Source: Bacteroidetes bacterium HGW-Bacteroidetes-4 (GTDB taxonomy: Bacteria > Bacteroidota > Bacteroidia > Bacteroidales > SZUA-534). From it: a DNA stretch of 64,000 nucleotides. The notes beneath the pieces are model-generated. The model made no database searches. It worked only from the letters and a program-made list of their open reading frames with translations, and was not told the origin of the DNA. Made by a program: the position numbers and the translations under genes. Location of the stretch: positions 62,001 through 126,000 of the forward strand of contig PHDD01000007.1 in assembly GCA_002840905.1 (NCBI GenBank). The letters are read 5' to 3'. This document shows, piece after piece, positions 1 to 64,000 of the stretch; positions within the stretch are counted from its first letter, which is position 1, and the number at the start of each line of letters is the position of its first letter.

Positions 1-476
1 GGGCTTCCACCACCCATCTGACTTTTTTGTATAAAAACTTCGTTGCTGTTTCCAATTAAATCGGCAGCCGTTTGTGGGTTCTGCAGAGCAACCGTTTTAG
101 CAGTTATAATGCTTACTTTCGATGCGATATCGCTTTGACGCTGTTCCCAACGATTATGTGAAATAACTACCTCGCTTAGTTTTATAACTTTCTCTTTTAG
201 ATAAATTACCGGACCTCCGCCCAGTTCTGATTTTAAAAACTGCCTGATTTCGTAGGAGGGATGACTGATAATTATAGTGGCATCATTACTAAACTCGTGA
301 ATACTGGCATTGCCCTTTGAGTTGGTTAATACCATCACGTTGTGACTTTCATCAAAAATCATCACATTCTCAATGGGTTGCAGGTTCGATTCATCGATCA
401 GTGTAATTTGCTGGGCCGACATTTGTTTAAATAGGGCAACAAGTAAAAGATATAATACAGTTTGCTTCTTTATCAT
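1..476 (-). CDS. TonB-dependent receptor, N-terminal part (cut by window edge)
   Basis: Outer-membrane active transporter; only about the first 158 residues are present, because the frame is still open at base 1. The ATG at 474-476 is followed by a lysine pair, a hydrophobic stretch and an AQQ cleavage-like site, which is a typical Sec signal peptide. Residues about 22-95 resemble the carboxypeptidase-regulatory-like beta domain that precedes the plug in many Bacteroidota receptors. From about residue 105 the sequence reads like a plug domain, with SDIASKVSIITAK and QKSQMGGGSP near the edge. That last motif is common in haem/siderophore-type receptors, so the substrate may be iron-related; this is an inference, because the barrel is missing. 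It is divergent from the aconitase operon. Confidence 0.8.
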   Translation of the reverse strand, partial: MIKKQTVLYLLLVALFKQMSAQQITLIDESNLQPIENVMIFDESHNVMVLTNSKGNASIHEFSNDATIIISHPSYEIRQFLKSELGGGPVIYLKEKVIKLSEVVISHNRWEQRQSDIASKVSIITAKTVALQNPQTAADLIGNSNEVFIQKSQMGGGS

Positions 477-1000
477 CAGTGTGCAATTAATGACTTTAAT
501 AGAATTCAAAATTTTATTTTTAGTAGTTCGCTCGAACACAAAATTTAAGCCATTATTTCTCAAATTACCTATTTTATGATAAATCTCTTAATTTTTTCGG
601 TAATTTCTTCTTCTAAGGCAAATTTTTAATGAAAGTATCTCAAAAAAAGACTAAAAAACGTATGGAAACATCTACATATTTACTATATTTAACCGATCAT
701 ATGCAGGTTGGATAAAGGAGTGAGAGATTTTTGCATTTGATCCTACTTTGAGATTTAATAAATTTCAATTATTTTATTCAAATCACTTACATAATATTGG
801 AATTAAACACATTTTCAATAATAGATTGGTAGTCTGTTCGGAAAGGATAAGAAAGAAGTTGAAATGATGCTGAAACAGGCTGTTTTATTGAATTTTTCCG
901 AAACAAAAAGCTAATTTTTTTGTTTCGATTATTGTTAAATTTTTAGAGAACAACAAAAATAAAATATTCATAAGTATTAACTAATAAAAATAGATTCATT
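477..1000. other. Long divergent intergenic region
   Basis: These 524 bases separate the TonB receptor (leftward) from the aconitase operon (rightward). The DNA is AT-rich with no convincing ORF, RNA gene or terminator. It must hold both promoters, but no clean TAnnTTTG box at a sensible distance from either start codon was found. A short inverted repeat, GTTCG-CT-CGAAC near 526-537, is the only notable symmetry and could be chance. Confidence 0.4.
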
Positions 1001-3268
1001 ATGCTATTTGATTTTCCAATCATTGAACAATTTTATCAGAACTATTCCGAAAAGGTAAAAAAGGCACGAAAGCTTTTAGGCAGACCATTAACACTAAGCG
1101 AAAAAATACTTTACAGTCACCTTTCGTCCGAATCGGAGCCAAAGGTTTATGAACGCGGTAAAGAATATGTTTTATTTAATCCCGATAGGGTAGCCATGCA
1201 GGATGCTACCGCACAAATGGCACTGTTACAATTTATGAATGCCGGAATTGACCAGACTGCTGTTCCAAGTACAGTGCATTGCGATCACCTGATTCAGGCC
1301 GATGTTGGTGCTTCGGATGATTTAAATGTGGCACTTAAACAGAATAATGAAGTTTTTGATTTTTTGAAATCAGTTTCGGCTAAATATGGAATTGGTTTTT
1401 GGAAGCCTGGAGCAGGAATAATTCACCAAGTTATTCTTGAAAATTATGCTTTTCCGGGGGGGATGATGATTGGAACCGATTCGCATACAGTGAATGCAGG
1501 AGGTTTAGGTATGGTTGCCATTGGCGTTGGTGGAGCTGATGCGGTTGATGTTATGGTAGGAATGCCTTGGGAACTTAAAATGCCAAAACTAATTGGGGTA
1601 AAACTTACCGGAAAACTGAGTGGTTGGGCATCACCAAAAGATATTATTTTAAAAGTAGCCGGTTTACTTACCGTTAAGGGAGGAACCGGTTATATAGTTG
1701 AGTATTTTGGCGAAGGCGCAAATTCACTTTCTGCTACCGGAAAAGGAACTATATGTAATATGGGAGCCGAAATTGGAGCAACCACTTCACTTTTTGGATA
1801 CGATGTAAAAATGTCGGAATACCTGGCTGCAACTGGTCGTTCTGATGTTGCCCTTTTAGCCGATGCTGTTAAAGACGATTTGGCTTCAGATCAGGAAGTA
1901 ATTAAGAATCCTGAAAAATACTTCGATTCATTAATTGAAATTAACCTATCAGAGTTAGAGCCGCATATTAACGGACCTTTTACACCTGATGCCGCAACTC
2001 CTTTATCAAAATTTGCCGACTACATCAAATCAAACAATTACCCTGAAAAAATGGAGGTGGGTTTAATAGGTTCCTGTACCAATTCATCGTACGAGGATTT
2101 AACCCGTGCAGCATCGGTGGCCCGGCAGGCAAGTAAGAAAAACCTGGAAGTTCATGCTGAGTTTATTGTAACACCTGGTTCTGAACTCATACGTTATACA
2201 ACTGAACGTGATGGTTTATTGAATGATTTTAAATCAATTGGCGGTGTTATTATGGCAAATGCCTGTGGTCCCTGTATTGGTCAATGGAACCGGCACACCA
2301 ACGACCCCGAACGCAAAAACAGCATCATAACATCATTCAATCGTAATTTTTCAAAACGAAACGATGGCAATCCAAACACCCACAGTTTTGTTGCATCGCC
2401 AGAGTTGGTAACTGCATTTTCCATAGCCGGTTCGCTTACTTTTAATCCAATGACCGACAAGCTTAAAAACAGAAATGGCCAGGAGGTAATGCTTGATGAA
2501 CCTATCGGAGAGGAATTGCCTGTAAAAGGATTCGATGTAAAAGATCCCGGATATCTGGCACCACCCAAACCCGGAACATCCATAAATATAAATGTGGCGC
2601 CCGACAGCGACCGCCTGCAATTGCTTACTCCATTTGAAGCCTGGGATGGGGACGACTTAAAAGGCTTAAAACTTTTAATTAAAGCCAGAGGCAAATGTAC
2701 TACCGACCACATAAGCATGGCTGGACCCTGGTTGAAATATCGCGGGCATCTCGACAATATTTCCAATAATTTATTAATTGGAGCTGTAAATGCTTTTAAC
2801 GATAAAACCAACAGCGTTATTGATACCAAAAGTGGTGAATACATGAAAGTTCCCGATTTAGCACGAAAAATTAAAGCTGAAGGACAGTATTCTATTGTTG
2901 TTGGTGACGAAAATTATGGTGAAGGATCTTCTCGTGAGCATGCTGCCATGGAGCCACGGAATCTTGGCGTTCGAATTGTCTTGGTAAAATCGTTTGCCCG
3001 GATACATGAAACCAACCTGAAAAAACAGGGAATGTTAGCCTTAACCTTTGCCAATAAAGAAGACTACAATAAAATTAATGAAGACGACACCTTTGATTTG
3101 CTCGGACTTAAAAACTTTACCCCGGGAAGCCAGTTTACCCTGCGAATTCATCATTCCAATGGAAAAACAGATGATATACTTGTAAACCACACTTACAATC
3201 AAACACAGATTGCCTGGTTTGAAGCAGGAAGTGCATTAAACTTAATTCGTAAAAAATCAAAAAAATAA
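1001..3268 (+). CDS. acnA: Aconitate hydratase, mitochondrial type
   Basis: Isomerises citrate to isocitrate through a cytoplasmic [4Fe-4S] enzyme. At 755 residues it has the length of the mitochondrial-type aconitases rather than the roughly 890 of E. coli AcnA. The three cluster ligands are visible: Cys359 in [10 protein letters not shown], then Cys422 and Cys425 in [11 protein letters not shown]. The C-terminal swivel domain carries [15 protein letters not shown], with the substrate-binding Ser and Arg. It starts an operon with icd five bases downstream and gltA after that, so the whole oxidative branch to 2-oxoglutarate is co-encoded. A mitochondrial-like aconitase is known from Bacteroides fragilis, so this is a lineage trait rather than a recent transfer. 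Confidence 0.96.
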
Positions 3269-3273
3269 ATCCT

Positions 3274-4494
3274 ATGACACCACAAAAAATCACCATTCAA
3301 AACGGAAAGCTTAACGTGCCCAACAATCCAATAATCCCTTTTATCGAAGGCGATGGAACCGGACCGGATATTTGGGCAGCTACGGTTAGGGTTTTAAATG
3401 CAGCCGTTGATAAAGCTTATAATGGAAGTAAAAAAATTACCTGGAAAGAAGTTTTAGCCGGCGAAAAAGCATTTAATAAAACAGGAGAATGGCTACCCAA
3501 CGAAACACTTGATATTATTAAAGAGTATTTGGTTGCCATTAAAGGTCCTTTAACAACACCCATTGGAGGTGGTATCCGTTCGTTAAATGTGGCCTTGCGT
3601 CAGCAACTCGATTTATATACCTGCCTGCGACCTGTTCGTTATTATGTAGGTGTTCCTTCACCGGTTAAAGATCCAACAACTACCGACATGGTTATTTTCC
3701 GCGAAAATACAGAAGACATTTATGCCGGAATTGAATGGATGAACGGAACTCCGGAAGTAGAAAAAGTTAAAGAATTCCTGATTCACACCATGGGAGTTAA
3801 GAAAATTCGTTTTCCAAAAACTACATCCATCGGCATAAAACCTGTTTCGCAAGAAGGAACAGAACGTTTGGTGCGTGCTGCTATTACATATGCAATTGAG
3901 CATAAAAAACCATCAGTAACACTGGTTCACAAGGGAAACATTATGAAGTTTACCGAAGGAGCTTTTCGTGATTATGGTTATCAATTAGCAAAAAATGAGT
4001 TTGGAGCAAAAGATTTCGAAGGTGGACCATGGCAGGTTATTGAAAAGAATGGCCATCAGGTAATTATAAAAGATGTTATTGCTGATGCTTTTCTTCAGCA
4101 GATACTAACCCGTCCGGCTGAGTATTCTGTGATAGCAACGCTTAATTTGAATGGCGACTATATTTCTGATGCCTTAGCTGCAATTGTCGGAGGAATTGGA
4201 ATTGCTCCCGGAGCCAATATCAATTACGAAAGCGGATATGCTATTTTTGAGGCAACACATGGTACTGCACCAAAATATGCCAATTTAGACAAAGTTAATC
4301 CGGGTTCTGTTATTCTTTCAGGAGTAATGATGCTTGAATACATGGGCTGGCAGGTAGCTGCCGATTTAATTGTAAAATCGCTTTCAAATACCATTGCAAA
4401 AAAACAAGTTACCTACGATTTCCATCGACAAATGGAAGGTGCAACCTTATTAAAATGTAGTGAATTTGGTGATGCTTTAATTAATAACATGTAA
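3274..4494 (+). CDS. icd: Isocitrate dehydrogenase, NADP-dependent
   Basis: Oxidatively decarboxylates isocitrate to 2-oxoglutarate in the cytoplasm. At 406 residues it matches the bacterial homodimeric Icd family (E. coli form 416). Substrate-binding residues lie in [13 protein letters not shown] (Ser103, Asn105, Arg109) and at Arg119; Ser103 corresponds to the regulatory phosphoserine of the E. coli enzyme. The nucleotide-binding segment [12 protein letters not shown] is near residue 330. It lies five bases after acnA and 53 bases before gltA, so it is almost certainly co-transcribed with both. No AceK kinase gene is seen in the window, so regulation by phosphorylation is unsupported here. 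Confidence 0.96.
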
Positions 4495-4547
4495 TGTTAT
4501 GTTGATTATGGATTAGCATTTGGTAAAAATATTTTAAACACACAATC

Positions 4548-5852
4548 ATGTCAAAATTAAAAGAACGTTTAGCACAGAAAATTGAAGAGCATCGTCCAAG
4601 GACAACCAAGTTGTTAAAAGATCATGCCGATGTAAAACTTGGAGAAGTAACTATAGGACAAGCCTTAGGAGGCGGTCGTGGTGTAAAAATGCTGGTTACT
4701 GACATTTCATACCTCGACCCCATGGAAGGTATTCGATTCCGGGGTTTTACCATTCCTGAGGTACTCGAAAAACTTCCTAAGGCTGAAGGTAAAGAATATC
4801 CCAGTATTGAGTCTTTTTGGTGGTTACTGATGACAGGCGATATTCCAACACAGGATGAAGCTTGTGCAGTCCGCGATGAATTTAACGCAAAAAAAATTAT
4901 TCCTCAATATGTAATAGATTTATTGCGACGTATTCCACGTGATACGCATCCCATGACCATGTTTTCCATGGCAATTTTAGCCATGCAGCGGGAATCACGC
5001 TTTGCCCGCGAATATGCATGTGGAATGAACAAGCTGGATTATTGGAAGCCCATGTATGAAGATGCTGTTGAAATTATGGCAAAATTACCTTCCATTGCAG
5101 CTTACATATACCGGATGAAATACCGGAACGACACATTGATTCCACCGGATTACACTCTGGATATTGGCGGTAACTTTGCCCATATGATGGGTATTGATGC
5201 ACCCTATGATGATGTAGCTCGTTTGTATTTTATTCTGCATTCCGATCATGAATCAGGAAATGCTTCGGCTCATACCACGCATTTGGTAGCATCCACGCTT
5301 TCTGATTCGTATTATTCACTATCGGCGGGTTTAAATGCCCTGGCCGGGCCTTTGCACGGTTTAGCCACTCAAGAAGTTTTGCGCTGGCTGCAGGATGTAA
5401 TTAAAAAGCTTGACGGTCAGGAACCAACAGAAGCTTTGATGAAAAAATTTGTATGGGATACACTGCAAAGCGGACAGGTAATTCCTGGATTTGGTCATGC
5501 TGTGTTGCGCCGCACCGATCCAAGATATGAAGCTCAACGGAATTTCTGTTTAAAACATTTACCTGAAGATTCTTTATTTAAATATGTTAGCATGCTTTAT
5601 AATGTGGTTCCCGACATTTTATTGGAACAGGGTAAGGCTAAAAATCCTTGGCCCAATGTCGATGCGCAATCGGGTGTGCTGCAATGGCATTATGGAATTA
5701 AAGAATACGATTTTTATACCGTTCTTTTTGGTGTTGGACGTGCATTGGGCGTATTATCGAACATTATTTGGGACAGAGCTCTGCTTTATCCACTTGAGCG
5801 ACCAAAATCGTTAACCACAGCCATGCTCGAAGAAATAGCAAAAAAAGGTTAA
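4548..5852 (+). CDS. gltA: Citrate synthase, eukaryote-like type
   Basis: Condenses acetyl-CoA and oxaloacetate to citrate. The 434-residue protein resembles mitochondrial citrate synthases more than the E. coli hexameric type. It lacks the N-terminal beta domain of the E. coli enzyme and keeps SGNASAHTTHLV near residue 237. Catalytic His270 lies in LAGPLHGLA and His317 in GFGHAVLRRTDPRY; the conserved Asp region is NVDAQSG near 375. It is the last gene of the acnA-icd-gltA operon and is followed at once by a strong hairpin terminator. Expression is therefore probably tied to the first two genes, although the 53-base gap could hide an internal promoter. Confidence 0.95.
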   Translation: MSKLKERLAQKIEEHRPRTTKLLKDHADVKLGEVTIGQALGGGRGVKMLVTDISYLDPMEGIRFRGFTIPEVLEKLPKAEGKEYPSIESFWWLLMTGDIPTQDEACAVRDEFNAKKIIPQYVIDLLRRIPRDTHPMTMFSMAILAMQRESRFAREYACGMNKLDYWKPMYEDAVEIMAKLPSIAAYIYRMKYRNDTLIPPDYTLDIGGNFAHMMGIDAPYDDVARLYFILHSDHESGNASAHTTHLVASTLSDSYYSLSAGLNALAGPLHGLATQEVLRWLQDVIKKLDGQEPTEALMKKFVWDTLQSGQVIPGFGHAVLRRTDPRYEAQRNFCLKHLPEDSLFKYVSMLYNVVPDILLEQGKAKNPWPNVDAQSGVLQWHYGIKEYDFYTVLFGVGRALGVLSNIIWDRALLYPLERPKSLTTAMLEEIAKKG

Positions 5853-5872
5853 CTTTTATTTATATAAAATGT

Positions 5873-5902
5873 AGGGCTGCAATTTGTGTAGCCCTTTTTT
5901 TG
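5873..5902 (+). terminator. Rho-independent terminator after gltA
   Basis: The inverted repeat AGGGCT/AGCCCT (5873-5878 and 5890-5895) is followed directly by a run of seven T. It lies 20 bases after the gltA stop codon and closes the TCA operon. Confidence 0.8.
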
Positions 5903-5999
5903 TCTTAAAAATATCGTTGGAAAGAATAATAAATGTATTCTAATACATTTTATATATTTACCCGGTTTTTGAAAAAGAACGATAGAAAATCAGCCGTTA

Positions 6000-6647
6000 A
6001 TGAGAAAAAAAGAACGTTTTGAGAAAGTTATTTCCTGGTTTCAGAATAACATGCCAATTGCAGAAACTGAATTGCATTACGCCAATCCTTATGAACTTTT
6101 GGTTGCGGTAATTTTGTCGGCTCAATGTACCGACAAACGGGTAAACCAGATTACACCTGCTTTTTTTCAACAATTTCCTGATGCACACAGCTTATCACAA
6201 GCTACGGTAGAAGCTGTTTTTGAGCAGATTCGTTCCTGTTCGTATCCCAACAACAAGGCTAAACACCTTTTGGGAATGGCAAAAATGCTTATTGAAACTT
6301 TTAAAGGGGAAGTTCCCGATGATATTGATCAACTTCAGAAACTTCCGGGAGTTGGACGAAAAACCGCCAATGTAATAGCTTCTGTCGTTTTCAATAAACC
6401 TGCGATGGCTGTTGATACGCATGTTTTTAGAGTTGCTGCGCGCATTGGCTTAGCAACGAATTCTAAAACTCCTTTAGATACAGAAAAACAGTTGGTGAGT
6501 CAGATTCCTGAAGCTCTGCTTCCCATTGCGCATCATTGGCTCATATTGCATGGGCGCTATGTTTGTAAGGCACGCAAGCCAGATTGCGAGAAGTGTGGAT
6601 TAACTTCCTGGTGCAAATTTTATCAGCAAAAAAATTCCAAAAGTTAA
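6000..6647 (+). CDS. nth: Endonuclease III, DNA glycosylase/AP lyase
   Basis: Base-excision repair enzyme that removes oxidised pyrimidines and cleaves abasic sites. The 215-residue length is standard. The helix-hairpin-helix LPGVGRKTANVIAS contains the catalytic Lys121, and Asp139 in AVDTHVFR is the second catalytic residue. The C-terminal iron-sulfur loop is complete, with Cys189, Cys196, Cys199 and Cys205 in the canonical C-x6-C-x2-C-x5-C spacing. A -7-like TATATTTA lies about 45 bases upstream. It converges on the glycosyltransferase gene, and the two stop codons overlap by four bases, so each mRNA 3' end is antisense to the other. Confidence 0.95.
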   Translation: MRKKERFEKVISWFQNNMPIAETELHYANPYELLVAVILSAQCTDKRVNQITPAFFQQFPDAHSLSQATVEAVFEQIRSCSYPNNKAKHLLGMAKMLIETFKGEVPDDIDQLQKLPGVGRKTANVIASVVFNKPAMAVDTHVFRVAARIGLATNSKTPLDTEKQLVSQIPEALLPIAHHWLILHGRYVCKARKPDCEKCGLTSWCKFYQQKNSKS

Positions 6648-7771
6648 AAATTTGTTACTTGTAATTTTTGAATTTCCTGAATCAGAATTTCGGCATTTCT
6701 TTGATTATCGAACCATTTTCCCAGTATTTCTTTTCGAATAATCAGGTCTTTGTTATCAAACGATTGGTTCATTAACATTTTTGCTTTCAATACAAATTCT
6801 TCCCGGGTATTGGCCAGGTGGCACAGTTTTTCCAATCCGGTGTTTTTTATCATATTGGTATTAACAATGCAGTGCCTTCCTTCATAAAGACTTGCAATTA
6901 ATTTAAGTTTAATTCCGGTAGGTTGAAAGGTGGGTAACAAAACCACATGAGCTTGACTTAATAATTCACTCATTTTTTTTGTCGGGGGATTTTCAATAAG
7001 TTGAAACTGGGGTTTCCCTTGTAAGGTTTTTATCAATTCTTTGGGTGGTTTGTTTCCGGCAAATACAACCGAAAAGGGCTCATCCTTAAATGCATCAGCT
7101 AAAAACAATGCCGCCTGAATATTCTCGCGTACCGATAAATCGCCATGATAAAATAAATAAGTGCCCATACCTTCTTCACTTTTTACCTGATTGTAGGGAT
7201 GAAAAGCCGGAAGTAAAAAGGTGTTCTGATAGTGCGTTGCAAAATATTGTGCATCACTGGGTGAAATAGCAGCAATTCGGGTAGCTTGCTTCAAAATGCT
7301 TTCGTATCGGGCAAGTTTCCGGGCTTCTGATTTAAAATAAATTTTTCGCAGCAGATTTTTCTCTTTAAGTGAAAGGTATTGATAGTACTCATGCTCTAAA
7401 TTATGTGTCCGCACAATTTTGATGCGGTTTTTTATGTCGGGGTGATTCAACCAGTAAGTGGTATGCAAGCCCTCAAATAGAATGGGATGGGAGTCTTTGC
7501 ATAAATTAACGAGCAACTCTTTGCTGTTCCGGGTTTTTACAATATAGGGTTTACTCGAAAAAGCACTTCTTAAGCCAACTTTTCGCTTATAATAAGTTAC
7601 TGATCGACAGAATGAATTCAGAATATCCTGACTGCCGCGTCCATAGTCGTAGCAATGCAAATGAATTCCAACTCCGGATGTACTTAAGGCTTTTATTTTG
7701 AAAAATATATCGATTACGCCTCCATAATTGGCCGGATAAGGAACATTCAGACTTACAAGGTGTAATTCCAA
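6644..7771 (-). CDS. Glycosyltransferase, GT4-like
   Basis: Probable retaining glycosyltransferase with two Rossmann-like halves (GT-B fold), 375 residues, no signal peptide or membrane segment. The N-terminal half begins LHLVSLNVPYPANYGG, a pattern typical of family-4 transferases that assemble surface glycans. The C-terminal half holds the donor-site-like segment VLLPTFQPTGIKLKLIASLYEG (about 280-302), where the usual E-x7-E motif is degenerate. The sugar donor and acceptor cannot be read from the sequence. It is transcribed alone, divergent from argS, with no polysaccharide genes beside it, so its pathway is open. Its 3' end overlaps that of nth by four bases. Confidence 0.75.
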   Translation of the reverse strand: MELHLVSLNVPYPANYGGVIDIFFKIKALSTSGVGIHLHCYDYGRGSQDILNSFCRSVTYYKRKVGLRSAFSSKPYIVKTRNSKELLVNLCKDSHPILFEGLHTTYWLNHPDIKNRIKIVRTHNLEHEYYQYLSLKEKNLLRKIYFKSEARKLARYESILKQATRIAAISPSDAQYFATHYQNTFLLPAFHPYNQVKSEEGMGTYLFYHGDLSVRENIQAALFLADAFKDEPFSVVFAGNKPPKELIKTLQGKPQFQLIENPPTKKMSELLSQAHVVLLPTFQPTGIKLKLIASLYEGRHCIVNTNMIKNTGLEKLCHLANTREEFVLKAKMLMNQSFDNKDLIIRKEILGKWFDNQRNAEILIQEIQKLQVTNF

Positions 7772-7895
7772 GTTAACAGGGTTTTAATTTCAGCAAATAT
7801 AAAAAAAAGTTGTATTGCTTACTCACTTTACTTTTCTGGACAATTTCCTGTTTTTGGTTAAACAAATTTTTAATTCAATCATTGATTGAAAATTA

Positions 7896-7903
7896 TATCT
7901 TTG
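7896..7903 (+). promoter_or_regulatory. argS promoter, -7 box
   Basis: TATCTTTG matches the Bacteroidota -7 consensus TAnnTTTG and lies 33 bases before the argS ATG. No good -33 TTTG is present at the expected spacing. Confidence 0.5.
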
Positions 7904-7936
7904 TAGCCAATTTTTTAATAACTATTCACTACCATA

Positions 7937-9730
7937 ATGGAAATCACTTCATTTATAAAAGATAATGCAGCTAAAGGGTTAAAAACACTCTATGGAGCCG
8001 AAATACCCGATAACCTGCTACAAATACAAAAAACCCGAAAAGAATTCGAAGGAGACTTTACTCTGGTTGTTTTTCCGTTTTTAAAAGCATCAAAAAAATC
8101 TCCCGAGGTAACGGCAAGTGAGCTGGGCGAATATCTTATTAAACAAGTAGCTGAACTAGAACAATTTAATGTGGTTAAAGGTTTTCTAAACCTGAAACTA
8201 ACCAATGCTTATTGGATTAATTTTTTGAATAGTATTTTGGATAACGATACTTTTGGGATTAAAGCTTACGGTTCCAGCGGAAAATCCATCATGGTTGAAT
8301 ATTCCAGTCCAAATACAAATAAACCCCTTCATTTGGGTCACATCCGGAATAATTTATTGGGTTATTCGGTAGCCGAAATTCAAAAAGCCAACGGCCATAA
8401 TGTAATTAAGGTCAACCTGGTTAACGATCGGGGAATTCATATCTGTAAATCAATGTTGGCCTGGCAAAAATGGGGTAAGGGAGCAACTCCCGAATCGACC
8501 GGTTTGAAAGGTGACAAATTGGTTGGCGATTACTACGTTAAATTTGACCAGGAATACAAAAAAGAAATTGCCGAACTTGAAGCCAAGGGATTTACAACTG
8601 ACGAAGCCAAAGAAAAAGCGCCCTTAATTAATGAAGCGCGCGAAATGTTGCGATTATGGGAATCGGGCGATGAAGCGGTGAATCAGCTTTGGAAAACAAT
8701 GAATGGCTGGGTTTACAAAGGATTTGATGTAACCTACAATGCCCTGGGAGTAGATTTCGACAAAATTTATTATGAATCGGAAACTTACAAGCTGGGTAAA
8801 TCAATTGTATTGGAAGGGTTAAATAAAGGAATTCTAATTAAAAAAGAAGATGGTTCTGTTTGGGCCGATTTAACCCGCGATGGACTTGATCAGAAAATAT
8901 TGTTACGTTCCGACAAAACTTCGGTTTACATGACTCAAGACATTGGTACTGCACATCAACGCTTTGCAGAATACCATATCGACGATTTGGTTTACGTAGT
9001 TGGTAATGAGCAAAATTATCACTTCCAGGTTTTAAAGTTGGTTTTAAGTAAACTTGGTTTCGACTGGGCCGAACATCTTCAACATTTATCGTACGGAATG
9101 GTTGAACTCCCTGAAGGTAAAATGAAATCGCGCGAAGGAACTGTGGTTGATGCCGACGACCTGATAGCAGGAATGATTGATACCGCTCGCGAAACATCTC
9201 AGGAATTGGGAAAATTGGATGATTTTACCAGAGAGGAAGCCGAAGCTGTTTATAAAATGGTAGGATTGGGTGCACTTAAGTATTTTATATTGAAAGTTGA
9301 TCCCAAAAAAACCATGTTGTTTAATCCTCAGGAATCCATCGATTTTAATGGTAATACCGGACCCTTTATTCAATATACACACGCACGCATTCGTTCGGTA
9401 TTGCGTAAAGCAGACGAAGCCGGAATTAAGTTTAGCGGAACAATTGGTAATGAACTGGAACTATCAGCAAAGGAAATTGACTTGATAAAACTGCTTTTCG
9501 ATTATCCGGCAACGGTTCAGGAAGCTGGAGAAACCTATAGTCCGGCATTGGTTGCCAATTATATTTACGATTTAACCAAAGAATTCAATCAATTCTATCA
9601 CGAACATACAATTGTAAAAGAAGAAAACGAAGTGATTAGAAATTTCAGGTTACAGCTTTCGCAAAAAGTTGCCGAAGTTATCAAATCGGGGGCCCGTTTA
9701 CTCGGAATGGAAGTTCCAGATCGAATGTAA
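7937..9730 (+). CDS. argS: Arginyl-tRNA synthetase
   Basis: Charges tRNA-Arg with arginine; class I synthetase, 597 residues, normal length. The N-terminal Add1-like domain spans about 1-115, the HIGH motif appears as HLGHIRNN near residue 132, and the KMSKS loop is GKMKSREGT near 395. The DALR anticodon-binding domain occupies the last 130 residues and ends in the typical LLGMEVPDRM. It is a single-gene unit with its own -7 box upstream and a strong hairpin terminator downstream. Confidence 0.97.
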   Translation: MEITSFIKDNAAKGLKTLYGAEIPDNLLQIQKTRKEFEGDFTLVVFPFLKASKKSPEVTASELGEYLIKQVAELEQFNVVKGFLNLKLTNAYWINFLNSILDNDTFGIKAYGSSGKSIMVEYSSPNTNKPLHLGHIRNNLLGYSVAEIQKANGHNVIKVNLVNDRGIHICKSMLAWQKWGKGATPESTGLKGDKLVGDYYVKFDQEYKKEIAELEAKGFTTDEAKEKAPLINEAREMLRLWESGDEAVNQLWKTMNGWVYKGFDVTYNALGVDFDKIYYESETYKLGKSIVLEGLNKGILIKKEDGSVWADLTRDGLDQKILLRSDKTSVYMTQDIGTAHQRFAEYHIDDLVYVVGNEQNYHFQVLKLVLSKLGFDWAEHLQHLSYGMVELPEGKMKSREGTVVDADDLIAGMIDTARETSQELGKLDDFTREEAEAVYKMVGLGALKYFILKVDPKKTMLFNPQESIDFNGNTGPFIQYTHARIRSVLRKADEAGIKFSGTIGNELELSAKEIDLIKLLFDYPATVQEAGETYSPALVANYIYDLTKEFNQFYHEHTIVKEENEVIRNFRLQLSQKVAEVIKSGARLLGMEVPDRM

Positions 9731-9826
9731 ACGGTTGTATTGGAGCTGATATTATGATTTATAAAGCAAAATAAGCTCAGTTATCATATTTATTGTTGGT
9801 ATTATGCTATTGGATATAAAATTAAA

Positions 9827-9866
9827 AACAGGTACACTCAAACATTGAGTTACCTGTTTTTTTTTA
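9827..9866. terminator. Terminator between argS and gpx (probably bidirectional)
   Basis: A long two-part hairpin: outer arms AACAGGTA/TACCTGTT and inner arms ACTCA/TGAGT with an AACAT loop. It is followed by ten T on the plus strand and preceded by an A-rich run on the other side. It lies between the convergent argS and gpx genes and can serve both. Confidence 0.85.
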
Positions 9867-9919
9867 CTGTATTTAGAACGTATCAACGTAAAACCTTTTG
9901 TGAGACTATACGCAGTATT

Positions 9920-10399
9920 TTAATTCAATTGTTTTAGTATGTATTTTTCAATGTCGGCTGGTTTTGTATATGGCGAGAAACGGGTTAGCGGTTTACCGTT
10001 TCGGTCGATTAGGAATTTGGTAAAATTCCACTTAATTGCTCCTCCAAAAACGCCGGTTAATTCTTTTTTTAAATATTTATAAATAGGGTGGGCGCCGGCT
10101 CCATTCACATCAATTTTTGAAAACATTGGAAAAGTAACACCATAATCAATTAAACAACCATTAGCAATTGACGATTCCGAATCGGGTTCCTGATTGGCAA
10201 ATTGATTGCAGGGAAAACCCAGAATAACCAAACCCTGGTCTTTGTATTTTTTATAAAGTTCTTCTAATCCTTTGTATTGTGGGGTTAAACCACATTTACT
10301 GGCTGTATTTACTACTAAAATCAACTTGCCTTTGTAGGTTTCCATTTTTATTTCTTGCTTTCCATGAAGCAATGGTGCTGAAAAATTGTAAAATTCCAT
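9920..10399 (-). CDS. Glutathione-peroxidase-like thiol peroxidase
   Basis: Reduces hydroperoxides in the cytoplasm; in bacteria these Cys-type enzymes generally use thioredoxin rather than glutathione (family knowledge). The 159-residue length is standard. The catalytic set is visible: Cys36 in NTASKCGLTP, Gln70 in FANQEP, Trp124 and Asn125 in KWNFTKF. A second cysteine, Cys64, sits in FPCNQF, but no cysteine occupies the usual resolving position further on, so the resolving Cys is uncertain. There is no signal peptide. It is a monocistronic gene with a palindromic operator over its promoter (10456-10493), suggesting regulated, probably stress-responsive, expression. Confidence 0.9.
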   Translation of the reverse strand: MEFYNFSAPLLHGKQEIKMETYKGKLILVVNTASKCGLTPQYKGLEELYKKYKDQGLVILGFPCNQFANQEPDSESSIANGCLIDYGVTFPMFSKIDVNGAGAHPIYKYLKKELTGVFGGAIKWNFTKFLIDRNGKPLTRFSPYTKPADIEKYILKQLN

Positions 10400-10455
10400 T
10401 ATTAGTATTTTATTAAGTTTATAATATATCGAAAAAGATAATGTCGAACACGATG

Positions 10456-10493
10456 CAAAAATAGTTGATTTATTTTATATCGCAAGCGATATA
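10456..10493 (-). promoter_or_regulatory. gpx promoter with palindromic operator over -33
   Basis: On the minus strand TATTTTTG (10463 down to 10456) matches the -7 consensus. It would start transcription about 50 bases before the gpx ATG. Nineteen bases upstream lies CTTG (10486-10483), a -33-like element. That element falls exactly in the centre of the perfect inverted repeat TATATCGC-AA-GCGATATA (10476-10493). A dimeric repressor bound there would block the promoter. No candidate regulator gene lies next to it. Confidence 0.6.
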
Positions 10494-10728
10494 TTAGAAA
10501 TTTGGTAAATTTTCTTGATTACAATTATTTAAATGCTGATTTATAATTGGATAAATGATTTATTTACTGAACTAAAAATTAATGCAGCTTTAAAATAGGA
10601 ATTAAACGCCAAAAAGGTTGGTATTTGAGTACACTAAATGGAAAGAAACAAACTACGAGAGAAGTTTATTATTACTAGTAGAGCAGGGCATAGAAATAAG
10701 TTTTAGCAACTAAATTGGAGAAATAAGC
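10494..10728. other. AT-rich intergenic stretch upstream of gpx
   Basis: Between the gpx operator and the end of the response-regulator gene there is no plausible ORF, RNA gene or clear terminator. With the promoter region, the gene-free stretch totals 329 bases. Confidence 0.4.
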
Positions 10729-11418
10729 TTATTGCTCTTTTAAAATGTAGCCACTACCATGAATATTTACAATTTCAAGATTGGAATCGTCTTTTAAATA
10801 TTTTCTGAGTTTGGTAATGTAAACATCCATACTGCGTGCAGTAAAATAACCTTGTTCGCCCCAAATTTTATCGAGTGCATAATTGCGATCGAGTACCTGA
10901 TTTTTTTTCTGTACCAGAAACTTTAATAATTCGGCTTCTTTGGGCGATAGTTTAATTCCTTGCTGTTCCTTAAATTGTAGATTTCGTTTTTTATAATCAA
11001 AATGATACTTTCCAATTACAATCGATTCGGGAAACTCCTGGTTATCCGATTCAGAATGCCTTTTTAAAATGGCTTTTATTTTATAAATAAGCACATCGGA
11101 ATCAAAGGGTTTGGTAATATAATCGTCGGCACCCACAGAAAAACCTTTAATAACATCCTCTTTGAGCGTTTTTGCCGTTAAAAAAACTATCGGAATTTTC
11201 GGGTTAAGTTTTTTAATTTCAGTTCCTATGGTAAATCCGTCAACATGGGGCAGCATCACATCAAGAATGCAAAGATCGAACAACCCTTTTGAAAACTCAT
11301 TAACGGCTCCTTTACCGTCGTTTATCCACTGTACCTGATAATCGTTCATCTCAAGGTACGATTTCATTACTGAACCAAAATTCAGATCGTCTTCCACTAA
11401 AAATATTCTGTTTTTCAT
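10729..11418 (-). CDS. OmpR-family response regulator (RprY-like)
   Basis: DNA-binding output of a two-component system. The receiver domain (1-120) has the acidic pocket Asp10/Asp11, phosphoacceptor Asp53 in LCILDVMLP, and Lys near 103 in ITKPF. The winged-helix OmpR/PhoB domain spans about 130-229, with the RSMDVYITKLRKYL recognition helix. The receiver segment FLTAKTLKEDVIKGFSVGAD closely resembles Bacteroides fragilis RprY. The gene lies 22 bases after its kinase on the same strand and is co-transcribed with it. The phased TTAAC array upstream of the kinase gene is the natural candidate binding site, which would give autoregulation. Confidence 0.92.
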   Translation of the reverse strand: MKNRIFLVEDDLNFGSVMKSYLEMNDYQVQWINDGKGAVNEFSKGLFDLCILDVMLPHVDGFTIGTEIKKLNPKIPIVFLTAKTLKEDVIKGFSVGADDYITKPFDSDVLIYKIKAILKRHSESDNQEFPESIVIGKYHFDYKKRNLQFKEQQGIKLSPKEAELLKFLVQKKNQVLDRNYALDKIWGEQGYFTARSMDVYITKLRKYLKDDSNLEIVNIHGSGYILKEQ

Positions 11419-11440
11419 TGCTTTATGGGTCTGATATTTT

Positions 11441-13078
11441 TTAATACTCTTGATGCAGTGGCAGTTTTATTTCGAAAGTACTGCCTTTTCCTTTTTGGCT
11501 TTTAACAATAATATCGCCTTTAAATTGCATTACAATGGCTTTTACATAACTTAATCCAAGTCCAAAGCCTTTAACTGTGTGAATGTTTCCGGTGTGCACA
11601 CGGTAAAACTTTTCAAATATCCGTTCCTGTGCATCTTTATCCATACCAATTCCTTTATCACTTACCGAAATTACCAGATTTCCGGAGCTGTTGTAGGTTT
11701 TTACCTGAATACTGGGCGGTGCGTCGAGTGAATATTTATTGGCGTTGTCGAGCAAGTTAAAAATAATATTTACCAGATGGGTTTCGTCGGCTTTTATTAA
11801 ATCGGTCGATGCACTTAAATCGGTCGAAATTTGTCCCATTTTTTGCTCCACCTGCAGGCTGATATTCTTTACAGCTTTCTCAATCAGCGGATGCACATGG
11901 GTATCGACCATATTTAAATTGAAATCCTTTTTATCGATAAGAGCCATTTTCAGAACGCTTTCTACCTGGCGGTTCATCCGGTGGTTTTCTTCTTTTATAA
12001 TATGAGCAAATTGTTTTATTTTTTCGGGAACAGTAATTATTGATGGATTTCCTATAGCATCGGCTGCAAGTGATATGGTAGCAATAGGCGTTTTAAATTC
12101 ATGGGTCATGTTATTTATGAAATCGCTTTTAATTTCCGAAATCTTTTTCTGATTGTAGATGGTTTTTAAGGTGTAATAAAAGGTAAAAAGAATAATTAGT
12201 GTAAACAATAAGGAACCACTGAAAGGCCATATTACCGAATGAATCAGGAAATTTCGTTTTTCAGGAAACTGAACCATCAGTTGGTCGCTTCGCATCAAGA
12301 TATCGTTGGGGAAAAGCGTGGTGCGATACGCCTTTTGTGCGTGCTTTTTATCGAATCCCGGTGTGGTTAATTTAGGGTAAATATTTCCCCGGTAATTGGA
12401 AATGGCATATTCATAGTTTAGCGGAATACCTATGTTTTTAAGTTCATAAGTTAATGTGGGCGCAATTACAGAATACCCCAGTCTATCTTCCATAGGAATA
12501 TCGCGAATTGAGAATTCCAAAACCATTTGCTCCATTACGTCGGTAAATTGATTGTTCATGGAATTATGCTTAAAATCCTGCGATTCAGCAGGAATATCTT
12601 GCTTTGACTGAGTTTTGGGCATTGTAATCGACGAGTAGCTTTGAATACGCTGACTCGAATTTCCTGATTCTATAATAGTGTCGAATCCATAAACCACAGT
12701 TTCCAATCCGTTGTGTTCCGATTTTTCAATTTTTAATTGGTTATCGTTTTTTTTAATAAAAACATCATCACTCTTGTCTTGCCAAAATTCGTTGAATTCG
12801 TTAAGTAGTGAATCCTGTTGCTGAACCGGTGCTGTTGGAAAAATATTTTGTTTTAATTGCAATTGAGGCATTCCCTGGAACATGCTAGATAAAAAATAAG
12901 CATTCTGATTCCGTTCAATGCGCAAAGCTGCGCGAGCCAGTGCTTGTTTTACCTGTTGATCGAATTGTTCCTCTTTGGTTGTTATGGCATTGTGCATCCA
13001 AACCATTTGAACACCAATAATTCCCAAAAGTGAAACACCCATTAAAAATATGATACCGATAAATTTGTATTTATTCAT
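11441..13078 (-). CDS. Sensor histidine kinase (RprX-like)
   Basis: Membrane sensor of the pair with the downstream OmpR-type regulator; 545 residues. One membrane helix lies at about 6-28, a large periplasmic region of about 250 residues follows, and a second helix lies at about 283-304. The HisKA box is NNMTHEFKTPIATIS with His326. The ATPase domain contains NLLDNANKY, DKGIGM and GFGLGLSYVK. There is no HAMP or PAS domain between the second helix and HisKA, as in RprX. The periplasmic domain shows no recognised ligand fold. It has an upstream -7 box TACATTTG and a phased repeat array. Confidence 0.92.
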   Translation of the reverse strand: MNKYKFIGIIFLMGVSLLGIIGVQMVWMHNAITTKEEQFDQQVKQALARAALRIERNQNAYFLSSMFQGMPQLQLKQNIFPTAPVQQQDSLLNEFNEFWQDKSDDVFIKKNDNQLKIEKSEHNGLETVVYGFDTIIESGNSSQRIQSYSSITMPKTQSKQDIPAESQDFKHNSMNNQFTDVMEQMVLEFSIRDIPMEDRLGYSVIAPTLTYELKNIGIPLNYEYAISNYRGNIYPKLTTPGFDKKHAQKAYRTTLFPNDILMRSDQLMVQFPEKRNFLIHSVIWPFSGSLLFTLIILFTFYYTLKTIYNQKKISEIKSDFINNMTHEFKTPIATISLAADAIGNPSIITVPEKIKQFAHIIKEENHRMNRQVESVLKMALIDKKDFNLNMVDTHVHPLIEKAVKNISLQVEQKMGQISTDLSASTDLIKADETHLVNIIFNLLDNANKYSLDAPPSIQVKTYNSSGNLVISVSDKGIGMDKDAQERIFEKFYRVHTGNIHTVKGFGLGLSYVKAIVMQFKGDIIVKSQKGKGSTFEIKLPLHQEY

Positions 13079-13123
13079 TCAAAAAAAGTTAACTGCTTAG
13101 CTTGCAAAAACTGGATTGCCTGC

Positions 13124-13131
13124 CAAATGTA
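13124..13131 (-). promoter_or_regulatory. Promoter of the kinase-regulator operon, -7 box
   Basis: Read on the minus strand (13131 to 13124) the sequence is TACATTTG, a perfect match to TAnnTTTG, 46 bases before the kinase start codon. The -33 region falls inside the TTAAC array rather than on a TTTG, as expected for an activator-dependent promoter. Confidence 0.6.
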
Positions 13132-13148
13132 TAAAAAGAAATGTTCCT

Positions 13149-13195
13149 TTAACTTTTTTTAACCAAACATTAACAGTTTTTAACCGGCTGTTAAC
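13149..13195. promoter_or_regulatory. Array of five helically phased TTAAC direct repeats
   Basis: TTAAC begins at 13149, 13159, 13170, 13180 and 13191, with spacings of 10, 11, 10 and 11 bases, so all copies face the same side of the helix. This is the geometry of OmpR/PhoB-family tandem sites. The array sits between two divergent TACATTTG -7 boxes (13131 to 13124 minus; 13218-13225 plus) and covers the -33 region of the first. It probably binds the neighbouring OmpR-type regulator and controls both directions; that assignment is an inference. Confidence 0.7.
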
Positions 13196-13217
13196 CTTAT
13201 GGCATCAAAGGGTAGCC

Positions 13218-13225
13218 TACATTTG
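13218..13225 (+). promoter_or_regulatory. Rightward promoter, -7 box, facing away from the kinase
   Basis: TACATTTG, the same octamer as the divergent kinase promoter. It lies 22 bases after the last TTAAC repeat and lacks a -33 TTTG. It would produce a transcript from about 13230 covering a 35-codon ORF and, if it reads through the hairpin at 13451-13481, the LRR gene. Confidence 0.55.
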
Positions 13226-13283
13226 TAGCAACAAATTTAGGTTAATAATTAGTTTGTTATGCACGGGAAATGGAACAATCGGA

Positions 13284-13391
13284 ATGGGGCTAACCCGTTT
13301 CGGTTTTTCTAAACCCAAAATTCAGAAAATCAATAAATTGAAACCAGATAAAAAAATCAATCCATCAAATATCACTTTAAAAGGTTTATAA
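13284..13391 (+). CDS. Possible 35-residue basic small protein
   Basis: No family is recognised. The ORF encodes MGLTRFGFSKPKIQKINKLK followed by 15 more residues. It is lysine-rich, with no signal peptide or membrane helix. Support is contextual: a perfect -7 box 58 bases upstream, a purine-rich GGAA just before the ATG, and a terminator-like hairpin 60 bases after the stop. An overlapping 17-codon ORF starts at 13259, so the transcript could instead be a non-coding RNA or the long leader of the LRR gene at 13611. Translation is unproven. Confidence 0.3.
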   Translation: MGLTRFGFSKPKIQKINKLKPDKKINPSNITLKGL

Positions 13392-13450
13392 ATAGCAGTT
13401 TACATTAAAATGTTTAAATTGAGTCACAAAATAGATTTACCCTTCTAACG

Positions 13451-13481
13451 AAAGGCTTTCAGAAAAATGGAGGCCTTTTTT
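13451..13481 (+). terminator. Terminator-like hairpin upstream of the LRR gene
   Basis: AAAGGC/GCCTTT arms (13451-13456 and 13473-13478) with a 16-base loop and six or seven T at the 3' side. It could end the small transcript from 13218 or act as a partial attenuator before the LRR gene 130 bases downstream. The rest of the 13392-13610 stretch holds no other recognisable gene. Confidence 0.5.
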
Positions 13482-13610
13482 GTTAATTTGCAGGCGTAAG
13501 TCAAATTTTGTTTCTTTGTGCCTTCGATGCATCTCTTTTTTTTGCTGAAAAAGATGATTGAACCATTGAAGCATCGATTTCATGAAAAGTAAAAGATAAA
13601 TTATAAGCAA

Positions 13611-14882
13611 ATGAAAAATAGTGCTTTAATATTATTTATGATGTTGTTGTTTGGTACAGCATACAGTCAAAAGCCCTTAAAAGCTGAAGAAGAACTTTCA
13701 AAAGAAAAGGTTTACCGATCAATGAGTGAGGTAATTGGAAATAAACGACGGGTATTCATACTAAATCTCGATGGTAAAAAACTGAATAAAATTCCTGAAA
13801 AAGTTTATAAGCTAAAGAATCTTCAGGTTTTGTATGTTAGAAACAATCAGATTCGCGAAATTCCTGTTGAACTATTGCAAATGCCAAACCTTCAGGTTTT
13901 GGCTTTGGGCGAGAACCAAATTTCTGTAATTCCTGAGGAAATTACGCAAGCTGAAAAGCTGGAAGTGCTCGATTTGTTTTCGAATCAATTAACCACAGTA
14001 CCCGATGAACTGGGCCAATTGAAAAATCTTAAAAAACTCGATTTAAACTGGAATCAATTGAATAAACTTCCGGAAACTCTGGGTAATTTAGCAAATCTGG
14101 AAGTTTTATATCTTGAAAAAAACCAATTGACAGCCTTACCAGCCAGTTTTGGAAAACTTGTTAAACTGAGCGAATTAAAAATTAATGAAAACAAGCTGGA
14201 GCAACTACCTCTGAATTTTGGTCAGCTTACTTTTCTTACAGAACTGAATCTTGAAAAAAACCAATTGACAGCATTACCTGTCAGCATAGGTCAAATGAAG
14301 AATTTGAAGCATTTAAATGTCAGTCAGAACAAAATAACTGCAGTTCCCGATGAACTGGGGCAAATGGAGCAACTTGAAACCCTGAATTTGTCGAATAACA
14401 AAATTACCCGCATCAGTGGAAATAGCATCAATTTGCCCAATGTAAGCCGCATCGATGTAAGTATAAATCAAATTTCGTCAATTACGGCCAATATGGCAAA
14501 ACTTCAAAAGCTTACGCATTTTGATGCCTCAATAAACCGGTTAACCGAAGTACCAATAAATATTGGATATGCATCGAATTTAAACGTAGTGCACCTGAAC
14601 CGAAACCAAATTTCCTGGGTAACCGGAACCATAAGTAAACTGAATAAGCTGGAAGAACTCGATTTATCAGACAATCAGATTGAAAAAATTGATAAATCGT
14701 TAGGCGCATTGGTTAGCCTTAAAAAATTAAACCTAAACCAGAACCAGCTATTGTATCTTAACAAACAATTGAGCGGAATGCATTCATTGGAGGAGTTATA
14801 TCTAAAAAACAATCCCCGACTGAACGACTTTCAGCAAAAGCAGGTGATGAAATTCTTTCCAAACACAAAAATTTATTTTTAG
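13611..14882 (+). CDS. Secreted leucine-rich-repeat protein
   Basis: After a clear Sec signal peptide (MKNSALILFMMLLFGTAYSQ) and a short linker, nearly the whole 423-residue protein consists of about sixteen 23-residue leucine-rich repeats. Their consensus is L-x-x-L-x-L-x-x-N-x-L-x-x-L-P, as in NLKKLDLNWNQLNKLPETLG. There is no C-terminal sorting domain, lipobox or enzyme domain. Such proteins mediate protein or surface binding; the partner is unknown. It may be under control of the TTAAC-array promoter 390 bases upstream. The LTA-synthase-like gene follows 49 bases later on the same strand. The DNA repeats within it are coding repeats, not mobile or CRISPR sequence. Confidence 0.88.
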   Translation: MKNSALILFMMLLFGTAYSQKPLKAEEELSKEKVYRSMSEVIGNKRRVFILNLDGKKLNKIPEKVYKLKNLQVLYVRNNQIREIPVELLQMPNLQVLALGENQISVIPEEITQAEKLEVLDLFSNQLTTVPDELGQLKNLKKLDLNWNQLNKLPETLGNLANLEVLYLEKNQLTALPASFGKLVKLSELKINENKLEQLPLNFGQLTFLTELNLEKNQLTALPVSIGQMKNLKHLNVSQNKITAVPDELGQMEQLETLNLSNNKITRISGNSINLPNVSRIDVSINQISSITANMAKLQKLTHFDASINRLTEVPINIGYASNLNVVHLNRNQISWVTGTISKLNKLEELDLSDNQIEKIDKSLGALVSLKKLNLNQNQLLYLNKQLSGMHSLEELYLKNNPRLNDFQQKQVMKFFPNTKIYF

Positions 14883-14931
14883 CAATACCCGTAAGTTTTC
14901 TAATTGAACACATTAGTTTAAACGTTTTCAA

Positions 14932-16758
14932 ATGATTAGTGCACGCCTTCAGTTACTTGTAAAAACCGGTATTTTTTGGATGCTCTTTTTTATACTTAGT
15001 CGCATTTTTTTTCTGGTGTATAATTGGGAATTCACCGTTCAACTGCCTTTTGAAGATATTTTGGGTTCAATGCTTTATGGATTTAAACTCGATGGTTCTT
15101 TAACAGGATACCTGTTGTTTTTTCTTGCTTTAATTCTTGTTGTAACAATTACTGCAACGGGAAAGCTTATTTCACCTATTGTAAACAGTTATCAGTGGAT
15201 ATTTATTCTGCTTTTTACTTTGCTCACCGTTATAGATGCTGAACTTTATAAGAACTGGGGATTTCGTATCGACAATACGGTGCTTTTATATCTAAAAACG
15301 CCCAAAGAAAGTCTGGCCTCTACCCAATTGTGGTTAATTATTTTGCTGATTATCGTTTTTGCAGCATTTAGTTATTCAGCAATTAAAATATATCAGAAAT
15401 TTATTGGTTCATCAGCAACAAAAATAAATCCGGCAAAATGGTATTTCTTTCCGCTTTTTCTGCTTGCTGCAGGAGTAATGATTATTCCCATCCGTGGAGG
15501 ATTGGGTATAGCACCCATTAATGTTGGAGCCGTGTTTTTTAGTAAACTGGGTTTTGCCAATCATGCTGCGGTTAATGTAGGGTGGAATTTTGGAAAATCG
15601 TTAACCGAAATGAACCAAGTAGAATTGCCCGGGTTTTACGAACAGCAGGAAGCCAAAAACACAGTTCATCAGCTTCTTGAATCGAGTGGAGTATCAACAC
15701 ATCAACTGCTACGCAACGATTCCGCATCAGTTTTAATAATCATTCTTGAAAGCTTTACCGGTAAAGTAATTGCTCCTTTAGGGGGAAATACATCAGCTAC
15801 TCCAAATTTTACAAAACTGGCTAAAGAAGGTGTTTTATTCGACCGGATGTATGCCACAGGCGACCGAAGTGATAAAGGAATTGTTGGAATTTTGAGCGGA
15901 TATCCGGCACAGCCAACCACTTCAATCATAAAATACACTTCAAAATCAGAAAAATTGCCTCAGTTGAGTCGTTTCTTTAAAGAATACAACTACCAAACAG
16001 CGTTTTACTATGGAGGTGATATAAACTTTGCCAACATGAATTCCTATTTTGTATCGGGAGCTTACGATGAACTAATTACACAAAATAATTTTGAAGAGAG
16101 CCAGCGAACTACCAAATGGGGAGTTCACGATCGTTGGGTGTTCAAAAAATTACAAAAGGATTTATCGCAGACAAAGAAGCCCTTTTTTACGGTAATGTTT
16201 ACCTTAAGCAGCCACGACCCTTTTGATGTTCCGCATAAAAGCAATTATACCGGTTCCGATTGGGATAGTCGATACTTAAACGCCATTCATTACACCGACA
16301 GTTGTTTGGGAGCTTTTATTGAATCAGCTAAAAAAACCCATTGGTGGGAAAATACCCTGGTGGTTTTGGTTGCCGATCATGGTTCAAAATATCAGCAGGT
16401 TGCTTACAGTTCTCCTGAAAAGTTTCATATTCCCATGCTTTGGTTAGGTGGTGCGCTAAAGCAAACCGATACCGTAATTTCAAGCACCTGTTCGCAAATT
16501 GACATACCTTTGATGATTAGTAATCAATTGAATAAAAATTATTCAGGAACAAATTTTGCCAAAGATGTTTTATCGGGTCAGGAACCGTTTGCATTTTATG
16601 CTTTCAACAATGGTTTTGGATTTGTAAACGACAGCACTTATTTTGTTTGGGATTTGGATTTGGGTAATTTCATTTTAAATAAAGATGTATCACCACAGGT
16701 TTCAAAACAAGGGAAAAGTTATCTACAGGAAGTACTTGTCGATTTTTCGAACAGATAA
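14932..16758 (+). CDS. LTA-synthase-like membrane sulfatase/phosphotransferase
   Basis: An integral membrane enzyme of the alkaline-phosphatase superfamily that probably transfers a phospho-alcohol group from a lipid to a surface glycan or lipid. Residues 1-200 contain about five membrane helices. A periplasmic sulfatase-fold domain follows, with metal-site landmarks ILESFTGKV (~277), the nucleophile region TGDRSDKGIVG (~308), FTLSSHDPFDVP (~422) and VADHGSKYQ (~484). The 608-residue length fits the LtaS/MdoB-like family. Bacteroidota do not make classical lipoteichoic acid, so the substrate is unknown. It forms a likely pair with the LRR gene and converges on the kinase gene 11 bases away. 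Confidence 0.85.
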   Translation: MISARLQLLVKTGIFWMLFFILSRIFFLVYNWEFTVQLPFEDILGSMLYGFKLDGSLTGYLLFFLALILVVTITATGKLISPIVNSYQWIFILLFTLLTVIDAELYKNWGFRIDNTVLLYLKTPKESLASTQLWLIILLIIVFAAFSYSAIKIYQKFIGSSATKINPAKWYFFPLFLLAAGVMIIPIRGGLGIAPINVGAVFFSKLGFANHAAVNVGWNFGKSLTEMNQVELPGFYEQQEAKNTVHQLLESSGVSTHQLLRNDSASVLIIILESFTGKVIAPLGGNTSATPNFTKLAKEGVLFDRMYATGDRSDKGIVGILSGYPAQPTTSIIKYTSKSEKLPQLSRFFKEYNYQTAFYYGGDINFANMNSYFVSGAYDELITQNNFEESQRTTKWGVHDRWVFKKLQKDLSQTKKPFFTVMFTLSSHDPFDVPHKSNYTGSDWDSRYLNAIHYTDSCLGAFIESAKKTHWWENTLVVLVADHGSKYQQVAYSSPEKFHIPMLWLGGALKQTDTVISSTCSQIDIPLMISNQLNKNYSGTNFAKDVLSGQEPFAFYAFNNGFGFVNDSTYFVWDLDLGNFILNKDVSPQVSKQGKSYLQEVLVDFSNR

Positions 16759-16769
16759 ATGCTGTTGTT

Positions 16770-19046
16770 TTAGTTTTTATTTTTGCTAAGTTTTCCTTTA
16801 ATTGAAAAGTAAAAAACGGTTCCTTTTCCTTCTGCTGAATCACAAAATATAGAACCACCCAATAACTCAGCCAGATTTTTTGAAATGGCCAGTCCCAATC
16901 CGGCTCCGCGGTAAACCTGGTTTTTTAAGCTTTCAATTTTATGAAAACGCTCAAAAATTGACAATTGCATTTCTTTAGGCATACCAATACCCGTATCGCT
17001 CACAAAAAACTCCAGTTCATCACCTGAAACCTGTTTGCAACCAAATTTAATAAATCCGGCCTCGGTAAACTTAAAAGCATTATTAAGCAGGTTTAAAAGA
17101 ATTTGGGTTAAGCGAAAGTCGTCGGTTTCAATCACCAGATCTTCGGGCAACTCCTGATACGAAAGGTGAATGTGGTTCTTTTGAACCATCTTTCCATAAT
17201 CCATCAGGGTGTGATAAACATTTTTTAGTAAAGAATTAATATTTAACGGTTTAATGATAATATCAATTTCTCCGGCTTCAATTTTTGATAAATCGAGTAT
17301 GTCGTTGATGAGTGTCAAAAGAGATTGACCACTTTTTTGAATGATATCGACATAAAACAAGCGATCGTCTTCACTTATTTCTTTTTCAGCGAGCAATTCG
17401 GTAAATCCCAAAATGGCATTCATGGGTGTACGAATCTCATGGCTCATGTTAGCTAAAAATGCGGACTTTAACTTATCCGATTTTTCGGCTTGCTCTTTTG
17501 CCTGTAATATTTCTAATTCTTTAGTCTTTAAATACGTAATGTCAGAAACCAGTCCGAATAATCCTTCAACTTTACTCTTTTCTTCATTAAAAAGAGGCGA
17601 TAGGTTAATAACCAAATCTTTATAAATCCCATTTTTTGAAGCAACTTTATATTCAAAAGAAACGGCTTCACCGGCAAAACATTTTTTAAATTCCGATTCT
17701 GGTGGAGAATAATTATTTGAGCGTAAAATATCGTAAAACGTGTGGTTTTCGAGTAGGTTCTTATCGGTTCCCAGCATGTTGCAAAGTTCCGGATTAACAT
17801 AGGTTACCTGTTGCTGGTAATTCATTTCAAAAAAGCCTTCCTGGGCAGTTTCTAAAATGCTTAGAAGTTTATTAGTACTTTTAATCAGACTACGCTCAGC
17901 TAAAGTCTTTTTCCGATTGTAATATAGTAAAGTAAAAACAGCAAAAATCAAGAGGGTAAAGGTAATCAGTATAATAATAATTTCTGTTTTGTACTTTTCC
18001 AGGGTTCGCTGAGGTTTGCCAATAATTTCAGCGCCTTCAGGTATTAGTTTTTTGTTTATCTGAAACTTTTTAAGTACGGCATAATCGAACATAAAGCGGT
18101 TTGGGCTTTTAGTTATTATAGGAATGGCAACAGCAGGTGTACCTAAAAGTATTTCGTTGGCAAGTAATGCTGCTTTGTTTCCCTGCGCTTTTCCCGATAC
18201 CAGCAATCCGCCAACCACACCCGTACCTAAATAAAAATCCCAGACCACATAAACCGGAAGGGAAGTACTATTGCAGATAATTTTTCCTGATTCTTCGTAA
18301 CTAAAGTATTTTCCTTTGGAATCCTGATTGTAGGATAATAGTAATACCAAACTTTGTGATGGAAGTTTCTGAAGAATTGAATCAACAGCATCCATTTCAA
18401 AATTACTCAAAAAAGTATAATCTACATTTGCCGGCAATCGGTTTTTGATTAATTGAAATGCATTGTGATTGGCTTTTCCGGTTGGTGTCTGGTCGTTGAT
18501 AATATATACATGTTTGGTTTCAGAATGTAAGTGCAAAGCAAGTTTAATCGTCCCTAGTAAATCAATACCTTCAACAACTCCTGTAATTGAATGGCTTGAA
18601 TCTCCAATAAATGCAGCATAATCGCCTAAATTGTTAATTCCGCAAAATACAATTTGTGATTTTGGAAATATTTCTTTTCTGTATTTCATAACAAATTGAA
18701 ACGCAATATCATCGGAAGTAATAATTACCGGAATTTTTACCTGGTTGTATTTAACTTTCCATAATTCAACCAGTTGTTTAAAGTAAATTGAATCGTTATT
18801 TCTTTTGGCATCAAGATATTCTGTAAATAACTCTTTCTGCTTAAAACCATCCAGCACAGCCATTGCTTCATGAATGCCATCATCAATATTATCGGTCCAG
18901 GTAAAGCCTTTATGGTAGCTGTGAATAACCAAAACACCGTTAAGATGAGCTATGGTGCGGTCATTACAAATTCCACCAAAATCCATTGCTATCAGTATAG
19001 CAGCAACCCATATTTTAGTGCGTTTCAAAAAAACTCTGGTAATCAT
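16770..19046 (-). CDS. Sensor kinase with periplasmic ABC-substrate-binding-like domain
   Basis: A 758-residue membrane histidine kinase. A signal anchor (1-25) precedes a periplasmic domain at about 35-335 resembling the ABC_sub_bind family (VLVIHSYHKGFTWTDNIDDG and IPVIITSDDIAF). Then come a membrane helix near 360-385, a PAS domain (~400-510), HisKA with the H-box LANMSHEIRTPMNAILGF (~520), and an ATPase domain with LLNNAFKFTE, DTGIGM and GAGLGLAISK. No receiver domain is fused and no response regulator lies beside it. Its start codon is inside the last 32 bases of the mocA-like gene in another frame, so it is probably translationally coupled to it. Confidence 0.88.
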   Translation of the reverse strand: MITRVFLKRTKIWVAAILIAMDFGGICNDRTIAHLNGVLVIHSYHKGFTWTDNIDDGIHEAMAVLDGFKQKELFTEYLDAKRNNDSIYFKQLVELWKVKYNQVKIPVIITSDDIAFQFVMKYRKEIFPKSQIVFCGINNLGDYAAFIGDSSHSITGVVEGIDLLGTIKLALHLHSETKHVYIINDQTPTGKANHNAFQLIKNRLPANVDYTFLSNFEMDAVDSILQKLPSQSLVLLLSYNQDSKGKYFSYEESGKIICNSTSLPVYVVWDFYLGTGVVGGLLVSGKAQGNKAALLANEILLGTPAVAIPIITKSPNRFMFDYAVLKKFQINKKLIPEGAEIIGKPQRTLEKYKTEIIIILITFTLLIFAVFTLLYYNRKKTLAERSLIKSTNKLLSILETAQEGFFEMNYQQQVTYVNPELCNMLGTDKNLLENHTFYDILRSNNYSPPESEFKKCFAGEAVSFEYKVASKNGIYKDLVINLSPLFNEEKSKVEGLFGLVSDITYLKTKELEILQAKEQAEKSDKLKSAFLANMSHEIRTPMNAILGFTELLAEKEISEDDRLFYVDIIQKSGQSLLTLINDILDLSKIEAGEIDIIIKPLNINSLLKNVYHTLMDYGKMVQKNHIHLSYQELPEDLVIETDDFRLTQILLNLLNNAFKFTEAGFIKFGCKQVSGDELEFFVSDTGIGMPKEMQLSIFERFHKIESLKNQVYRGAGLGLAISKNLAELLGGSIFCDSAEGKGTVFYFSIKGKLSKNKN

Positions 19047-19617
19047 CAGGTGTATTTAGGTTTAGTAAAATTTCCGGTTCGTTTGTTTCGAGTAGTATCT
19101 GCGAATGTTTCTTTAGTGCATTTTTTAGATAATTTTCTTTTGTCGCTTCAACATGTAAAAGCTCATTTACAATTTCTTCCGACAGCAAAACAGGATGACC
19201 TCCTTTGTTTTGATAAAGGGGTTTAACATAAGTTTTGGGTTCAAGTTTCGTTATCATTTGCATCAATAAACCATTCGATACAAAGGGATTATCAATGTTG
19301 TGCACAAAAACAGCTTTGTTTTTCATGAATTTTAGTCCAAGCTGTAAGGAATGCATTCTTCCTTTTTCTGGTTCATTGTTCACGACAATATAAATATTCC
19401 CGTCCAGATTTTGCACCTGCTTTTCAATTGTTTTTATTAAAGAGTTTTGAACAACCAGAGCTATTGATGAAATCCCGGCATCCTGATAATTTGAAATAAG
19501 TGTTTCAAAAAAAAAATGGTTCGATGCCATTTTTAATAAAGCTTTTGGCGTACCCATACGTTCTGAGTTTCCGGCAGCTAAAATTACAGTTCCAAATTTA
19601 GTAATGTTGTTCTCCAT
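19015..19617 (-). CDS. MobA/MocA-like nucleotidyltransferase (YgfJ type)
   Basis: A 200-residue NTP-transferase of the molybdenum-cofactor type; relatives attach CMP or GMP to molybdopterin, and the YgfJ/MocA branch accompanies selenium-dependent molybdenum hydroxylases. The signature VILAAGNSERMGTPKALL is near the N-terminus, HNIDNPFV supplies the metal-binding Asp, and GGHPVLL is the conserved third motif. The ATG at 19617 is chosen because this signature normally starts within 15 residues of the N-terminus; an upstream in-frame ATG at 19686 would add unrelated residues. It is divergent from ygfK and overlaps the kinase gene by 32 bases. It probably matures the cofactor of the molybdoenzyme at 27045-29624. 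Confidence 0.82.
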   Translation of the reverse strand: MENNITKFGTVILAAGNSERMGTPKALLKMASNHFFFETLISNYQDAGISSIALVVQNSLIKTIEKQVQNLDGNIYIVVNNEPEKGRMHSLQLGLKFMKNKAVFVHNIDNPFVSNGLLMQMITKLEPKTYVKPLYQNKGGHPVLLSEEIVNELLHVEATKENYLKNALKKHSQILLETNEPEILLNLNTPDDYQSFFETH

Positions 19618-19735
19618 GTTGAAAAAACAATTAAAGGAAAAATTACTAAAATTTTTTGGCCGGTTAATACAAACGACCAAATTCATTTATATTTTTATGA
19701 AATATTTCTATATTGAGCCACCAAAATTTAATCAT

Positions 19736-22700
19736 ATGAACGACAAATTTAGTTTACTACCCATAGAAAGATTGTTACAACTTTTCCTTTCCGAAGATAC
19801 AAAGCATTATGGATTTTTAGGAATTCCTAAAGAACTTTATGCAAAAAGTGCTAATAGAAAGAATTTTAGTAGCCAATTGTTTGGACAGATTCTGGAGTGT
19901 CCGCTGGGAGTTGCTGCCGGACCGCACAGTCAATTGTCACAAAATATCATTAGTGCCTGGCTATGCGGTGCCCGATACATTGAGTTGAAAACCATTCAAA
20001 CACTCGACGAACTAATTATTGAAAAACCCTGCATCGATATGCAGGACGAGGGATATAACTGTGAATGGTCGCAGGAATTAAAAATTGAAGAAACCTTTAA
20101 TCAGTACCTCGATGCCTGGATTTTAATTCATGTGCTCGATCATAAAATGGGAAATCAGTATGCTAAAGGTACCATTTTTAATATGAGTGTGGGCTACAAT
20201 CTCGAAGGCATTCTTAAAGATAATGTACAATGGTTCCTGAATAAAATGCAACATTGTCCCGAGGAACTAAAAACTAAAATTGCTGCAATTCGCTCTATTT
20301 ATCCTGAAGTTGACAAACTTGAAATTCCTTCTCAGCTATCAAACAGCATTACGTTGAGCACCATGCATGGATGTCCGCCAGACGAAATTGAAAGTATTAC
20401 TTCCTATCTAATTGAAAATAAAGGCTTAAATACTTACGTAAAGTTAAATCCAACATTGCTTGGACCCAATGAACTCAGAAAAATATTAACAGAAAACGGA
20501 AAATATAAAACTGATGTTCCGGATATAGCTTTTGAACACGATTTGAAATATGCCGATGCAGTTCCTATGATAAAGCGTTTGATGGAACTGGCTGATAAAA
20601 AAGGAGTAGCTTTTGGTTTAAAACTTACCAATACCCTGGAAAGTAAAAATCACAAATCGGTTTTTTCTGAAGCTGAAATGATGTATATGAGCGGCAGGGC
20701 TTTGCATCCCATTTCGGTTAATGTAGCCCGAAAACTACAAAATGAATTTAATGGCAGTTTATCGGTTTCGTTTGCCGGTGGTGCCGATGCGTTTAATTTT
20801 CCCGATTTATTAGCTTGTGGCTTAACACCGGTAACCGTATCATCTGATTTGCTCAAACCAGGCGGCTATACCCGTTTACTCCAATACCGTACCGAATTGG
20901 AAAAACGCATGGATGAAGCAGGTGTTGAATCCCTTAGCGATTTTATAGCAAATAAAACTTCTGGAAAAACAGCTTTAGAACATTTGAATGCTTATGCCGA
21001 TAAGGTATTGATAGATAAGCGTTATCAACGTTCCTACTTTGTGGATCCAAGTATAAAAGGTACACGAAAACTGAACTTTTTCGATTGTATAGCAGCTCCC
21101 TGTAAAGAGAACTGTGCCGCTTCGCAGGATATCCCGGAATACTTGTACCACACGGCTCAGCATAATTTTAATGCTGCCTGGGAAACCATTTTAAAAACAA
21201 ATTCGCAGCCGGGAATTACCGGTAATATTTGCGATCATTTATGCCAATTGCGCTGTACCCGAATAAATTATGATGACTCTTTACAGATTCGCGAAATTAA
21301 ACGTTTTGTAGAAGAAAATCACCAAAAAGAATCTTTACTAAAACCAATCCAAAGCAACAGTAAAAAAGTTGCAATAATAGGAGCAGGGCCTTCCGGCTTA
21401 AGTGCAGCATATTATTTGTGTCTGGCTGGTTTTTCTGTGGAACTTTTTGAGGAAAAACAGCAAGCCGGAGGAATGGTTTCCGGAGCCGTTCCTTCATTCC
21501 GTTTAAGCAATAATAAAATTCAAAATGATATCGATCGGGTTCTAAAACTGGGAGCAAAAATAAACTACAACAGTAAAGTTGATCGTATTTTATTCGAAGC
21601 GCTTTATGCTTCGTTCGATTATTTGTATCTTTCAATAGGTGCTCCAAAGGCCAGTATACTTGACATTCCGGGTATTGATTCTGAGGGAATAATCGATCCG
21701 CTTACGTTCTTATTTAATGCTAAACTGGGCGAAAACCCGGTTAAAGGAAAAAATATTGCCATAATAGGAGGAGGAAACACTGCCATGGATGCAGCTCGTG
21801 TGGCTTATCGCCTGGTTGGTGAATCGGGATCAGTTACGGTAATTTACCGACGCACAAAAGAACAAATGCCTGCTGATTTAGGCGAAATAAGAGCTGTTCA
21901 GGAAGAGGGTATTACCCTGATGGAATTAACAGCACCCAAACGGTTTTTGCATAATTCCGGTAAGGTTGTGGGGATAGAATGCGTTAAAATGAGCCTGAAA
22001 CCGTCAATTTCCGGAAAACGTCCGAGCCCTGAACTAATTCCCGGCAGTGAGTTTGTTCTTGATTTTGATTTTATAATTCCGGCAGTGGGTCAAGAAGTTG
22101 TGCTTGACTTTATCGATCCGGAGTTGTTTAAACCACATCCCAATACGTACGAAATACGCATGAAAAGGGTGTTTACCGGGGGCGATGCCATGCGCGGAGC
22201 AGCAACAGCTATAAAAGCCATTGCCGATGGGCGTAAAATAGCTGAACATATTGCACGACTTGAAAACATAACTATTCCGACATCACCGGTTAATCCCAAA
22301 AAGCATTCGTATGTTGAACTAATGCAACAAAGAGTTTTTAGAGAATTTAGCCGTCCGGTTAAGGAAAGTCCTTTAAATGAACGCAAATCGTTTAAACCGG
22401 TTAGTTTTAGCTTGTCAGAATCCGACGCTGTAAGCGAAGCTTCACGCTGTATGAATTGCGATGAAATTTGCAATATCTGCGTTACGGTTTGTCCCAATCG
22501 GGCGAATTACAGCTACGAAATTGTTCCCGTTAATATTCAACTGTATAAAGTCGCAGGTAAAGAAAACGGGGTAAGTATAGAACCCGATAAAATTTTCAGT
22601 ATTAAACAAAAGTATCAGGTCTTAAATGTTGGAGATTTTTGTAACGAATGTGGAAATTGTGATACCTTTTGTCCCACAAGTGGTGCTCCATACAAGCATA

Positions 22701-22996
22701 AGCCCAGGTTTTATTTATCCATCCAAAGTTTTAACGAGGCAAGTGAGGGCTATTTCTTGTCGAAACTACCAAATCAAAAACAAATTTTAATTTATAAAGA
22801 AAAAGGAGGTATTAGAACTCTGGAATATTGGAATGGAGAATGGGTTTATGAAACCGATCATGTGAAAGCCGTATTTAAAGGCGATGATTTTAAATTGCTT
22901 TCAACCAATTTTAAAGTGCCCTGTGCGCAACAGGTTCATTTTGATATGGCTGCCGAAATGAAGGTTTTATACCATGCTGCTGAAAGCCTGTATTAA
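19736..22996 (+). CDS. ygfK: YgfK-family multidomain iron-sulfur flavoprotein
   Basis: A very large (1086-residue) predicted oxidoreductase, named putative selenate reductase subunit in E. coli but now linked to anaerobic purine/urate breakdown. The N-terminal ~440 residues resemble a dihydroorotate-dehydrogenase-like barrel. Residues ~455-530 form the cysteine domain of the glutamate synthase small subunit (CKENC, CDHLCQLRC). Two nucleotide-binding folds follow, AIIGAGPSGLSAAYY (~546) and AIIGGGNTAMDAARVA (~675). The C-terminus carries ferredoxin-type clusters CMNCDEICNICVTVCPN (~903) and CNECGNCDTFCP (~968). The ATG at 19736 is used; the frame is open upstream but unrelated to the family. 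It is cytoplasmic, divergent from mocA, and ends at a shared terminator. Confidence 0.9.
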   Translation: MNDKFSLLPIERLLQLFLSEDTKHYGFLGIPKELYAKSANRKNFSSQLFGQILECPLGVAAGPHSQLSQNIISAWLCGARYIELKTIQTLDELIIEKPCIDMQDEGYNCEWSQELKIEETFNQYLDAWILIHVLDHKMGNQYAKGTIFNMSVGYNLEGILKDNVQWFLNKMQHCPEELKTKIAAIRSIYPEVDKLEIPSQLSNSITLSTMHGCPPDEIESITSYLIENKGLNTYVKLNPTLLGPNELRKILTENGKYKTDVPDIAFEHDLKYADAVPMIKRLMELADKKGVAFGLKLTNTLESKNHKSVFSEAEMMYMSGRALHPISVNVARKLQNEFNGSLSVSFAGGADAFNFPDLLACGLTPVTVSSDLLKPGGYTRLLQYRTELEKRMDEAGVESLSDFIANKTSGKTALEHLNAYADKVLIDKRYQRSYFVDPSIKGTRKLNFFDCIAAPCKENCAASQDIPEYLYHTAQHNFNAAWETILKTNSQPGITGNICDHLCQLRCTRINYDDSLQIREIKRFVEENHQKESLLKPIQSNSKKVAIIGAGPSGLSAAYYLCLAGFSVELFEEKQQAGGMVSGAVPSFRLSNNKIQNDIDRVLKLGAKINYNSKVDRILFEALYASFDYLYLSIGAPKASILDIPGIDSEGIIDPLTFLFNAKLGENPVKGKNIAIIGGGNTAMDAARVAYRLVGESGSVTVIYRRTKEQMPADLGEIRAVQEEGITLMELTAPKRFLHNSGKVVGIECVKMSLKPSISGKRPSPELIPGSEFVLDFDFIIPAVGQEVVLDFIDPELFKPHPNTYEIRMKRVFTGGDAMRGAATAIKAIADGRKIAEHIARLENITIPTSPVNPKKHSYVELMQQRVFREFSRPVKESPLNERKSFKPVSFSLSESDAVSEASRCMNCDEICNICVTVCPNRANYSYEIVPVNIQLYKVAGKENGVSIEPDKIFSIKQKYQVLNVGDFCNECGNCDTFCPTSGAPYKHKPRFYLSIQSFNEASEGYFLSKLPNQKQILIYKEKGGIRTLEYWNGEWVYETDHVKAVFKGDDFKLLSTNFKVPCAQQVHFDMAAEMKVLYHAAESLY

Positions 22997-23091
22997 TTGT
23001 TTTTTTTGCATAAAAAATTACCTACTTAGTTGCATTTTATTTTATTGAGCAATGAAAAATTAAAATTGACCTGAGTAGGAATACAAATAAA

Positions 23092-23128
23092 AAAGGCTGT
23101 TTCTAAATATAGAGACAGCCTCTTTTTT
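23092..23128. terminator. Bidirectional terminator between ygfK and the Lrp gene
   Basis: AGGCTGT/ACAGCCT arms (23094-23100 and 23115-23121), with an A-run on the left and a T-run on the right. It lies between the converging ygfK and Lrp/AsnC genes and can end both transcripts. Confidence 0.85.
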
Positions 23129-23144
23129 ATGTATATTAATAAAA

Positions 23145-23621
23145 TTAATCCACTTCAAATTCAAAGGCTGTTTCGTATTTTGATGTTTCCATTACAAATG
23201 AGCTGTAAAAACGACTCACATTTTTTATTTTTGAAAACTCTTCGGTAACAAAACGGTGGTAGTCATCCATATCTTTTATAAAAATTTTTAGAAGAAAATC
23301 AATGTTTCCCGATAAATAATAGCATTCATTTACTTCTTTTAAAGCATTTACTTTTCTTATAAATTCATCAACACCTTCTTTTGAATGATTGTCGAGCAGT
23401 ACCGATAAATAGATAGTAAGCCCTTTACCCGCTTTTCTTGGATCGGCTAAAGCAACATATTTTGTAATAAAACCTTGCGATTCCAGTTTTTTTATACGCT
23501 CATAAACAGGTGTTTTTGACATACCCAGGCGACTGGCAATTTCTTTTGCCGTAATTCGACAATCGGTCTGCAATATTTGCAAAATTTCTTTATCAATAGC
23601 ATCAATTTGCTTCATAGCCAT
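23145..23621 (-). CDS. Lrp/AsnC-family transcriptional regulator
   Basis: A 158-residue regulator with an N-terminal helix-turn-helix (ITAKEIASRLGMSKTPVYER, about 20-40) and a C-terminal RAM ligand-binding domain (~70-150, LSVLLDNHSKEGVDEF and CYYLSGNIDFLLKI). Family members sense amino acids and control nearby metabolic genes. It is divergently transcribed from the two PLP enzymes, with 270 bases of very AT-rich DNA between the starts, so it probably controls that operon and itself. The effector could be an amino acid released or consumed by those enzymes; this is an inference. A second ATG six bases in is an equally possible start. Confidence 0.9.
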   Translation of the reverse strand: MAMKQIDAIDKEILQILQTDCRITAKEIASRLGMSKTPVYERIKKLESQGFITKYVALADPRKAGKGLTIYLSVLLDNHSKEGVDEFIRKVNALKEVNECYYLSGNIDFLLKIFIKDMDDYHRFVTEEFSKIKNVSRFYSSFVMETSKYETAFEFEVD

Positions 23622-23838
23622 ATTAATTTTGTGAGTTTCTTAACTAAAACATTAATTTAAACGTGGTATGCAGTCAAAAGTAATCTTTTTTTTTAATTTA
23701 TTAGTAAAAAAAACTTTCCTATACGTACATCTCTTATGATTTTATTACTATAAACTACTATAAATATATTATATGGATTATATTCCCATATTTTATATTA
23801 TTTATGTACTATATAACTATTTTATTTCAAATTTGCAT

Positions 23839-23846
23839 TACATTTG
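23839..23846 (+). promoter_or_regulatory. Promoter of the PLP-enzyme/xanthine dehydrogenase operon, -7 box
   Basis: TACATTTG, a perfect -7 match 44 bases before the chosen ATG at 23891. This position also argues against the in-frame upstream ATG at 23804, which would lie before the transcription start. Confidence 0.55.
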
Positions 23847-23890
23847 TTGTGAACCTAAAAAACTTAATAAACCATATAATACCATTCGAC

Positions 23891-25354
23891 ATGAAGAATA
23901 AAAATGTAATGCTAGAAAACGCCATAGCACGTTCCCGTGAAAAAGGAATTATATTACCTACTTTTAAGCAACAACAGTTTCCCGAATTAATTCCCGATAA
24001 AGTTAAGCAGCATTTGAAAAATGTAGGGTTATGGGACATAAATCCCTTAAACCTTTTTCGAATTACCTGGAAAAATGAACCCCTTGAAAAAGGCGGACTT
24101 TTTGGTAAAGTTAATTATTTGGACTTGCCCAAAGCGTTAACAGGTGTTGATGCTAAAATAGTACTGCTGGTAGGTAAATATTTTCCAACCGGTGCCCATA
24201 AAGTGGGAGCTGCCTATGGTTGTTTGGCTCCTAAAATCATAAACGGAGAATTCGACCCAACTTATCATAAAGCGGTGTGGCCTTCAACCGGTAATTATTG
24301 CAGAGGAGGTGCGTTCGACTCAAAACTTATGGGAACAGAATCAGTGGCTATTTTGCCCGAGGAAATGAGCCGAGAACGTTTTGAATGGCTTCGCAATTAC
24401 ATTGGTTCTGAAGTTATTGCTACTCCGGGTTGCGAATCGAATGTAAAAGAGATTTACGATAAATGCTGGGAAATTAAGAGAACCCGCGAGGACTGCGTTG
24501 TTTTTAATCAATTTGAAGAATTTGGAAATGCAGCCTGGCATTATAATATTACCGGACAAGCGTTGGAAGAAGTTTATGGATATGTAAAACAAAACAATTA
24601 CAATCTTTCAGCTTATATTTCTGCTACAGGTTCAGCAGGAACCATTGCAGGTGGTGATTATTTACGCACCAAATTTCCCTTTTTAAAAGTGGTTGCCTCA
24701 GAAGCATTGCAATGCCCCACCATTTATAGTAATGGTTTTGGGGGTCATCGCATTGAAGGAATTGGTGATAAACATATACCCTGGATTCATAACGTGAAAA
24801 ATACCAATGCCATAACAGCCATCGACGACGAAGACTGCATGCGTCTTTTGCGATTATTTAACGAACCGGCCGGTCATGCAAGACTATTGGAACTTGGTAT
24901 AGAACAATCGCTAATTGACCAGCTGCATTTAATCGGAATTTCAGGTATTTCTAACTTGTTATCAGCCATTAAAACTGCTAAATATTACGAATACGATGCC
25001 GACGATGTAATTATTAGCATTGCAACCGATGCCGCTGAAATGTATCAATCGCGGCTCGATGAATTGAAAGAACAAAGAGGTGCTTATACAAGTTTACAGG
25101 CAAGTATCGATTTTGAATGTTGTTTACAAGGGCAGAGTATCTCGCATTTTAAGGAACTTAATTATCAGGACCAAAAATCGGTTCACAATTTAAAGTATTT
25201 TACCTGGGTTGAACAACAGGGTAAATCGGTTGAAGAATTAAATCAATTATGGAACGATAAAACATTCTGGAATAGTATGTTTAAGCAAACTGAAGCCTGG
25301 GATGTTCAAATTGAAGAATTTAATGAGCGAACCGGGGTTTTAAAAAATTTGTAA
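23891..25354 (+). CDS. Fold-type II PLP-dependent enzyme (cysteine-synthase-like)
   Basis: A cytoplasmic PLP enzyme of 487 residues, longer than ordinary cysteine synthases (about 310). The predicted Schiff-base lysine is Lys104 in FPTGAHKVGAAYG, and SATGSAGTIAGGDYL (~255) is the glycine-rich phosphate loop. The family is annotated only as PLP-dependent enzyme or cysteine-synthase-like; beta-elimination or replacement on an amino acid is expected, but the substrate is unknown. It opens an operon: the next gene, another PLP enzyme, starts one base after its stop codon, then SiaC and the molybdoenzyme. In E. coli the comparable cluster has diaminopropionate ammonia-lyase YgeX, and these two enzymes may play that role; this is a guess from context. 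Confidence 0.8.
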   Translation: MKNKNVMLENAIARSREKGIILPTFKQQQFPELIPDKVKQHLKNVGLWDINPLNLFRITWKNEPLEKGGLFGKVNYLDLPKALTGVDAKIVLLVGKYFPTGAHKVGAAYGCLAPKIINGEFDPTYHKAVWPSTGNYCRGGAFDSKLMGTESVAILPEEMSRERFEWLRNYIGSEVIATPGCESNVKEIYDKCWEIKRTREDCVVFNQFEEFGNAAWHYNITGQALEEVYGYVKQNNYNLSAYISATGSAGTIAGGDYLRTKFPFLKVVASEALQCPTIYSNGFGGHRIEGIGDKHIPWIHNVKNTNAITAIDDEDCMRLLRLFNEPAGHARLLELGIEQSLIDQLHLIGISGISNLLSAIKTAKYYEYDADDVIISIATDAAEMYQSRLDELKEQRGAYTSLQASIDFECCLQGQSISHFKELNYQDQKSVHNLKYFTWVEQQGKSVEELNQLWNDKTFWNSMFKQTEAWDVQIEEFNERTGVLKNL

Positions 25355-25355
25355 A

Positions 25356-26603
25356 ATGTTAGCAGACAAGTTCCATTATACTTGTTCCGATTGCGGAAAC
25401 ATTTTAGATTCCGGCGAAATAAGGTATTTGTGTCCGGTTTGTCAACAAAAAAACACACCGGAACAGCCATCGCTCGGAGTTTTAAAACTGGTTTATCCAT
25501 GGAATGAAATTAGAGCAAAATTCAAAAATAAACCCATTTGGGAAGCGCTAAAACAAAGTGGGTTTATTGATATACTGCCAATTAACAAATTAGAAAGTTT
25601 TCCATATTTAAAAGTTGGTTCTACTCCGGTTTATAAAATCACTGAAAACCTGGATGAAAAAGCATGTGAATTGTATGTTAAAGACGATTCACAAAATCCG
25701 ACTTACTCATTTAAAGATAGGGCTTCAGCCTTGGTTTCAGCTTTTGCCAAAGAAAATGGAATTACAACCATTGCAGCGGCAAGTACAGGAAATGCCGGTT
25801 CATCAATTGCGGGTATATGTGCTTCGCAAAAGCAGCAGGCAGTAGTTTTTGTTCCTGCCAATGCACCTTTAGCAAAACTAACCCAGATACTTATGTATGG
25901 AGCTAAGCTTATTCCTGTAAAAGGAAACTACGACAATGCTTTTGATTTAAGTATTGAAGCTTCGGATAAGTATGGCTGGTACAACCGAAATACCGCCTTC
26001 AATCCTTTAACTATTGAAGGAAAAAAGACCGTATCGCTCGAAATATATGAACAGTTTAATGGAAAGCTTCCCGATTACATTTTCGTCCCGGTAGGCGATG
26101 GGGTAATTATTTCAGGTGTTTATAAAGGATTTGAAGATTTATTGCAACTGAAACTTATAACTAAAATACCAACCCTGGTAGCAGTACAGGCGTCCGGAAG
26201 CAATAATCTGATTATCAACAAAAACAGGGATAAACTTAGTTTTAGTGAAAGTCATACACTGGCTGATTCAATTTCGGTAACTATTCCAAGGAATTTTTTT
26301 ATGGCCCGAAATTATTTAAATAAATATCAGGGAAAAACAATTGAAGTAAGCGATGAGCAGATTCTTCAGGCATCGTACCTTTTAAGTAAAAACACTGGAT
26401 TATTTGCCGAACCGGCTGCAGCTGCATCATTGGCCGGATTTTTAAATTTTAAGAAGACAAATAAACTGGATCAAAACTCAGGAGTTTTGCTCTTGCTAAC
26501 CGGAAGTGGATTAAAAGATTTGAATGCCACCAAAACAATTATGAAAGTGCCTGAACCTATTGCATGTAATTTAACCGAAGTAAAAAAAATTTTAGAAATG
26601 TAA
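25356..26603 (+). CDS. Threonine-synthase-like PLP enzyme with zinc ribbon
   Basis: 415 residues. An N-terminal zinc ribbon (Cys10, Cys13, Cys26, Cys29) precedes a fold-type II PLP domain with the lysine Lys120 in PTYSFKDRAS, the phosphate-binding AASTGNAGSSIAG (~139) and a C-terminal LLLLTGSGLKD. This architecture is that of threonine synthase and related beta-family lyases. No homoserine or threonine pathway gene lies nearby. The tight coupling to the previous PLP gene suggests a catabolic partner enzyme in the purine-type cluster rather than biosynthetic ThrC. The ATG overlaps the preceding stop region by context (TAAAATG), consistent with coupled translation. Confidence 0.82.
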   Translation: MLADKFHYTCSDCGNILDSGEIRYLCPVCQQKNTPEQPSLGVLKLVYPWNEIRAKFKNKPIWEALKQSGFIDILPINKLESFPYLKVGSTPVYKITENLDEKACELYVKDDSQNPTYSFKDRASALVSAFAKENGITTIAAASTGNAGSSIAGICASQKQQAVVFVPANAPLAKLTQILMYGAKLIPVKGNYDNAFDLSIEASDKYGWYNRNTAFNPLTIEGKKTVSLEIYEQFNGKLPDYIFVPVGDGVIISGVYKGFEDLLQLKLITKIPTLVAVQASGSNNLIINKNRDKLSFSESHTLADSISVTIPRNFFMARNYLNKYQGKTIEVSDEQILQASYLLSKNTGLFAEPAAAASLAGFLNFKKTNKLDQNSGVLLLLTGSGLKDLNATKTIMKVPEPIACNLTEVKKILEM

Positions 26604-26646
26604 AATATTGTTTATCTTAGGATTGGTTTTTTTGAAAAAGGAAAAA

Positions 26647-27027
26647 ATGGAAAAACTTATAGTTAAACCTTCCCGGACTAATCCTTATATTTGTTTTGAT
26701 CCGGTTAACAAAGTATATGAGATTTCCGGTAATTCTTTTCCGGAAAACCCTCAATTGGTTTTTGAACCAATTTTTAATTGGTTGAATTCAAATATTCAGA
26801 AAATTGAACATCGAATTGAACTTAATTTAATGGCTATATATTTTAATTCTGCATCGAACCGGTTATTATTAAAATTATTTAGATTTTTGGAGGAGCAAGC
26901 TCAGGCTGGAAAAGACATTGAGGTTGTTTGGAATTATATGGACGAGGAAATTCAAAACGACGGCATACTTTTTTCACGAATTTTAAAGCTGCCTTTTCGT
27001 ATGGTACCCGTAACCTCCATAGATTAA
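26647..27027 (+). CDS. SiaC-family (DUF1987) regulatory protein
   Basis: A 126-residue single-domain protein matching the SiaC/DUF1987 pattern: ICFDPVNKVYEISGNSFPEN, then YFNSASNRLLLKLFRFLEE, then KLPFRMVPV. In Pseudomonas aeruginosa SiaC is switched by phosphorylation (kinase SiaB, SpoIIE-type phosphatase SiaA) and binds a diguanylate cyclase. Here the usual Y-[LF]-N-T-S motif around the phosphosite reads YFNSAS, so a serine replaces the threonine. The ATG at 26647 is preferred over a TTG 39 bases upstream because AAAAAGGAAAAA precedes it and the family starts there. It sits between PLP enzymes and a molybdoenzyme, 17 bases before the latter, which is an unexpected place for a signalling protein. 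Confidence 0.78.
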   Translation: MEKLIVKPSRTNPYICFDPVNKVYEISGNSFPENPQLVFEPIFNWLNSNIQKIEHRIELNLMAIYFNSASNRLLLKLFRFLEEQAQAGKDIEVVWNYMDEEIQNDGILFSRILKLPFRMVPVTSID

Positions 27028-27044
27028 AGAGACGTAAACTTATT

Positions 27045-29624
27045 ATGACCATTTTTATTTTAAATGGGGAAAATACTCAATATGAGGGAAACCCCGAAAT
27101 TTCTCTGCTTAGCTATTTACGCAATCAAAAATACCTTATAGCATCAAAAGACGGTTGTTCAGGTGAAGGAACTTGTGGCGCCTGTATGATTTCGTATAAT
27201 AACAAACCCAAACTGGCATGTAAAGTTAAAATGGGTGAGGTTAGCGGAGCTGAAATTTTAACCCTTGAAGGTCTTGAAAAAAACCGTAAAAACACCATTG
27301 CACAATCATTTGTCGATGCAGGGGCAGTACAATGTGGTTTTTGCAGTCCCGGTTTTATTATGAGAACCCACTTATTATTGCTTCAAAATCCGAACCCCGA
27401 TACCAATCAAATTAGAAAAGCTATAAGTTCAAACTTATGTCGGTGTACCGGCTATATTAAAATTATTGAAGCAGTACAACTTGCAGCACGTCGACTCTCG
27501 GGTGAATCGGCAATTACTGCTAAAGTAAAAGGTTTGGTTGGCGAGCGTTTAACCAAATATAAAGCCCTGGAGACCGCATTAGGACAAAGAAAATTTACGG
27601 ATGACTTATTTGTGGAGGGGATGTTATTTGGAGCCCTGAAATTTTCCGATCATCCCAGAGCTCGCATTATTTCAATAGATTTTTCAGCAGCTCAGAAACT
27701 ACCCGGAGTAAAAAAAATTATTACAGCTAATGATATTCCTGCCCAACGTTTTTTGGGTCTAATTTATAACGATTGGCCACTTATGGTGGCACCGGGCGAA
27801 ATTACACATTATATTGGTGATGTTTTGGCCGGAGTAGTAGCTGAATCGGAAGCTATTGCCCGTGATGCAGTTTCATTAATTAAGGTAAATTACGATATTT
27901 TGGAACCAGTTACCGATACAACCAAAGCTATGGAACCGGAAAGTCCAAGGGTTCATCCCAATAAAAACAACCTGCTCGATGTTTGTGAAGTTAAACGAAG
28001 TGATGCAAAAGAAATGATAAAAAATTCGGCTTTTGTGGCATCGGGTTCCTTCCAAACACAGCGTATTGAGCATGCTTTTCTTGAAAAAGAATCGGCCTTG
28101 GCTGAACCCATCGGAAAAGGAATTAAACTCTTTAGTCAAAGCCAGGGGATATATGAAGATCGACGACAAATCGCCATGCTTTTGGGATTAGATTCCAATG
28201 AAGTTCAAGTAGAACTGATTCCCAATGGTGGAGGCTTTGGAGGTAAAGAAGATTTATCGGTACAAGGTCACGTGGCGCTTTTTGCTTATTTAATACAATA
28301 CCCTGTAAAATTGACACTTACACGTCAGGAATCCATTAGGATGCACCCCAAACGGCATCCGGTAAGTATGGATATGACTATTGCCTGTGACGAAAAAGGA
28401 ATGTTTACCGGTGCCTTGCTTTATGCAGTAGGCGATACCGGAGCTTATGCATCGGTAGGAACCAAGGTTATGGAGCGTGTGGCGGGTCATGCTACAGGTG
28501 GTTATTTTTTTCCGGCTGTTGAATTACAGGCAAAAACTGTTTATACCAACAATGTTCCCTGTGGTGCCATGCGTGGTTTTGGGGCCAATCAGGTAACTTT
28601 TGCTCTCGAAGTCCTGGTTGACGAACTCTGCGAAAAAGGTGGATTCGATCGTTGGCAAATGCGGTTTAACAATGCTCTGGTCGATGGTTCATTAACATCT
28701 ACCGGACAAAAAGTATTTGGTGTTGGCATTCGGGATTGTCTTTTAGCACTTAAAGAGGATTTTTACGGAGCCAAATATGCCGGTATTGCCTGTGGTATTA
28801 AAAACTCTGGCGTAGGAAACGGTATGATTGATCAAAGTGGAGTTCGAATTACCATTGTTTCTGAAAAAGAAATTTTAATTGAACAGGGTTGGACCGAGAT
28901 GGGACAAGGCGTTGAAAATATGGCCATTCAAACGTTATGTACCGAAACAGGTATTAATTCATCAATTGTAAAAGTAAAGGAAGACACCAAAGCACAAATA
29001 CAAACCGGAATGACAACTTCGTCGCGGGGTACTGCACTCCTTGGTCTGGCTATTATTGATGCCTGTAAAGAATTAAAAATAAAACTAAAGGATAAATCGC
29101 TGAAAGATTTAGCGGGCGAAAAATTTGAAGGTGAATTTGTATGCGACTGGACTCACAAACCCGGAGCACATGTCGATGAACCAATAATTCACTATTCCTA
29201 CGGATATGCTGCTCAGCTTTGTATATTAGACAACAACGGATCAATTGAGCGAATGATTGCTGCTCACGATGGAGGTAAAATTATGAATCCGCTGCTTTTC
29301 GAAGGGCAAATTCAGGGAGCAGTTCATATGGGACTCGGTTATGCCTTGAGCGAAAATTTACCCATGAAAGATGGATTCTTGTTAAGCGATAAGATGCGTG
29401 ACTTAGGCATTTTAAAAGCAAATGAAACTCCGGACATTGAAGTTAAAATGATAGAAAAACCCGATCCAATAGGCCCTTATGGTGCCAAAGGAGTAGGCGA
29501 AATTGGTTTAGTTCCCACTGCAGGAGCTGTTGCGAATGCACTGACACAGTTCGATGGTATTCGTCGTTACAGCTTACCGTTAAAAAACAACGTAAAACCA
29601 TCAAGTTGTTCAATAAAAATTTAG
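27045..29624 (+). CDS. Xanthine dehydrogenase-like molybdenum hydroxylase, fused 2Fe-2S and Mo domains
   Basis: An 859-residue cytoplasmic molybdenum hydroxylase of the selenium-dependent XDH type. The N-terminal plant-type 2Fe-2S domain has Cys38, Cys44, Cys47 and Cys59. The second 2Fe-2S domain has CGFCSPGF (~102) and NLCRCTGY (~138). The Mo-binding part starts about residue 170 and includes GGGFGGKEDLSVQ (~395), GAMRGFGANQ (~505) and the catalytic Glu in GAKGVGEIGLVP (~815). The FAD subunit of ordinary xanthine dehydrogenase is absent from both the protein and the window. ATG 27045 is chosen because an upstream in-frame start at 26928 lies inside the SiaC gene and adds non-homologous residues. 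It probably oxidises a purine such as hypoxanthine or xanthine, or works reductively on urate. Confidence 0.9.
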   Translation: MTIFILNGENTQYEGNPEISLLSYLRNQKYLIASKDGCSGEGTCGACMISYNNKPKLACKVKMGEVSGAEILTLEGLEKNRKNTIAQSFVDAGAVQCGFCSPGFIMRTHLLLLQNPNPDTNQIRKAISSNLCRCTGYIKIIEAVQLAARRLSGESAITAKVKGLVGERLTKYKALETALGQRKFTDDLFVEGMLFGALKFSDHPRARIISIDFSAAQKLPGVKKIITANDIPAQRFLGLIYNDWPLMVAPGEITHYIGDVLAGVVAESEAIARDAVSLIKVNYDILEPVTDTTKAMEPESPRVHPNKNNLLDVCEVKRSDAKEMIKNSAFVASGSFQTQRIEHAFLEKESALAEPIGKGIKLFSQSQGIYEDRRQIAMLLGLDSNEVQVELIPNGGGFGGKEDLSVQGHVALFAYLIQYPVKLTLTRQESIRMHPKRHPVSMDMTIACDEKGMFTGALLYAVGDTGAYASVGTKVMERVAGHATGGYFFPAVELQAKTVYTNNVPCGAMRGFGANQVTFALEVLVDELCEKGGFDRWQMRFNNALVDGSLTSTGQKVFGVGIRDCLLALKEDFYGAKYAGIACGIKNSGVGNGMIDQSGVRITIVSEKEILIEQGWTEMGQGVENMAIQTLCTETGINSSIVKVKEDTKAQIQTGMTTSSRGTALLGLAIIDACKELKIKLKDKSLKDLAGEKFEGEFVCDWTHKPGAHVDEPIIHYSYGYAAQLCILDNNGSIERMIAAHDGGKIMNPLLFEGQIQGAVHMGLGYALSENLPMKDGFLLSDKMRDLGILKANETPDIEVKMIEKPDPIGPYGAKGVGEIGLVPTAGAVANALTQFDGIRRYSLPLKNNVKPSSCSIKI

Positions 29625-29684
29625 TCATTCAATTTCTGATAAAGAAAAGTGAATAAAGTTTAATTCAAATAAATCTTGTAAGAT

Positions 29685-29718
29685 GTTGTAATAATATAGT
29701 TTACAACTCATTTGAGTT
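29685..29718. repeat. Two overlapping inverted repeats before ssnA
   Basis: GTTGTAA/TTACAAC (29685-29691 and 29701-29707, 9-base spacer) overlaps AACTCA-TT-TGAGTT (29705-29718). There is no T-run, so a terminator is unlikely. It lies 119 bases before ssnA and may be an operator for it. Confidence 0.4.
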
Positions 29719-29836
29719 AACAATGAAAATTTAAATCTTTTTTAGTATTGTTTAACGGGTAAAATAATATGCAATTTGGGCAAAATAAATTTTTCCTGAA
29801 TTGATTTTTTTTATACTTTAATAGAAAAGAAAATCT

Positions 29837-31117
29837 ATGATAATTCTTAAAAATGCAACGTTTATCGATTGGGAATCATTAGCTTTTACTAAGTCAAATA
29901 TCTTAGTGCCAAAAGGCGTTGACCAGGCTATTCAGTTTGTGAAAGAAATCCCAAAAGAACTAAATGCAGAAGCAACACTGATTGATTGTACCGGCAAATA
30001 TGTTACAAAATCGTTTGTAAACGGGCATCATCACGTTTATTCTGCTTTAGCAACAGGAATGCCTGCACCCAAAAAAATTCCCGGAAACTTTTATGAAATT
30101 TTAAAATACATCTGGTGGACGCTTGACAAATCGCTCGATTTAGAAATGATAAAAACCAGCGCCTATGTTACGGCCATTGCGTGCGCAAAAAGCGGAGTTA
30201 CTTTTGCTATCGATCATCATGCCAGTCCGTTTGCCGTTGAAGGTTCGTTGCAAACTATTGCCGATGCATTTAACGAAGTAGGTGTAAGCCATTTATTAAG
30301 CTACGAATTAACCGATCGCGACGGGGTAAAAATTGCCAATCAGGGCTTGGCTGAAACAGAGAACTATTTGAAAAATAACCAAGGTTTGGTTGGTTTGCAT
30401 GCCTCGTTTACTTTAACCAACAAAACACTTGAAAAAGCTGCCAATTTAGCCCGCAAATACAATACAGGTGTTCATGTCCATGTGGCTGAGGATTTATATG
30501 ATCAGGAACACTGCTACGACATTCATAACAAACGGGTAATTGAACGCTTTAATGATCTTGGAATTCTCAATTTAAAACGCTCATTGCTTGTGCATTGTTT
30601 GTATTTAACCAATGCTGAACGCGATTTAATCCGTGAAAGTGGTTTATTTGTGGCTCAAAATACCGAAAGCAACTTAAACAATAATGTGGGCCAGTTTAAT
30701 TCGTGTGCAATTGGTAATAATATTATGCTGGGAACCGATGGCATGCACAGCGACATGCTTAGGGCAGCTAAAGCAACTTTTTACAACGGGCAATTAAACG
30801 ATACCATTGATTATGCTGAAATTTATCATCGGTTCCGAAACGCCAACCGTTATTTAAAAACAAATAATTTTAAAGGTGATGGTGAAAATAATCTGGTAGT
30901 TCTTGATTATTTGCCTTCTACCTATATGAGTGAGTCAAACTTTTTGGGACATTTTCTTTTTGGCCTCGATACTACACATGTTCAACATGTTATTGCCAAT
31001 GGTGAACTTATTGTAAAAGACCGCATAATTACCAAAGTTGATGAATCAGCAATTAAATTAAAAGCTCAACAAATAAGTCAAAAGCTTTGGAACAAAATGC
31101 AAACTATTCCCTTATAA
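29837..31117 (+). CDS. ssnA: SsnA-family amidohydrolase
   Basis: A metal-dependent hydrolase of the amidohydrolase superfamily, 426 residues, cytoplasmic. The first metal motif is NGHHHVYSAL (~62), further ligands are in VHVHVAED (~216), the late His region is LLVHCLYLT (~254), and the metal Asp is in MLGTDGMHSD (~303). Relatives deaminate or ring-open purine and hydantoin-type compounds; SsnA belongs to the marker set of selenium-dependent molybdenum hydroxylase clusters. It lies 212 bases after the XDH-like gene in the same direction and probably acts on its product. Whether it shares the promoter at 23839 or has its own is unclear. The inverted repeats at 29685-29718 lie upstream. Confidence 0.85.
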   Translation: MIILKNATFIDWESLAFTKSNILVPKGVDQAIQFVKEIPKELNAEATLIDCTGKYVTKSFVNGHHHVYSALATGMPAPKKIPGNFYEILKYIWWTLDKSLDLEMIKTSAYVTAIACAKSGVTFAIDHHASPFAVEGSLQTIADAFNEVGVSHLLSYELTDRDGVKIANQGLAETENYLKNNQGLVGLHASFTLTNKTLEKAANLARKYNTGVHVHVAEDLYDQEHCYDIHNKRVIERFNDLGILNLKRSLLVHCLYLTNAERDLIRESGLFVAQNTESNLNNNVGQFNSCAIGNNIMLGTDGMHSDMLRAAKATFYNGQLNDTIDYAEIYHRFRNANRYLKTNNFKGDGENNLVVLDYLPSTYMSESNFLGHFLFGLDTTHVQHVIANGELIVKDRIITKVDESAIKLKAQQISQKLWNKMQTIPL

Positions 31118-31198
31118 AACATATTTATTATTTCAAACTATCAGGATTCCCTGTACATTTGTGCCGGGAATTTTTATTTAAATCAATTTATTACAATT

Positions 31199-31831
31199 AT
31201 GTTAGATCAAAATTTATTAGAATGGATAGGCTATGCTGCCTCGGTATTGGTGTTGATTTCGATGTTGATGAGTTCCATCCTTCGCTTGCGTATTGTTAAC
31301 CTGATTGGATCTTCCATGTTTTCAGCTTATGGTTTTTTAATTGACTCAATGCCTGTGGGCTTATTGAATTTATTTGTTGTTTTTGCCAACATTTATCATC
31401 TGTATAAAATGTATGCAGTGAATGAGCGATTTACTACATTGGAAATCAGAAGAGATAACCGCTATTTGGTGAAGTTTGTCGAGTTTTACAATAAAGATAT
31501 TCTGAAGTATTTTCCAAAATTTGTTTACAACGATAGCATGAATTCCTATTCCTATTTAATCCTGAGGAATATGGCCGTTGCTGGTGTTTTTCTAGCCCGC
31601 GATTACGGTGAAAAACGTCTTTTTATCGGATTAGACTATGTTATTGCCCCTTATCGCGATTTTAAACCGGGAAATTTTTTCTACGAAAAAAAAACTGAAT
31701 TCTTTAAATCAGAAGGATATACCTGTTTATGTACTTTGGCACAAACCGAAAAGCATATCAAGTATTTGAAAAAAATGGGCTTTACTCAGGAACTGATTAA
31801 CGATGAATGGTTGTACGTTAAACAATTATAA
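31199..31831 (+). CDS. YgjV-like membrane protein with GNAT-like tail
   Basis: A 210-residue protein of two parts. Residues ~8-72 form about three membrane helices resembling the YgjV inner-membrane family (AASVLVLISMLMSSILRLRI). Residues ~78-210 look like a soluble GNAT-type acyltransferase fold, with YRDFKPGNFF and a C-terminal HIKYLKKMGF typical of that superfamily. The acyl-CoA pyrophosphate loop is not obvious, so activity is uncertain. The arrangement would anchor the domain on the cytoplasmic side of the inner membrane. It lies 81 bases after ssnA and ends at a strong terminator, so it may be the last gene of the ssnA unit, but no function in purine breakdown is implied. Confidence 0.65.
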   Translation: MLDQNLLEWIGYAASVLVLISMLMSSILRLRIVNLIGSSMFSAYGFLIDSMPVGLLNLFVVFANIYHLYKMYAVNERFTTLEIRRDNRYLVKFVEFYNKDILKYFPKFVYNDSMNSYSYLILRNMAVAGVFLARDYGEKRLFIGLDYVIAPYRDFKPGNFFYEKKTEFFKSEGYTCLCTLAQTEKHIKYLKKMGFTQELINDEWLYVKQL

Positions 31832-31846
31832 GTAAACAAATTTTAT

Positions 31847-31876
31847 ATCCTTTCCCTGCGAAAGGATTTTTTTTTG
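31847..31876 (+). terminator. Terminator after the YgjV-like gene
   Basis: Perfect stem ATCCTTTC/GAAAGGAT (31847-31854 and 31860-31867) with a CCTGC loop and a nine-base T run. It separates the ssnA unit from the galactose module. Confidence 0.9.
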
Positions 31877-31908
31877 TAAAATTCTTAACGCTTAAACGTT
31901 GGTATCAT

Positions 31909-31942
31909 TTTGGATTTATAAAAAGTATTATTTACTTTTATA
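31909..31942 (+). promoter_or_regulatory. Promoter and possible operator of the galactose regulator-galK unit
   Basis: TTTG (31909-31912), 20-base spacer, TACTTTTA (31933-31940) fits the Bacteroidota promoter, with one mismatch in the last base of the -7 box. The near-perfect inverted repeat TATAAAAAGTA/TACTTTTATA (31917-31942, one extra A in the left arm) fills the space from spacer to -7. It is well placed for autorepression by the Nudix-type regulator encoded next. Confidence 0.5.
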
Positions 31943-31954
31943 AAAATATTTGAA

Positions 31955-32638
31955 ATGCTTTCACCTTATCAAATAGTATTTAATCAGCTCCTAGCCATCG
32001 ATAACGTAGTTTTTGGTTATCAGGAGGGAGAATTAAAGTTGCTGTTGTTTGAACGCAATCTGGAACCTGAACTTGGAAGATGGTCGCTTATAGGTGGATG
32101 GGTAAAAGCGGATGAATCGGTTGAAAATGCAGCCATACGTGTACTTAAAAGTATTACAGGCTTGCAAAATATTTTTATGGAGCAGGTTCAGGTATTTTCA
32201 AAACCTGACCGTGATCCAGGTGGGCGGGTTATCAGTGTAGTCTTTTATGCCTTAATCAACATTCAGGAGCACAACCATCAATTGGTAAATCAATATAATG
32301 CACAATGGTGGCCTGTTAATAAACTTCCCGAATTAATTTTTGACCACGGGCAAATGGTAAATATGGCACTTGAAAAACTTCGTTTTAAAGCCAGTTTCGA
32401 TTTGGTTGGACGCGATTTGCTTCCTGCTGAATTCACTTTAACCGATTTGCGTAATTTATACAATGCTATTTTTTTAAAATCGCTCGATCCTGGTAATTTT
32501 CGAAAAAAAATACTCTCACTTAATGCATTGGATAAACTTAACAAAAAAGATGCTTCCGGTTCCAAAAAAGGGGCATATTTATATACCTTTAAAAAGAACA
32601 GTACCATCGATATTAAAGATAGAATTATAAAATGGTAA
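31955..32638 (+). CDS. Nudix-domain transcriptional regulator (NrtR/AraR type)
   Basis: 227 residues: an N-terminal Nudix-like domain (~15-140) and a C-terminal winged helix (~150-215, FTLTDLRNLYNAIFLK). The Nudix box is degenerate: after GGWVKADESVENAAIRVLKS the catalytic REX2EEXGE glutamates are not retained, so this is a sensor rather than a hydrolase. In Bacteroidota such NrtR-family proteins are sugar-responsive repressors, for example AraR for arabinose. Direct adjacency to galK (37 bases) and to galE, a sugar symporter and galM makes it the likely galactose regulator. An inverted repeat in its own promoter may be the operator. Confidence 0.85.
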   Translation: MLSPYQIVFNQLLAIDNVVFGYQEGELKLLLFERNLEPELGRWSLIGGWVKADESVENAAIRVLKSITGLQNIFMEQVQVFSKPDRDPGGRVISVVFYALINIQEHNHQLVNQYNAQWWPVNKLPELIFDHGQMVNMALEKLRFKASFDLVGRDLLPAEFTLTDLRNLYNAIFLKSLDPGNFRKKILSLNALDKLNKKDASGSKKGAYLYTFKKNSTIDIKDRIIKW

Positions 32639-32675
32639 AATACCCTATTTATACTAACTCATAGTTCAATAAACG

Positions 32676-33830
32676 ATGATTGAAAAAATTAAATCTGCTT
32701 TTGAAGCCCGTTTTGAAAATAATCCAATTTTGGTAAAATCACCCGGAAGGGTAAATTTAATTGGCGAACATACCGATTATAATGATGGTTTTGTTTTGCC
32801 AGCTGCTGTGGATGCTGCTATTTATTTTGCCTGCAAATCAAATAAAACAGCTTCATTCAGGTTTTACAGTTACGATTTAGACGATTTTTATGAAACTCCT
32901 GTAACTAATATTGAAAAAAGCAATAAGCATTGGGCCAACTACTTATTGGGAGTTATTGTTCAATTTACTAAAGCCGGAAAAAAAGTTCAGGGCTTCGATT
33001 GTGTTTTTGGCGGAGATATCCCAATGGGTGCAGGAATGTCGTCGTCGGCAGCCCTTGAAACCGGTTTGGCTTTTGCTATTAATTACATAGAAAGTTTTGG
33101 TTTTGAAACTATTGATTTGGTAAAATTTTCACAGAATGCAGAACATGAGTATGCGGGAGTGCAATGTGGCATCATGGATCAATTTGCTGCCATGCACGGA
33201 AAAAGCAACCAGGTAATCAAGCTCGATTGCCGGAGTCTCGATTTTTCCTATTATCCTTTAGACATGAGCGAACAAATGCTGGTGTTGGTAAATACCGGGG
33301 TTAAGCATTCTCTGGCGTCTTCAGAGTACAACAAACGCCGGCAGGAATGCGAAGCGGGCATAGCTTTACTACAGAAATACCAGCCAGAAATAACTTCTTT
33401 ACGAGATGTGAGTTTAGCTTTTATTCAGTCACATAAAAACGAATTCAATGCCCTTGTTTATAAGCGTTGCACATATGTAATTGAAGAAAACTTAAGGCTT
33501 GAAAACGCCTGCAAAGCATTGGATAACGGAGATTTTGTATTATTTGGAAAACAAATGTTCGGCTCACATGAGGGACTTAAAAATAAATACGAAGTAAGTT
33601 GTGATGAACTCGACCAATTGGTTGATTTGGCAAAAACTATCAACGGAGTTCTAGGTGCGCGAATGATGGGAGGTGGTTTTGGCGGTTGTACCATAAATCT
33701 GGTTAAAAAAGAAACTTTGAAAATTTTCGAAGAAACCATTAAAGCGAACTACAAAACTCCCGATGGAAAAGATCCTCAAATTATTAAAGTTAGCATTGAG
33801 GAAGGAACTCATCTGGTTTCAAATCGTTAA
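32676..33830 (+). CDS. galK: Galactokinase
   Basis: Phosphorylates galactose to galactose-1-phosphate (GHMP kinase family), 384 residues, normal length. The galactokinase signature GRVNLIGEHTDYNDGFVLPA is near residue 25, the ATP loop GDIPMGAGMSSSAALE near 113, the catalytic Asp lies in GIMDQFAAMHG (~168), and the third GHMP motif is RMMGGGFGGCTINLV (~329). It is co-transcribed with the Nudix regulator. A galT uridylyltransferase gene is not present in the window, so the Leloir pathway is incomplete here and GalT must be elsewhere. Confidence 0.97.
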   Translation: MIEKIKSAFEARFENNPILVKSPGRVNLIGEHTDYNDGFVLPAAVDAAIYFACKSNKTASFRFYSYDLDDFYETPVTNIEKSNKHWANYLLGVIVQFTKAGKKVQGFDCVFGGDIPMGAGMSSSAALETGLAFAINYIESFGFETIDLVKFSQNAEHEYAGVQCGIMDQFAAMHGKSNQVIKLDCRSLDFSYYPLDMSEQMLVLVNTGVKHSLASSEYNKRRQECEAGIALLQKYQPEITSLRDVSLAFIQSHKNEFNALVYKRCTYVIEENLRLENACKALDNGDFVLFGKQMFGSHEGLKNKYEVSCDELDQLVDLAKTINGVLGARMMGGGFGGCTINLVKKETLKIFEETIKANYKTPDGKDPQIIKVSIEEGTHLVSNR

Positions 33831-33858
33831 TTACAGCCTTCATATTTAGAAATAAGTT

Positions 33859-33866
33859 TACTTTTG
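33859..33866 (+). promoter_or_regulatory. galE promoter, -7 box
   Basis: TACTTTTG fits TAnnTTTG and lies 32 bases before the galE ATG. No TTTG is visible at the -33 position. galE can therefore be expressed apart from galK. Confidence 0.5.
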
Positions 33867-33898
33867 CATGTAATGGAAAATCTTATTAAACCAAATTT

Positions 33899-34936
33899 AT
33901 GAATACCAAAGGAAAAATACTGGTTACCGGAGGAACAGGGTACATAGGTTCGCATACTACTGTTGAATTAATTAACCAGGGATACGAGGTTCTTATTATT
34001 GATAATCTCTCTAATTCTGAAGCATTTATTATTGACCGGATTGAACAAATTACCGGAATTCGTCCAAAATTTTATGAATTCGATTTGCTCGATCAATCCC
34101 GTTTATCATCTTTTTTCGAAGAAAACCCTGATCTAAAGGGAATCATCCATTTTGCTGCAGCAAAAGCCGTTGGAGAATCGGTTGACATTCCTTTGCATTA
34201 CTACCGTAATAATCTGGTTACCATGATTAATTTATTGGAAGGAATGAAGCAACACAAAATAGAAAATTTTGTATTCTCATCTTCCTGCACCGTTTATGGT
34301 CAGCCCGATAAACTCCCTGTTAACGAACATGCACCAATAAAACCGGCCGAATCGCCTTATGGGTATACAAAGCAAGTTAATGAGAATATTCTTAAAGACA
34401 CCATCGGTTCAGGAGCAGCCATTAAAGGAATTGCTCTGCGCTATTTTAATCCCATTGGGGCACACGACTCTGGGCTTATTGGTGAACTTCCCCGAGGTGT
34501 GCCAAACAACCTGATGCCTTTTATTACTCAAACCGCTTATGGTATTCGTGAACAACTCCGCGTTTTTGGTGACGATTACAATACCCCTGACGGAAGTTGC
34601 ATACGTGATTATATTCATGTGGTTGATTTGGCAAAGGCGCATATTGTAGCTATTGAACGCTTAATTCAACATAATAACAAAAACAATTTCGAAGTTTTTA
34701 ATATTGGTACAGGTAATGGTTTTTCAGTACTTGAAGTCATCCATTCATTCGAAAAAACGACGGGTATAAAATTAAATTATAAAATTGTAGGTCGTAGGGC
34801 GGGTGATATTGAACAAATTTGGGCCGATACAACCATTGGAAATCAGGAACTGGGTTGGAAAGCAGAACGTTCTATCGACGAAATGAGTCTTTCGGCCTGG
34901 AAATGGGAACAAAATTATCGAAATACGAAACAATAA
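33899..34936 (+). CDS. galE: UDP-glucose 4-epimerase
   Basis: Interconverts UDP-galactose and UDP-glucose with bound NAD. A 345-residue extended SDR enzyme: TGGTGYIGSHT at the N-terminus binds NAD, SSSCTVYGQP (~127) supplies the catalytic Ser, YGYTK (~153) the Tyr and Lys, and RYFNPIGAH (~181) is typical of GalE. It serves both galactose catabolism and supply of UDP-galactose for surface glycans. The symporter gene follows 44 bases later on the same strand. Confidence 0.96.
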   Translation: MNTKGKILVTGGTGYIGSHTTVELINQGYEVLIIDNLSNSEAFIIDRIEQITGIRPKFYEFDLLDQSRLSSFFEENPDLKGIIHFAAAKAVGESVDIPLHYYRNNLVTMINLLEGMKQHKIENFVFSSSCTVYGQPDKLPVNEHAPIKPAESPYGYTKQVNENILKDTIGSGAAIKGIALRYFNPIGAHDSGLIGELPRGVPNNLMPFITQTAYGIREQLRVFGDDYNTPDGSCIRDYIHVVDLAKAHIVAIERLIQHNNKNNFEVFNIGTGNGFSVLEVIHSFEKTTGIKLNYKIVGRRAGDIEQIWADTTIGNQELGWKAERSIDEMSLSAWKWEQNYRNTKQ

Positions 34937-34980
34937 ATATTAATTTATAAATTGCATCCTAAACTCAACAATTAAACATT

Positions 34981-36606
34981 ATGAACGGAAATTTTGCATT
35001 TTTAGATTATCTGGTATTTGCCATTTACGCCGTGGTTATCCTTTCAGTGGGGCTCTTTGTGTCGCGTAATAAAAAAGGACAGGAGAAAACTGCCGAAGAT
35101 TATTTTCTGGCAGGAAAATCATTACCCTGGTGGGCTATAGGTGCCTCGCTTATTGCTGCTAATATTTCAGCTGAGCAATTCATTGGCATGTCGGGTTCCG
35201 GGTTTAAAGTGGGCTTGGCCATTGCCTCTTATGAATGGATGGCTGCCATTACACTTTTAATTGTGGCCAAGTATTTTCTTCCCATTTTTATTAAACAGGG
35301 GCTTTATACCATTCCCGAATTTGTTGAAAAACGTTTCAATACCTCGTTAAAGACCATATTGGCAGTATTTTGGATAGCGCTATTCGTTTTTGTAAATCTG
35401 ACATCAGTGCTCTATTTGGGAGGTAAAGCTTTGGATACGGTATTGGGAGGAGGAACCGGTGAAAGTGTTGTTCCCTTCATGATAGGTTTAGCGCTGTTTG
35501 CTGCTGCTTATTCGGTTTGGGGTGGACTTTCTGCAGTAGCTTGGACCGATGTTATTCAAGTAGTTTTATTGGTTGTAGGTGGTTTAATAACAACTATCAT
35601 TGCTTTAAATCATGTAACTCCCGATGGAGGGGCCTTCAATGGTTTAGCTCATGTTTTTGATGTGTCCAACGATAAATTCCATATGATTATTAAAAAAGAC
35701 AATCCGGAATTTATGAATTTACCGGGAATTGCCGTATTAATTGGTGGAATGTGGGTAGCTAACCTGTATTATTGGGGATTCAATCAATACATTATTCAAC
35801 GTGCATTGGCTGCTAAGTCCTTAAAAGAAGCTCAGCGTGGTATTGCATTTGCCGGATTCCTAAAATTAATTGTCCCCTTAATTGTTGTGGTACCCGGAAT
35901 CATTGCTTATGTAATGTACCAGGAAAACATTGCCGGTGCCGGAGCCGTTTTTTCCGATGCCATTGGAGCTAATAATGACCATGCTTATCCCTGGCTAATA
36001 GGTAACTTTGTTCCCGTAGGTTTAAAAGGTCTGGTTGTTGCAGCTCTATCTGCGGCTATTGTTTCTTCACTTGCATCTATGTTAAATTCAACATCTACCA
36101 TATTTACCATGGATATTTACAAACCTTACATCAATAAAACCGCAACAAACAAACAATTGGTTGGTGTAGGGCGACTAACTGTAATTGTAGCTTTATTAGT
36201 GGCTACTTCTTTGGCTAATACCATGGGTTCCATACCACAAATGTTTCAGTACATTCAAGAGTATACCGGTGTGGTTAGTCCGGGTATCCTGGCTGTATTT
36301 TTAATGGGTCTTTTCTGGAAAAAAACCAATGTAAAAGGAGCTATTGTTGGTGTTTTATCATCCATTCCGGTGGCTCTGGCATTAAAATTTTTACCTTTGG
36401 AAATGCCATTCCTCGATCAAATGCTTTATACACTGCTAATTACCATGGTTGTAATTGTTGGCGTATCGCTGAACAGCGGAAAGGGTGATGACGATCCTAA
36501 AAGCATTCCACTGTTGCCTGAGATTTTTGCTACTGGTAAAAATTTTAATATCAGCGCTTATATCATGCTGATTATTGTTGTTGTATTATACACTGTTTTT
36601 TGGTAG
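34981..36606 (+). CDS. Sodium/sugar symporter, SGLT (SSS) family
   Basis: A polytopic inner-membrane transporter of 541 residues with about 13-14 helices. The SSS signature region is visible near the start (AEDYFLAGKSLPWWAIGASLIAANISAEQFIGMSGSGF is split across 35-72). YYWGFNQYIIQRAL (~262), containing the conserved sugar-binding-type Gln/Asn residues, matches the SGLT branch. The position between galE and galM indicates galactose or glucose as substrate; this rests on context. A strong terminator follows. Confidence 0.92.
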   Translation: MNGNFAFLDYLVFAIYAVVILSVGLFVSRNKKGQEKTAEDYFLAGKSLPWWAIGASLIAANISAEQFIGMSGSGFKVGLAIASYEWMAAITLLIVAKYFLPIFIKQGLYTIPEFVEKRFNTSLKTILAVFWIALFVFVNLTSVLYLGGKALDTVLGGGTGESVVPFMIGLALFAAAYSVWGGLSAVAWTDVIQVVLLVVGGLITTIIALNHVTPDGGAFNGLAHVFDVSNDKFHMIIKKDNPEFMNLPGIAVLIGGMWVANLYYWGFNQYIIQRALAAKSLKEAQRGIAFAGFLKLIVPLIVVVPGIIAYVMYQENIAGAGAVFSDAIGANNDHAYPWLIGNFVPVGLKGLVVAALSAAIVSSLASMLNSTSTIFTMDIYKPYINKTATNKQLVGVGRLTVIVALLVATSLANTMGSIPQMFQYIQEYTGVVSPGILAVFLMGLFWKKTNVKGAIVGVLSSIPVALALKFLPLEMPFLDQMLYTLLITMVVIVGVSLNSGKGDDDPKSIPLLPEIFATGKNFNISAYIMLIIVVVLYTVFW

Positions 36607-36648
36607 TTAACAATACAATCCTTTAGGGATGATTCACTTTGTAAAGTT

Positions 36649-36687
36649 CGCTGATCAGCCTGATTAAAGTGCCGATCAGCGTTTTTT
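36649..36687 (+). terminator. Terminator after the symporter gene
   Basis: Perfect 8-base arms CGCTGATC/GATCAGCG (36649-36656 and 36674-36681) followed by a T run. It ends the galE-symporter transcript before galM. Confidence 0.85.
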
Positions 36688-36752
36688 AATTTAAACAACA
36701 ATATGGATTGATTTTGCCTTATTTTTTTTAAAACTCACTTAATTAACTATTT

Positions 36753-37766
36753 ATGAAATTAAAAAGCTACTTTTTACGCAATACAAACGGAGTCGAAATT
36801 GAATTTTTATCTTTGGGTGGAAAAATTAAGGCAATTAAAATCCCAGACGGTCCGGCTAAAATAGATATTGCATTAGGATATGACAAACCAGAAGACTATG
36901 TAGTGGGTGATGCTTATATGGGAGCTATTTGCGGACGCTTTGCCAATCGTATTGATATGGGACGTTTTAATCTGAAAGGGCAAACCATTCAATTGGCGCA
37001 AAACGATAGAACAAATCACTTGCATGGTGGAAATAATGGATTTAACTCCTTAATATGGAAAGTTGAAAAAACAGATTTAAAAAATTACGAAAGCGCTTAT
37101 AAACTAAGCCTTTTAAGTGCCGATGGAGACGAAAACTATCCGGGGAACCTTGAAGTGAATGTAGTTTATGCCTTGAGCCACAACAATGAATTTCTTATCG
37201 ATATTAAAGCTACAACTGATAAACCAACTCCTGTAAATCTGACCAGTCATCCTTATTTTAATTTAAATGGAGTAGGAAATGGAAAGATTTTTAATCATGA
37301 ACTCTGTATAAATTCCGACGCATTTACTCCATTAAACGAAGTTTCTGTTCCTACCGGAGAAATTCGTTCCATTAAAAACACACCGTTAGATTTTACAAGC
37401 CCGGTAAGACTAGGCGATGTAATAAATAGTGCTTATGAACAAATAAAACTTGTAAACGGACTCGATCACAACTGGGTGCTTAAAAAAGGTAAAGGTGCAA
37501 TGGTGAAGGCGGCTGTTCTTAGCGAACCCAAATCGGGAAGAAGCATTGAGGTGTTCACGACTCAGCCCGGATTACAGGTTTACACATCGATGCATTTTGA
37601 TGGAACTGAAACCGGAAAAGGAGGTATTCCATTTTCATCTTATGGTGCAGTTGCTATTGAAGCGCAAAACTTTCCCGACGCCCCAAATAAAAATCATTTT
37701 CCTAATTCAATTTTAAATCCAGGTGAAATCTATCATGAAGTAATAATTTATAAGTTTGGATTTTAA
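36753..37766 (+). CDS. galM: Aldose 1-epimerase (mutarotase)
   Basis: Converts beta- to alpha-galactose so that galactokinase can act. 337 residues, no signal peptide, hence cytoplasmic. Catalytic landmarks are present: NHLHGGNNGFN (~91, His), SHPYFNLNG (~166, His), and the C-terminal Glu in AIEAQNFPDAPN (~305). It belongs to the galactose module by position, but a terminator lies in front of it, so it needs its own promoter in the 146-base gap; none with a clean TAnnTTTG box was seen. Confidence 0.95.
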   Translation: MKLKSYFLRNTNGVEIEFLSLGGKIKAIKIPDGPAKIDIALGYDKPEDYVVGDAYMGAICGRFANRIDMGRFNLKGQTIQLAQNDRTNHLHGGNNGFNSLIWKVEKTDLKNYESAYKLSLLSADGDENYPGNLEVNVVYALSHNNEFLIDIKATTDKPTPVNLTSHPYFNLNGVGNGKIFNHELCINSDAFTPLNEVSVPTGEIRSIKNTPLDFTSPVRLGDVINSAYEQIKLVNGLDHNWVLKKGKGAMVKAAVLSEPKSGRSIEVFTTQPGLQVYTSMHFDGTETGKGGIPFSSYGAVAIEAQNFPDAPNKNHFPNSILNPGEIYHEVIIYKFGF

Positions 37767-37889
37767 TCAGCTAAATCAAATTTGTATCGGAATATATCGT
37801 TAAAGTGCTTATGAAATGAAATATTATTGTAGTATTTAGCTTCAAACATAAATTATAATGTAATTATTTGTTATTTATTTAATATTTCA

Positions 37890-37920
37890 TTTGTTTATTA
37901 AAAAATTACTTTCATCTTTG
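37890..37920 (+). promoter_or_regulatory. Promoter of the aromatic amino acid operon
   Basis: TTTG (37890-37893), 19-base spacer, CATCTTTG (37913-37920), which is TAnnTTTG with one mismatch. The predicted start near 37927 puts the leader-peptide ATG about 12 bases into the mRNA. The preceding 37767-37889 holds no gene. Confidence 0.6.
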
Positions 37921-37938
37921 TGTATCGAAAATTTGATT

Positions 37939-38019
37939 ATGAAAAAACCTAACGGACATACTTCTTTTTATTATTTCTTTTATTTCTGGGGAAGTAAAAC
38001 CGGGGTTTTATATGTGTAA
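37939..38019 (+). CDS. Aromatic-rich leader peptide of the attenuator
   Basis: A 26-codon ORF, ATG at 37939 and TAA at 38017, too short for ordinary gene finding. Residues 10-17 are FYYFFYFW, eight aromatic residues in a row covering Phe, Tyr and Trp, with another Tyr near the end. It lies just after a promoter and just before a terminator hairpin and the aromatic operon. The role is regulatory: ribosomes stall on these codons when charged aromatic tRNAs are scarce. It is directly analogous to the pheA and trp leader peptides of enterobacteria, but reads all three aromatic amino acids. Confidence 0.85.
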   Translation: MKKPNGHTSFYYFFYFWGSKTGVLYV

Positions 38020-38068
38020 ATTAAAGCAAACAGTATAATTGAAACCCCGCCCAAAAGCGGGGTTTTTT
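37999..38068 (+). promoter_or_regulatory. Transcription attenuator: antiterminator and terminator
   Basis: The terminator stem is AAACCCCGC/GCGGGGTTT (38042-38050 and 38057-38065) with a CCAAAA loop and a T run. A competing segment CGGGGTTT at 38001-38008 copies the 3' arm and can pair with 38042-38048 instead. That segment is inside the end of the leader ORF. A ribosome stalled on the aromatic codons (37966-37989) leaves it free to form the antiterminator, while a ribosome reaching the stop codon at 38017 covers it and lets the terminator form. Confidence 0.8.
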
Positions 38069-38082
38069 GTTAAATAAAAGTT

Positions 38083-38967
38083 ATGAAAAGTGAAAACTCT
38101 GAAGTAATGACAGTGCATAAAGTAGCCATTCAAGGGGGCCACGGTGCTTTCCACGAAATTGCTGCCCGCTCGTTTTTTCCAAATGCTCGCCTCGATTTAA
38201 TTCCCTGTGAAACCTTTGAACAAATTACCGATATGCTTGTCCGCCAAGAAATTGATTATGGAATAATGGCCATTGAAAATACGGTTGCAGGTAGTTTAAT
38301 TCCCAATTATGCCTTAATCCGCGAAACACCGGTAAAAATAATAGGTGAAAAATACCTGCGAATTAAACAAAACCTGCTGGCTTTACCAGGTCAAAAAATT
38401 GAAGACTTAACCGAAGTGCATTCACATTATATGGCTATAGCGCAAACCCGAAAATTTTTCAACCAATATCCTCATATAAAATTGGTTGAATCGGCTGATA
38501 CGGCACTAAGTGCAAAAAAAATTCAGGAAAAAAAACTGGTAGGTAAAGGAGCCATTGCCAGCGATCTTGCTGCAACATTGTATGGCCTCGAAATACTGGC
38601 TGCGGGTATAGAAACCAATAAAAGGAACTATACCCGTTTTTTGATCCTGAATCACAAAGATAACTTCGATTATGTGGTAGAAACCCGGAATAAAGCTTCG
38701 CTCTGTTTCAGTCTTCCTCACCATAAAGGAAGTTTATCGCAGGTGCTAAGTATTCTGGCTTTTTACGACCATAACCTGACCAAAATTCAAAGTATGCCCA
38801 TTGTGGGACAAGAGTTCAAGTATTTTTTCTATGTCGATTTAACATTCGACAGTTTTGAACGCTACCAGCAAAGTATTAGTGCCATAACACCTTTGGTAGT
38901 CGATTTACAGATTTTAGGTGAATATCAATATGGCATCGATTCATTAGAAACCATTCATAACCAATAA
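38083..38967 (+). CDS. pheA: Prephenate dehydratase
   Basis: Converts prephenate to phenylpyruvate. 294 residues with a PDT domain (~10-190: GGHGAFHEIAARSFFP, IENTVAGSL, NYTRFLIL with the catalytic Thr before Arg) and a C-terminal ACT domain (~205-285) for feedback by phenylalanine. There is no fused chorismate mutase; that activity is on the DAHP synthase gene of the same operon. It is the first structural gene after the attenuator. An internal ATG at 38107, right before the conserved region, is an alternative start. The aminotransferase starts two bases after its stop. Confidence 0.94.
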   Translation: MKSENSEVMTVHKVAIQGGHGAFHEIAARSFFPNARLDLIPCETFEQITDMLVRQEIDYGIMAIENTVAGSLIPNYALIRETPVKIIGEKYLRIKQNLLALPGQKIEDLTEVHSHYMAIAQTRKFFNQYPHIKLVESADTALSAKKIQEKKLVGKGAIASDLAATLYGLEILAAGIETNKRNYTRFLILNHKDNFDYVVETRNKASLCFSLPHHKGSLSQVLSILAFYDHNLTKIQSMPIVGQEFKYFFYVDLTFDSFERYQQSISAITPLVVDLQILGEYQYGIDSLETIHNQ

Positions 38968-38969
38968 TT

Positions 38970-40142
38970 ATGATACAAGCTGCTCAAAGAACCCAGCAGG
39001 TAAGCGAATACTATTTCTCGCAAAAACTGCAGCAAATTGATGATATGAACCGTCGCGGTGAAACAGTGATAAATTTGGGGATAGGGAACCCCGATATGCT
39101 TCCACCAGCCGATGCACTGGAATTATTGTCCCAAAAAGTGCTCGAACCCGGGGTTCACGGTTACCAAAGCTACAAAGGGATTCCCGAACTTCGTCAGGCT
39201 TTTGCCAATTGGTACGAGAAATATTATAAAGTTATGCTCGATCCCAACCAGGAAGTGCTTCCACTGATGGGCTCAAAAGAAGGAATAATGCATATATCAC
39301 TGGCGTTTTTAAATCCCGGCGATGCAGTGCTAATACCTAATCCCGGTTATCCTACATATAGTTCAGTGTCGCAAATGGTTGGCGCTAAAATAATAGAATA
39401 TCAATTGAATGAAGCCAACAATTGGTATCCCAATTTTGAAGCATTAGAGGAAATTGATTTATCGCAGGTAAAACTTATGTGGGTAAATTATCCACACATG
39501 CCAACCGGACAGCCTGCCAGTAAAGAATTGTTTCAAAAACTGGTTGATTTTGGACAAAAGCATCAAATTCTTATATGCAATGATAATCCCTATAGTTTTA
39601 TTCTTAATGAACATCCTCTGAGCATTTTATCGATTCCGGGTGCTAAAAATATTGCATTGGAATTAAATTCGCTTAGCAAATCGCATAATATGGCGGGTTT
39701 TCGAATAGGAATGGTTGCCGGTGATCCGGAATACATAAACCATATCCTTAAAATGAAAAGCAACATGGACTCGGGTATGTATAAACCTATGCAAATGGCA
39801 GCAGCAAGGGCTCTTGAGAGTTCTCAGGAATGGTTCAATACCATCAACGAAACTTATGCCCAGCGGCGTAAGTTAGTATATCAGATTTTCGATTTACTCG
39901 AAACTACCTACGATAAAAATCAGACCGGGATGTTTTTATGGGCTAAAATTCCTAATAAGTTTAACGATGCATTTGAATTCTCCGATGAAATTTTAAAAGA
40001 AGCAAAGGTTTTTATTACACCGGGCTCCATATTTGGGTCCAATGGAAAACGATTTGCCCGTATATCACTTTGCAGCAACAATGAATTGTTAAATCAGGCT
40101 TTAATGCGTTTAAAGGCGGTTACCATAACATTAAATAAATAA
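38970..40142 (+). CDS. Fold-type I aminotransferase, probably aromatic
   Basis: A class I/II PLP aminotransferase of 390 residues. The Schiff-base lysine is Lys237 in SLSKSHNMAGFRIG. Other landmarks are GIGNPDMLPP (~32), NPGYPTYSS (~126), CNDNPYSFI (~200) and the carboxylate-binding Arg in FARISLCSNNE (~366). Position between pheA and tyrA points to transamination of phenylpyruvate and 4-hydroxyphenylpyruvate, the last step to Phe and Tyr. A broader substrate range, for example aspartate or diaminopimelate-type acceptors, cannot be excluded. The gaps on either side are 2 and 10 bases. Confidence 0.85.
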   Translation: MIQAAQRTQQVSEYYFSQKLQQIDDMNRRGETVINLGIGNPDMLPPADALELLSQKVLEPGVHGYQSYKGIPELRQAFANWYEKYYKVMLDPNQEVLPLMGSKEGIMHISLAFLNPGDAVLIPNPGYPTYSSVSQMVGAKIIEYQLNEANNWYPNFEALEEIDLSQVKLMWVNYPHMPTGQPASKELFQKLVDFGQKHQILICNDNPYSFILNEHPLSILSIPGAKNIALELNSLSKSHNMAGFRIGMVAGDPEYINHILKMKSNMDSGMYKPMQMAAARALESSQEWFNTINETYAQRRKLVYQIFDLLETTYDKNQTGMFLWAKIPNKFNDAFEFSDEILKEAKVFITPGSIFGSNGKRFARISLCSNNELLNQALMRLKAVTITLNK

Positions 40143-40152
40143 TAGAAATTAC

Positions 40153-40995
40153 ATGATAATAACAATTATAGGATTAGGATTAATGGGAGGCTCCGCGGCT
40201 ATTGATTTACGCAAGCGGGGAATAGCTTCTCATATAATTGGAGTCGATACCGATAAGATTAATGCCAATGCGGCTCTAAACATTGGTTTTGTTGATGAAT
40301 TACTCGACATGGAATCGGCTGTTAAAAATGCAGAATTTGTTATTGTGGCAATACCGGTCGATGCTGCATTGCTGGTGCTTCCCAAAGTACTCGATTGGGT
40401 CGACAAGCAAGTGGTTACCGATATGTGTTCAACAAAAGGAAAATTATTGGAATGGGTAAAATACCATCCCAAAAGAAGAAATTATGTAGCAGCTCATCCC
40501 ATGGCCGGGACTGAGTTCTCAGGTCCCTGGGCAGCCATTTCGGGCTTGTTCGATGGTAAAGCGGTTATTCTTTGTGATACCGAAGACAGTGACATACGTG
40601 CTGTTGCTACAACCAAACGAATTTTCGAAACATTAAATATGCGTGTCATTTATATGAATGGTGCCAATCACGATGTGCATGCGGCTTATATTTCGCACAT
40701 TTCGCATATCAGTTCATTTGCCCTGGCACTTACGGTACTCGAAAAAGAGAAAAATGAAAAACATATTTTCGATTTGGCCAGTGGGGGATTTGATTCGACT
40801 GTTCGTTTAGCCAAGAGCTCAGCTGAAATGTGGACCCCAATTTTTGGTCAGAACAAGGAGAATGTACTTACCGTTTTAGAAACCTACATTAGCAAACTAA
40901 AGGATTTTAAAAAGACCATCGAAAACGACGATGCCGAAAAACTGGCAAAATTAATCAAAGAATCGAATCAAATCAGACGCATACTTTTTAAATAG
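40153..40995 (+). CDS. tyrA: Prephenate dehydrogenase
   Basis: Oxidatively decarboxylates prephenate to 4-hydroxyphenylpyruvate for tyrosine. 280 residues: the Rossmann motif GLGLMGGSAAIDLRKRG is at the N-terminus, and the prephenate-binding helical domain carries HPMAGTEFSGPWAA (~114) and SHISHISSFALAL (~178). There is no fused chorismate mutase or ACT domain, so it is probably not directly inhibited by tyrosine through an ACT site. It is the third gene of the attenuated operon. Confidence 0.94.
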   Translation: MIITIIGLGLMGGSAAIDLRKRGIASHIIGVDTDKINANAALNIGFVDELLDMESAVKNAEFVIVAIPVDAALLVLPKVLDWVDKQVVTDMCSTKGKLLEWVKYHPKRRNYVAAHPMAGTEFSGPWAAISGLFDGKAVILCDTEDSDIRAVATTKRIFETLNMRVIYMNGANHDVHAAYISHISHISSFALALTVLEKEKNEKHIFDLASGGFDSTVRLAKSSAEMWTPIFGQNKENVLTVLETYISKLKDFKKTIENDDAEKLAKLIKESNQIRRILFK

Positions 40996-41060
40996 CTGTT
41001 TTTCATAATAAAAAGATGCAATTATCAAATCTAAATAGTAATTTCAAATTTTAAAGTCAT

Positions 41061-42146
41061 ATGAACGCCATTTTGAAACATGCATTTAAAGGTTGGGAAC
41101 TCGAAAATCCCGACCGTCCACTAATAATTGCTGGACCATGTAGTGCTGAATCCGAAGAGCAGATCCTTGATACGGCACGTCAGTTAAAAGCTATGAATAT
41201 ACAGGTTTTCCGTGCAGGTATCTGGAAACCACGAACCCGACCCAACTCCTTTGAAGGTGTCGGAAGCATCGGCCTAGAATGGTTAAAACTGGTGCAAAAA
41301 GAAGTCGGCATGAAGGTTTCAACTGAAGTGGCCAATGTAAAACACGTTTACGAAGCGCTTCGTTATGGCGTCGATATTATCTGGATAGGAGCCCGTACAT
41401 CGGCCAACCCCTTTGCCATGCAGGAAATTGCCGATGCTTTAAAAGGTGTTGATATTCCGGTTTTTGTTAAAAATCCGGTAAATCCCGATGTAGATTTGTG
41501 GATGGGAGCCATTGAGCGAATTCAGGGTGCTGGCATAACACGTGTGGGAGCCATTCACCGGGGTTTTTCTACTTTTGACAAAACACGTTATCGCAATGCC
41601 CCACAATGGCAATTACCTATTGAGTTACGTCGAAAAATGCCGGACATTCCCATGATTTGCGATCCAAGCCATATTGGAGGGCGACGCGATATCCTGCAAG
41701 AAATTTCACAAAAAGCACTCGACCTGAACTACGATGGATTAATCATTGAAACCCATTGCAATCCCGATAAAGCCTGGAGCGATGCTAAGCAGCAAATAAC
41801 GCCAAACGATTTAAGCAAATTGCTGGGAAAATTGGTGCTGCGTAACGTTAATACCGATAATCCGGTATTTCTACATACTTTAGAGGATTTACGCCAACAA
41901 ATTGATAAATTCGACGATGAATTGCTGACCATTATTGAAGAACGTATGAAAGTGGCCGAAAAAATTGGAGAATACAAGAAGATAAACAACATCACCATTT
42001 TACAACCCGATCGTTGGCAAGAGATTCTAAATAAGGTGCTTGAAAAAGGCAAGAATCGCGATTTAAGCGATGATTTCCTGATTGGTTTGTTTAAAGCAAT
42101 ACATCAGGAATCCATCAATAAACAAACCCGAATAATGAACGATTAG
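41061..42146 (+). CDS. Bifunctional DAHP synthase/chorismate mutase
   Basis: Makes DAHP from phosphoenolpyruvate and erythrose-4-phosphate, the entry step, and also rearranges chorismate to prephenate. The N-terminal type Ibeta DAHP synthase (1-265) has LIIAGPCSAESEEQI, FRAGIWKPRTRPNSFEG, and the metal ligands in CDPSHIGGRRD and IETHCNPDKA. The C-terminal AroQ chorismate mutase (~275-355) has LRQQIDKFDDELLTIIEERM and the catalytic Lys/Arg pattern. Fusing both lets chorismate-mutase ligands control DAHP synthase, as known for this architecture. It lies 65 bases after tyrA. Confidence 0.95.
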   Translation: MNAILKHAFKGWELENPDRPLIIAGPCSAESEEQILDTARQLKAMNIQVFRAGIWKPRTRPNSFEGVGSIGLEWLKLVQKEVGMKVSTEVANVKHVYEALRYGVDIIWIGARTSANPFAMQEIADALKGVDIPVFVKNPVNPDVDLWMGAIERIQGAGITRVGAIHRGFSTFDKTRYRNAPQWQLPIELRRKMPDIPMICDPSHIGGRRDILQEISQKALDLNYDGLIIETHCNPDKAWSDAKQQITPNDLSKLLGKLVLRNVNTDNPVFLHTLEDLRQQIDKFDDELLTIIEERMKVAEKIGEYKKINNITILQPDRWQEILNKVLEKGKNRDLSDDFLIGLFKAIHQESINKQTRIMND

Positions 42147-42211
42147 AATAGGAATCTTAAAACGGTAAAAAATAATCAAATTAAAAAGCTTTATAAAACC
42201 TAAAATAGAGC

Positions 42212-43234
42212 ATGAAAAAACTTATCATTAACGGAGAACTCTCCAATTCAGAACTGCTGATTGGCGAAAGCTTTCAGAATTTTACGCAGTATTTACCCAA
42301 AAAACAACCAATTATTGTTCTTACTGACGATAAGATTCATGCGCTTTATGGTTCCTATTTTAATGACTATCAAACCATTGTTATTGGACAAACCGAGAAA
42401 GTAAAAACCCTGTCAACTGTTGAAGCTGTTATTAACCAGTTAACCGAATTTGAAGCCGACCGCAGTACCTTTTTATTGGTAGTTGGAGGTGGTATTGTTT
42501 GTGATATTGGCGGGTTTGTTGCATCCATTTACATGCGGGGAATTGAGTTTGGTTTTATTTCAACCACACTATTATCGCAGGTTGATGCCAGTGTTGGAGG
42601 AAAAAATGGGGTGAATTTCAGCGGTTATAAAAACATAATCGGAACTTTCAATCAGCCCAAATTTGTTATATGCGATCCACAAATGCTAAAAACCCTCAAG
42701 CACGATGAACTAATCAATGGTTTTGCCGAGATTGTAAAACATACGCTGATTGCTGATAAAAATATGTTTCATTGGTTAAGCCAGCATTTCGAAAAAGCAT
42801 TGAGTCTGGATTTCGATACCATTGAAAAACTCGTATTTAACTCTGTTTCTATTAAGGCTTCAATTGTTAATAATGACGAGAAAGAACAAGGTGAGCGTCG
42901 AAAGTTGAATCTGGGACATACCTATGGACATGCCATTGAAAAAGTATTTCAATTGTCGCACGGTAATGCAGTAAGTATTGGTTTGGTGGTAGCTGCCAGA
43001 TTGTCGATGGAAAAAGGATTTTTAAGCTCCGGTGATTTTCAGCAAATTATACAATTATTAAAGAATCTGAAACTGCCTGTTGATATTCCTGATAATCAGG
43101 AAAAGGTATTGCAAGCATTGACCATGGATAAAAAGCGGGAAGGAAAGCTGGTTCATTTTATACTTATTGATGAAATTGGCCAGGCCCGAATAGAACCCAT
43201 TGAATTGGAAGTATTGCAAAAAATGCTAATTTAA
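42212..43234 (+). CDS. aroB: 3-dehydroquinate synthase
   Basis: Second shikimate-pathway step, DAHP to 3-dehydroquinate, with NAD and a divalent metal. 340 residues, slightly short for the family. NAD-binding VVGGGIVCDIGGFVAS is near 93, followed by STTLLSQVDASVGGKNGVN (~125). Metal ligands lie in GFAEIVKHTLI (Glu, ~171) and in LNLGHTYGHAIE (His, ~234 and ~238). It is the fifth gene of the aromatic operon. Confidence 0.95.
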   Translation: MKKLIINGELSNSELLIGESFQNFTQYLPKKQPIIVLTDDKIHALYGSYFNDYQTIVIGQTEKVKTLSTVEAVINQLTEFEADRSTFLLVVGGGIVCDIGGFVASIYMRGIEFGFISTTLLSQVDASVGGKNGVNFSGYKNIIGTFNQPKFVICDPQMLKTLKHDELINGFAEIVKHTLIADKNMFHWLSQHFEKALSLDFDTIEKLVFNSVSIKASIVNNDEKEQGERRKLNLGHTYGHAIEKVFQLSHGNAVSIGLVVAARLSMEKGFLSSGDFQQIIQLLKNLKLPVDIPDNQEKVLQALTMDKKREGKLVHFILIDEIGQARIEPIELEVLQKMLI

Positions 43235-43266
43235 TCGCAAATTTATAATATTTTAAAAATACCATT

Positions 43267-43896
43267 ATGCTTTGTCGTTCTGTAGCATTACAAGGGCTCG
43301 AAAATATAAAAAAGGCCATCGATGGAGCCACTTTGGCTGAAATTCGCATCGAAAAATCGAACTTAACCATCCCCGAAGTTAAAGAATTGTTTAGCTACCA
43401 TAAAAATCTGATAGCTACCTGCAGGCCGGTTGGAATTAGCAAACAGGAACGTAAAGAGCTGTTAATGTCCGCTATTGAGGGCGGAGCACAATGGATTGAT
43501 CTTGAAATTGAATCTGATTTTGAATATTGCAGCAGCCTTTTGGCTTTTGCAAAAGAAAAGGGATGTAAAGTTATTGTTTCGTATCATAACTATAATTACA
43601 CACCCGATTCTTTCCTGCTATGCAAAGTGGTAAACGAAGCACGTAAAAAACAAGCCGACCTGGTAAAAATAGCCACTCAGGTAAACGATAAAGCAGATAA
43701 TGCTCGCTTACTTTGTTTGTATAATCAGGGAATTCCGATAATTGCCATAGGAATGGGGCCACTTGGAAAAATAACCCGGATTGCCGCACTTGAGTTGGGA
43801 GCTCCTTTTACCTTTGTAAGTATGGACGATAATTCAAAAACCGCCCCGGGGCAGTTGAGTGAAGAACAAATGAGAAATATTTTAAATAGCTTATAA
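43267..43896 (+). CDS. aroD: 3-dehydroquinate dehydratase, type I
   Basis: Dehydrates 3-dehydroquinate to 3-dehydroshikimate through a Schiff base. At 209 residues it is a compact type I enzyme (E. coli 252). Conserved residues are visible: LIATCRPVG (~54), the catalytic His in VIVSYHNYN (~106), the Schiff-base Lys in DLVKIATQ (~137), and GMGPLGKITR (~165). Type II (AroQ) enzymes are more common in many bacteria, so the type I form is worth noting. The spacing to neighbours is about 30 bases on each side. Confidence 0.92.
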   Translation: MLCRSVALQGLENIKKAIDGATLAEIRIEKSNLTIPEVKELFSYHKNLIATCRPVGISKQERKELLMSAIEGGAQWIDLEIESDFEYCSSLLAFAKEKGCKVIVSYHNYNYTPDSFLLCKVVNEARKKQADLVKIATQVNDKADNARLLCLYNQGIPIIAIGMGPLGKITRIAALELGAPFTFVSMDDNSKTAPGQLSEEQMRNILNSL

Positions 43897-43925
43897 TCTG
43901 TTTTATATATATATTACTTAATTTA

Positions 43926-45179
43926 ATGGTTAAAGTAATTCATCCTTCTGCAATTCATGGAGAGGTAAAGGCTCCTGCTTCAAAAAGCTATATGCAACGG
44001 GCAATAGCCCTTTCAATATTAGCCGATGATGAAACCCTTATTGAAAATCCGTCGCGATGCGATGATGCCTTAGCCGGATTGAATATTGCAGCTAGTTTTG
44101 GATGTCGTATTTACGACAACGGGAGCTTTATTTCCATCATTCCCAATCCGGAGGCTTTACCGCAAAAATTATTTTGTGGAGAATCGGGTTTGGCTATCAG
44201 GTTGTTTGCTCCTGTTGCTGCACTGTTCTCACATCCGGTGGAATTAATTGCTGAAGGTTCACTTTTAAAACGTCCGGCCGGTTTTATGACGCATACACTT
44301 CAACAATTTGGCGTTAAAGTTGAATCGAATCAGGGTTTTCCACCAATCCAAATTCAAGGCCCAATTTCTGCGGGTAAAGCTGTTTTAGACGGTAGTCTGA
44401 GTTCTCAATTCCTTTCTGGTTTGTTGATTGCGCTACCCAAAGCCAAAGGAAACAGTGTGTTAAAAGTTGAAAATTTAATGAGCATCCCTTATGTTTCAAT
44501 GACATTGCAAGCTATTGAAGCTTTTGGAGGCAGAGTAGAAAATAAAGATTATCAGGAGTTTATTATTTCCGGAAATCAATCGTACAAAGGAGGTACTTAT
44601 AAAATTGAAGGCGATTGGAGTGGAGCGGCCGGATTATTGGTTGCTGGAGCCATAGCCGGTAAAATTACAGTAAAAGAACTTCAATCGGCTTCGTTACAGG
44701 CCGATGTTGCGGTATTAAAAGCTTTGCAGCAGGCAGGAGCCCATATTGATATGGCAAATGAACAAATTACTGTTTCAAAACCTGCTGAATTACATGCTTT
44801 TGAATTTGACGCTTTGCATTGCCCCGATCTTTTTCCTGTTTTAACCGCATTGGCTTCAAACTGCAAAGGAATCAGCAAAATATACGGAGTTCATCGCTTA
44901 GTTCATAAAGAAAGTAATCGAGGCGAAGTATTAAAGCAAGAGTTTAATAAACTTGGAATAAATATTGATATACAAGATGATATAATGTTAATCACCGGTG
45001 GAACTGTTAAATCAGGAAAAGTTAATGCTCACAACGATCATCGCATGGCTATGGCTTTATCTCTGGCTGCTTTAAATGCTAAGGGACCCATTACCATTGA
45101 TGACGCATTGTGTGTAAACAAGACGTATCCCGATTTTTATAACGATTTGGATACCCTGGGTGTCAAGGTAATGTCATAA
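43926..45179 (+). CDS. aroA: EPSP synthase (3-phosphoshikimate 1-carboxyvinyltransferase)
   Basis: Joins shikimate-3-phosphate and phosphoenolpyruvate. 417 residues, two inside-out alpha/beta domains. Binding motifs are KAPASKSYMQRAIALS (~15, Lys/Ser/Arg), CGESGLAIRLFAP (~86), GSLSSQFLSGLLIALP (~156), HKESNRGEVL (~328) and NDHRMAMALSLA (~370). The usual GNAGTA-type loop appears here as GESGLA, a variant of the inhibitor-binding loop; glyphosate sensitivity cannot be inferred from this alone. It is the seventh gene of the operon. Confidence 0.93.
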   Translation: MVKVIHPSAIHGEVKAPASKSYMQRAIALSILADDETLIENPSRCDDALAGLNIAASFGCRIYDNGSFISIIPNPEALPQKLFCGESGLAIRLFAPVAALFSHPVELIAEGSLLKRPAGFMTHTLQQFGVKVESNQGFPPIQIQGPISAGKAVLDGSLSSQFLSGLLIALPKAKGNSVLKVENLMSIPYVSMTLQAIEAFGGRVENKDYQEFIISGNQSYKGGTYKIEGDWSGAAGLLVAGAIAGKITVKELQSASLQADVAVLKALQQAGAHIDMANEQITVSKPAELHAFEFDALHCPDLFPVLTALASNCKGISKIYGVHRLVHKESNRGEVLKQEFNKLGINIDIQDDIMLITGGTVKSGKVNAHNDHRMAMALSLAALNAKGPITIDDALCVNKTYPDFYNDLDTLGVKVMS

Positions 45180-45227
45180 TTTAAGATTAGACCAAATTGA
45201 AAAAATCTATCGCAAAAACTTAAAAAA

Positions 45228-46220
45228 ATGAACTCATTCGGAAGAATATTTAAAATACAATTGTTTGGTGAATCGCATGGAATGGGAGCCGGAATAATTA
45301 TTGACGGCTGTCCGGCGGGTGTTCCCTTAAGTGAATCCGATTTTGAAGTTGATTTGGCAAGACGAAGGCCCGGGGCAATTGGAACTACGCCGCGTAAAGA
45401 AGCCGATTTACCTGAATTAATGAGTGGTGTATTTAATGGCAAAACCACCGGCGCTCCTTTAACTATTTTTTTTCGAAATATGAATACCCGCTCGGGTGAT
45501 TATGAAAACCTGGTAGCTTCGCCCAGACCAGGTCATGCTGATTTTACCGGTAAAGTAAAATTTGGCGGCAATAACGACTATCGCGGCGGAGGCCATTTTA
45601 GTGCCCGATTAACGGTTGGCCTTGTGGCAGCGGGCGTATTAGCCAAAAAATTACTTAGGGCACAAACTATTAATGCAACTTTAGTTGAAGCCGGAGGCTC
45701 AAAAAATATTGATGAAGCCATTAAAAATGCCTTAGCTAATCAGGATTCTATTGGAGGAATTGTGGAATGTCGTGTACAAGGCTTACCGGCCGGACTGGGA
45801 GAACCTTTTTGGGATTCAGTAGAGTCTTTAATCAGCCATGCGGTATTTGCAATACCTGCAACCAAGGGAATTGAATTTGGCAGCGGTTTTCGGGCTGCCC
45901 TAATGCCAGGTTCAGAACACAACGACGCCATAATTGATGCAGATGGAACAACCAAAACCAATCATGCCGGGGGAATAAACGGAGGTATTACTAACGGAAA
46001 TGAATTAATATTCAGGGTAGCCATTAAACCCACTTCGAGTATCGGCAAATCGCAACAAACCATGAATTTTGAAACAAACCAGGTTGAAGAATTAAAAATC
46101 CAGGGGCGTCATGATGCCTGTGTGGCCTTACGTGTACCACCCATTCTTGAAGCTATGACAGCACTGGTTTTAGCCGATTTGATGCTGCTGGAACAAAAAA
46201 TACCAAGAATATATAAATAA
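45228..46220 (+). CDS. aroC: Chorismate synthase
   Basis: Produces chorismate with reduced FMN. 330 residues, at the short end of the family (about 350-360). Signature regions are LFGESHGMGAGIIIDGCPAG at the N-terminus, ARRRPGAIGTTPRKE (~44), RPGHADFTGKVKFG (~102) and DYRGGGHFSARLTVG (~118). The C-terminal GRHDACVALRVPPILEAM carries the conserved His-Asp. It is the last gene of the aromatic operon and converges on pyk with 24 bases between stops. Together with aroB, aroD and aroA it leaves only aroE and aroK missing from the chorismate route in this window. Confidence 0.95.
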   Translation: MNSFGRIFKIQLFGESHGMGAGIIIDGCPAGVPLSESDFEVDLARRRPGAIGTTPRKEADLPELMSGVFNGKTTGAPLTIFFRNMNTRSGDYENLVASPRPGHADFTGKVKFGGNNDYRGGGHFSARLTVGLVAAGVLAKKLLRAQTINATLVEAGGSKNIDEAIKNALANQDSIGGIVECRVQGLPAGLGEPFWDSVESLISHAVFAIPATKGIEFGSGFRAALMPGSEHNDAIIDADGTTKTNHAGGINGGITNGNELIFRVAIKPTSSIGKSQQTMNFETNQVEELKIQGRHDACVALRVPPILEAMTALVLADLMLLEQKIPRIYK

Positions 46221-46244
46221 CTTTTACTTAATAATAAACGGGCA

Positions 46245-47666
46245 TTAAAAATAAGAAAGCTTGACCATGTTGGTTTGTCCACGCTTATTTAAGGGTATAC
46301 TTCCCACATGAACGATCAATTCGTTTTCATCAATTAAATTATTTTCTTTTAAATACTTAAGTGTAAATTCAACGGCATCGTTTGTAAATAAAAACTCGTT
46401 GCTTAAGTAAGGTCGGGTTCCCCAAAGTAAAGACATTTGTCGTAGTAAACCTATTTCAGGAGTAAAAGCAAAAATATTGGCATCAGGCCGATGGCTGGCT
46501 ATACGGAAAGCTGTATAACCCGAATAAGTAAGAACTATTATCGATTTGGCTCGGGTTTGTTGCGCCATAGTGCAGGCACTACTGCAAATAGAATCGGGAA
46601 TAAAAGAATGGTTCATTACCGAAGGTGAATGCTCTCGATAATATTTATAGCCTTTTTGTTCAGTATAAGTTATAATCTGACGCATGCTCTGAATTACTTC
46701 AACCGGATATTGTCCCACACTGGTTTCCCCACTTAGCATTAAAGCACTGGCTCCGTCAATTACAGCATTTGCTACATCGTTTGCTTCAGCACGTGTGGGA
46801 CTAAAGTTTTGTATCATGCTTTCCATCATTTGAGTAGCAATGATTACCGGTTTGGCAAATTTAATGCACTTTTCGACCAGCATTTTTTGCATCAGTGGAA
46901 CTTCGTGAAAAGGCATTTCAACACCCAAATCGCCGCGGGCTACCATAACACCATCGGTAACGTCAATAATATTATCAATTTCTGTAAGTGCTTCGGGTTT
47001 TTCAATTTTTGCAATAACTTTGGTGTGTTTTTTCTTTTTTCGGATTATATCCTTAAGATCAGCAATATCGGTAACCGAACGCACAAACGACAGCGCAATC
47101 CAATCTACTCCCTGATCCAATGCAAAATTGGCATCTTCAATATCTTTTTTTGTAAGGCTGGGCAAGGAGATGTGAGTATTGGGAAGGTTGACACCTTTTT
47201 TCGAAGATAAAATACCTCCATGAATTACCCGGGCTCTAACCAGATTCACTTTATTGGTAAAAACAGCTTCCAATTTTAGCTTTCCATCGTCAATTAAAAT
47301 TACATCGCCTGGTTTTACATCCATAGGAAATAGTTTGTAACTCATGTACACTTTTTTTGCTGTTCCCAGGCATTCATCGTTAACAAAATCAATTTCTTCA
47401 CCTTCAACAAGTTGCACTCCATTGTTTTCAATATCACCAACCCGTAGTTTGGGCCCCTGCAAATCGACGAGCAGGGCAACATTGGTATTTTTTTCCTGAT
47501 TCAAATCGAGTATATTTTCAATTACCTGCTTGTGATCAGCATGAGTTCCATGCGAAAAATTCAAACGAAAAACATTTACGCCGGCATCGATTAACTGATT
47601 TAACATGTGGCGAGAAGAAGAGGCTGGCCCAACCGTAGCAACAATCTTGGTTCTGTTGAAATGCAT
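46245..47666 (-). CDS. pyk: Pyruvate kinase
   Basis: Last glycolytic step, phosphoenolpyruvate plus ADP to pyruvate plus ATP. 473 residues, standard length. The N-terminus has RTKIVATVGPASSS and VFRLNFSHGTHADHK with the active-site Arg/Asn/Ser. KVIAKIEKPEALTEID (~217) holds the catalytic Lys, followed by VARGDLGVEMP (~246) with metal ligands and ATQMMESMIQNFSPTRAE (~283). The C-terminal effector domain is complete. It is monocistronic and divergent from the hydantoinase gene. Confidence 0.97.
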   Translation of the reverse strand: MHFNRTKIVATVGPASSSRHMLNQLIDAGVNVFRLNFSHGTHADHKQVIENILDLNQEKNTNVALLVDLQGPKLRVGDIENNGVQLVEGEEIDFVNDECLGTAKKVYMSYKLFPMDVKPGDVILIDDGKLKLEAVFTNKVNLVRARVIHGGILSSKKGVNLPNTHISLPSLTKKDIEDANFALDQGVDWIALSFVRSVTDIADLKDIIRKKKKHTKVIAKIEKPEALTEIDNIIDVTDGVMVARGDLGVEMPFHEVPLMQKMLVEKCIKFAKPVIIATQMMESMIQNFSPTRAEANDVANAVIDGASALMLSGETSVGQYPVEVIQSMRQIITYTEQKGYKYYREHSPSVMNHSFIPDSICSSACTMAQQTRAKSIIVLTYSGYTAFRIASHRPDANIFAFTPEIGLLRQMSLLWGTRPYLSNEFLFTNDAVEFTLKYLKENNLIDENELIVHVGSIPLNKRGQTNMVKLSYF

Positions 47667-47783
47667 CTTTTAATAATTTGGTTACTTATCTGATATTTCG
47701 GTTTGAAAGTTAAACAATTTCGGGCTAATTTGGCTACCTTTCGACTCCCTGATTATAAAAAGAGTTAATAAATTCCTGAACAT

Positions 47784-49163
47784 ATGAAGTATTTGCTTAT
47801 TAAAAATGGTTTGCTTATCGATGCCCACAAAAGAGAACTTGCCGACTTACTAATTGGCGATGGAAAAATACTTCAGCGAAAACCTGATTTGCAATTTTAT
47901 CCTCAGGGAACAAAGGTTATTGATGCTAAAAACGATTATGTAATTCCCGGAGGAATCGATCCTCATGTACATTTTCATTTAGCAACCCAGGCCGGCTATT
48001 CTGCCGATGATTTTTATACCGGCTCTAAAGCAGCATTGGCTGGAGGAACAACAACCATTATCGATTTTATTACCCCTAAAGTCAATCAAACTTTTCAGGA
48101 AGCTTTTTTGGAACGAATGGCAGAAGCGAGCATTTGTATGTGTGATTATGCATTTCATATTAGTCCAATATACTGGGATAAAACTATGGCCAAACAAATG
48201 GAATTTGCTGTTAATGAAGCTGGAATAAATTCATTTAAAGTTTATATGGCCTATAAGCAAACCATCGGTATTGAATCAGAAACCTTACGAAAAATAATGG
48301 AACAAGCGGCAAAACTTAAAGCGCTGGTTACCATTCATGCCGAAGACGGTGATGCCATTGATGTTTTACAAAAACGTTTTTTAGCAAATGGACAAAAAGA
48401 ACCTTATTATCATGTTTTATCGCGACCGGCAAGCGTTGAATCCCAAGCGGTAAAAACAGCCATTAATATTGCCGCTGAAACCGGGGCAAGCATTTATTTT
48501 GTGCATATTAGCGCGGCAGAATCAGTAAGGTATATTGCTGAAGCACAAAAAAAAGGTTTGGCTGTTTATGCCGAAACCTGTCCGCAATACCTGGTGTTTA
48601 CACACGAAAATCTTAAAGGACCTTTTGAACAAGCAGCCCCATTTGTTTTTAGTCCGGCTCTTAAAGACGAATCGGATAAAAAAAATCTATGGAATGCCTT
48701 GAGTTCGGGAATTATAACAAGTATTGGAACCGATCATTGTCCGTTCAATCTTAATGGACAAAAAAACCTGGGAAAAGACGATTTTACCAAAATACCCAAT
48801 GGGACAGGAGGCGTAGAATACCGCCTGAACAGTTTATTTACGTATGGCGTTTTAAAAGGAATTCTGTCATTGGAACAGTGGGTTGCCTTAACTTCAGTAC
48901 AGGTAGCAAAAATATTTGGCTTGAAGCATAAAGGTGAGTTGAAATCAGGATTTGATGCCGATGTTGTGATTTGGAATCCCAACGAAAAATTTACAGCTAC
49001 ACTCCAAAACCAATGGCAACAATGCGATTCCAGTATATATGAAGGGTTGGAATTCACTGGTAAAGCTCGAATGGTAATAAAAAACGGAAATATTGTTTTC
49101 GAAAACAATGAATTTCAAGAAATTAAAGGTTCTTACATAAAGCGACAAAACATGTTGCTTTAA
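47784..49163 (+). CDS. Dihydropyrimidinase/hydantoinase
   Basis: A cyclic-amide hydrolase of the amidohydrolase superfamily, 459 residues. The metal motif HVHFH is in GGIDPHVHFHLATQ (~59), the carboxylated Lys in NSFKVYMAYK (~150), further His ligands in TIHAEDGDA (~180) and VHISAAES (~235), and the Asp in GTDHCPFN (~314). It is more like D-hydantoinase/dihydropyrimidinase than allantoinase or dihydroorotase, but specificity cannot be fixed from sequence. In selenium-dependent purine clusters a hydantoinase (HyuA) accompanies ssnA, ygfK and XDH. Here it lies 16 kb from ssnA but could work in the same route. It converges on thpR 17 bases away. Confidence 0.88.
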   Translation: MKYLLIKNGLLIDAHKRELADLLIGDGKILQRKPDLQFYPQGTKVIDAKNDYVIPGGIDPHVHFHLATQAGYSADDFYTGSKAALAGGTTTIIDFITPKVNQTFQEAFLERMAEASICMCDYAFHISPIYWDKTMAKQMEFAVNEAGINSFKVYMAYKQTIGIESETLRKIMEQAAKLKALVTIHAEDGDAIDVLQKRFLANGQKEPYYHVLSRPASVESQAVKTAINIAAETGASIYFVHISAAESVRYIAEAQKKGLAVYAETCPQYLVFTHENLKGPFEQAAPFVFSPALKDESDKKNLWNALSSGIITSIGTDHCPFNLNGQKNLGKDDFTKIPNGTGGVEYRLNSLFTYGVLKGILSLEQWVALTSVQVAKIFGLKHKGELKSGFDADVVIWNPNEKFTATLQNQWQQCDSSIYEGLEFTGKARMVIKNGNIVFENNEFQEIKGSYIKRQNMLL

Positions 49164-49180
49164 AATGAAATAAAATATTT

Positions 49181-49705
49181 TCAATTGCTTAGCTTGTATT
49201 TTTTCAGGAGAAAATATTCAACTCCTGAGGGTTTTAGTTTGGATTCGTAAAGCACAACCTGTTTAATTTGTACGCTTATTTCTGTTGGTAAAGGTTGAGA
49301 TAAAACTATATCAGTATAGCCTTTAAAGCGAGCAAGTGTAGTATGAATTATTATTTCGTGATTAGGCTTCTGAGAAAAATATAAAGCAACTTTTTTGTAC
49401 ATTTCATTAAATTCCTGATTCGGTTTAAACTGAGCCCAAATCATATAAGGCCGTTTTTTTGGCATCAATACCAATTTATCTAATTCCAATTCAAAAACTT
49501 GTTGGTTATTTAAAACAAGATTCAATTCTTCTTTAAGTTTATCAAGCATCAATTCGTTGAAATCCCCAATAAAAAATAAGGTAACATGAAGATTTTCAAT
49601 TGAAACCCAGCGAACCGGACCATTTATAAGGAATAAACTTCTATCAGCAATTAATTTCTCTTTAAAATATTGAGGAAGTTCTAATGCCAGAAAAAGACGC
49701 TTCAT
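49181..49705 (-). CDS. thpR: RNA 2',3'-cyclic phosphodiesterase (2H family)
   Basis: A 174-residue 2H phosphoesterase, family length 175-190. The two catalytic H-x-T motifs are HVTLFF (~44) and HTTLARF (~125), symmetric in the fold. The N-terminus RLFLALELP is typical of the ThpR/LigT family, which opens 2',3'-cyclic phosphates and can ligate tRNA halves in vitro. The ATG lies in a divergent region with the TPR gene at 49904. No RNA-repair partner gene is adjacent. Confidence 0.9.
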   Translation of the reverse strand: MKRLFLALELPQYFKEKLIADRSLFLINGPVRWVSIENLHVTLFFIGDFNELMLDKLKEELNLVLNNQQVFELELDKLVLMPKKRPYMIWAQFKPNQEFNEMYKKVALYFSQKPNHEIIIHTTLARFKGYTDIVLSQPLPTEISVQIKQVVLYESKLKPSGVEYFLLKKYKLSN

Positions 49706-49843
49706 ATTTTCGAAAAATTGTATATAATTATCAACCCGAACAAAATATAAAAGAATGCTACCTAACTTTTAACTCTTAAAAATTGTTATTTAGTCAAAAG
49801 TTGGCTGTTTTATTATTAAATTCTAATCAATAATGGGTAGTTT

Positions 49844-49851
49844 TATATTTG
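49844..49851 (+). promoter_or_regulatory. Promoter before the TPR gene, -7 box
   Basis: TATATTTG fits TAnnTTTG and lies 52 bases before the ATG at 49904. No TTTG is found at -33. Confidence 0.5.
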
Positions 49852-49903
49852 TGATGTGTAAATTTATGACAAATAATCTGGTGTTTTACAAACTTATTCA
49901 ACA

Positions 49904-50701
49904 ATGAGAAACATAGCATTCATTCTTATCATGTTTTTTTCACTTAGTAGTATGGCTCAATTTCAGGTAGTTGGAGGAACTTACGAGAAACTGGCAAAAC
50001 TTTACAGTCAGGGTAAATACGAAAGTTGCTTGTTTAAAGCCGACGATTATACTTTTAAGGCCGAAAGTTCAAAAGACGCGGAACCTTTTTTATATATGTC
50101 CTTATGTTTTTATCAGCTATCAATTTCTGAAGACAGCGATATTCGCGAAGATTATAAAGATGGATTTAAGCAAGCGGTTAATTATGCCGGACGTTTTATT
50201 AAAAAAGACAAAGAAGGAGTAATGTACACCGACAATATTGATTTTATAAACCGTTTAAAAGAAATTCAAAAAAAAGAAATTAAAGAAGAATTCGATAAAG
50301 CAGATTATCGAAAAACAGTTGCAGCAGCAAAACTTTTTACAAAATTAAACAGGGAAGAGGACTTAAGCTTTACTTATTTTATTGGAATGAATGAAGTTAT
50401 GTCGAACAATGTATCCCAGGGAGAGCGAACTATTGACGAGGCCATAAAAAAATTGAACGAAAAACTTGCCGCTAATGATTTTAAAGCCGATCCTTTGGTT
50501 AAAAGTCTGGTGATTGATGCCATTTTGAAATATTCAGAATTTCTTGTGAACCAGGACCAAATTGAAAGTGCTCACAATCAATTGGAATTTGCTTTACGCT
50601 TGTTTCCAAACGATGGATATATAAAACTACAATTCAATGTAGTTAAACAAGCTTATGATAAACATTTAAAGGAAAAAGAAGCCGCAGAGCAAAACCAATA
50701 A
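49904..50701 (+). CDS. Secreted TPR-like protein of unknown function
   Basis: 265 residues. A Sec signal peptide (MRNIAFILIMFFSLSSMAQ) is followed by an all-helical region with tetratricopeptide-like repeats, for example YEKLAKLYSQGKYESCLFKA (~28) and SAHNQLEFALRLFPNDGYIK (~228). The C-terminus is charged and ends in a Glu/Gln/Asn-rich tail. No enzymatic motif is present. It is probably periplasmic, as a scaffold or assembly protein. It has its own -7 box and converges on the Crp/Fnr gene with two bases between stops. Confidence 0.75.
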   Translation: MRNIAFILIMFFSLSSMAQFQVVGGTYEKLAKLYSQGKYESCLFKADDYTFKAESSKDAEPFLYMSLCFYQLSISEDSDIREDYKDGFKQAVNYAGRFIKKDKEGVMYTDNIDFINRLKEIQKKEIKEEFDKADYRKTVAAAKLFTKLNREEDLSFTYFIGMNEVMSNNVSQGERTIDEAIKKLNEKLAANDFKADPLVKSLVIDAILKYSEFLVNQDQIESAHNQLEFALRLFPNDGYIKLQFNVVKQAYDKHLKEKEAAEQNQ

Positions 50702-50703
50702 TT

Positions 50704-51375
50704 TTAACCCACTTCACTCAGTCGCTCAAGTAATTGATAACTGATAACTTCAAGATTTTTACCTTCAATATTCACAATTTTGTCGTTGTGAAATTCTTTG
50801 AGGATACGAATGGCACTTTCGGTCGACATACCACAGAATTCGGCCAAATCTCTTCGGGTAAGCAACATATTAAACTTATCGGATTTATAAATAACCCGCG
50901 ATAAATGAAGGATAGCATCGGCAATACGCCCGTGCAATTGCTTTTGGGTTAAACTGATAATGCGCTCAAAATATTGAGTCGTATTGGCATTTAAGTGGGC
51001 AATAATTTTTTGAGCAAAATCCGAATTGTTACTAATAAGGAATTGCATCATTTCTGCATTAATACTAAAAACCTTTGAATTATCGATGCTGGCTGCGCTA
51101 TAATCAAAAATTCCTTTGCTGTATAGCGACGACAGTCCAATAAATTCTCCCGGTTTAACAATTTTAAGTATCAGATTTTTGTCATTATGCTCTTTGTATA
51201 TTTTTACCAGCCCTTCGGTAAGGTAAATAATGTGCGAGGCAAATCCTCCTTGTTTACTTAGAATTTCACCCTTATTGTAATTCAGACTAACCTGATTTTC
51301 AGCTATTTTATCCAATTGCTCCTGGTTTAAATTATCGAACCATGGAGCAAATGCCTTTTGTACATTGGTGTTCAT
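50704..51375 (-). CDS. Crp/Fnr-family transcriptional regulator
   Basis: 223 residues: a cyclic-nucleotide-binding-like beta barrel (~15-130, with GEFIGLSSLYSKG in place of the cAMP-binding signature) and a C-terminal winged helix (~150-215, TRRDLAEFCGMSTESAIRIL). The cysteines of an Fnr-type iron-sulfur cluster are absent from the N-terminus, and the Arg/Ser pair needed for cAMP is not obvious. The effector is therefore unknown; redox- or stress-responsive members are common in Bacteroidota. It is divergent from the single-domain response regulator. Confidence 0.9.
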   Translation of the reverse strand: MNTNVQKAFAPWFDNLNQEQLDKIAENQVSLNYNKGEILSKQGGFASHIIYLTEGLVKIYKEHNDKNLILKIVKPGEFIGLSSLYSKGIFDYSAASIDNSKVFSINAEMMQFLISNNSDFAQKIIAHLNANTTQYFERIISLTQKQLHGRIADAILHLSRVIYKSDKFNMLLTRRDLAEFCGMSTESAIRILKEFHNDKIVNIEGKNLEVISYQLLERLSEVG

Positions 51376-51546
51376 AAAAAGTAATTTTTTCTAAATATAC
51401 ACAAATTTGACCCATCTCATAAAAATAACTGCTTTCATAAAATCAAAACACGCTGTTTTTTTTCATTTGTTTTGTTATTTTTATTGTTGTATTTTGGTGA
51501 GACGATATAACTAAATAACAACAAAAACAAAAAAAATTATAATCTC

Positions 51547-51930
51547 ATGAAAAGCAATACTCCAAATGTTTTACTTGTAGATGATTCTTCCACTAATAAC
51601 TTATTGCTCGAAAGTGCACTTAAGCGCTTAAATTTTAAAATATTTACTGCATTATCAGGCGAGGAAGCTTTAACCGTACTAAAAAAAAAGGAAATTGATT
51701 TGGTTCTTTTAGATATTATGATGCCTGGCATGTCGGGTTATGATGTTTTGGAAACCATGGCAAAGAATGAAAAATTAAAAAAGATTCCGGTTATTTTGGT
51801 TACAGCCCGCAATCAGCACGAAGAAGAAGCACGGGCAAAAGAACTAGGCGTTACCGATTTTTTTGAAAAGCCCCTCAAGCTAAACTTATTGATCGATCGT
51901 ATTAATGAATTAATTCATTTCAATGAATAA
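51547..51930 (+). CDS. Single-domain response regulator (CheY-like)
   Basis: A 127-residue stand-alone receiver domain. The acidic pocket is Asp12/Asp13, the phosphoacceptor is Asp56 in LVLLDIMMPG, and the conserved Thr and Lys are in VILVTARN (~81) and FFEKPLK (~106). There is no output domain, so it passes phosphate or acts by protein binding. No kinase is adjacent; the orphan hybrid-free kinase at 16770-19046 or a kinase outside the window may be its partner. It is transcribed alone, divergent from the Crp/Fnr gene. Confidence 0.92.
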   Translation: MKSNTPNVLLVDDSSTNNLLLESALKRLNFKIFTALSGEEALTVLKKKEIDLVLLDIMMPGMSGYDVLETMAKNEKLKKIPVILVTARNQHEEEARAKELGVTDFFEKPLKLNLLIDRINELIHFNE

Positions 51931-52129
51931 TATTCCGTATTAAACTTTACTCTTCTCATTTCATTTTTTAATCTGTTATTTTAGTTGGTTTTTTTTCAGT
52001 TGCTTAACTGTACTGCTAAGTCAAATTCTAATTTTATCAGCTTTTTTGTTTTTTGGCACAATGCATTATTAAATCTAAGGTTTATCGGCTCAATATTCCT
52101 GATAATCCATCTTTCTTATTACTTTTGGC

Positions 52130-52137
52130 CGCTAAAG
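52130..52137 (+). promoter_or_regulatory. Promoter of the ABC-F gene, -7 box very close to the ATG
   Basis: TACTTTTG fits TAnnTTTG but ends only 10 bases before the ATG at 52148. If used, the mRNA would have a leader of just a few bases. No TTTG is present at -33. Confidence 0.4.
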
Positions 52138-52147
52138 TAGTACTTCA

Positions 52148-54013
52148 ATGAATTATTTACAGGTAGATAATCTAACTAAATCGTTTGGCGATTTAGAATT
52201 GTTTAAAAATATAAGTTTTACGGTCGATAAAGACCAACGGGTGGCTTTAATTGCACGCAATGGAGCCGGAAAAACATCTTTATTAAAAATAATTGGGGGA
52301 AAAGATTCGGCCGATAGCGGACAAATAATCTTTAGAAACGATATTTCCATTGGTTTTTTAGAACAGGAACCATCGCTAAATCCCGAATTAACGGTAATGG
52401 ACCAGATTTATCTATCATCCGACGAAGTTTTAACAGCCATCAAAAATTATGAATCGGCTTGTGCCGATGATAACTCCGATGCACTTTCCGCTGCCATGCA
52501 TACCATGGATACTTTAAAAGCCTGGGATTATGAAGTAAAAATTAAACAGATTCTGGCTCAGCTAAAAATTACCCAACTCAACCAAAAAGTAAAGGAATTA
52601 TCGGGTGGGCAGCAAAAACGGTTGGCCTTAGCCTGTGTTTTAATTACAGAACCCGACGTGTTGATAATGGATGAACCTACCAATCACCTCGATCTTGAAA
52701 TGATTGAATGGCTCGAGAATTACCTGAAATCATCGAATAGTACGCTTATATTGGTAACCCACGACCGCTATTTTCTCGACCGGGTTTGTAATGTAATTCT
52801 TGAACTCGATAACAATCAAATTTACCGGTATAAAGGGAACTATTCCTATTTTTTAGAAAAACGCGACGAACGAATTCAAAATCAAACTTCGGAAATAGAA
52901 AAAGCCCGTTCGTTGTTTAAAAAGGAGCTCGATTGGATAAACCGCTCACCGTCAGCGCGTACAACCAAAGCAAAATACCGCATCGATTCGTTTTACGAAA
53001 CTCAGGAGAAAGCCCAACAACGTATTGGAAACGAGGAAGTAAAAATTGAAGTTTCGAGTGCCCGGCTTGGAAAAAAAATAGTTGACCTGGAGCAGATTAA
53101 TAAAAAATTTGGTGACACAAAAATTATCACCGATTTTTCATACAAGTTTATCCGCTCCGAGAAAGTAGGTATTGTAGGAATGAACGGGGTTGGAAAAACG
53201 TCGCTGTTGAATTTAATTACTCAAAAACTGGAACTCGATTCAGGACAAATTGAAGTGGGAAGCACGGTGGTTTTTGGTTATTATAGCCAACAGGGAATTC
53301 AGTTCGACGAGAATAAACGCGTTATTGACGTAATTCAGGAACTGGCTGAGGACATTCAGGTGGCCGATGGAAAACAAATGACGCCAACGCAGTTTCTGAA
53401 TTATTTTCTTTTTCCCCCTTCAATGCACTATGCTTATGTTTATAAATTAAGCGGAGGTGAAAAACGACGTTTGTACCTGATGACTGTATTGATGAAAAAT
53501 CCAAATTTTTTGATTTTGGATGAGCCTACCAACGATTTGGACATAATGACCCTTAATGTGCTTGAAGATTACCTGAAAAGTTTTTCGGGTTGTGTGTTGT
53601 TGGTATCGCACGATCGCTATTTTATGGATAAAATAGTTGATCATTTGTTTGTGTTCGAAGGAGAAGGCTTAATAAAAGATTTCCCCGGAAATTATTCGCA
53701 ATACCGCGAATGGCTTACCGGCAAAGAACAGGAATTGAAAAAGCAAGATAAAATTGCGGCCCCAAAACCAGACAAAGCCAAGGTACAAAAAGAGAAAACA
53801 AAACTAAGTTATAAAGAGCTACAAGAGTTTGAGCAACTAACCATTCAAATAGCTCAACTGGAACAGGAAAAAGCAAATATTGAAGCTGGTTTTTCCGATG
53901 GTTCTTTGCAAGGCGATACATTAATTAAAGCATCGGAACGTCATGCCGCTTTAATTGAAGAATTGAATGAAAAAGAGATGCGCTGGCTCCAATTGAGCGA
54001 ATGGACCGAATAG
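52148..54013 (+). CDS. ABC-F ATPase, Uup-like
   Basis: A soluble twin-ATPase of 621 residues acting on ribosomes or on DNA-repair intermediates. Walker A sites are ARNGAGKTSLLK (~37) and GMNGVGKTSLLN (~346); signature motifs are LSGGQQKR (~153) and LSGGEKRR (~435). The interdomain linker (~235-315) contains basic residues of the P-site tRNA-interaction motif. A C-terminal coiled-coil domain (~560-621, QLTIQIAQLEQEKANIEAGF) marks the Uup subtype. It lacks membrane segments, so it is not a transporter. It is upstream of a secreted protein gene with a separate promoter. Confidence 0.9.
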   Translation: MNYLQVDNLTKSFGDLELFKNISFTVDKDQRVALIARNGAGKTSLLKIIGGKDSADSGQIIFRNDISIGFLEQEPSLNPELTVMDQIYLSSDEVLTAIKNYESACADDNSDALSAAMHTMDTLKAWDYEVKIKQILAQLKITQLNQKVKELSGGQQKRLALACVLITEPDVLIMDEPTNHLDLEMIEWLENYLKSSNSTLILVTHDRYFLDRVCNVILELDNNQIYRYKGNYSYFLEKRDERIQNQTSEIEKARSLFKKELDWINRSPSARTTKAKYRIDSFYETQEKAQQRIGNEEVKIEVSSARLGKKIVDLEQINKKFGDTKIITDFSYKFIRSEKVGIVGMNGVGKTSLLNLITQKLELDSGQIEVGSTVVFGYYSQQGIQFDENKRVIDVIQELAEDIQVADGKQMTPTQFLNYFLFPPSMHYAYVYKLSGGEKRRLYLMTVLMKNPNFLILDEPTNDLDIMTLNVLEDYLKSFSGCVLLVSHDRYFMDKIVDHLFVFEGEGLIKDFPGNYSQYREWLTGKEQELKKQDKIAAPKPDKAKVQKEKTKLSYKELQEFEQLTIQIAQLEQEKANIEAGFSDGSLQGDTLIKASERHAALIEELNEKEMRWLQLSEWTE

Positions 54014-54068
54014 GAAGTATTCTCGATGTATATTTTTTGAAGCTTGTTGAACTAAAACTTTTATTGGT

Positions 54069-54076
54069 TACATTTG
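54069..54076 (+). promoter_or_regulatory. Promoter before the secreted protein gene, -7 box
   Basis: TACATTTG, a perfect -7 match 24 bases before ATG 54101. A candidate -33 CTTG lies 22 bases upstream. An in-frame ATG at 54074 overlaps this box and so cannot be the start of this transcript. Confidence 0.5.
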
Positions 54077-54100
54077 CAATCCAGGTTTAGAATTATATCC

Positions 54101-54961
54101 ATGAAGCAGTTAATTCTTTTGTTATTGTTAATTATTGGGAGCCAATTTATTAGAGCTCAGGATGAAATAATACTGAATTTTCCTAAAGAAGTACATGCCG
54201 GCAATGAATTTCTGCTTGTAGTAAATATTCCAAAAAATTTTATGTCGGGAGCAGCACGCTTCCAGTTGGTTTTTCCCAATGGTTTTATGGCTACTTCAAG
54301 AAAAACGGAAAATGCCGATTTCAAATTTGAAACCAATAAAGCCACATTTTTTTGGCTAAATTTTCCCCAGAATCAGGAAGTTGAAATATCAGTCAATTTA
54401 ACTGCAGCAGTAGGAATGGAAGGTTATTTTGTAATAAAAGGAGAATCGAACTGGCTAAAAGAAGGTCATGCGTATAAAACAGAACTGTATCCGCAGGTCC
54501 TTACGGTAAAACCTGGTAATTTAACCGAAGAAGCCATTCAGCAAAATCTTGAAAAAACCCGTTTTAAATACGAAGAACTCGAAACCCAGGGCGTAAGTTG
54601 TTTACGTCAGGTTCCCTACGATGAACAAGGTGAGATTTATGTAAATTTGCTGATTAATAAAGGCGACCTGAATATGTACGGTAAAATACAGGAGAATATT
54701 CCACCGGGTTATGAAGCGGTTAATGTAAAAAGTCAAAACGCCATTTTTGTTTACAACAAACGACAGAATATTGTGAAATATTTGTGGATGAATATGCCAG
54801 AAAAGCCACAATATATTGTTTCCTACAAATTAATTCGAACAGCAAAAGTTGATGAATCGAACCCGTTTCTAATTTTTGGGACATTCTCTTATGCCATAAA
54901 CAATCAAACCCTTACTATTGATATTCAGGAACGTGGAATTGATTTATCAACAGCTCCTTAA
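54101..54961 (+). CDS. Secreted protein of unknown function
   Basis: 286 residues, no recognised family. The signal peptide MKQLILLLLLIIGSQFIRAQ is followed by a beta-rich segment (~22-135) resembling an immunoglobulin-like or BatD-like domain (EVHAGNEFLLVVNIPKNFMS). Then comes a segment with PPGYEAVNVKSQNAIFVYN (~203), and the protein ends in another beta region. The pattern of one domain with generic oxygen-tolerance/gliding-type similarity is suggestive only. It is probably periplasmic or surface-exposed. It converges on the GNAT gene with two bases between stops. Confidence 0.65.
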   Translation: MKQLILLLLLIIGSQFIRAQDEIILNFPKEVHAGNEFLLVVNIPKNFMSGAARFQLVFPNGFMATSRKTENADFKFETNKATFFWLNFPQNQEVEISVNLTAAVGMEGYFVIKGESNWLKEGHAYKTELYPQVLTVKPGNLTEEAIQQNLEKTRFKYEELETQGVSCLRQVPYDEQGEIYVNLLINKGDLNMYGKIQENIPPGYEAVNVKSQNAIFVYNKRQNIVKYLWMNMPEKPQYIVSYKLIRTAKVDESNPFLIFGTFSYAINNQTLTIDIQERGIDLSTAP

Positions 54962-54963
54962 AA

Positions 54964-55530
54964 TTAGTTTTTTACAAAAAGAGTAAGTGAGCAGGAGCAA
55001 GGCGGAGTGCCACATCGTTGACAATGGTAATTTTTTTCTAAACTATCTTTTGCCCAATAATCCGGAAAAACTCCCTGAACAGTAAAACCAAGCCTGCGAA
55101 GCTTTTTTGTGAATTCATAATTTTTGCTCTCGGTCCATGCCGGATAATGCAGGATTTTACAGCCAAATTTAAAGTTTAACTTATGAATTACAGCATCTAA
55201 CAACCGATTCCCAATTCCATTGTTTTGATATTCGGGAAGTACAGCAATATTTTTAATAAGTCCCAAAGGATAAGTGATTTCTTTAATTTCAGATACATAG
55301 GCTTCTTTACAATCGCCAGTCTTTTCAAACACCGTAGCTAAACAATATCCAACAACCTTTTCATCAACCCGATAAATTAAACCCAAACTACCCTCAGACA
55401 GAAACCTGGTAAATTGATAAAGCTTAAAGTATCCCGTGCCAAAACAAACATCAGCAATTGGTATTAAGTGAATGAGTTCACCCATTTGAAGTAACTCAAT
55501 TCCTGTAGATTTTTGCATAATATTTAGCAT
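54964..55530 (-). CDS. GNAT N-acetyltransferase with cysteine-rich C-terminus
   Basis: A 188-residue GNAT enzyme. The acetyl-CoA-binding motif A is IAVLPEYQNNGIGNRLLDAV (~95-114), preceded by strand VGYCLATVFEKTG. The last 20 residues contain four cysteines at about 170, 173, 178 and 180 in the order C-x2-CGTPP-C-x-C, which looks like a metal-binding knuckle and is not part of the GNAT fold. The substrate is unknown. A second ATG 12 bases in is an alternative start. It lies downstream of the clpC terminator, so it needs its own promoter. Confidence 0.8.
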   Translation of the reverse strand: MLNIMQKSTGIELLQMGELIHLIPIADVCFGTGYFKLYQFTRFLSEGSLGLIYRVDEKVVGYCLATVFEKTGDCKEAYVSEIKEITYPLGLIKNIAVLPEYQNNGIGNRLLDAVIHKLNFKFGCKILHYPAWTESKNYEFTKKLRRLGFTVQGVFPDYWAKDSLEKNYHCQRCGTPPCSCSLTLFVKN

Positions 55531-55550
55531 CTGAAAAAACGAAATATAAC

Positions 55551-55583
55551 AAAAAAGCCGGAACTACTGCTTCCGGCTTTTTG
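55551..55583 (-). terminator. Terminator after clpC
   Basis: Perfect 12-base arms AAAAAGCCGGAA/TTCCGGCTTTTT (55552-55563 and 55571-55582) with a CTACTGC loop. Read on the minus strand, the stem is followed by a U-run and lies 22 bases beyond the clpC stop. Confidence 0.9.
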
Positions 55584-55604
55584 TTGTAAGATTATATATT
55601 TTAT

Positions 55605-58157
55605 CTATTCTTCTTTATCATCTTCGCTTTGACGTACTTCAGCGGTTTTTTTGCTCGACTCTATTTTAATTTTTACATTTTCAGTTTTTCGGTCGTACAA
55701 AATTGAAATCACATCGCCTTCAATCATTTCCGCTTTTAAAATTACTTCGGCCATCTCGTCTTCAAGGTATTTTTGAATGGCTCTTTTTAATGGGCGTGCT
55801 CCGTATTGAACATCGTAGCCTTTATCAGCAATATAATCTTTAGCTTTGGGTGTAATTTTAAGTTTGTAACCCAGTTGTTCAACCCGCTGATACAATCCTT
55901 TAAGTTCAATATCAATAATTTTATGAATGTCTTCCTGAGTTAATTGATTAAACATTATCACATCATCAATACGATTTAAAAACTCAGGTGCAAAAGCATT
56001 TTTCAAAGCTTTTTTAATAACACCTTTGGCAAAATCATTCGACGATTCTTTTTTAGCCGATGTGTTAAACCCGACACCGGTACCAAAATCTTTAAGTTGC
56101 TTGGTACCAATGTTCGAAGTCATAATCACGATGGTATTTCTAAAGTCAATCCGTCGTCCCAAACTGTCGGTTAATCGACCTTCGTCGAGCACCTGTAACA
56201 AAATATGGAACACGTCGGGGTGGGCTTTTTCAATTTCGTCGAGCAATACAACCGAATAGGGTTTACGGCGTACTTTCTCCGTCAACTGTCCACCTTCTTC
56301 GTAGCCAATATATCCGGGAGGCGCTCCAACCAATCGCGAAACCGAGAATTTTTCCATGTATTCACTCATGTCTATTCGAATCAGGTTGTCTTTTGAATCG
56401 AATAAATAATGAGCCAATACTTTGGCCAACTGTGTTTTACCAACACCTGTAGGGCCAAGAAATACAAAAGTGCCAATGGGTTTATTAGGATCTTTAAGCC
56501 CGGCACGGTTTCGTTGAATCGATTTAACAATTTTATTAATTGCCTCGTCCTGTCCAATTACGCTGCCTTTAAGTTCGTCGGCCATTTTTAGCAAACGCGA
56601 TCCTTCGGCCTGAGCAATACGCTGCACGGGAACTCCGGTCATCATGGCAACAACTTCCGCCACATTTTCTGCATCAACGGTTTCGCGGTGTTTAATCAGA
56701 TCTTCTTCCCACTTATTTTTTTCATTCTCTAATTGTTCCAGTACTTTTTTTTCGGTATCGCGGAAACTGGCGGCCATTTCAAAATTCTGACTTTTAACGG
56801 CCCCAATTTTCTTTTCACGGATAACTTCAATTTCTTTTTCCAAATCTTCAATACGCTGAGGCACTTTAATATTTGAAATATGAACCCGCGAGCCTGATTC
56901 ATCAAGTGCATCAATGGCTTTATCGGGAAGGTGCCTGTCTGAAATATAACGATTGGTCAGTTTCACACAAGCCTCAATTGCATCGGGTGTGTAATTTACA
57001 TTATGATGTTCTTCGTACCTGCTTTTAATATTATTCAGAATTTCTACAGTTTCTTCAGCACTGGTTGGGTCGACCATTACTTTTTGGAAACGGCGTTCCA
57101 AAGCACCGTCTTTTTCGATAAATTGACGGTATTCGTCCAGGGTAGTGGCACCAATGCATTGAATTTCGCCACGGGCTAAAGCAGGTTTTAACATATTTGC
57201 TGCATCAAGCGAACCGGTTGCTCCTCCGGCACCAACAATGGTGTGAATTTCGTCGATAAATAAAATAACGTTATCGTTTTTTTGAAGTTCATTCAAAATG
57301 GCTTTCATACGCTCTTCAAATTGTCCGCGATATTTGGTACCAGCTACAATTGACGCTAAATCAAGAGCAATTATTCGCTTGCCAAAAAGAATGCGTGAAA
57401 CTTTCTTTTGAATAATACGAATAGCCATTCCCTCAGCAATAGCCGATTTTCCAACACCGGGTTCACCAATAAGTACCGGATTGTTTTTTTTGCGTCGGCT
57501 TAAAATCTGTGCCAAACGTTCAATTTCGTTTTCACGACCAACAATGGGGTCTAAGCGGTTTTCTTCGGCTGCTTTGGTAAGGTCAATTCCAAAATTATCA
57601 AGAACAGGAGTATCAGAAGTCGATTTAGGTAAGCTCGATTGAGGATTTCCGGGACCTTCAGGACGTCCGCCAAAATCATCGTCATCGTCTTCATTAAAAT
57701 TATGATCTGCCATTCCTCGGGGTTGTTCTTTTTGAATCATCAGTTTAACGTTTTCGTAAGTTACTTCATATTCGTGTAAAGTCATAGTAGCCAGGCTGGT
57801 TTCGTCGCGCAAAATAGCCAAAAGCAGGTGCCCGGTGTTTATGGTTTTGTCGCTTAAGGCACGGGCCTCAAGATAAACCACTTTTAATGCATTTTCTGCT
57901 GTTTTAAGCAGTGGAATATTTTCAATATCTTTTATTACTGATTCGCCTTTAAGACGGATTTTTGTTTCTATGGCCTTTTTAATTTCGAGTAAATCAAGGC
58001 CAAGCCCAACCAGCGCTTCAATAGCCAGTCCTTCGCCTTCGCGGAGAATACCTAAAAAAATATGCTCTGTTCCAATATGCGAGTTATTCAACCGGATGGC
58101 CTCTTCTTTACTGTAGGCCATTATGTCTTTCATTTGTTTTGAAAATTTTGAATCCAT
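55605..58157 (-). CDS. clpC: ClpC-type AAA+ protease ATPase
   Basis: The unfoldase partner of ClpP in protein quality control; 850 residues. The N-terminal Clp-repeat domain spans 1-140, first AAA module ~200-420 with GEPGVGKSAIAEG and LFIDEIHTIVGAGG, UVR/coiled-coil middle region ~430-480, and second AAA module ~560-780 with GPTGVGKTQLAKVLA and VLLDEIEKAHPDV. The ClpP-binding-type loop (LGF/VGF-like segment GVGFN near 690) is present. There is an acidic C-terminal tail. It is monocistronic, divergent from gyrA. McsA/McsB and CtsR, its partners in Firmicutes, are not in the window. Confidence 0.95.
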   Translation of the reverse strand: MDSKFSKQMKDIMAYSKEEAIRLNNSHIGTEHIFLGILREGEGLAIEALVGLGLDLLEIKKAIETKIRLKGESVIKDIENIPLLKTAENALKVVYLEARALSDKTINTGHLLLAILRDETSLATMTLHEYEVTYENVKLMIQKEQPRGMADHNFNEDDDDDFGGRPEGPGNPQSSLPKSTSDTPVLDNFGIDLTKAAEENRLDPIVGRENEIERLAQILSRRKKNNPVLIGEPGVGKSAIAEGMAIRIIQKKVSRILFGKRIIALDLASIVAGTKYRGQFEERMKAILNELQKNDNVILFIDEIHTIVGAGGATGSLDAANMLKPALARGEIQCIGATTLDEYRQFIEKDGALERRFQKVMVDPTSAEETVEILNNIKSRYEEHHNVNYTPDAIEACVKLTNRYISDRHLPDKAIDALDESGSRVHISNIKVPQRIEDLEKEIEVIREKKIGAVKSQNFEMAASFRDTEKKVLEQLENEKNKWEEDLIKHRETVDAENVAEVVAMMTGVPVQRIAQAEGSRLLKMADELKGSVIGQDEAINKIVKSIQRNRAGLKDPNKPIGTFVFLGPTGVGKTQLAKVLAHYLFDSKDNLIRIDMSEYMEKFSVSRLVGAPPGYIGYEEGGQLTEKVRRKPYSVVLLDEIEKAHPDVFHILLQVLDEGRLTDSLGRRIDFRNTIVIMTSNIGTKQLKDFGTGVGFNTSAKKESSNDFAKGVIKKALKNAFAPEFLNRIDDVIMFNQLTQEDIHKIIDIELKGLYQRVEQLGYKLKITPKAKDYIADKGYDVQYGARPLKRAIQKYLEDEMAEVILKAEMIEGDVISILYDRKTENVKIKIESSKKTAEVRQSEDDKEE

Positions 58158-58201
58158 GTGCTTTAAAATTGATTAATTGTGCTGTTTTTCAATTAACGTA
58201 C

Positions 58202-58209
58202 CAAAAATA
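58202..58209 (-). promoter_or_regulatory. clpC promoter, -7 box
   Basis: Read on the minus strand (58209 to 58202), TATTTTTG fits TAnnTTTG and lies 45 bases before the clpC ATG. No clear -33 is present. Confidence 0.5.
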
Positions 58210-58361
58210 GTTATTAAATAAGAAATGTAATACAATTATAAACAATATTCTGTTGATAATTTCCATAAAATCTAAGCATGCAAGGCAATGCATAACTCGT
58301 TAAAATTATTACCTTTAGGGGCTTAAAAAAAACACGATTTGATAATTTAAATTAATTATAA

Positions 58362-60851
58362 ATGGCTGACGGAGAGAAAATTATTAAGATAAACATTGAA
58401 GAGGAAATGAAATCGGCTTATATCGACTATTCCATGTCGGTAATAGTAGCCAGAGCGTTGCCCGATGTACGCGATGGACTTAAGCCAGTACACCGCAGGG
58501 TTTTATTCGGAATGTCGGAACTCGGAATTCTTTCAAATAGGCCTTATAAAAAATCAGCAAGGATTGTTGGTGAAGTATTAGGTAAGTACCATCCCCATGG
58601 CGACTCATCCGTTTATTTTGCTATGGTTCGTATGGCTCAGGAATGGTCGTTAAGATATCCTTTGGTTGACGGACAGGGTAACTTTGGTTCTGTTGATGGA
58701 GACAGCCCCGCTGCCATGCGTTATACCGAAGCCCGATTAAAGAAAATTGCTGAAGAAACTTTAGCTGATTTGGACAAAGAAACGGTCGATCTTCAACTTA
58801 ATTTTGATGATACCATTGAAGAACCAACGGTTCTTCCAACAAAAATACCCAACCTTTTAGTTAACGGAGCATCGGGAATTGCTGTTGGTATGGCTACAAA
58901 TATGCCCCCCCATAATTTAAGTGAAGTGGTGGATGCCTTATGTGCCTGCATCGATAATAGTGACATAACTACCGAAGAACTATTGCAATATGTCAAAGCT
59001 CCTGACTTTCCGACAGGTGGAATCATTTACGGCTACCAGGGCGTAAAAGAAGCGTTTGAAACAGGCAGGGGAAGGATTGTTGTTCGTGGAAAAGCTGAAA
59101 TTGAAACTTCGGATAATGGCAAAACCAGAATTGTAATCACCGAAATTCCTTATTTGGTAAATAAGGCTGAAATGATTATGAAAACGGCTGATTTAGTTAA
59201 TGATAAAAAGATTGAAGGTATCAGCAATGTTAACGATGAGTCGGATCGAAATGGAATGCGTATTGTTTACGATCTTAAAAGAGAGGCCATTCCGCATGTG
59301 GTTCTAAATAAACTATATAAATATACCCAATTACAGACTTCGTTTAGTGTTAATAACATTGCGCTGGTTGAAGGTAGACCTCAAATGCTTAATTTAAAGC
59401 AATTACTTGAGAAGTTTATTGCTCACCGCCACGACGTTGTGGTACGCCGTACAAAATACGAATTGCGTAAATCCGAAGAACGTGCTCATATTCTTGAAGG
59501 GCTAATTATTGCTAGCGATAATATTGATGAAGTAATCAAAATCATTCGCGCATCAAAAAGCCCCGACGAAGCACGTGAAAATTTAATAGAACGATTTAAA
59601 CTCACTGATTTACAAGCACGTGCCATTGTAGATATGCGCTTGCGTCAGTTAACCGGACTTGAACAGGATAAGCTTCGCACTGAATACGATGAAATAAAGA
59701 AACTAATTGAATATTATAATGAAGTGCTTTCGAATCTTGAACTCAGAATGAGTATTATAAAAAATGAGTTAATTGAGATAAAAGAAAAGTACGGAGACGC
59801 TCGTCGTACAGAAATTGTTCCCGATGCGGAAGAGTTTAATCCAGAAGATTTTTATGCCGATGAAGAAGTAGTAATTACCATTTCACACCTGGGATATATA
59901 AAGAGAACCCCGCTTTCGGAGTTTAAAACCCAGTCGAGAGGTGGCGTTGGATCAAAAGGAAGTACTACCCGCGATGAAGATTTTGTGGAACACTTGTATA
60001 TAGCCAATATGCACAGTACCATGCTATTCTTTACCGAAATGGGACGTTGTTTCTGGCTCAAGGTTTATGAAATACCTGAAGGCAATAAAACTTCGAAAGG
60101 AAGGGCCATTCAGAACCTATTACAAATTAATGCTGAAGATAATGTAAAAGCATATATTAATGTAAAAACCCTGACAGACCCTGAATACATTAAAAATCAA
60201 TATATTATTCTGGCAACAAAAAATGGCATCATTAAAAAGACCAGTCTTGAGGCATACAGCCGTCCACGACAAAACGGAGTAAATGCTATAACCATACGTG
60301 AAGACGATCATTTACTAGAAGCAAGACTTACCGGAGGTAATCATGAAATATTACTTGCCGTGCGCACAGGTAAAGCTATCCGTTTTAACGAAAAGGATAT
60401 AAGAGCAATTGGAAGAACAGCTTCAGGAGTTCGAGGTGTTAAACTAAGCCCCGGAGACTCTGTTATTGGTATGATTTGCGTTGAAGAAACCAAAGAAGAT
60501 GTATTAGTAGTTTCAGAAAACGGATACGGAAAACGTTCTAAATTAGATGATTATCGAATAACCAAACGAGGTGGTAAAGGGGTTAAAACCATGAATATTA
60601 CCGAAAAAACCGGTGCATTAATTGCACTCAAAGGGGTTACCGACGAGAATGATTTAATGATAATAACCAAAAACGGCTTGACCATTCGTATGGCAGTATC
60701 GGAACTAAGGGTTATGGGACGTGCAACTCAGGGAGTACGTTTAATAAATCTGAAAAAAGGCGATCAGATTGCCGCCATTGAGTTTGTAGCTGCGGGTGAG
60801 AAAGAAGATAATAGTGAGGAAGGTGCAATAGAAGCTGAAATTCAAGATTAG
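58362..60851 (+). CDS. gyrA: DNA gyrase subunit A
   Basis: The DNA-breaking and rejoining subunit of gyrase; 829 residues. The active-site Tyr lies in [10 protein letters not shown] (~122). The quinolone region reads [17 protein letters not shown]: the residue equal to E. coli Ser83 is Ser, and the position equal to Asp87 is Phe, which may be normal for this phylum. The C-terminal wrapping domain has six-bladed repeats and a GyrA box variant KRGGKG (~733), followed by an acidic tail. It is divergent from clpC. A weak -7-like TACCTTTA lies about 50 bases upstream. Confidence 0.97.
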
Positions 60852-60861
60852 TATTTATATA

Positions 60862-60893
60862 ATTGATAGAATTAACAAATAACATTATATTTG
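60862..60893 (+). promoter_or_regulatory. Promoter of the TPR gene
   Basis: ATTG (60862-60865), 20-base spacer, TATATTTG (60886-60893). The -7 is perfect and the -33 has one mismatch. The predicted start near 60900 rules out an in-frame upstream TTG and supports the ATG at 60918. Confidence 0.6.
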
Positions 60894-60917
60894 ACGCAAA
60901 CAAAAAAAGCTTATAAA

Positions 60918-62123
60918 ATGAAAAAACTAGCACTGTCAGTAGTATTTATAATGTCTGTGTTTTTGGTTTCAGCACAGAATTCAAAGGTCCAAAAGGCTAT
61001 AACTTTATCGAAACCACAATACAATGAATTAGATAAAGCCAAAGAAGCCATTGATATGGCTATTGAACACGAAAAAACCAAAGATAATCCCAAAACATGG
61101 AAAGTTCGTGGTCAGGTTTACCAGGCAATTGCCAAAAGTGAAGATGAAAAATTCAAATCGCTTGCTGAAAATCCTTTAAAAATTGCCATTGAATCGTTCC
61201 AAAAAGCGCAATCGCTCGATACCAAAGGTAAATATAAAGGAGAAATTGCACTTAGTTATTTAACTATTAGCGATATGCAGATAAATCGAGGTGTTGATTT
61301 TTTTAACGCAGGGGTTGAATCACAAAATACCGAAGATTTTGTCAAAGCGTTTCAAGCTTTTAAAAGTGCATTGGATGTTAAAACTATGGTAGATGAAACA
61401 GCTATAGATACCATCGTAATTTTTAATGCAGGAATAGCGGCCGACAGAGGTAAATTGTACGACGAAGCCATAAAATTTTATTCAAGAGTTGCTGAACTCA
61501 AATATGAAGGTTCAAAAATTTATGGATTCATGGCCAATATTAAAAAGGAGCAAGGTGATACCGCAGCGTATGTTCAGTATCTAAAAGATGGTATTGAAGC
61601 ATATCCTGATGACAATACGGTTTTGATGGTAGAGTTAATTAACTACTACCTGAATGCTGATTTATCGGATTTGGCCTTGGAATATTTGTCATTGGCTATT
61701 GAAAAAGATCCAACCAATCAAACCTTTTACTTTGCTCAAGGCGCTTTGTACGACAAACTAAAAGATTTTGAAAATGCAAAAGCTTCTTATGAAAAGGCTG
61801 TTGAACTTAAAAACGATTACTTTGATGCTTATTATAATCTTGGGGCCTTGTTTTTTAATAAAGGTGCCGATATGTTAAAATTAGCCAACGAGATTCCACC
61901 AAATCAACAAAAAAAATACGACGAAGCTGTAAAAACCTCATTTAAAGAACTTGAAAAAGCTTTGCCTTATTTGGAAAAAGCTCACGAGATTCAACCAACT
62001 GAGGAAACAACAATACTGACTTTAAAAGAAATTTATTTTAAACTCCGTAACGATAAAGAAGAGTACATGAATAAATTTAAAGAGATGGATGAAAAAATTA
62101 AAGCTTTACCCGCTAAAGAATAA
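60918..62123 (+). CDS. Secreted tetratricopeptide-repeat protein
   Basis: 401 residues. The signal peptide MKKLALSVVFIMSVFLVSAQ is followed by TPR-like helical repeats through the whole length, for example FYFAQGALYDKLKDFENAKA (~275) and YYNLGALFFNKGADML (~305). These serve as protein-interaction scaffolds, probably in the periplasm. No enzymatic domain is present. It is preceded by its own promoter and followed by a hairpin terminator, so it is monocistronic. No specific partner can be named. Confidence 0.8.
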   Translation: MKKLALSVVFIMSVFLVSAQNSKVQKAITLSKPQYNELDKAKEAIDMAIEHEKTKDNPKTWKVRGQVYQAIAKSEDEKFKSLAENPLKIAIESFQKAQSLDTKGKYKGEIALSYLTISDMQINRGVDFFNAGVESQNTEDFVKAFQAFKSALDVKTMVDETAIDTIVIFNAGIAADRGKLYDEAIKFYSRVAELKYEGSKIYGFMANIKKEQGDTAAYVQYLKDGIEAYPDDNTVLMVELINYYLNADLSDLALEYLSLAIEKDPTNQTFYFAQGALYDKLKDFENAKASYEKAVELKNDYFDAYYNLGALFFNKGADMLKLANEIPPNQQKKYDEAVKTSFKELEKALPYLEKAHEIQPTEETTILTLKEIYFKLRNDKEEYMNKFKEMDEKIKALPAKE

Positions 62124-62131
62124 ATAAATTT

Positions 62132-62158
62132 AAAAGGGTCGGGTTTCCGGCCTTTTTA
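62132..62158 (+). terminator. Terminator after the TPR gene
   Basis: A stem AAAAGG(G)TCGGG/CCGGCCTTTT with one bulged G, followed by a T run, about ten bases after the stop codon. Weaker than the other hairpins because of the bulge and a wobble pair. Confidence 0.55.
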
Positions 62159-62241
62159 TTAAAATATTCTATTTAACATAATATATATTATCAGTTATTA
62201 TTAAACGCTCAAATAAAACTAAAGAATTGCACAAAGTTTAA

Positions 62242-64000
62242 TTAAATACGAATCCCCATAACCAGTACATCATCAATCTGTGATGTTTCTCCTTTCCAGC
62301 GTTCAAAGGTATGTTTCAGTATTAGTTGCTGTTCATTTACCGGTAATTCAGAATTCTCCATTAAAAGTTCTTTCAAACGTTTGGCCAGGAATTTTCTTCT
62401 GTTTGGACCACCAAACTGATCCTGAAATCCATCTGAAAATAAATACAACATATCACCGGGCAGCATATCAACCCAATGATTTGTAAACATATTTTCCTCT
62501 TTTATAAAAACACCAATGGGCATTTTATCGGCTTTGTAAAGCATTATCTGCTTATTGCGAATCAATAACAACGGATTAAAAGCTCCGGCGTATTGAAATA
62601 CAGCTGTGTCGCGTTTAAATACACACAACGAAATATCCATCCCATCTTTAGCCTCTCCTTCTTTACCGGTCTGTCGAAGTGCTTTCTTCACCTCATCACG
62701 TAATTGGTTTAAAATATCAGCAGCTGAAAATTCACCGTTTATATTACCTATTATCTGGTTTAACAGCGCAATACCCAAAATACTCATAAATGCTCCAGGA
62801 ACGCCGTGTCCGGTACAATCGGCAGCTGCTACTATAACATAATTATTCTTAGCGTTCAGGTAATAAAAATCGCCACTGACGATATCTCTGGGTTTAAAAA
62901 ATACAAACGAATCGCCCAGTAATTCATTAAAGTTTTCAATTGGTGGTAAAACAGCTTGCTGAATGCGACTGGCATAATGAATACTTGCAGTAATATCACG
63001 ATTCTGAATTTCAATTTTATCGCGTTGCTCAATTACATGATTGCGCTGAGCTTCAATCTCGTCGCGTTGCGCTACAATTTCTTCTTTTTGCTTCTGTATT
63101 TCGGCTGTTCGTTTTACAACTTCTTCTTCCAATAACTCCTTGTCTTTTATCAACTTATAAGTTCTTAACTTTATAAAAACATAAATACCTAAAACCACCA
63201 GAATAATTGTACTCAAAATAAACCAGCCTGTTTTCCAAAATGGCGGACTTATGCTAAAAGCAAATTGTGCCCGATTCGAGCCTATCCAGGTTCCGTTGGG
63301 GTGCTTTACTTCAACTTTAAAAGTATAAGAACCCGGAGGCAGATTGGAATAAGTTTGCATTCTGGAGTTGGTTTCCGGCCCCCAACCAAAATCGTAACCA
63401 ATTAATTGATAACGATATGCCAATTCTTCGGATGTTTTGTACCAAAACGCATTGTATTCAAATGTTAAATGATTCTGGTTGTATTTAAACCGATTTTTAG
63501 TGCCTTTAAATGAATTAAAAAATAATTTTTTATCGGTTATTGCTATTATGGGCTCAATAAACTGTGTTTTATCTGTTGCATTTATCTTTACAATTCCATG
63601 GGCTGTACCAATCCATGAATTTCCGTCAGTATCAATATATTGTGCATTCAGATTTGGTTCTAAAAAAGCTACTCCTTCCGCTTCGCCATAAGATTCAAAC
63701 ATTTTATTCTCAATATAAAACAGTTGAATTCCCATATGGGTTGCCACAATTAAATTGCCCTGAGTATTAACGCCCAGACTTTGTACTACATTCGATTTAA
63801 GTCCTTCAGTTTCGCGTAATTGGATTGTAGTATCGTTATTGATACAAACAAGTCCCTGATCGGCAATTGAAAACCACATTTGCTGTTTTCCATCTTCTAT
63901 AGTGGAATAAACAATTTTACCGATGGAATCGAGTAAGTGATTTTTAAAAGGTATTACGGAATCACCTTGAATGGTATATACACCACCTCCATCGGTTGCC
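62242..64000 (-). CDS. Sensor protein with beta-propeller, Y_Y_Y domain and SpoIIE phosphatase (cut by window edge)
   Basis: The reading frame is open to the last base of the window, so at least 585 residues of the C-terminal part are present. The first visible part is a two-component-type propeller repeat (MWFSIADQGLVCINND, NSWIGTAHGIVKINA). It is followed by a Y_Y_Y domain (YRYQLIGYDFGWGPE and NLPPGSYTFKVEV), a membrane helix (WFILSTIILVVLGIYVFIKL) and a coiled coil rich in Glu/Gln/Arg. The end is a PP2C/SpoIIE phosphatase with DCTGHGVPGAFMS and YLFSDGFQDQFGG as metal motifs. It senses a periplasmic signal and dephosphorylates a Ser/Thr target in the cytoplasm. The SiaC-type protein at 26647 is one candidate target by family logic only. 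Confidence 0.9.
   Translation of the reverse strand, partial: ATDGGGVYTIQGDSVIPFKNHLLDSIGKIVYSTIEDGKQQMWFSIADQGLVCINNDTTIQLRETEGLKSNVVQSLGVNTQGNLIVATHMGIQLFYIENKMFESYGEAEGVAFLEPNLNAQYIDTDGNSWIGTAHGIVKINATDKTQFIEPIIAITDKKLFFNSFKGTKNRFKYNQNHLTFEYNAFWYKTSEELAYRYQLIGYDFGWGPETNSRMQTYSNLPPGSYTFKVEVKHPNGTWIGSNRAQFAFSISPPFWKTGWFILSTIILVVLGIYVFIKLRTYKLIKDKELLEEEVVKRTAEIQKQKEEIVAQRDEIEAQRNHVIEQRDKIEIQNRDITASIHYASRIQQAVLPPIENFNELLGDSFVFFKPRDIVSGDFYYLNAKNNYVIVAAADCTGHGVPGAFMSILGIALLNQIIGNINGEFSAADILNQLRDEVKKALRQTGKEGEAKDGMDISLCVFKRDTAVFQYAGAFNPLLLIRNKQIMLYKADKMPIGVFIKEENMFTNHWVDMLPGDMLYLFSDGFQDQFGGPNRRKFLAKRLKELLMENSELPVNEQQLILKHTFERWKGETSQIDDVLVMGIRI

Follow-up and report, generated by a model that had tools for sequence, protein, structure and literature searches.

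How transcription of a large aromatic amino acid operon is controlled in a member of the Bacteroidota is the question raised by this locus. In the window, by which we mean the whole 64,000-nucleotide stretch of DNA that was analysed, eight genes running from pheA to aroC follow one another on the + strand at distances of 2-65 nt, and the next long ORF past aroC (46245-47666) lies on the opposite strand. Profile matches give the gene run as it stood in the preliminary description of this DNA, namely an eight-gene operon for Phe, Tyr and chorismate; the names of tyrA, aroB, aroA and aroC come from scores above the NCBI curated cut-offs, and the other four are best matches below cut-off:

38083-38967, + strand: pheA, prephenate dehydratase, first gene (NCBIfam best match PRK11898, E=1.1e-54, below its curated cut-off; PF00800 above cut-off)
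38970-40142, + strand: PLP aminotransferase, assigned to this general class (best 25 of 71 matching families all below curated cut-offs)
40153-40995, + strand: tyrA, prephenate dehydrogenase (NF006307, E=1.1e-108, above cut-off)
41061-42146, + strand: DAHP synthase-chorismate mutase fusion (PRK12595, E=1.4e-57; chorismate mutase models at residues 274-355; below curated cut-offs)
42212-43234, + strand: aroB, 3-dehydroquinate synthase (TIGR01357, above cut-off)
43267-43896, + strand: aroD, type I 3-dehydroquinate dehydratase (TIGR01093, E=5.3e-35, below cut-off)
43926-45179, + strand: aroA, 3-phosphoshikimate 1-carboxyvinyltransferase (TIGR01356, above cut-off)
45228-46220, + strand: aroC, chorismate synthase, last gene (TIGR00033, above cut-off)

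The leader region is the gap between galM, the upstream neighbour on the same strand (end at 37766), and the start of pheA at 38083. It holds the following elements:

37890-37920, + strand: promoter-like site of the Bacteroidota type, a pattern match (TTTG at 37890-37893, 19 nt, then CATCTTTG at 37913-37920)
37939-38019, + strand: predicted leader peptide ORF of 26 codons with ATG start and TAA stop (from translation; the same kind of ORF occurs at 90 loci)
37966-37989, + strand: putative control codons FYYFFYFW, residues 10-17 (from translation; F/Y-rich run kept across families)
37944-37955, + strand: segment 1, predicted to pair with segment 2 (protector or pause hairpin) if the ribosome is absent (minimum-energy fold)
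38001-38010, + strand: segment 2, CGGGGTTTTA, the putative antiterminator strand and partner of segment 3 (folding, shuffle and swap tests)
38042-38050, + strand: segment 3, terminator 5' arm AAACCCCGC (sequence and folding)
38057-38068, + strand: segment 4, terminator 3' arm GCGGGGTTT (38057-38065) with the T run (38063-38068) (sequence and folding)

The ORF at 37939-38019 translates as MKKPNGHTSFYYFFYFWGSKTGVLYV followed by the stop, which confirms the 26-codon frame, with FYYFFYFW at residues 10-17, that had been pointed out before. A sceptical reading would assign the hairpin to galM as its terminator and see in the ORF a low-complexity stretch arisen by chance, both being conceivable in an AT-rich region with galM ending at 37766 on the same strand, and we find it scarcely credible. 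The leader ORF stands alone among the 2643 ORFs of at most 60 aa on both window strands in having more than 6 aromatics in 8 codons. There are 6 seven-codon TTY/TAY runs in the whole genome (4.32 Mb), the leader's included, and inspection of the other five by eye revealed none within an ATG-started short ORF preceding a recognised aromatic-biosynthesis gene. Together with the rarity of such ORFs in shuffled sequence, these counts led us to reject a chance ORF, and the change of segment 2 along with the terminator arm, described below, argues against it as well. As regards galM, just 3 of the 120 in-class loci, 76 of which span more than 3 kb, have it upstream, namely those of the window and two congeners, while leader and terminator stay with pheA; the hairpin therefore goes with pheA, and its assignment to galM was likewise rejected.

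The promoter earlier placed at 37890-37920 matches the Bacteroidota form TTTG-N19-TAnnTTTG with one substitution, its second box beginning with C where the form has T. The TAnnTTTG element, quoted as the -7 box in PMC9723704, is found within 100 nt before the leader start at 57 of 88 leader loci against 8.6 expected from shuffles, and the two-box form TTTG-N18-21-YAnnTTTG at 27 of 88 against 0.5; the counts cover 88 of the 90 leader loci, the other two having too short an upstream sequence. A simple scanner, covering the E. coli type only, found no promoter of that type on the + strand. Transcription would probably start near 37927.

Folding places the terminator hairpin at 38042-38068, as first described, with arms 38042-38050 and 38057-38065 followed by the T run. 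The hairpin itself amounts to -14.8 kcal/mol and the fold of 38029-38072 to -17.0 kcal/mol; a simple terminator scanner had missed it, and folding was used instead. Segment 2 pairs with the 5' arm of the terminator better than 200 of 200 shuffles do. The preliminary description had recognised this pairing in a segment duplicating the 3' arm, and only its extent needs correction, from 38001-38008 to 38001-38010. The whole leader, left free, folds at -34 kcal/mol compared to a shuffle mean of -25.6 (z -2.39; 3 of 200 shuffles equal it), with segment 1 on segment 2 and a separate terminator. To represent a stalled ribosome, the RNA 5' of it was removed, its footprint being assumed to span 12 nt counted from where the A-site codon begins. 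With the RNA ended at 38052, stalls at Y15, F16 or W17 give the pairing of segments 2 and 3 at -14.6 kcal/mol, and stalls at F10, Y11 and F13 retain that pairing with additional pairs besides. With the ribosome at the stop codon, the terminator remains at -17.0 kcal/mol. The two structures are thus mutually exclusive in the way originally proposed, the 2:3 fold being free to form under a stalled ribosome and the terminator with the ribosome at the stop. Both folds also form in the comparison of energies that the preliminary description had recommended, which however puts the antiterminator below the finished terminator in stability (-14.6 compared to -17.0 kcal/mol). Once the transcript is complete to 38072, the terminator is favoured at all 6 of the 6 stall positions computed, and the switch must therefore be kinetic, decided while the RNA is being made.

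Relatives were consulted next to the locus itself, the search for a conserved leader ORF having been suggested with the preliminary description. Prephenate dehydratase matches yielded 149 loci (a single one for each genome), and leader ORFs were scored in the 500 nt upstream of them, a leader being called at 6 or more F/Y/W in 8 codons (thresholds set after the first loci were inspected). From these upstream regions, the aromatic leader turns out to be conserved in most related families examined. Up to and including the order, it precedes pheA at 68 of 76 loci (own genome 1/1, genus 2/2, family 10/10, order 55/63) and at 22 of 42 loci of the class; outside the class, but within the phylum, it was seen at 0 of 29 loci, a limited sample because these were only the best-scoring 29 with loci, 12 of them from one family. 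Shuffles (100 each) would yield 0.01, 0.00, 0.09, 0.84, 0.50 and 0.02 leaders for own genome, genus, family, order, class and other classes, respectively, less than 2 in sum. ATG starts the ORF in 88 of the 90 leader loci (ATG was favoured by the search wherever more than one start was available), and by eye the peptides of different families have little in common beyond their aromatic content. The 6-of-8 run is missing at 8/63 order loci and 20/42 class loci. Ten of these 20 class loci reach 5 of 8, several of the ten having a split run such as RFYFSNNFYFFF, and at a threshold of at least 5 aromatics in 8 codons 32 of the 42 class loci carry a leader.

The samples behind these counts were delimited as follows. 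The family level comprises 10 loci of 14 genomes with a match, and the six near-identical family-level loci of one genus among them (L024-L029) enter the per-family tests as one family. The order level comprises 63 of 65 matching genomes, L015 and L124 having been dropped at contig ends. One search returned 36 matching genomes, from which G006, G010, G013 and G016 as well as second matches in G015 and G025 were left out, and one class-level search included 26 of 44 matching same-class genomes. Seven class-level loci (L104, L107, L153-L155, L157 and L163) show split runs of the kind RFYF-SN-NFYFFF, which fall just below the threshold and are similar within family f45.

A hairpin with T tract lies between aromatic run and gene at 89 of the 90 leader loci, compared to 15.4 expected (5 shuffles each), L072 being the sole exception in which no terminator was found. 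Compared to shuffles, the duplex between segment 2 and the 5' arm is the better one (p<=0.05) at 69 of 89 loci and, taking the median member, in 38 of 53 families; it is not significant at that level in 20 of 89 loci, the congener L003 among them (p=0.19). At the level of sequence comparison, the strongest evidence for the switch is that segment 2 changes in step with the arm it should pair with. Since CCCG is common to many arms, segments were swapped between families, using the first-listed member of each and confining segment 2 to 60 nt downstream of the run. Averaged across the 53 families, a segment with its own arm gave -13.18 kcal/mol as opposed to -8.90 kcal/mol for swapped pairs, and 0 of 20,000 permutations were as good. 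Among all 53 segments, a family's own segment 2 ranked first for its arm in 15 families and within the top tenth in 34. The distance from the run to the start of segment 2 is 5-25 nt in all but one of the families (52 of 53), and in 46 of 53 it is 9-18 nt, both being plain counts within the 60 nt searched. For the pairing of segment 1 with segment 2, the shuffle test is weak (p=0.08 in the window; p<=0.05 in 18/89 loci and 7/53 families), and the swap test over 53 families was positive, with 0/20,000 permutations as good. As a separate observation, the terminators of L120, L133 and L139 (class or order level) lie about 200 nt after the run, compared to the usual distance of about 50; the scan kept the strongest hairpin only, and a nearer or tandem one is possible there.

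Based on this collective evidence, the locus is understood, with a high degree of confidence, as a classical ribosome-mediated transcription attenuator. Of the recognised hallmarks, a short ORF of cognate codons (its translation predicted), an intrinsic terminator and a mutually exclusive antiterminator are present. From the parts, their conservation and the matched change of segment 2 and terminator arm, we infer transcription start, translation, stalling and read-through, with Phe and Tyr both as real signals, in the following manner. RNA polymerase would start near 37927 and a ribosome would begin the leader peptide. When charged Phe- or Tyr-tRNA is scarce, the ribosome would stall in 37966-37989 and cover segment 1; segment 2, just clear of the stalled ribosome, would pair with the emerging segment 3, segment 4 would then be without partner, and the polymerase would continue from pheA through to aroC. 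When Phe and Tyr are ample, the ribosome would reach the stop at 38017-38019 and cover segment 2, with the effect that segments 3 and 4 would pair and transcription would end at about 38068. Without any ribosome, segments 1 and 2 would pair and termination would result likewise. The attenuator reading of the preliminary description is thus upheld by the conservation of leader, terminator and antiterminator, whereas its two further ideas, Trp as a general input and the rarity of such a leader, are not, as discussed below.

TnaC, a tryptophan-sensing arrest peptide, exemplifies a different principle. An arrest peptide sensing a small molecule, or else a switch acting on the translation of pheA rather than on its transcription, would involve a stall in the aromatic run that looks the same in sequence. 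We judge either of them improbable, given that peptides alike in little but aromatic content are hard to reconcile with an arrest peptide, and that the hairpin and T tract before the gene in 89/90 loci favour transcription as the level of control.

Regarding the amino acids read by the proposed attenuator, the best 8-codon window contains F in 54 of 54 families, Y in 52 and W in 9, and the 396 aromatic residues in these windows divide into 220 F, 167 Y and 9 W. Leaders with a W at any position number 28 among the 90 loci and come from 17 of 54 families. The operon's own proteins have residue fractions of 0.0256 for Y, 0.0427 for F and 0.008 for W, W making up 0.105 of their aromatic residues. 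Joint sensing of Phe, Tyr and Trp, as the preliminary description had it, finds no support as a general property, W being rarer in the windows (9/396) than in the operon's proteins, and it was rejected as a conserved rule. In general, the signals are likely to be Phe and Tyr. In near relatives, Trp would be no more than an additional input, and it may add to the response in the window's genus. W closes the run of the window and those of the near relatives L003, L004 and L005, whereas L002 has C there; W is absent from L006.

Within the same attenuator, Phe could be the sole real signal, acting through the charging of tRNA-Phe, with the Tyr and Trp codons passive or minor. We consider this a doubtful but serious possibility. 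It is in line with F being the commonest residue and present in every family's window, with the aroR leader of Corynebacterium glutamicum (Phe-Tyr-Phe), in which Phe limitation gives a response and Tyr limitation none (PMC11802643), and with modelling in which mixed control regions were less sensitive to each single amino acid (PMC1183508). The prevalence of Tyr in the windows speaks against it, as does its 0.42 share of their aromatics, which is larger than its share in the operon's proteins, and so does the placement of tyrA within the operon. With both Phe and Tyr as signals, the mixed run raises the question of how a single switch integrates two amino acids.

There exist clear analogies to described systems. 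The enterobacterial pheA attenuator (pheL; RF01859, Phe_leader) shares with the window a Phe-codon leader controlling pheA by attenuation (PMC11802643), and the RF01859 model matches 37952-38071 at 34.4 bits (E=0.004), below its gathering score of 55, a score reached neither in the window nor in the 20 relatives scanned. Distinct from pheL, the window leader has Tyr codons throughout, a combined Phe/Tyr/shikimate operon behind it and a Bacteroidota-type promoter in front. The aroR leader resembles it more in being a mixed Phe/Tyr leader before an operon with DAHP synthase, but it comes from Actinobacteria, reads Phe-Tyr-Phe as opposed to an eight-codon run, and has Phe as the sole signal (Neshat et al. 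2014, as described in PMC11802643). Among the papers listed by searches of an open-access library, none dealt with this aromatic leader or its antiterminator in Bacteroidales, and little was found on amino-acid regulation in Bacteroidota. The Bacteroid-trp motif, RF01692, is linked to trp genes. It appears as a Bacteroidetes cis-regulatory candidate of Weinberg et al. 2010 in Table 1 of PMC2864571. It is not among the E<=5 matches in 36000-40000 and is absent from the E<=1 matches in the trpE, hisG, ilvD and thr regions of the own genome. Earlier predictions may be contained in Lopatovskaya et al. 2010, which is cited in PMC4833913.

Closer in phylogeny, a flavobacterial transcriptome, that of Flavobacterium psychrophilum, is already reported to contain strong indications that amino-acid operons are attenuated by leader peptides, with 5' elements before pheA, hisG and others that are kept in other Flavobacteriaceae genera and have no Rfam hits (PMC9723704); phylum and the target gene pheA are the same as for the window leader. 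In B. thetaiotaomicron, short ORFs reminiscent of leader peptides are reported (PMC7366714). Compared to the part of PMC9723704 that concerns these elements, the present analysis covers many families of the window's order and adds the matched change of segment 2 and terminator. The proposed switch is of a known kind, and the support that it receives from comparison is unusually clear.

The preliminary description had called a leader of this type unusual for Bacteroidota. In the window's order, such leaders are in fact the rule, and hisG, trpE and ilvD often have their own. F/Y runs precede pheA at 68 of 75 loci (family, genus and own genome included), His runs precede hisG at 24 of 30, Trp runs trpE at 19 of 28, and Ile/Leu/Val runs ilvD at 11 of 30 (strict threshold); mismatched combinations of run and gene number 0-2 each. 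In this comparison, three loci with <150 bases upstream were dropped, and the partial trpE matches L230 and L231, as well as matches without loci, were excluded; the hisG and ilvD loci beyond the own genome are L174-L202 and L232-L260. Given that these genes often carry leaders for their own amino acid, the pheA leader is therefore one part of a wider set. In four operon types, the leader codons fit the amino acid of the gene behind them, which bears, in addition, on whether the leader might be a T-box, a riboswitch or a protein-binding leader, all of which likewise control amino-acid genes through terminators. This seems very unlikely to us; moreover, no Rfam covariance model reached its gathering score in 36000-40000 or in the 20 homologous loci chosen, and a known Rfam element (T-box, riboswitch) was rejected on that basis.

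Lastly, the leaders suggest a broader role for this form of control. We think it rather probable that leader-peptide attenuation is standard for amino-acid synthesis across the class Bacteroidia (aromatic, his, trp, ilv and probably thr), in a phylum largely without Shine-Dalgarno sequences, and that it has perhaps arisen independently of the proteobacterial systems. If true, the first ribosome would, in this phylum, trail the polymerase at so short a distance that it can control termination. Attenuation requires immediate translation that tracks the polymerase, and the leaders therefore make transcription-translation coupling in Bacteroidota directly testable. They would also provide a well-delimited regulatory RNA for the large aromatic operon of a major gut and environmental group.

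The own genome offers further examples. MYLNLHHHHHHFIHAQKAQN precedes hisG (L164) and MKYKSLIVLVVILVVITKTRGL precedes ilvD (L165). On contig C10 (L169), a candidate thr leader with the run TTTITTTIITT and ending in HTATTTITTTIITTP lies before an ORF starting at about 77908, which has a homoserine dehydrogenase domain and, by eye, an aspartate kinase as its front part; a strong hairpin overlaps the Thr codons, without a clear T tract (by eye). On contig C30 (L166), two Trp-rich leaders, MINICKNIWWWHFNLLRQ and MQLTKQKQYWWRWNMIYLSG, stand in tandem before trpE, their ORFs at -349..-292 and -204..-141 relative to the PF04715 match. Each of the two appears by eye to have a separate hairpin with T tract behind it, and together they possibly form a double attenuator.
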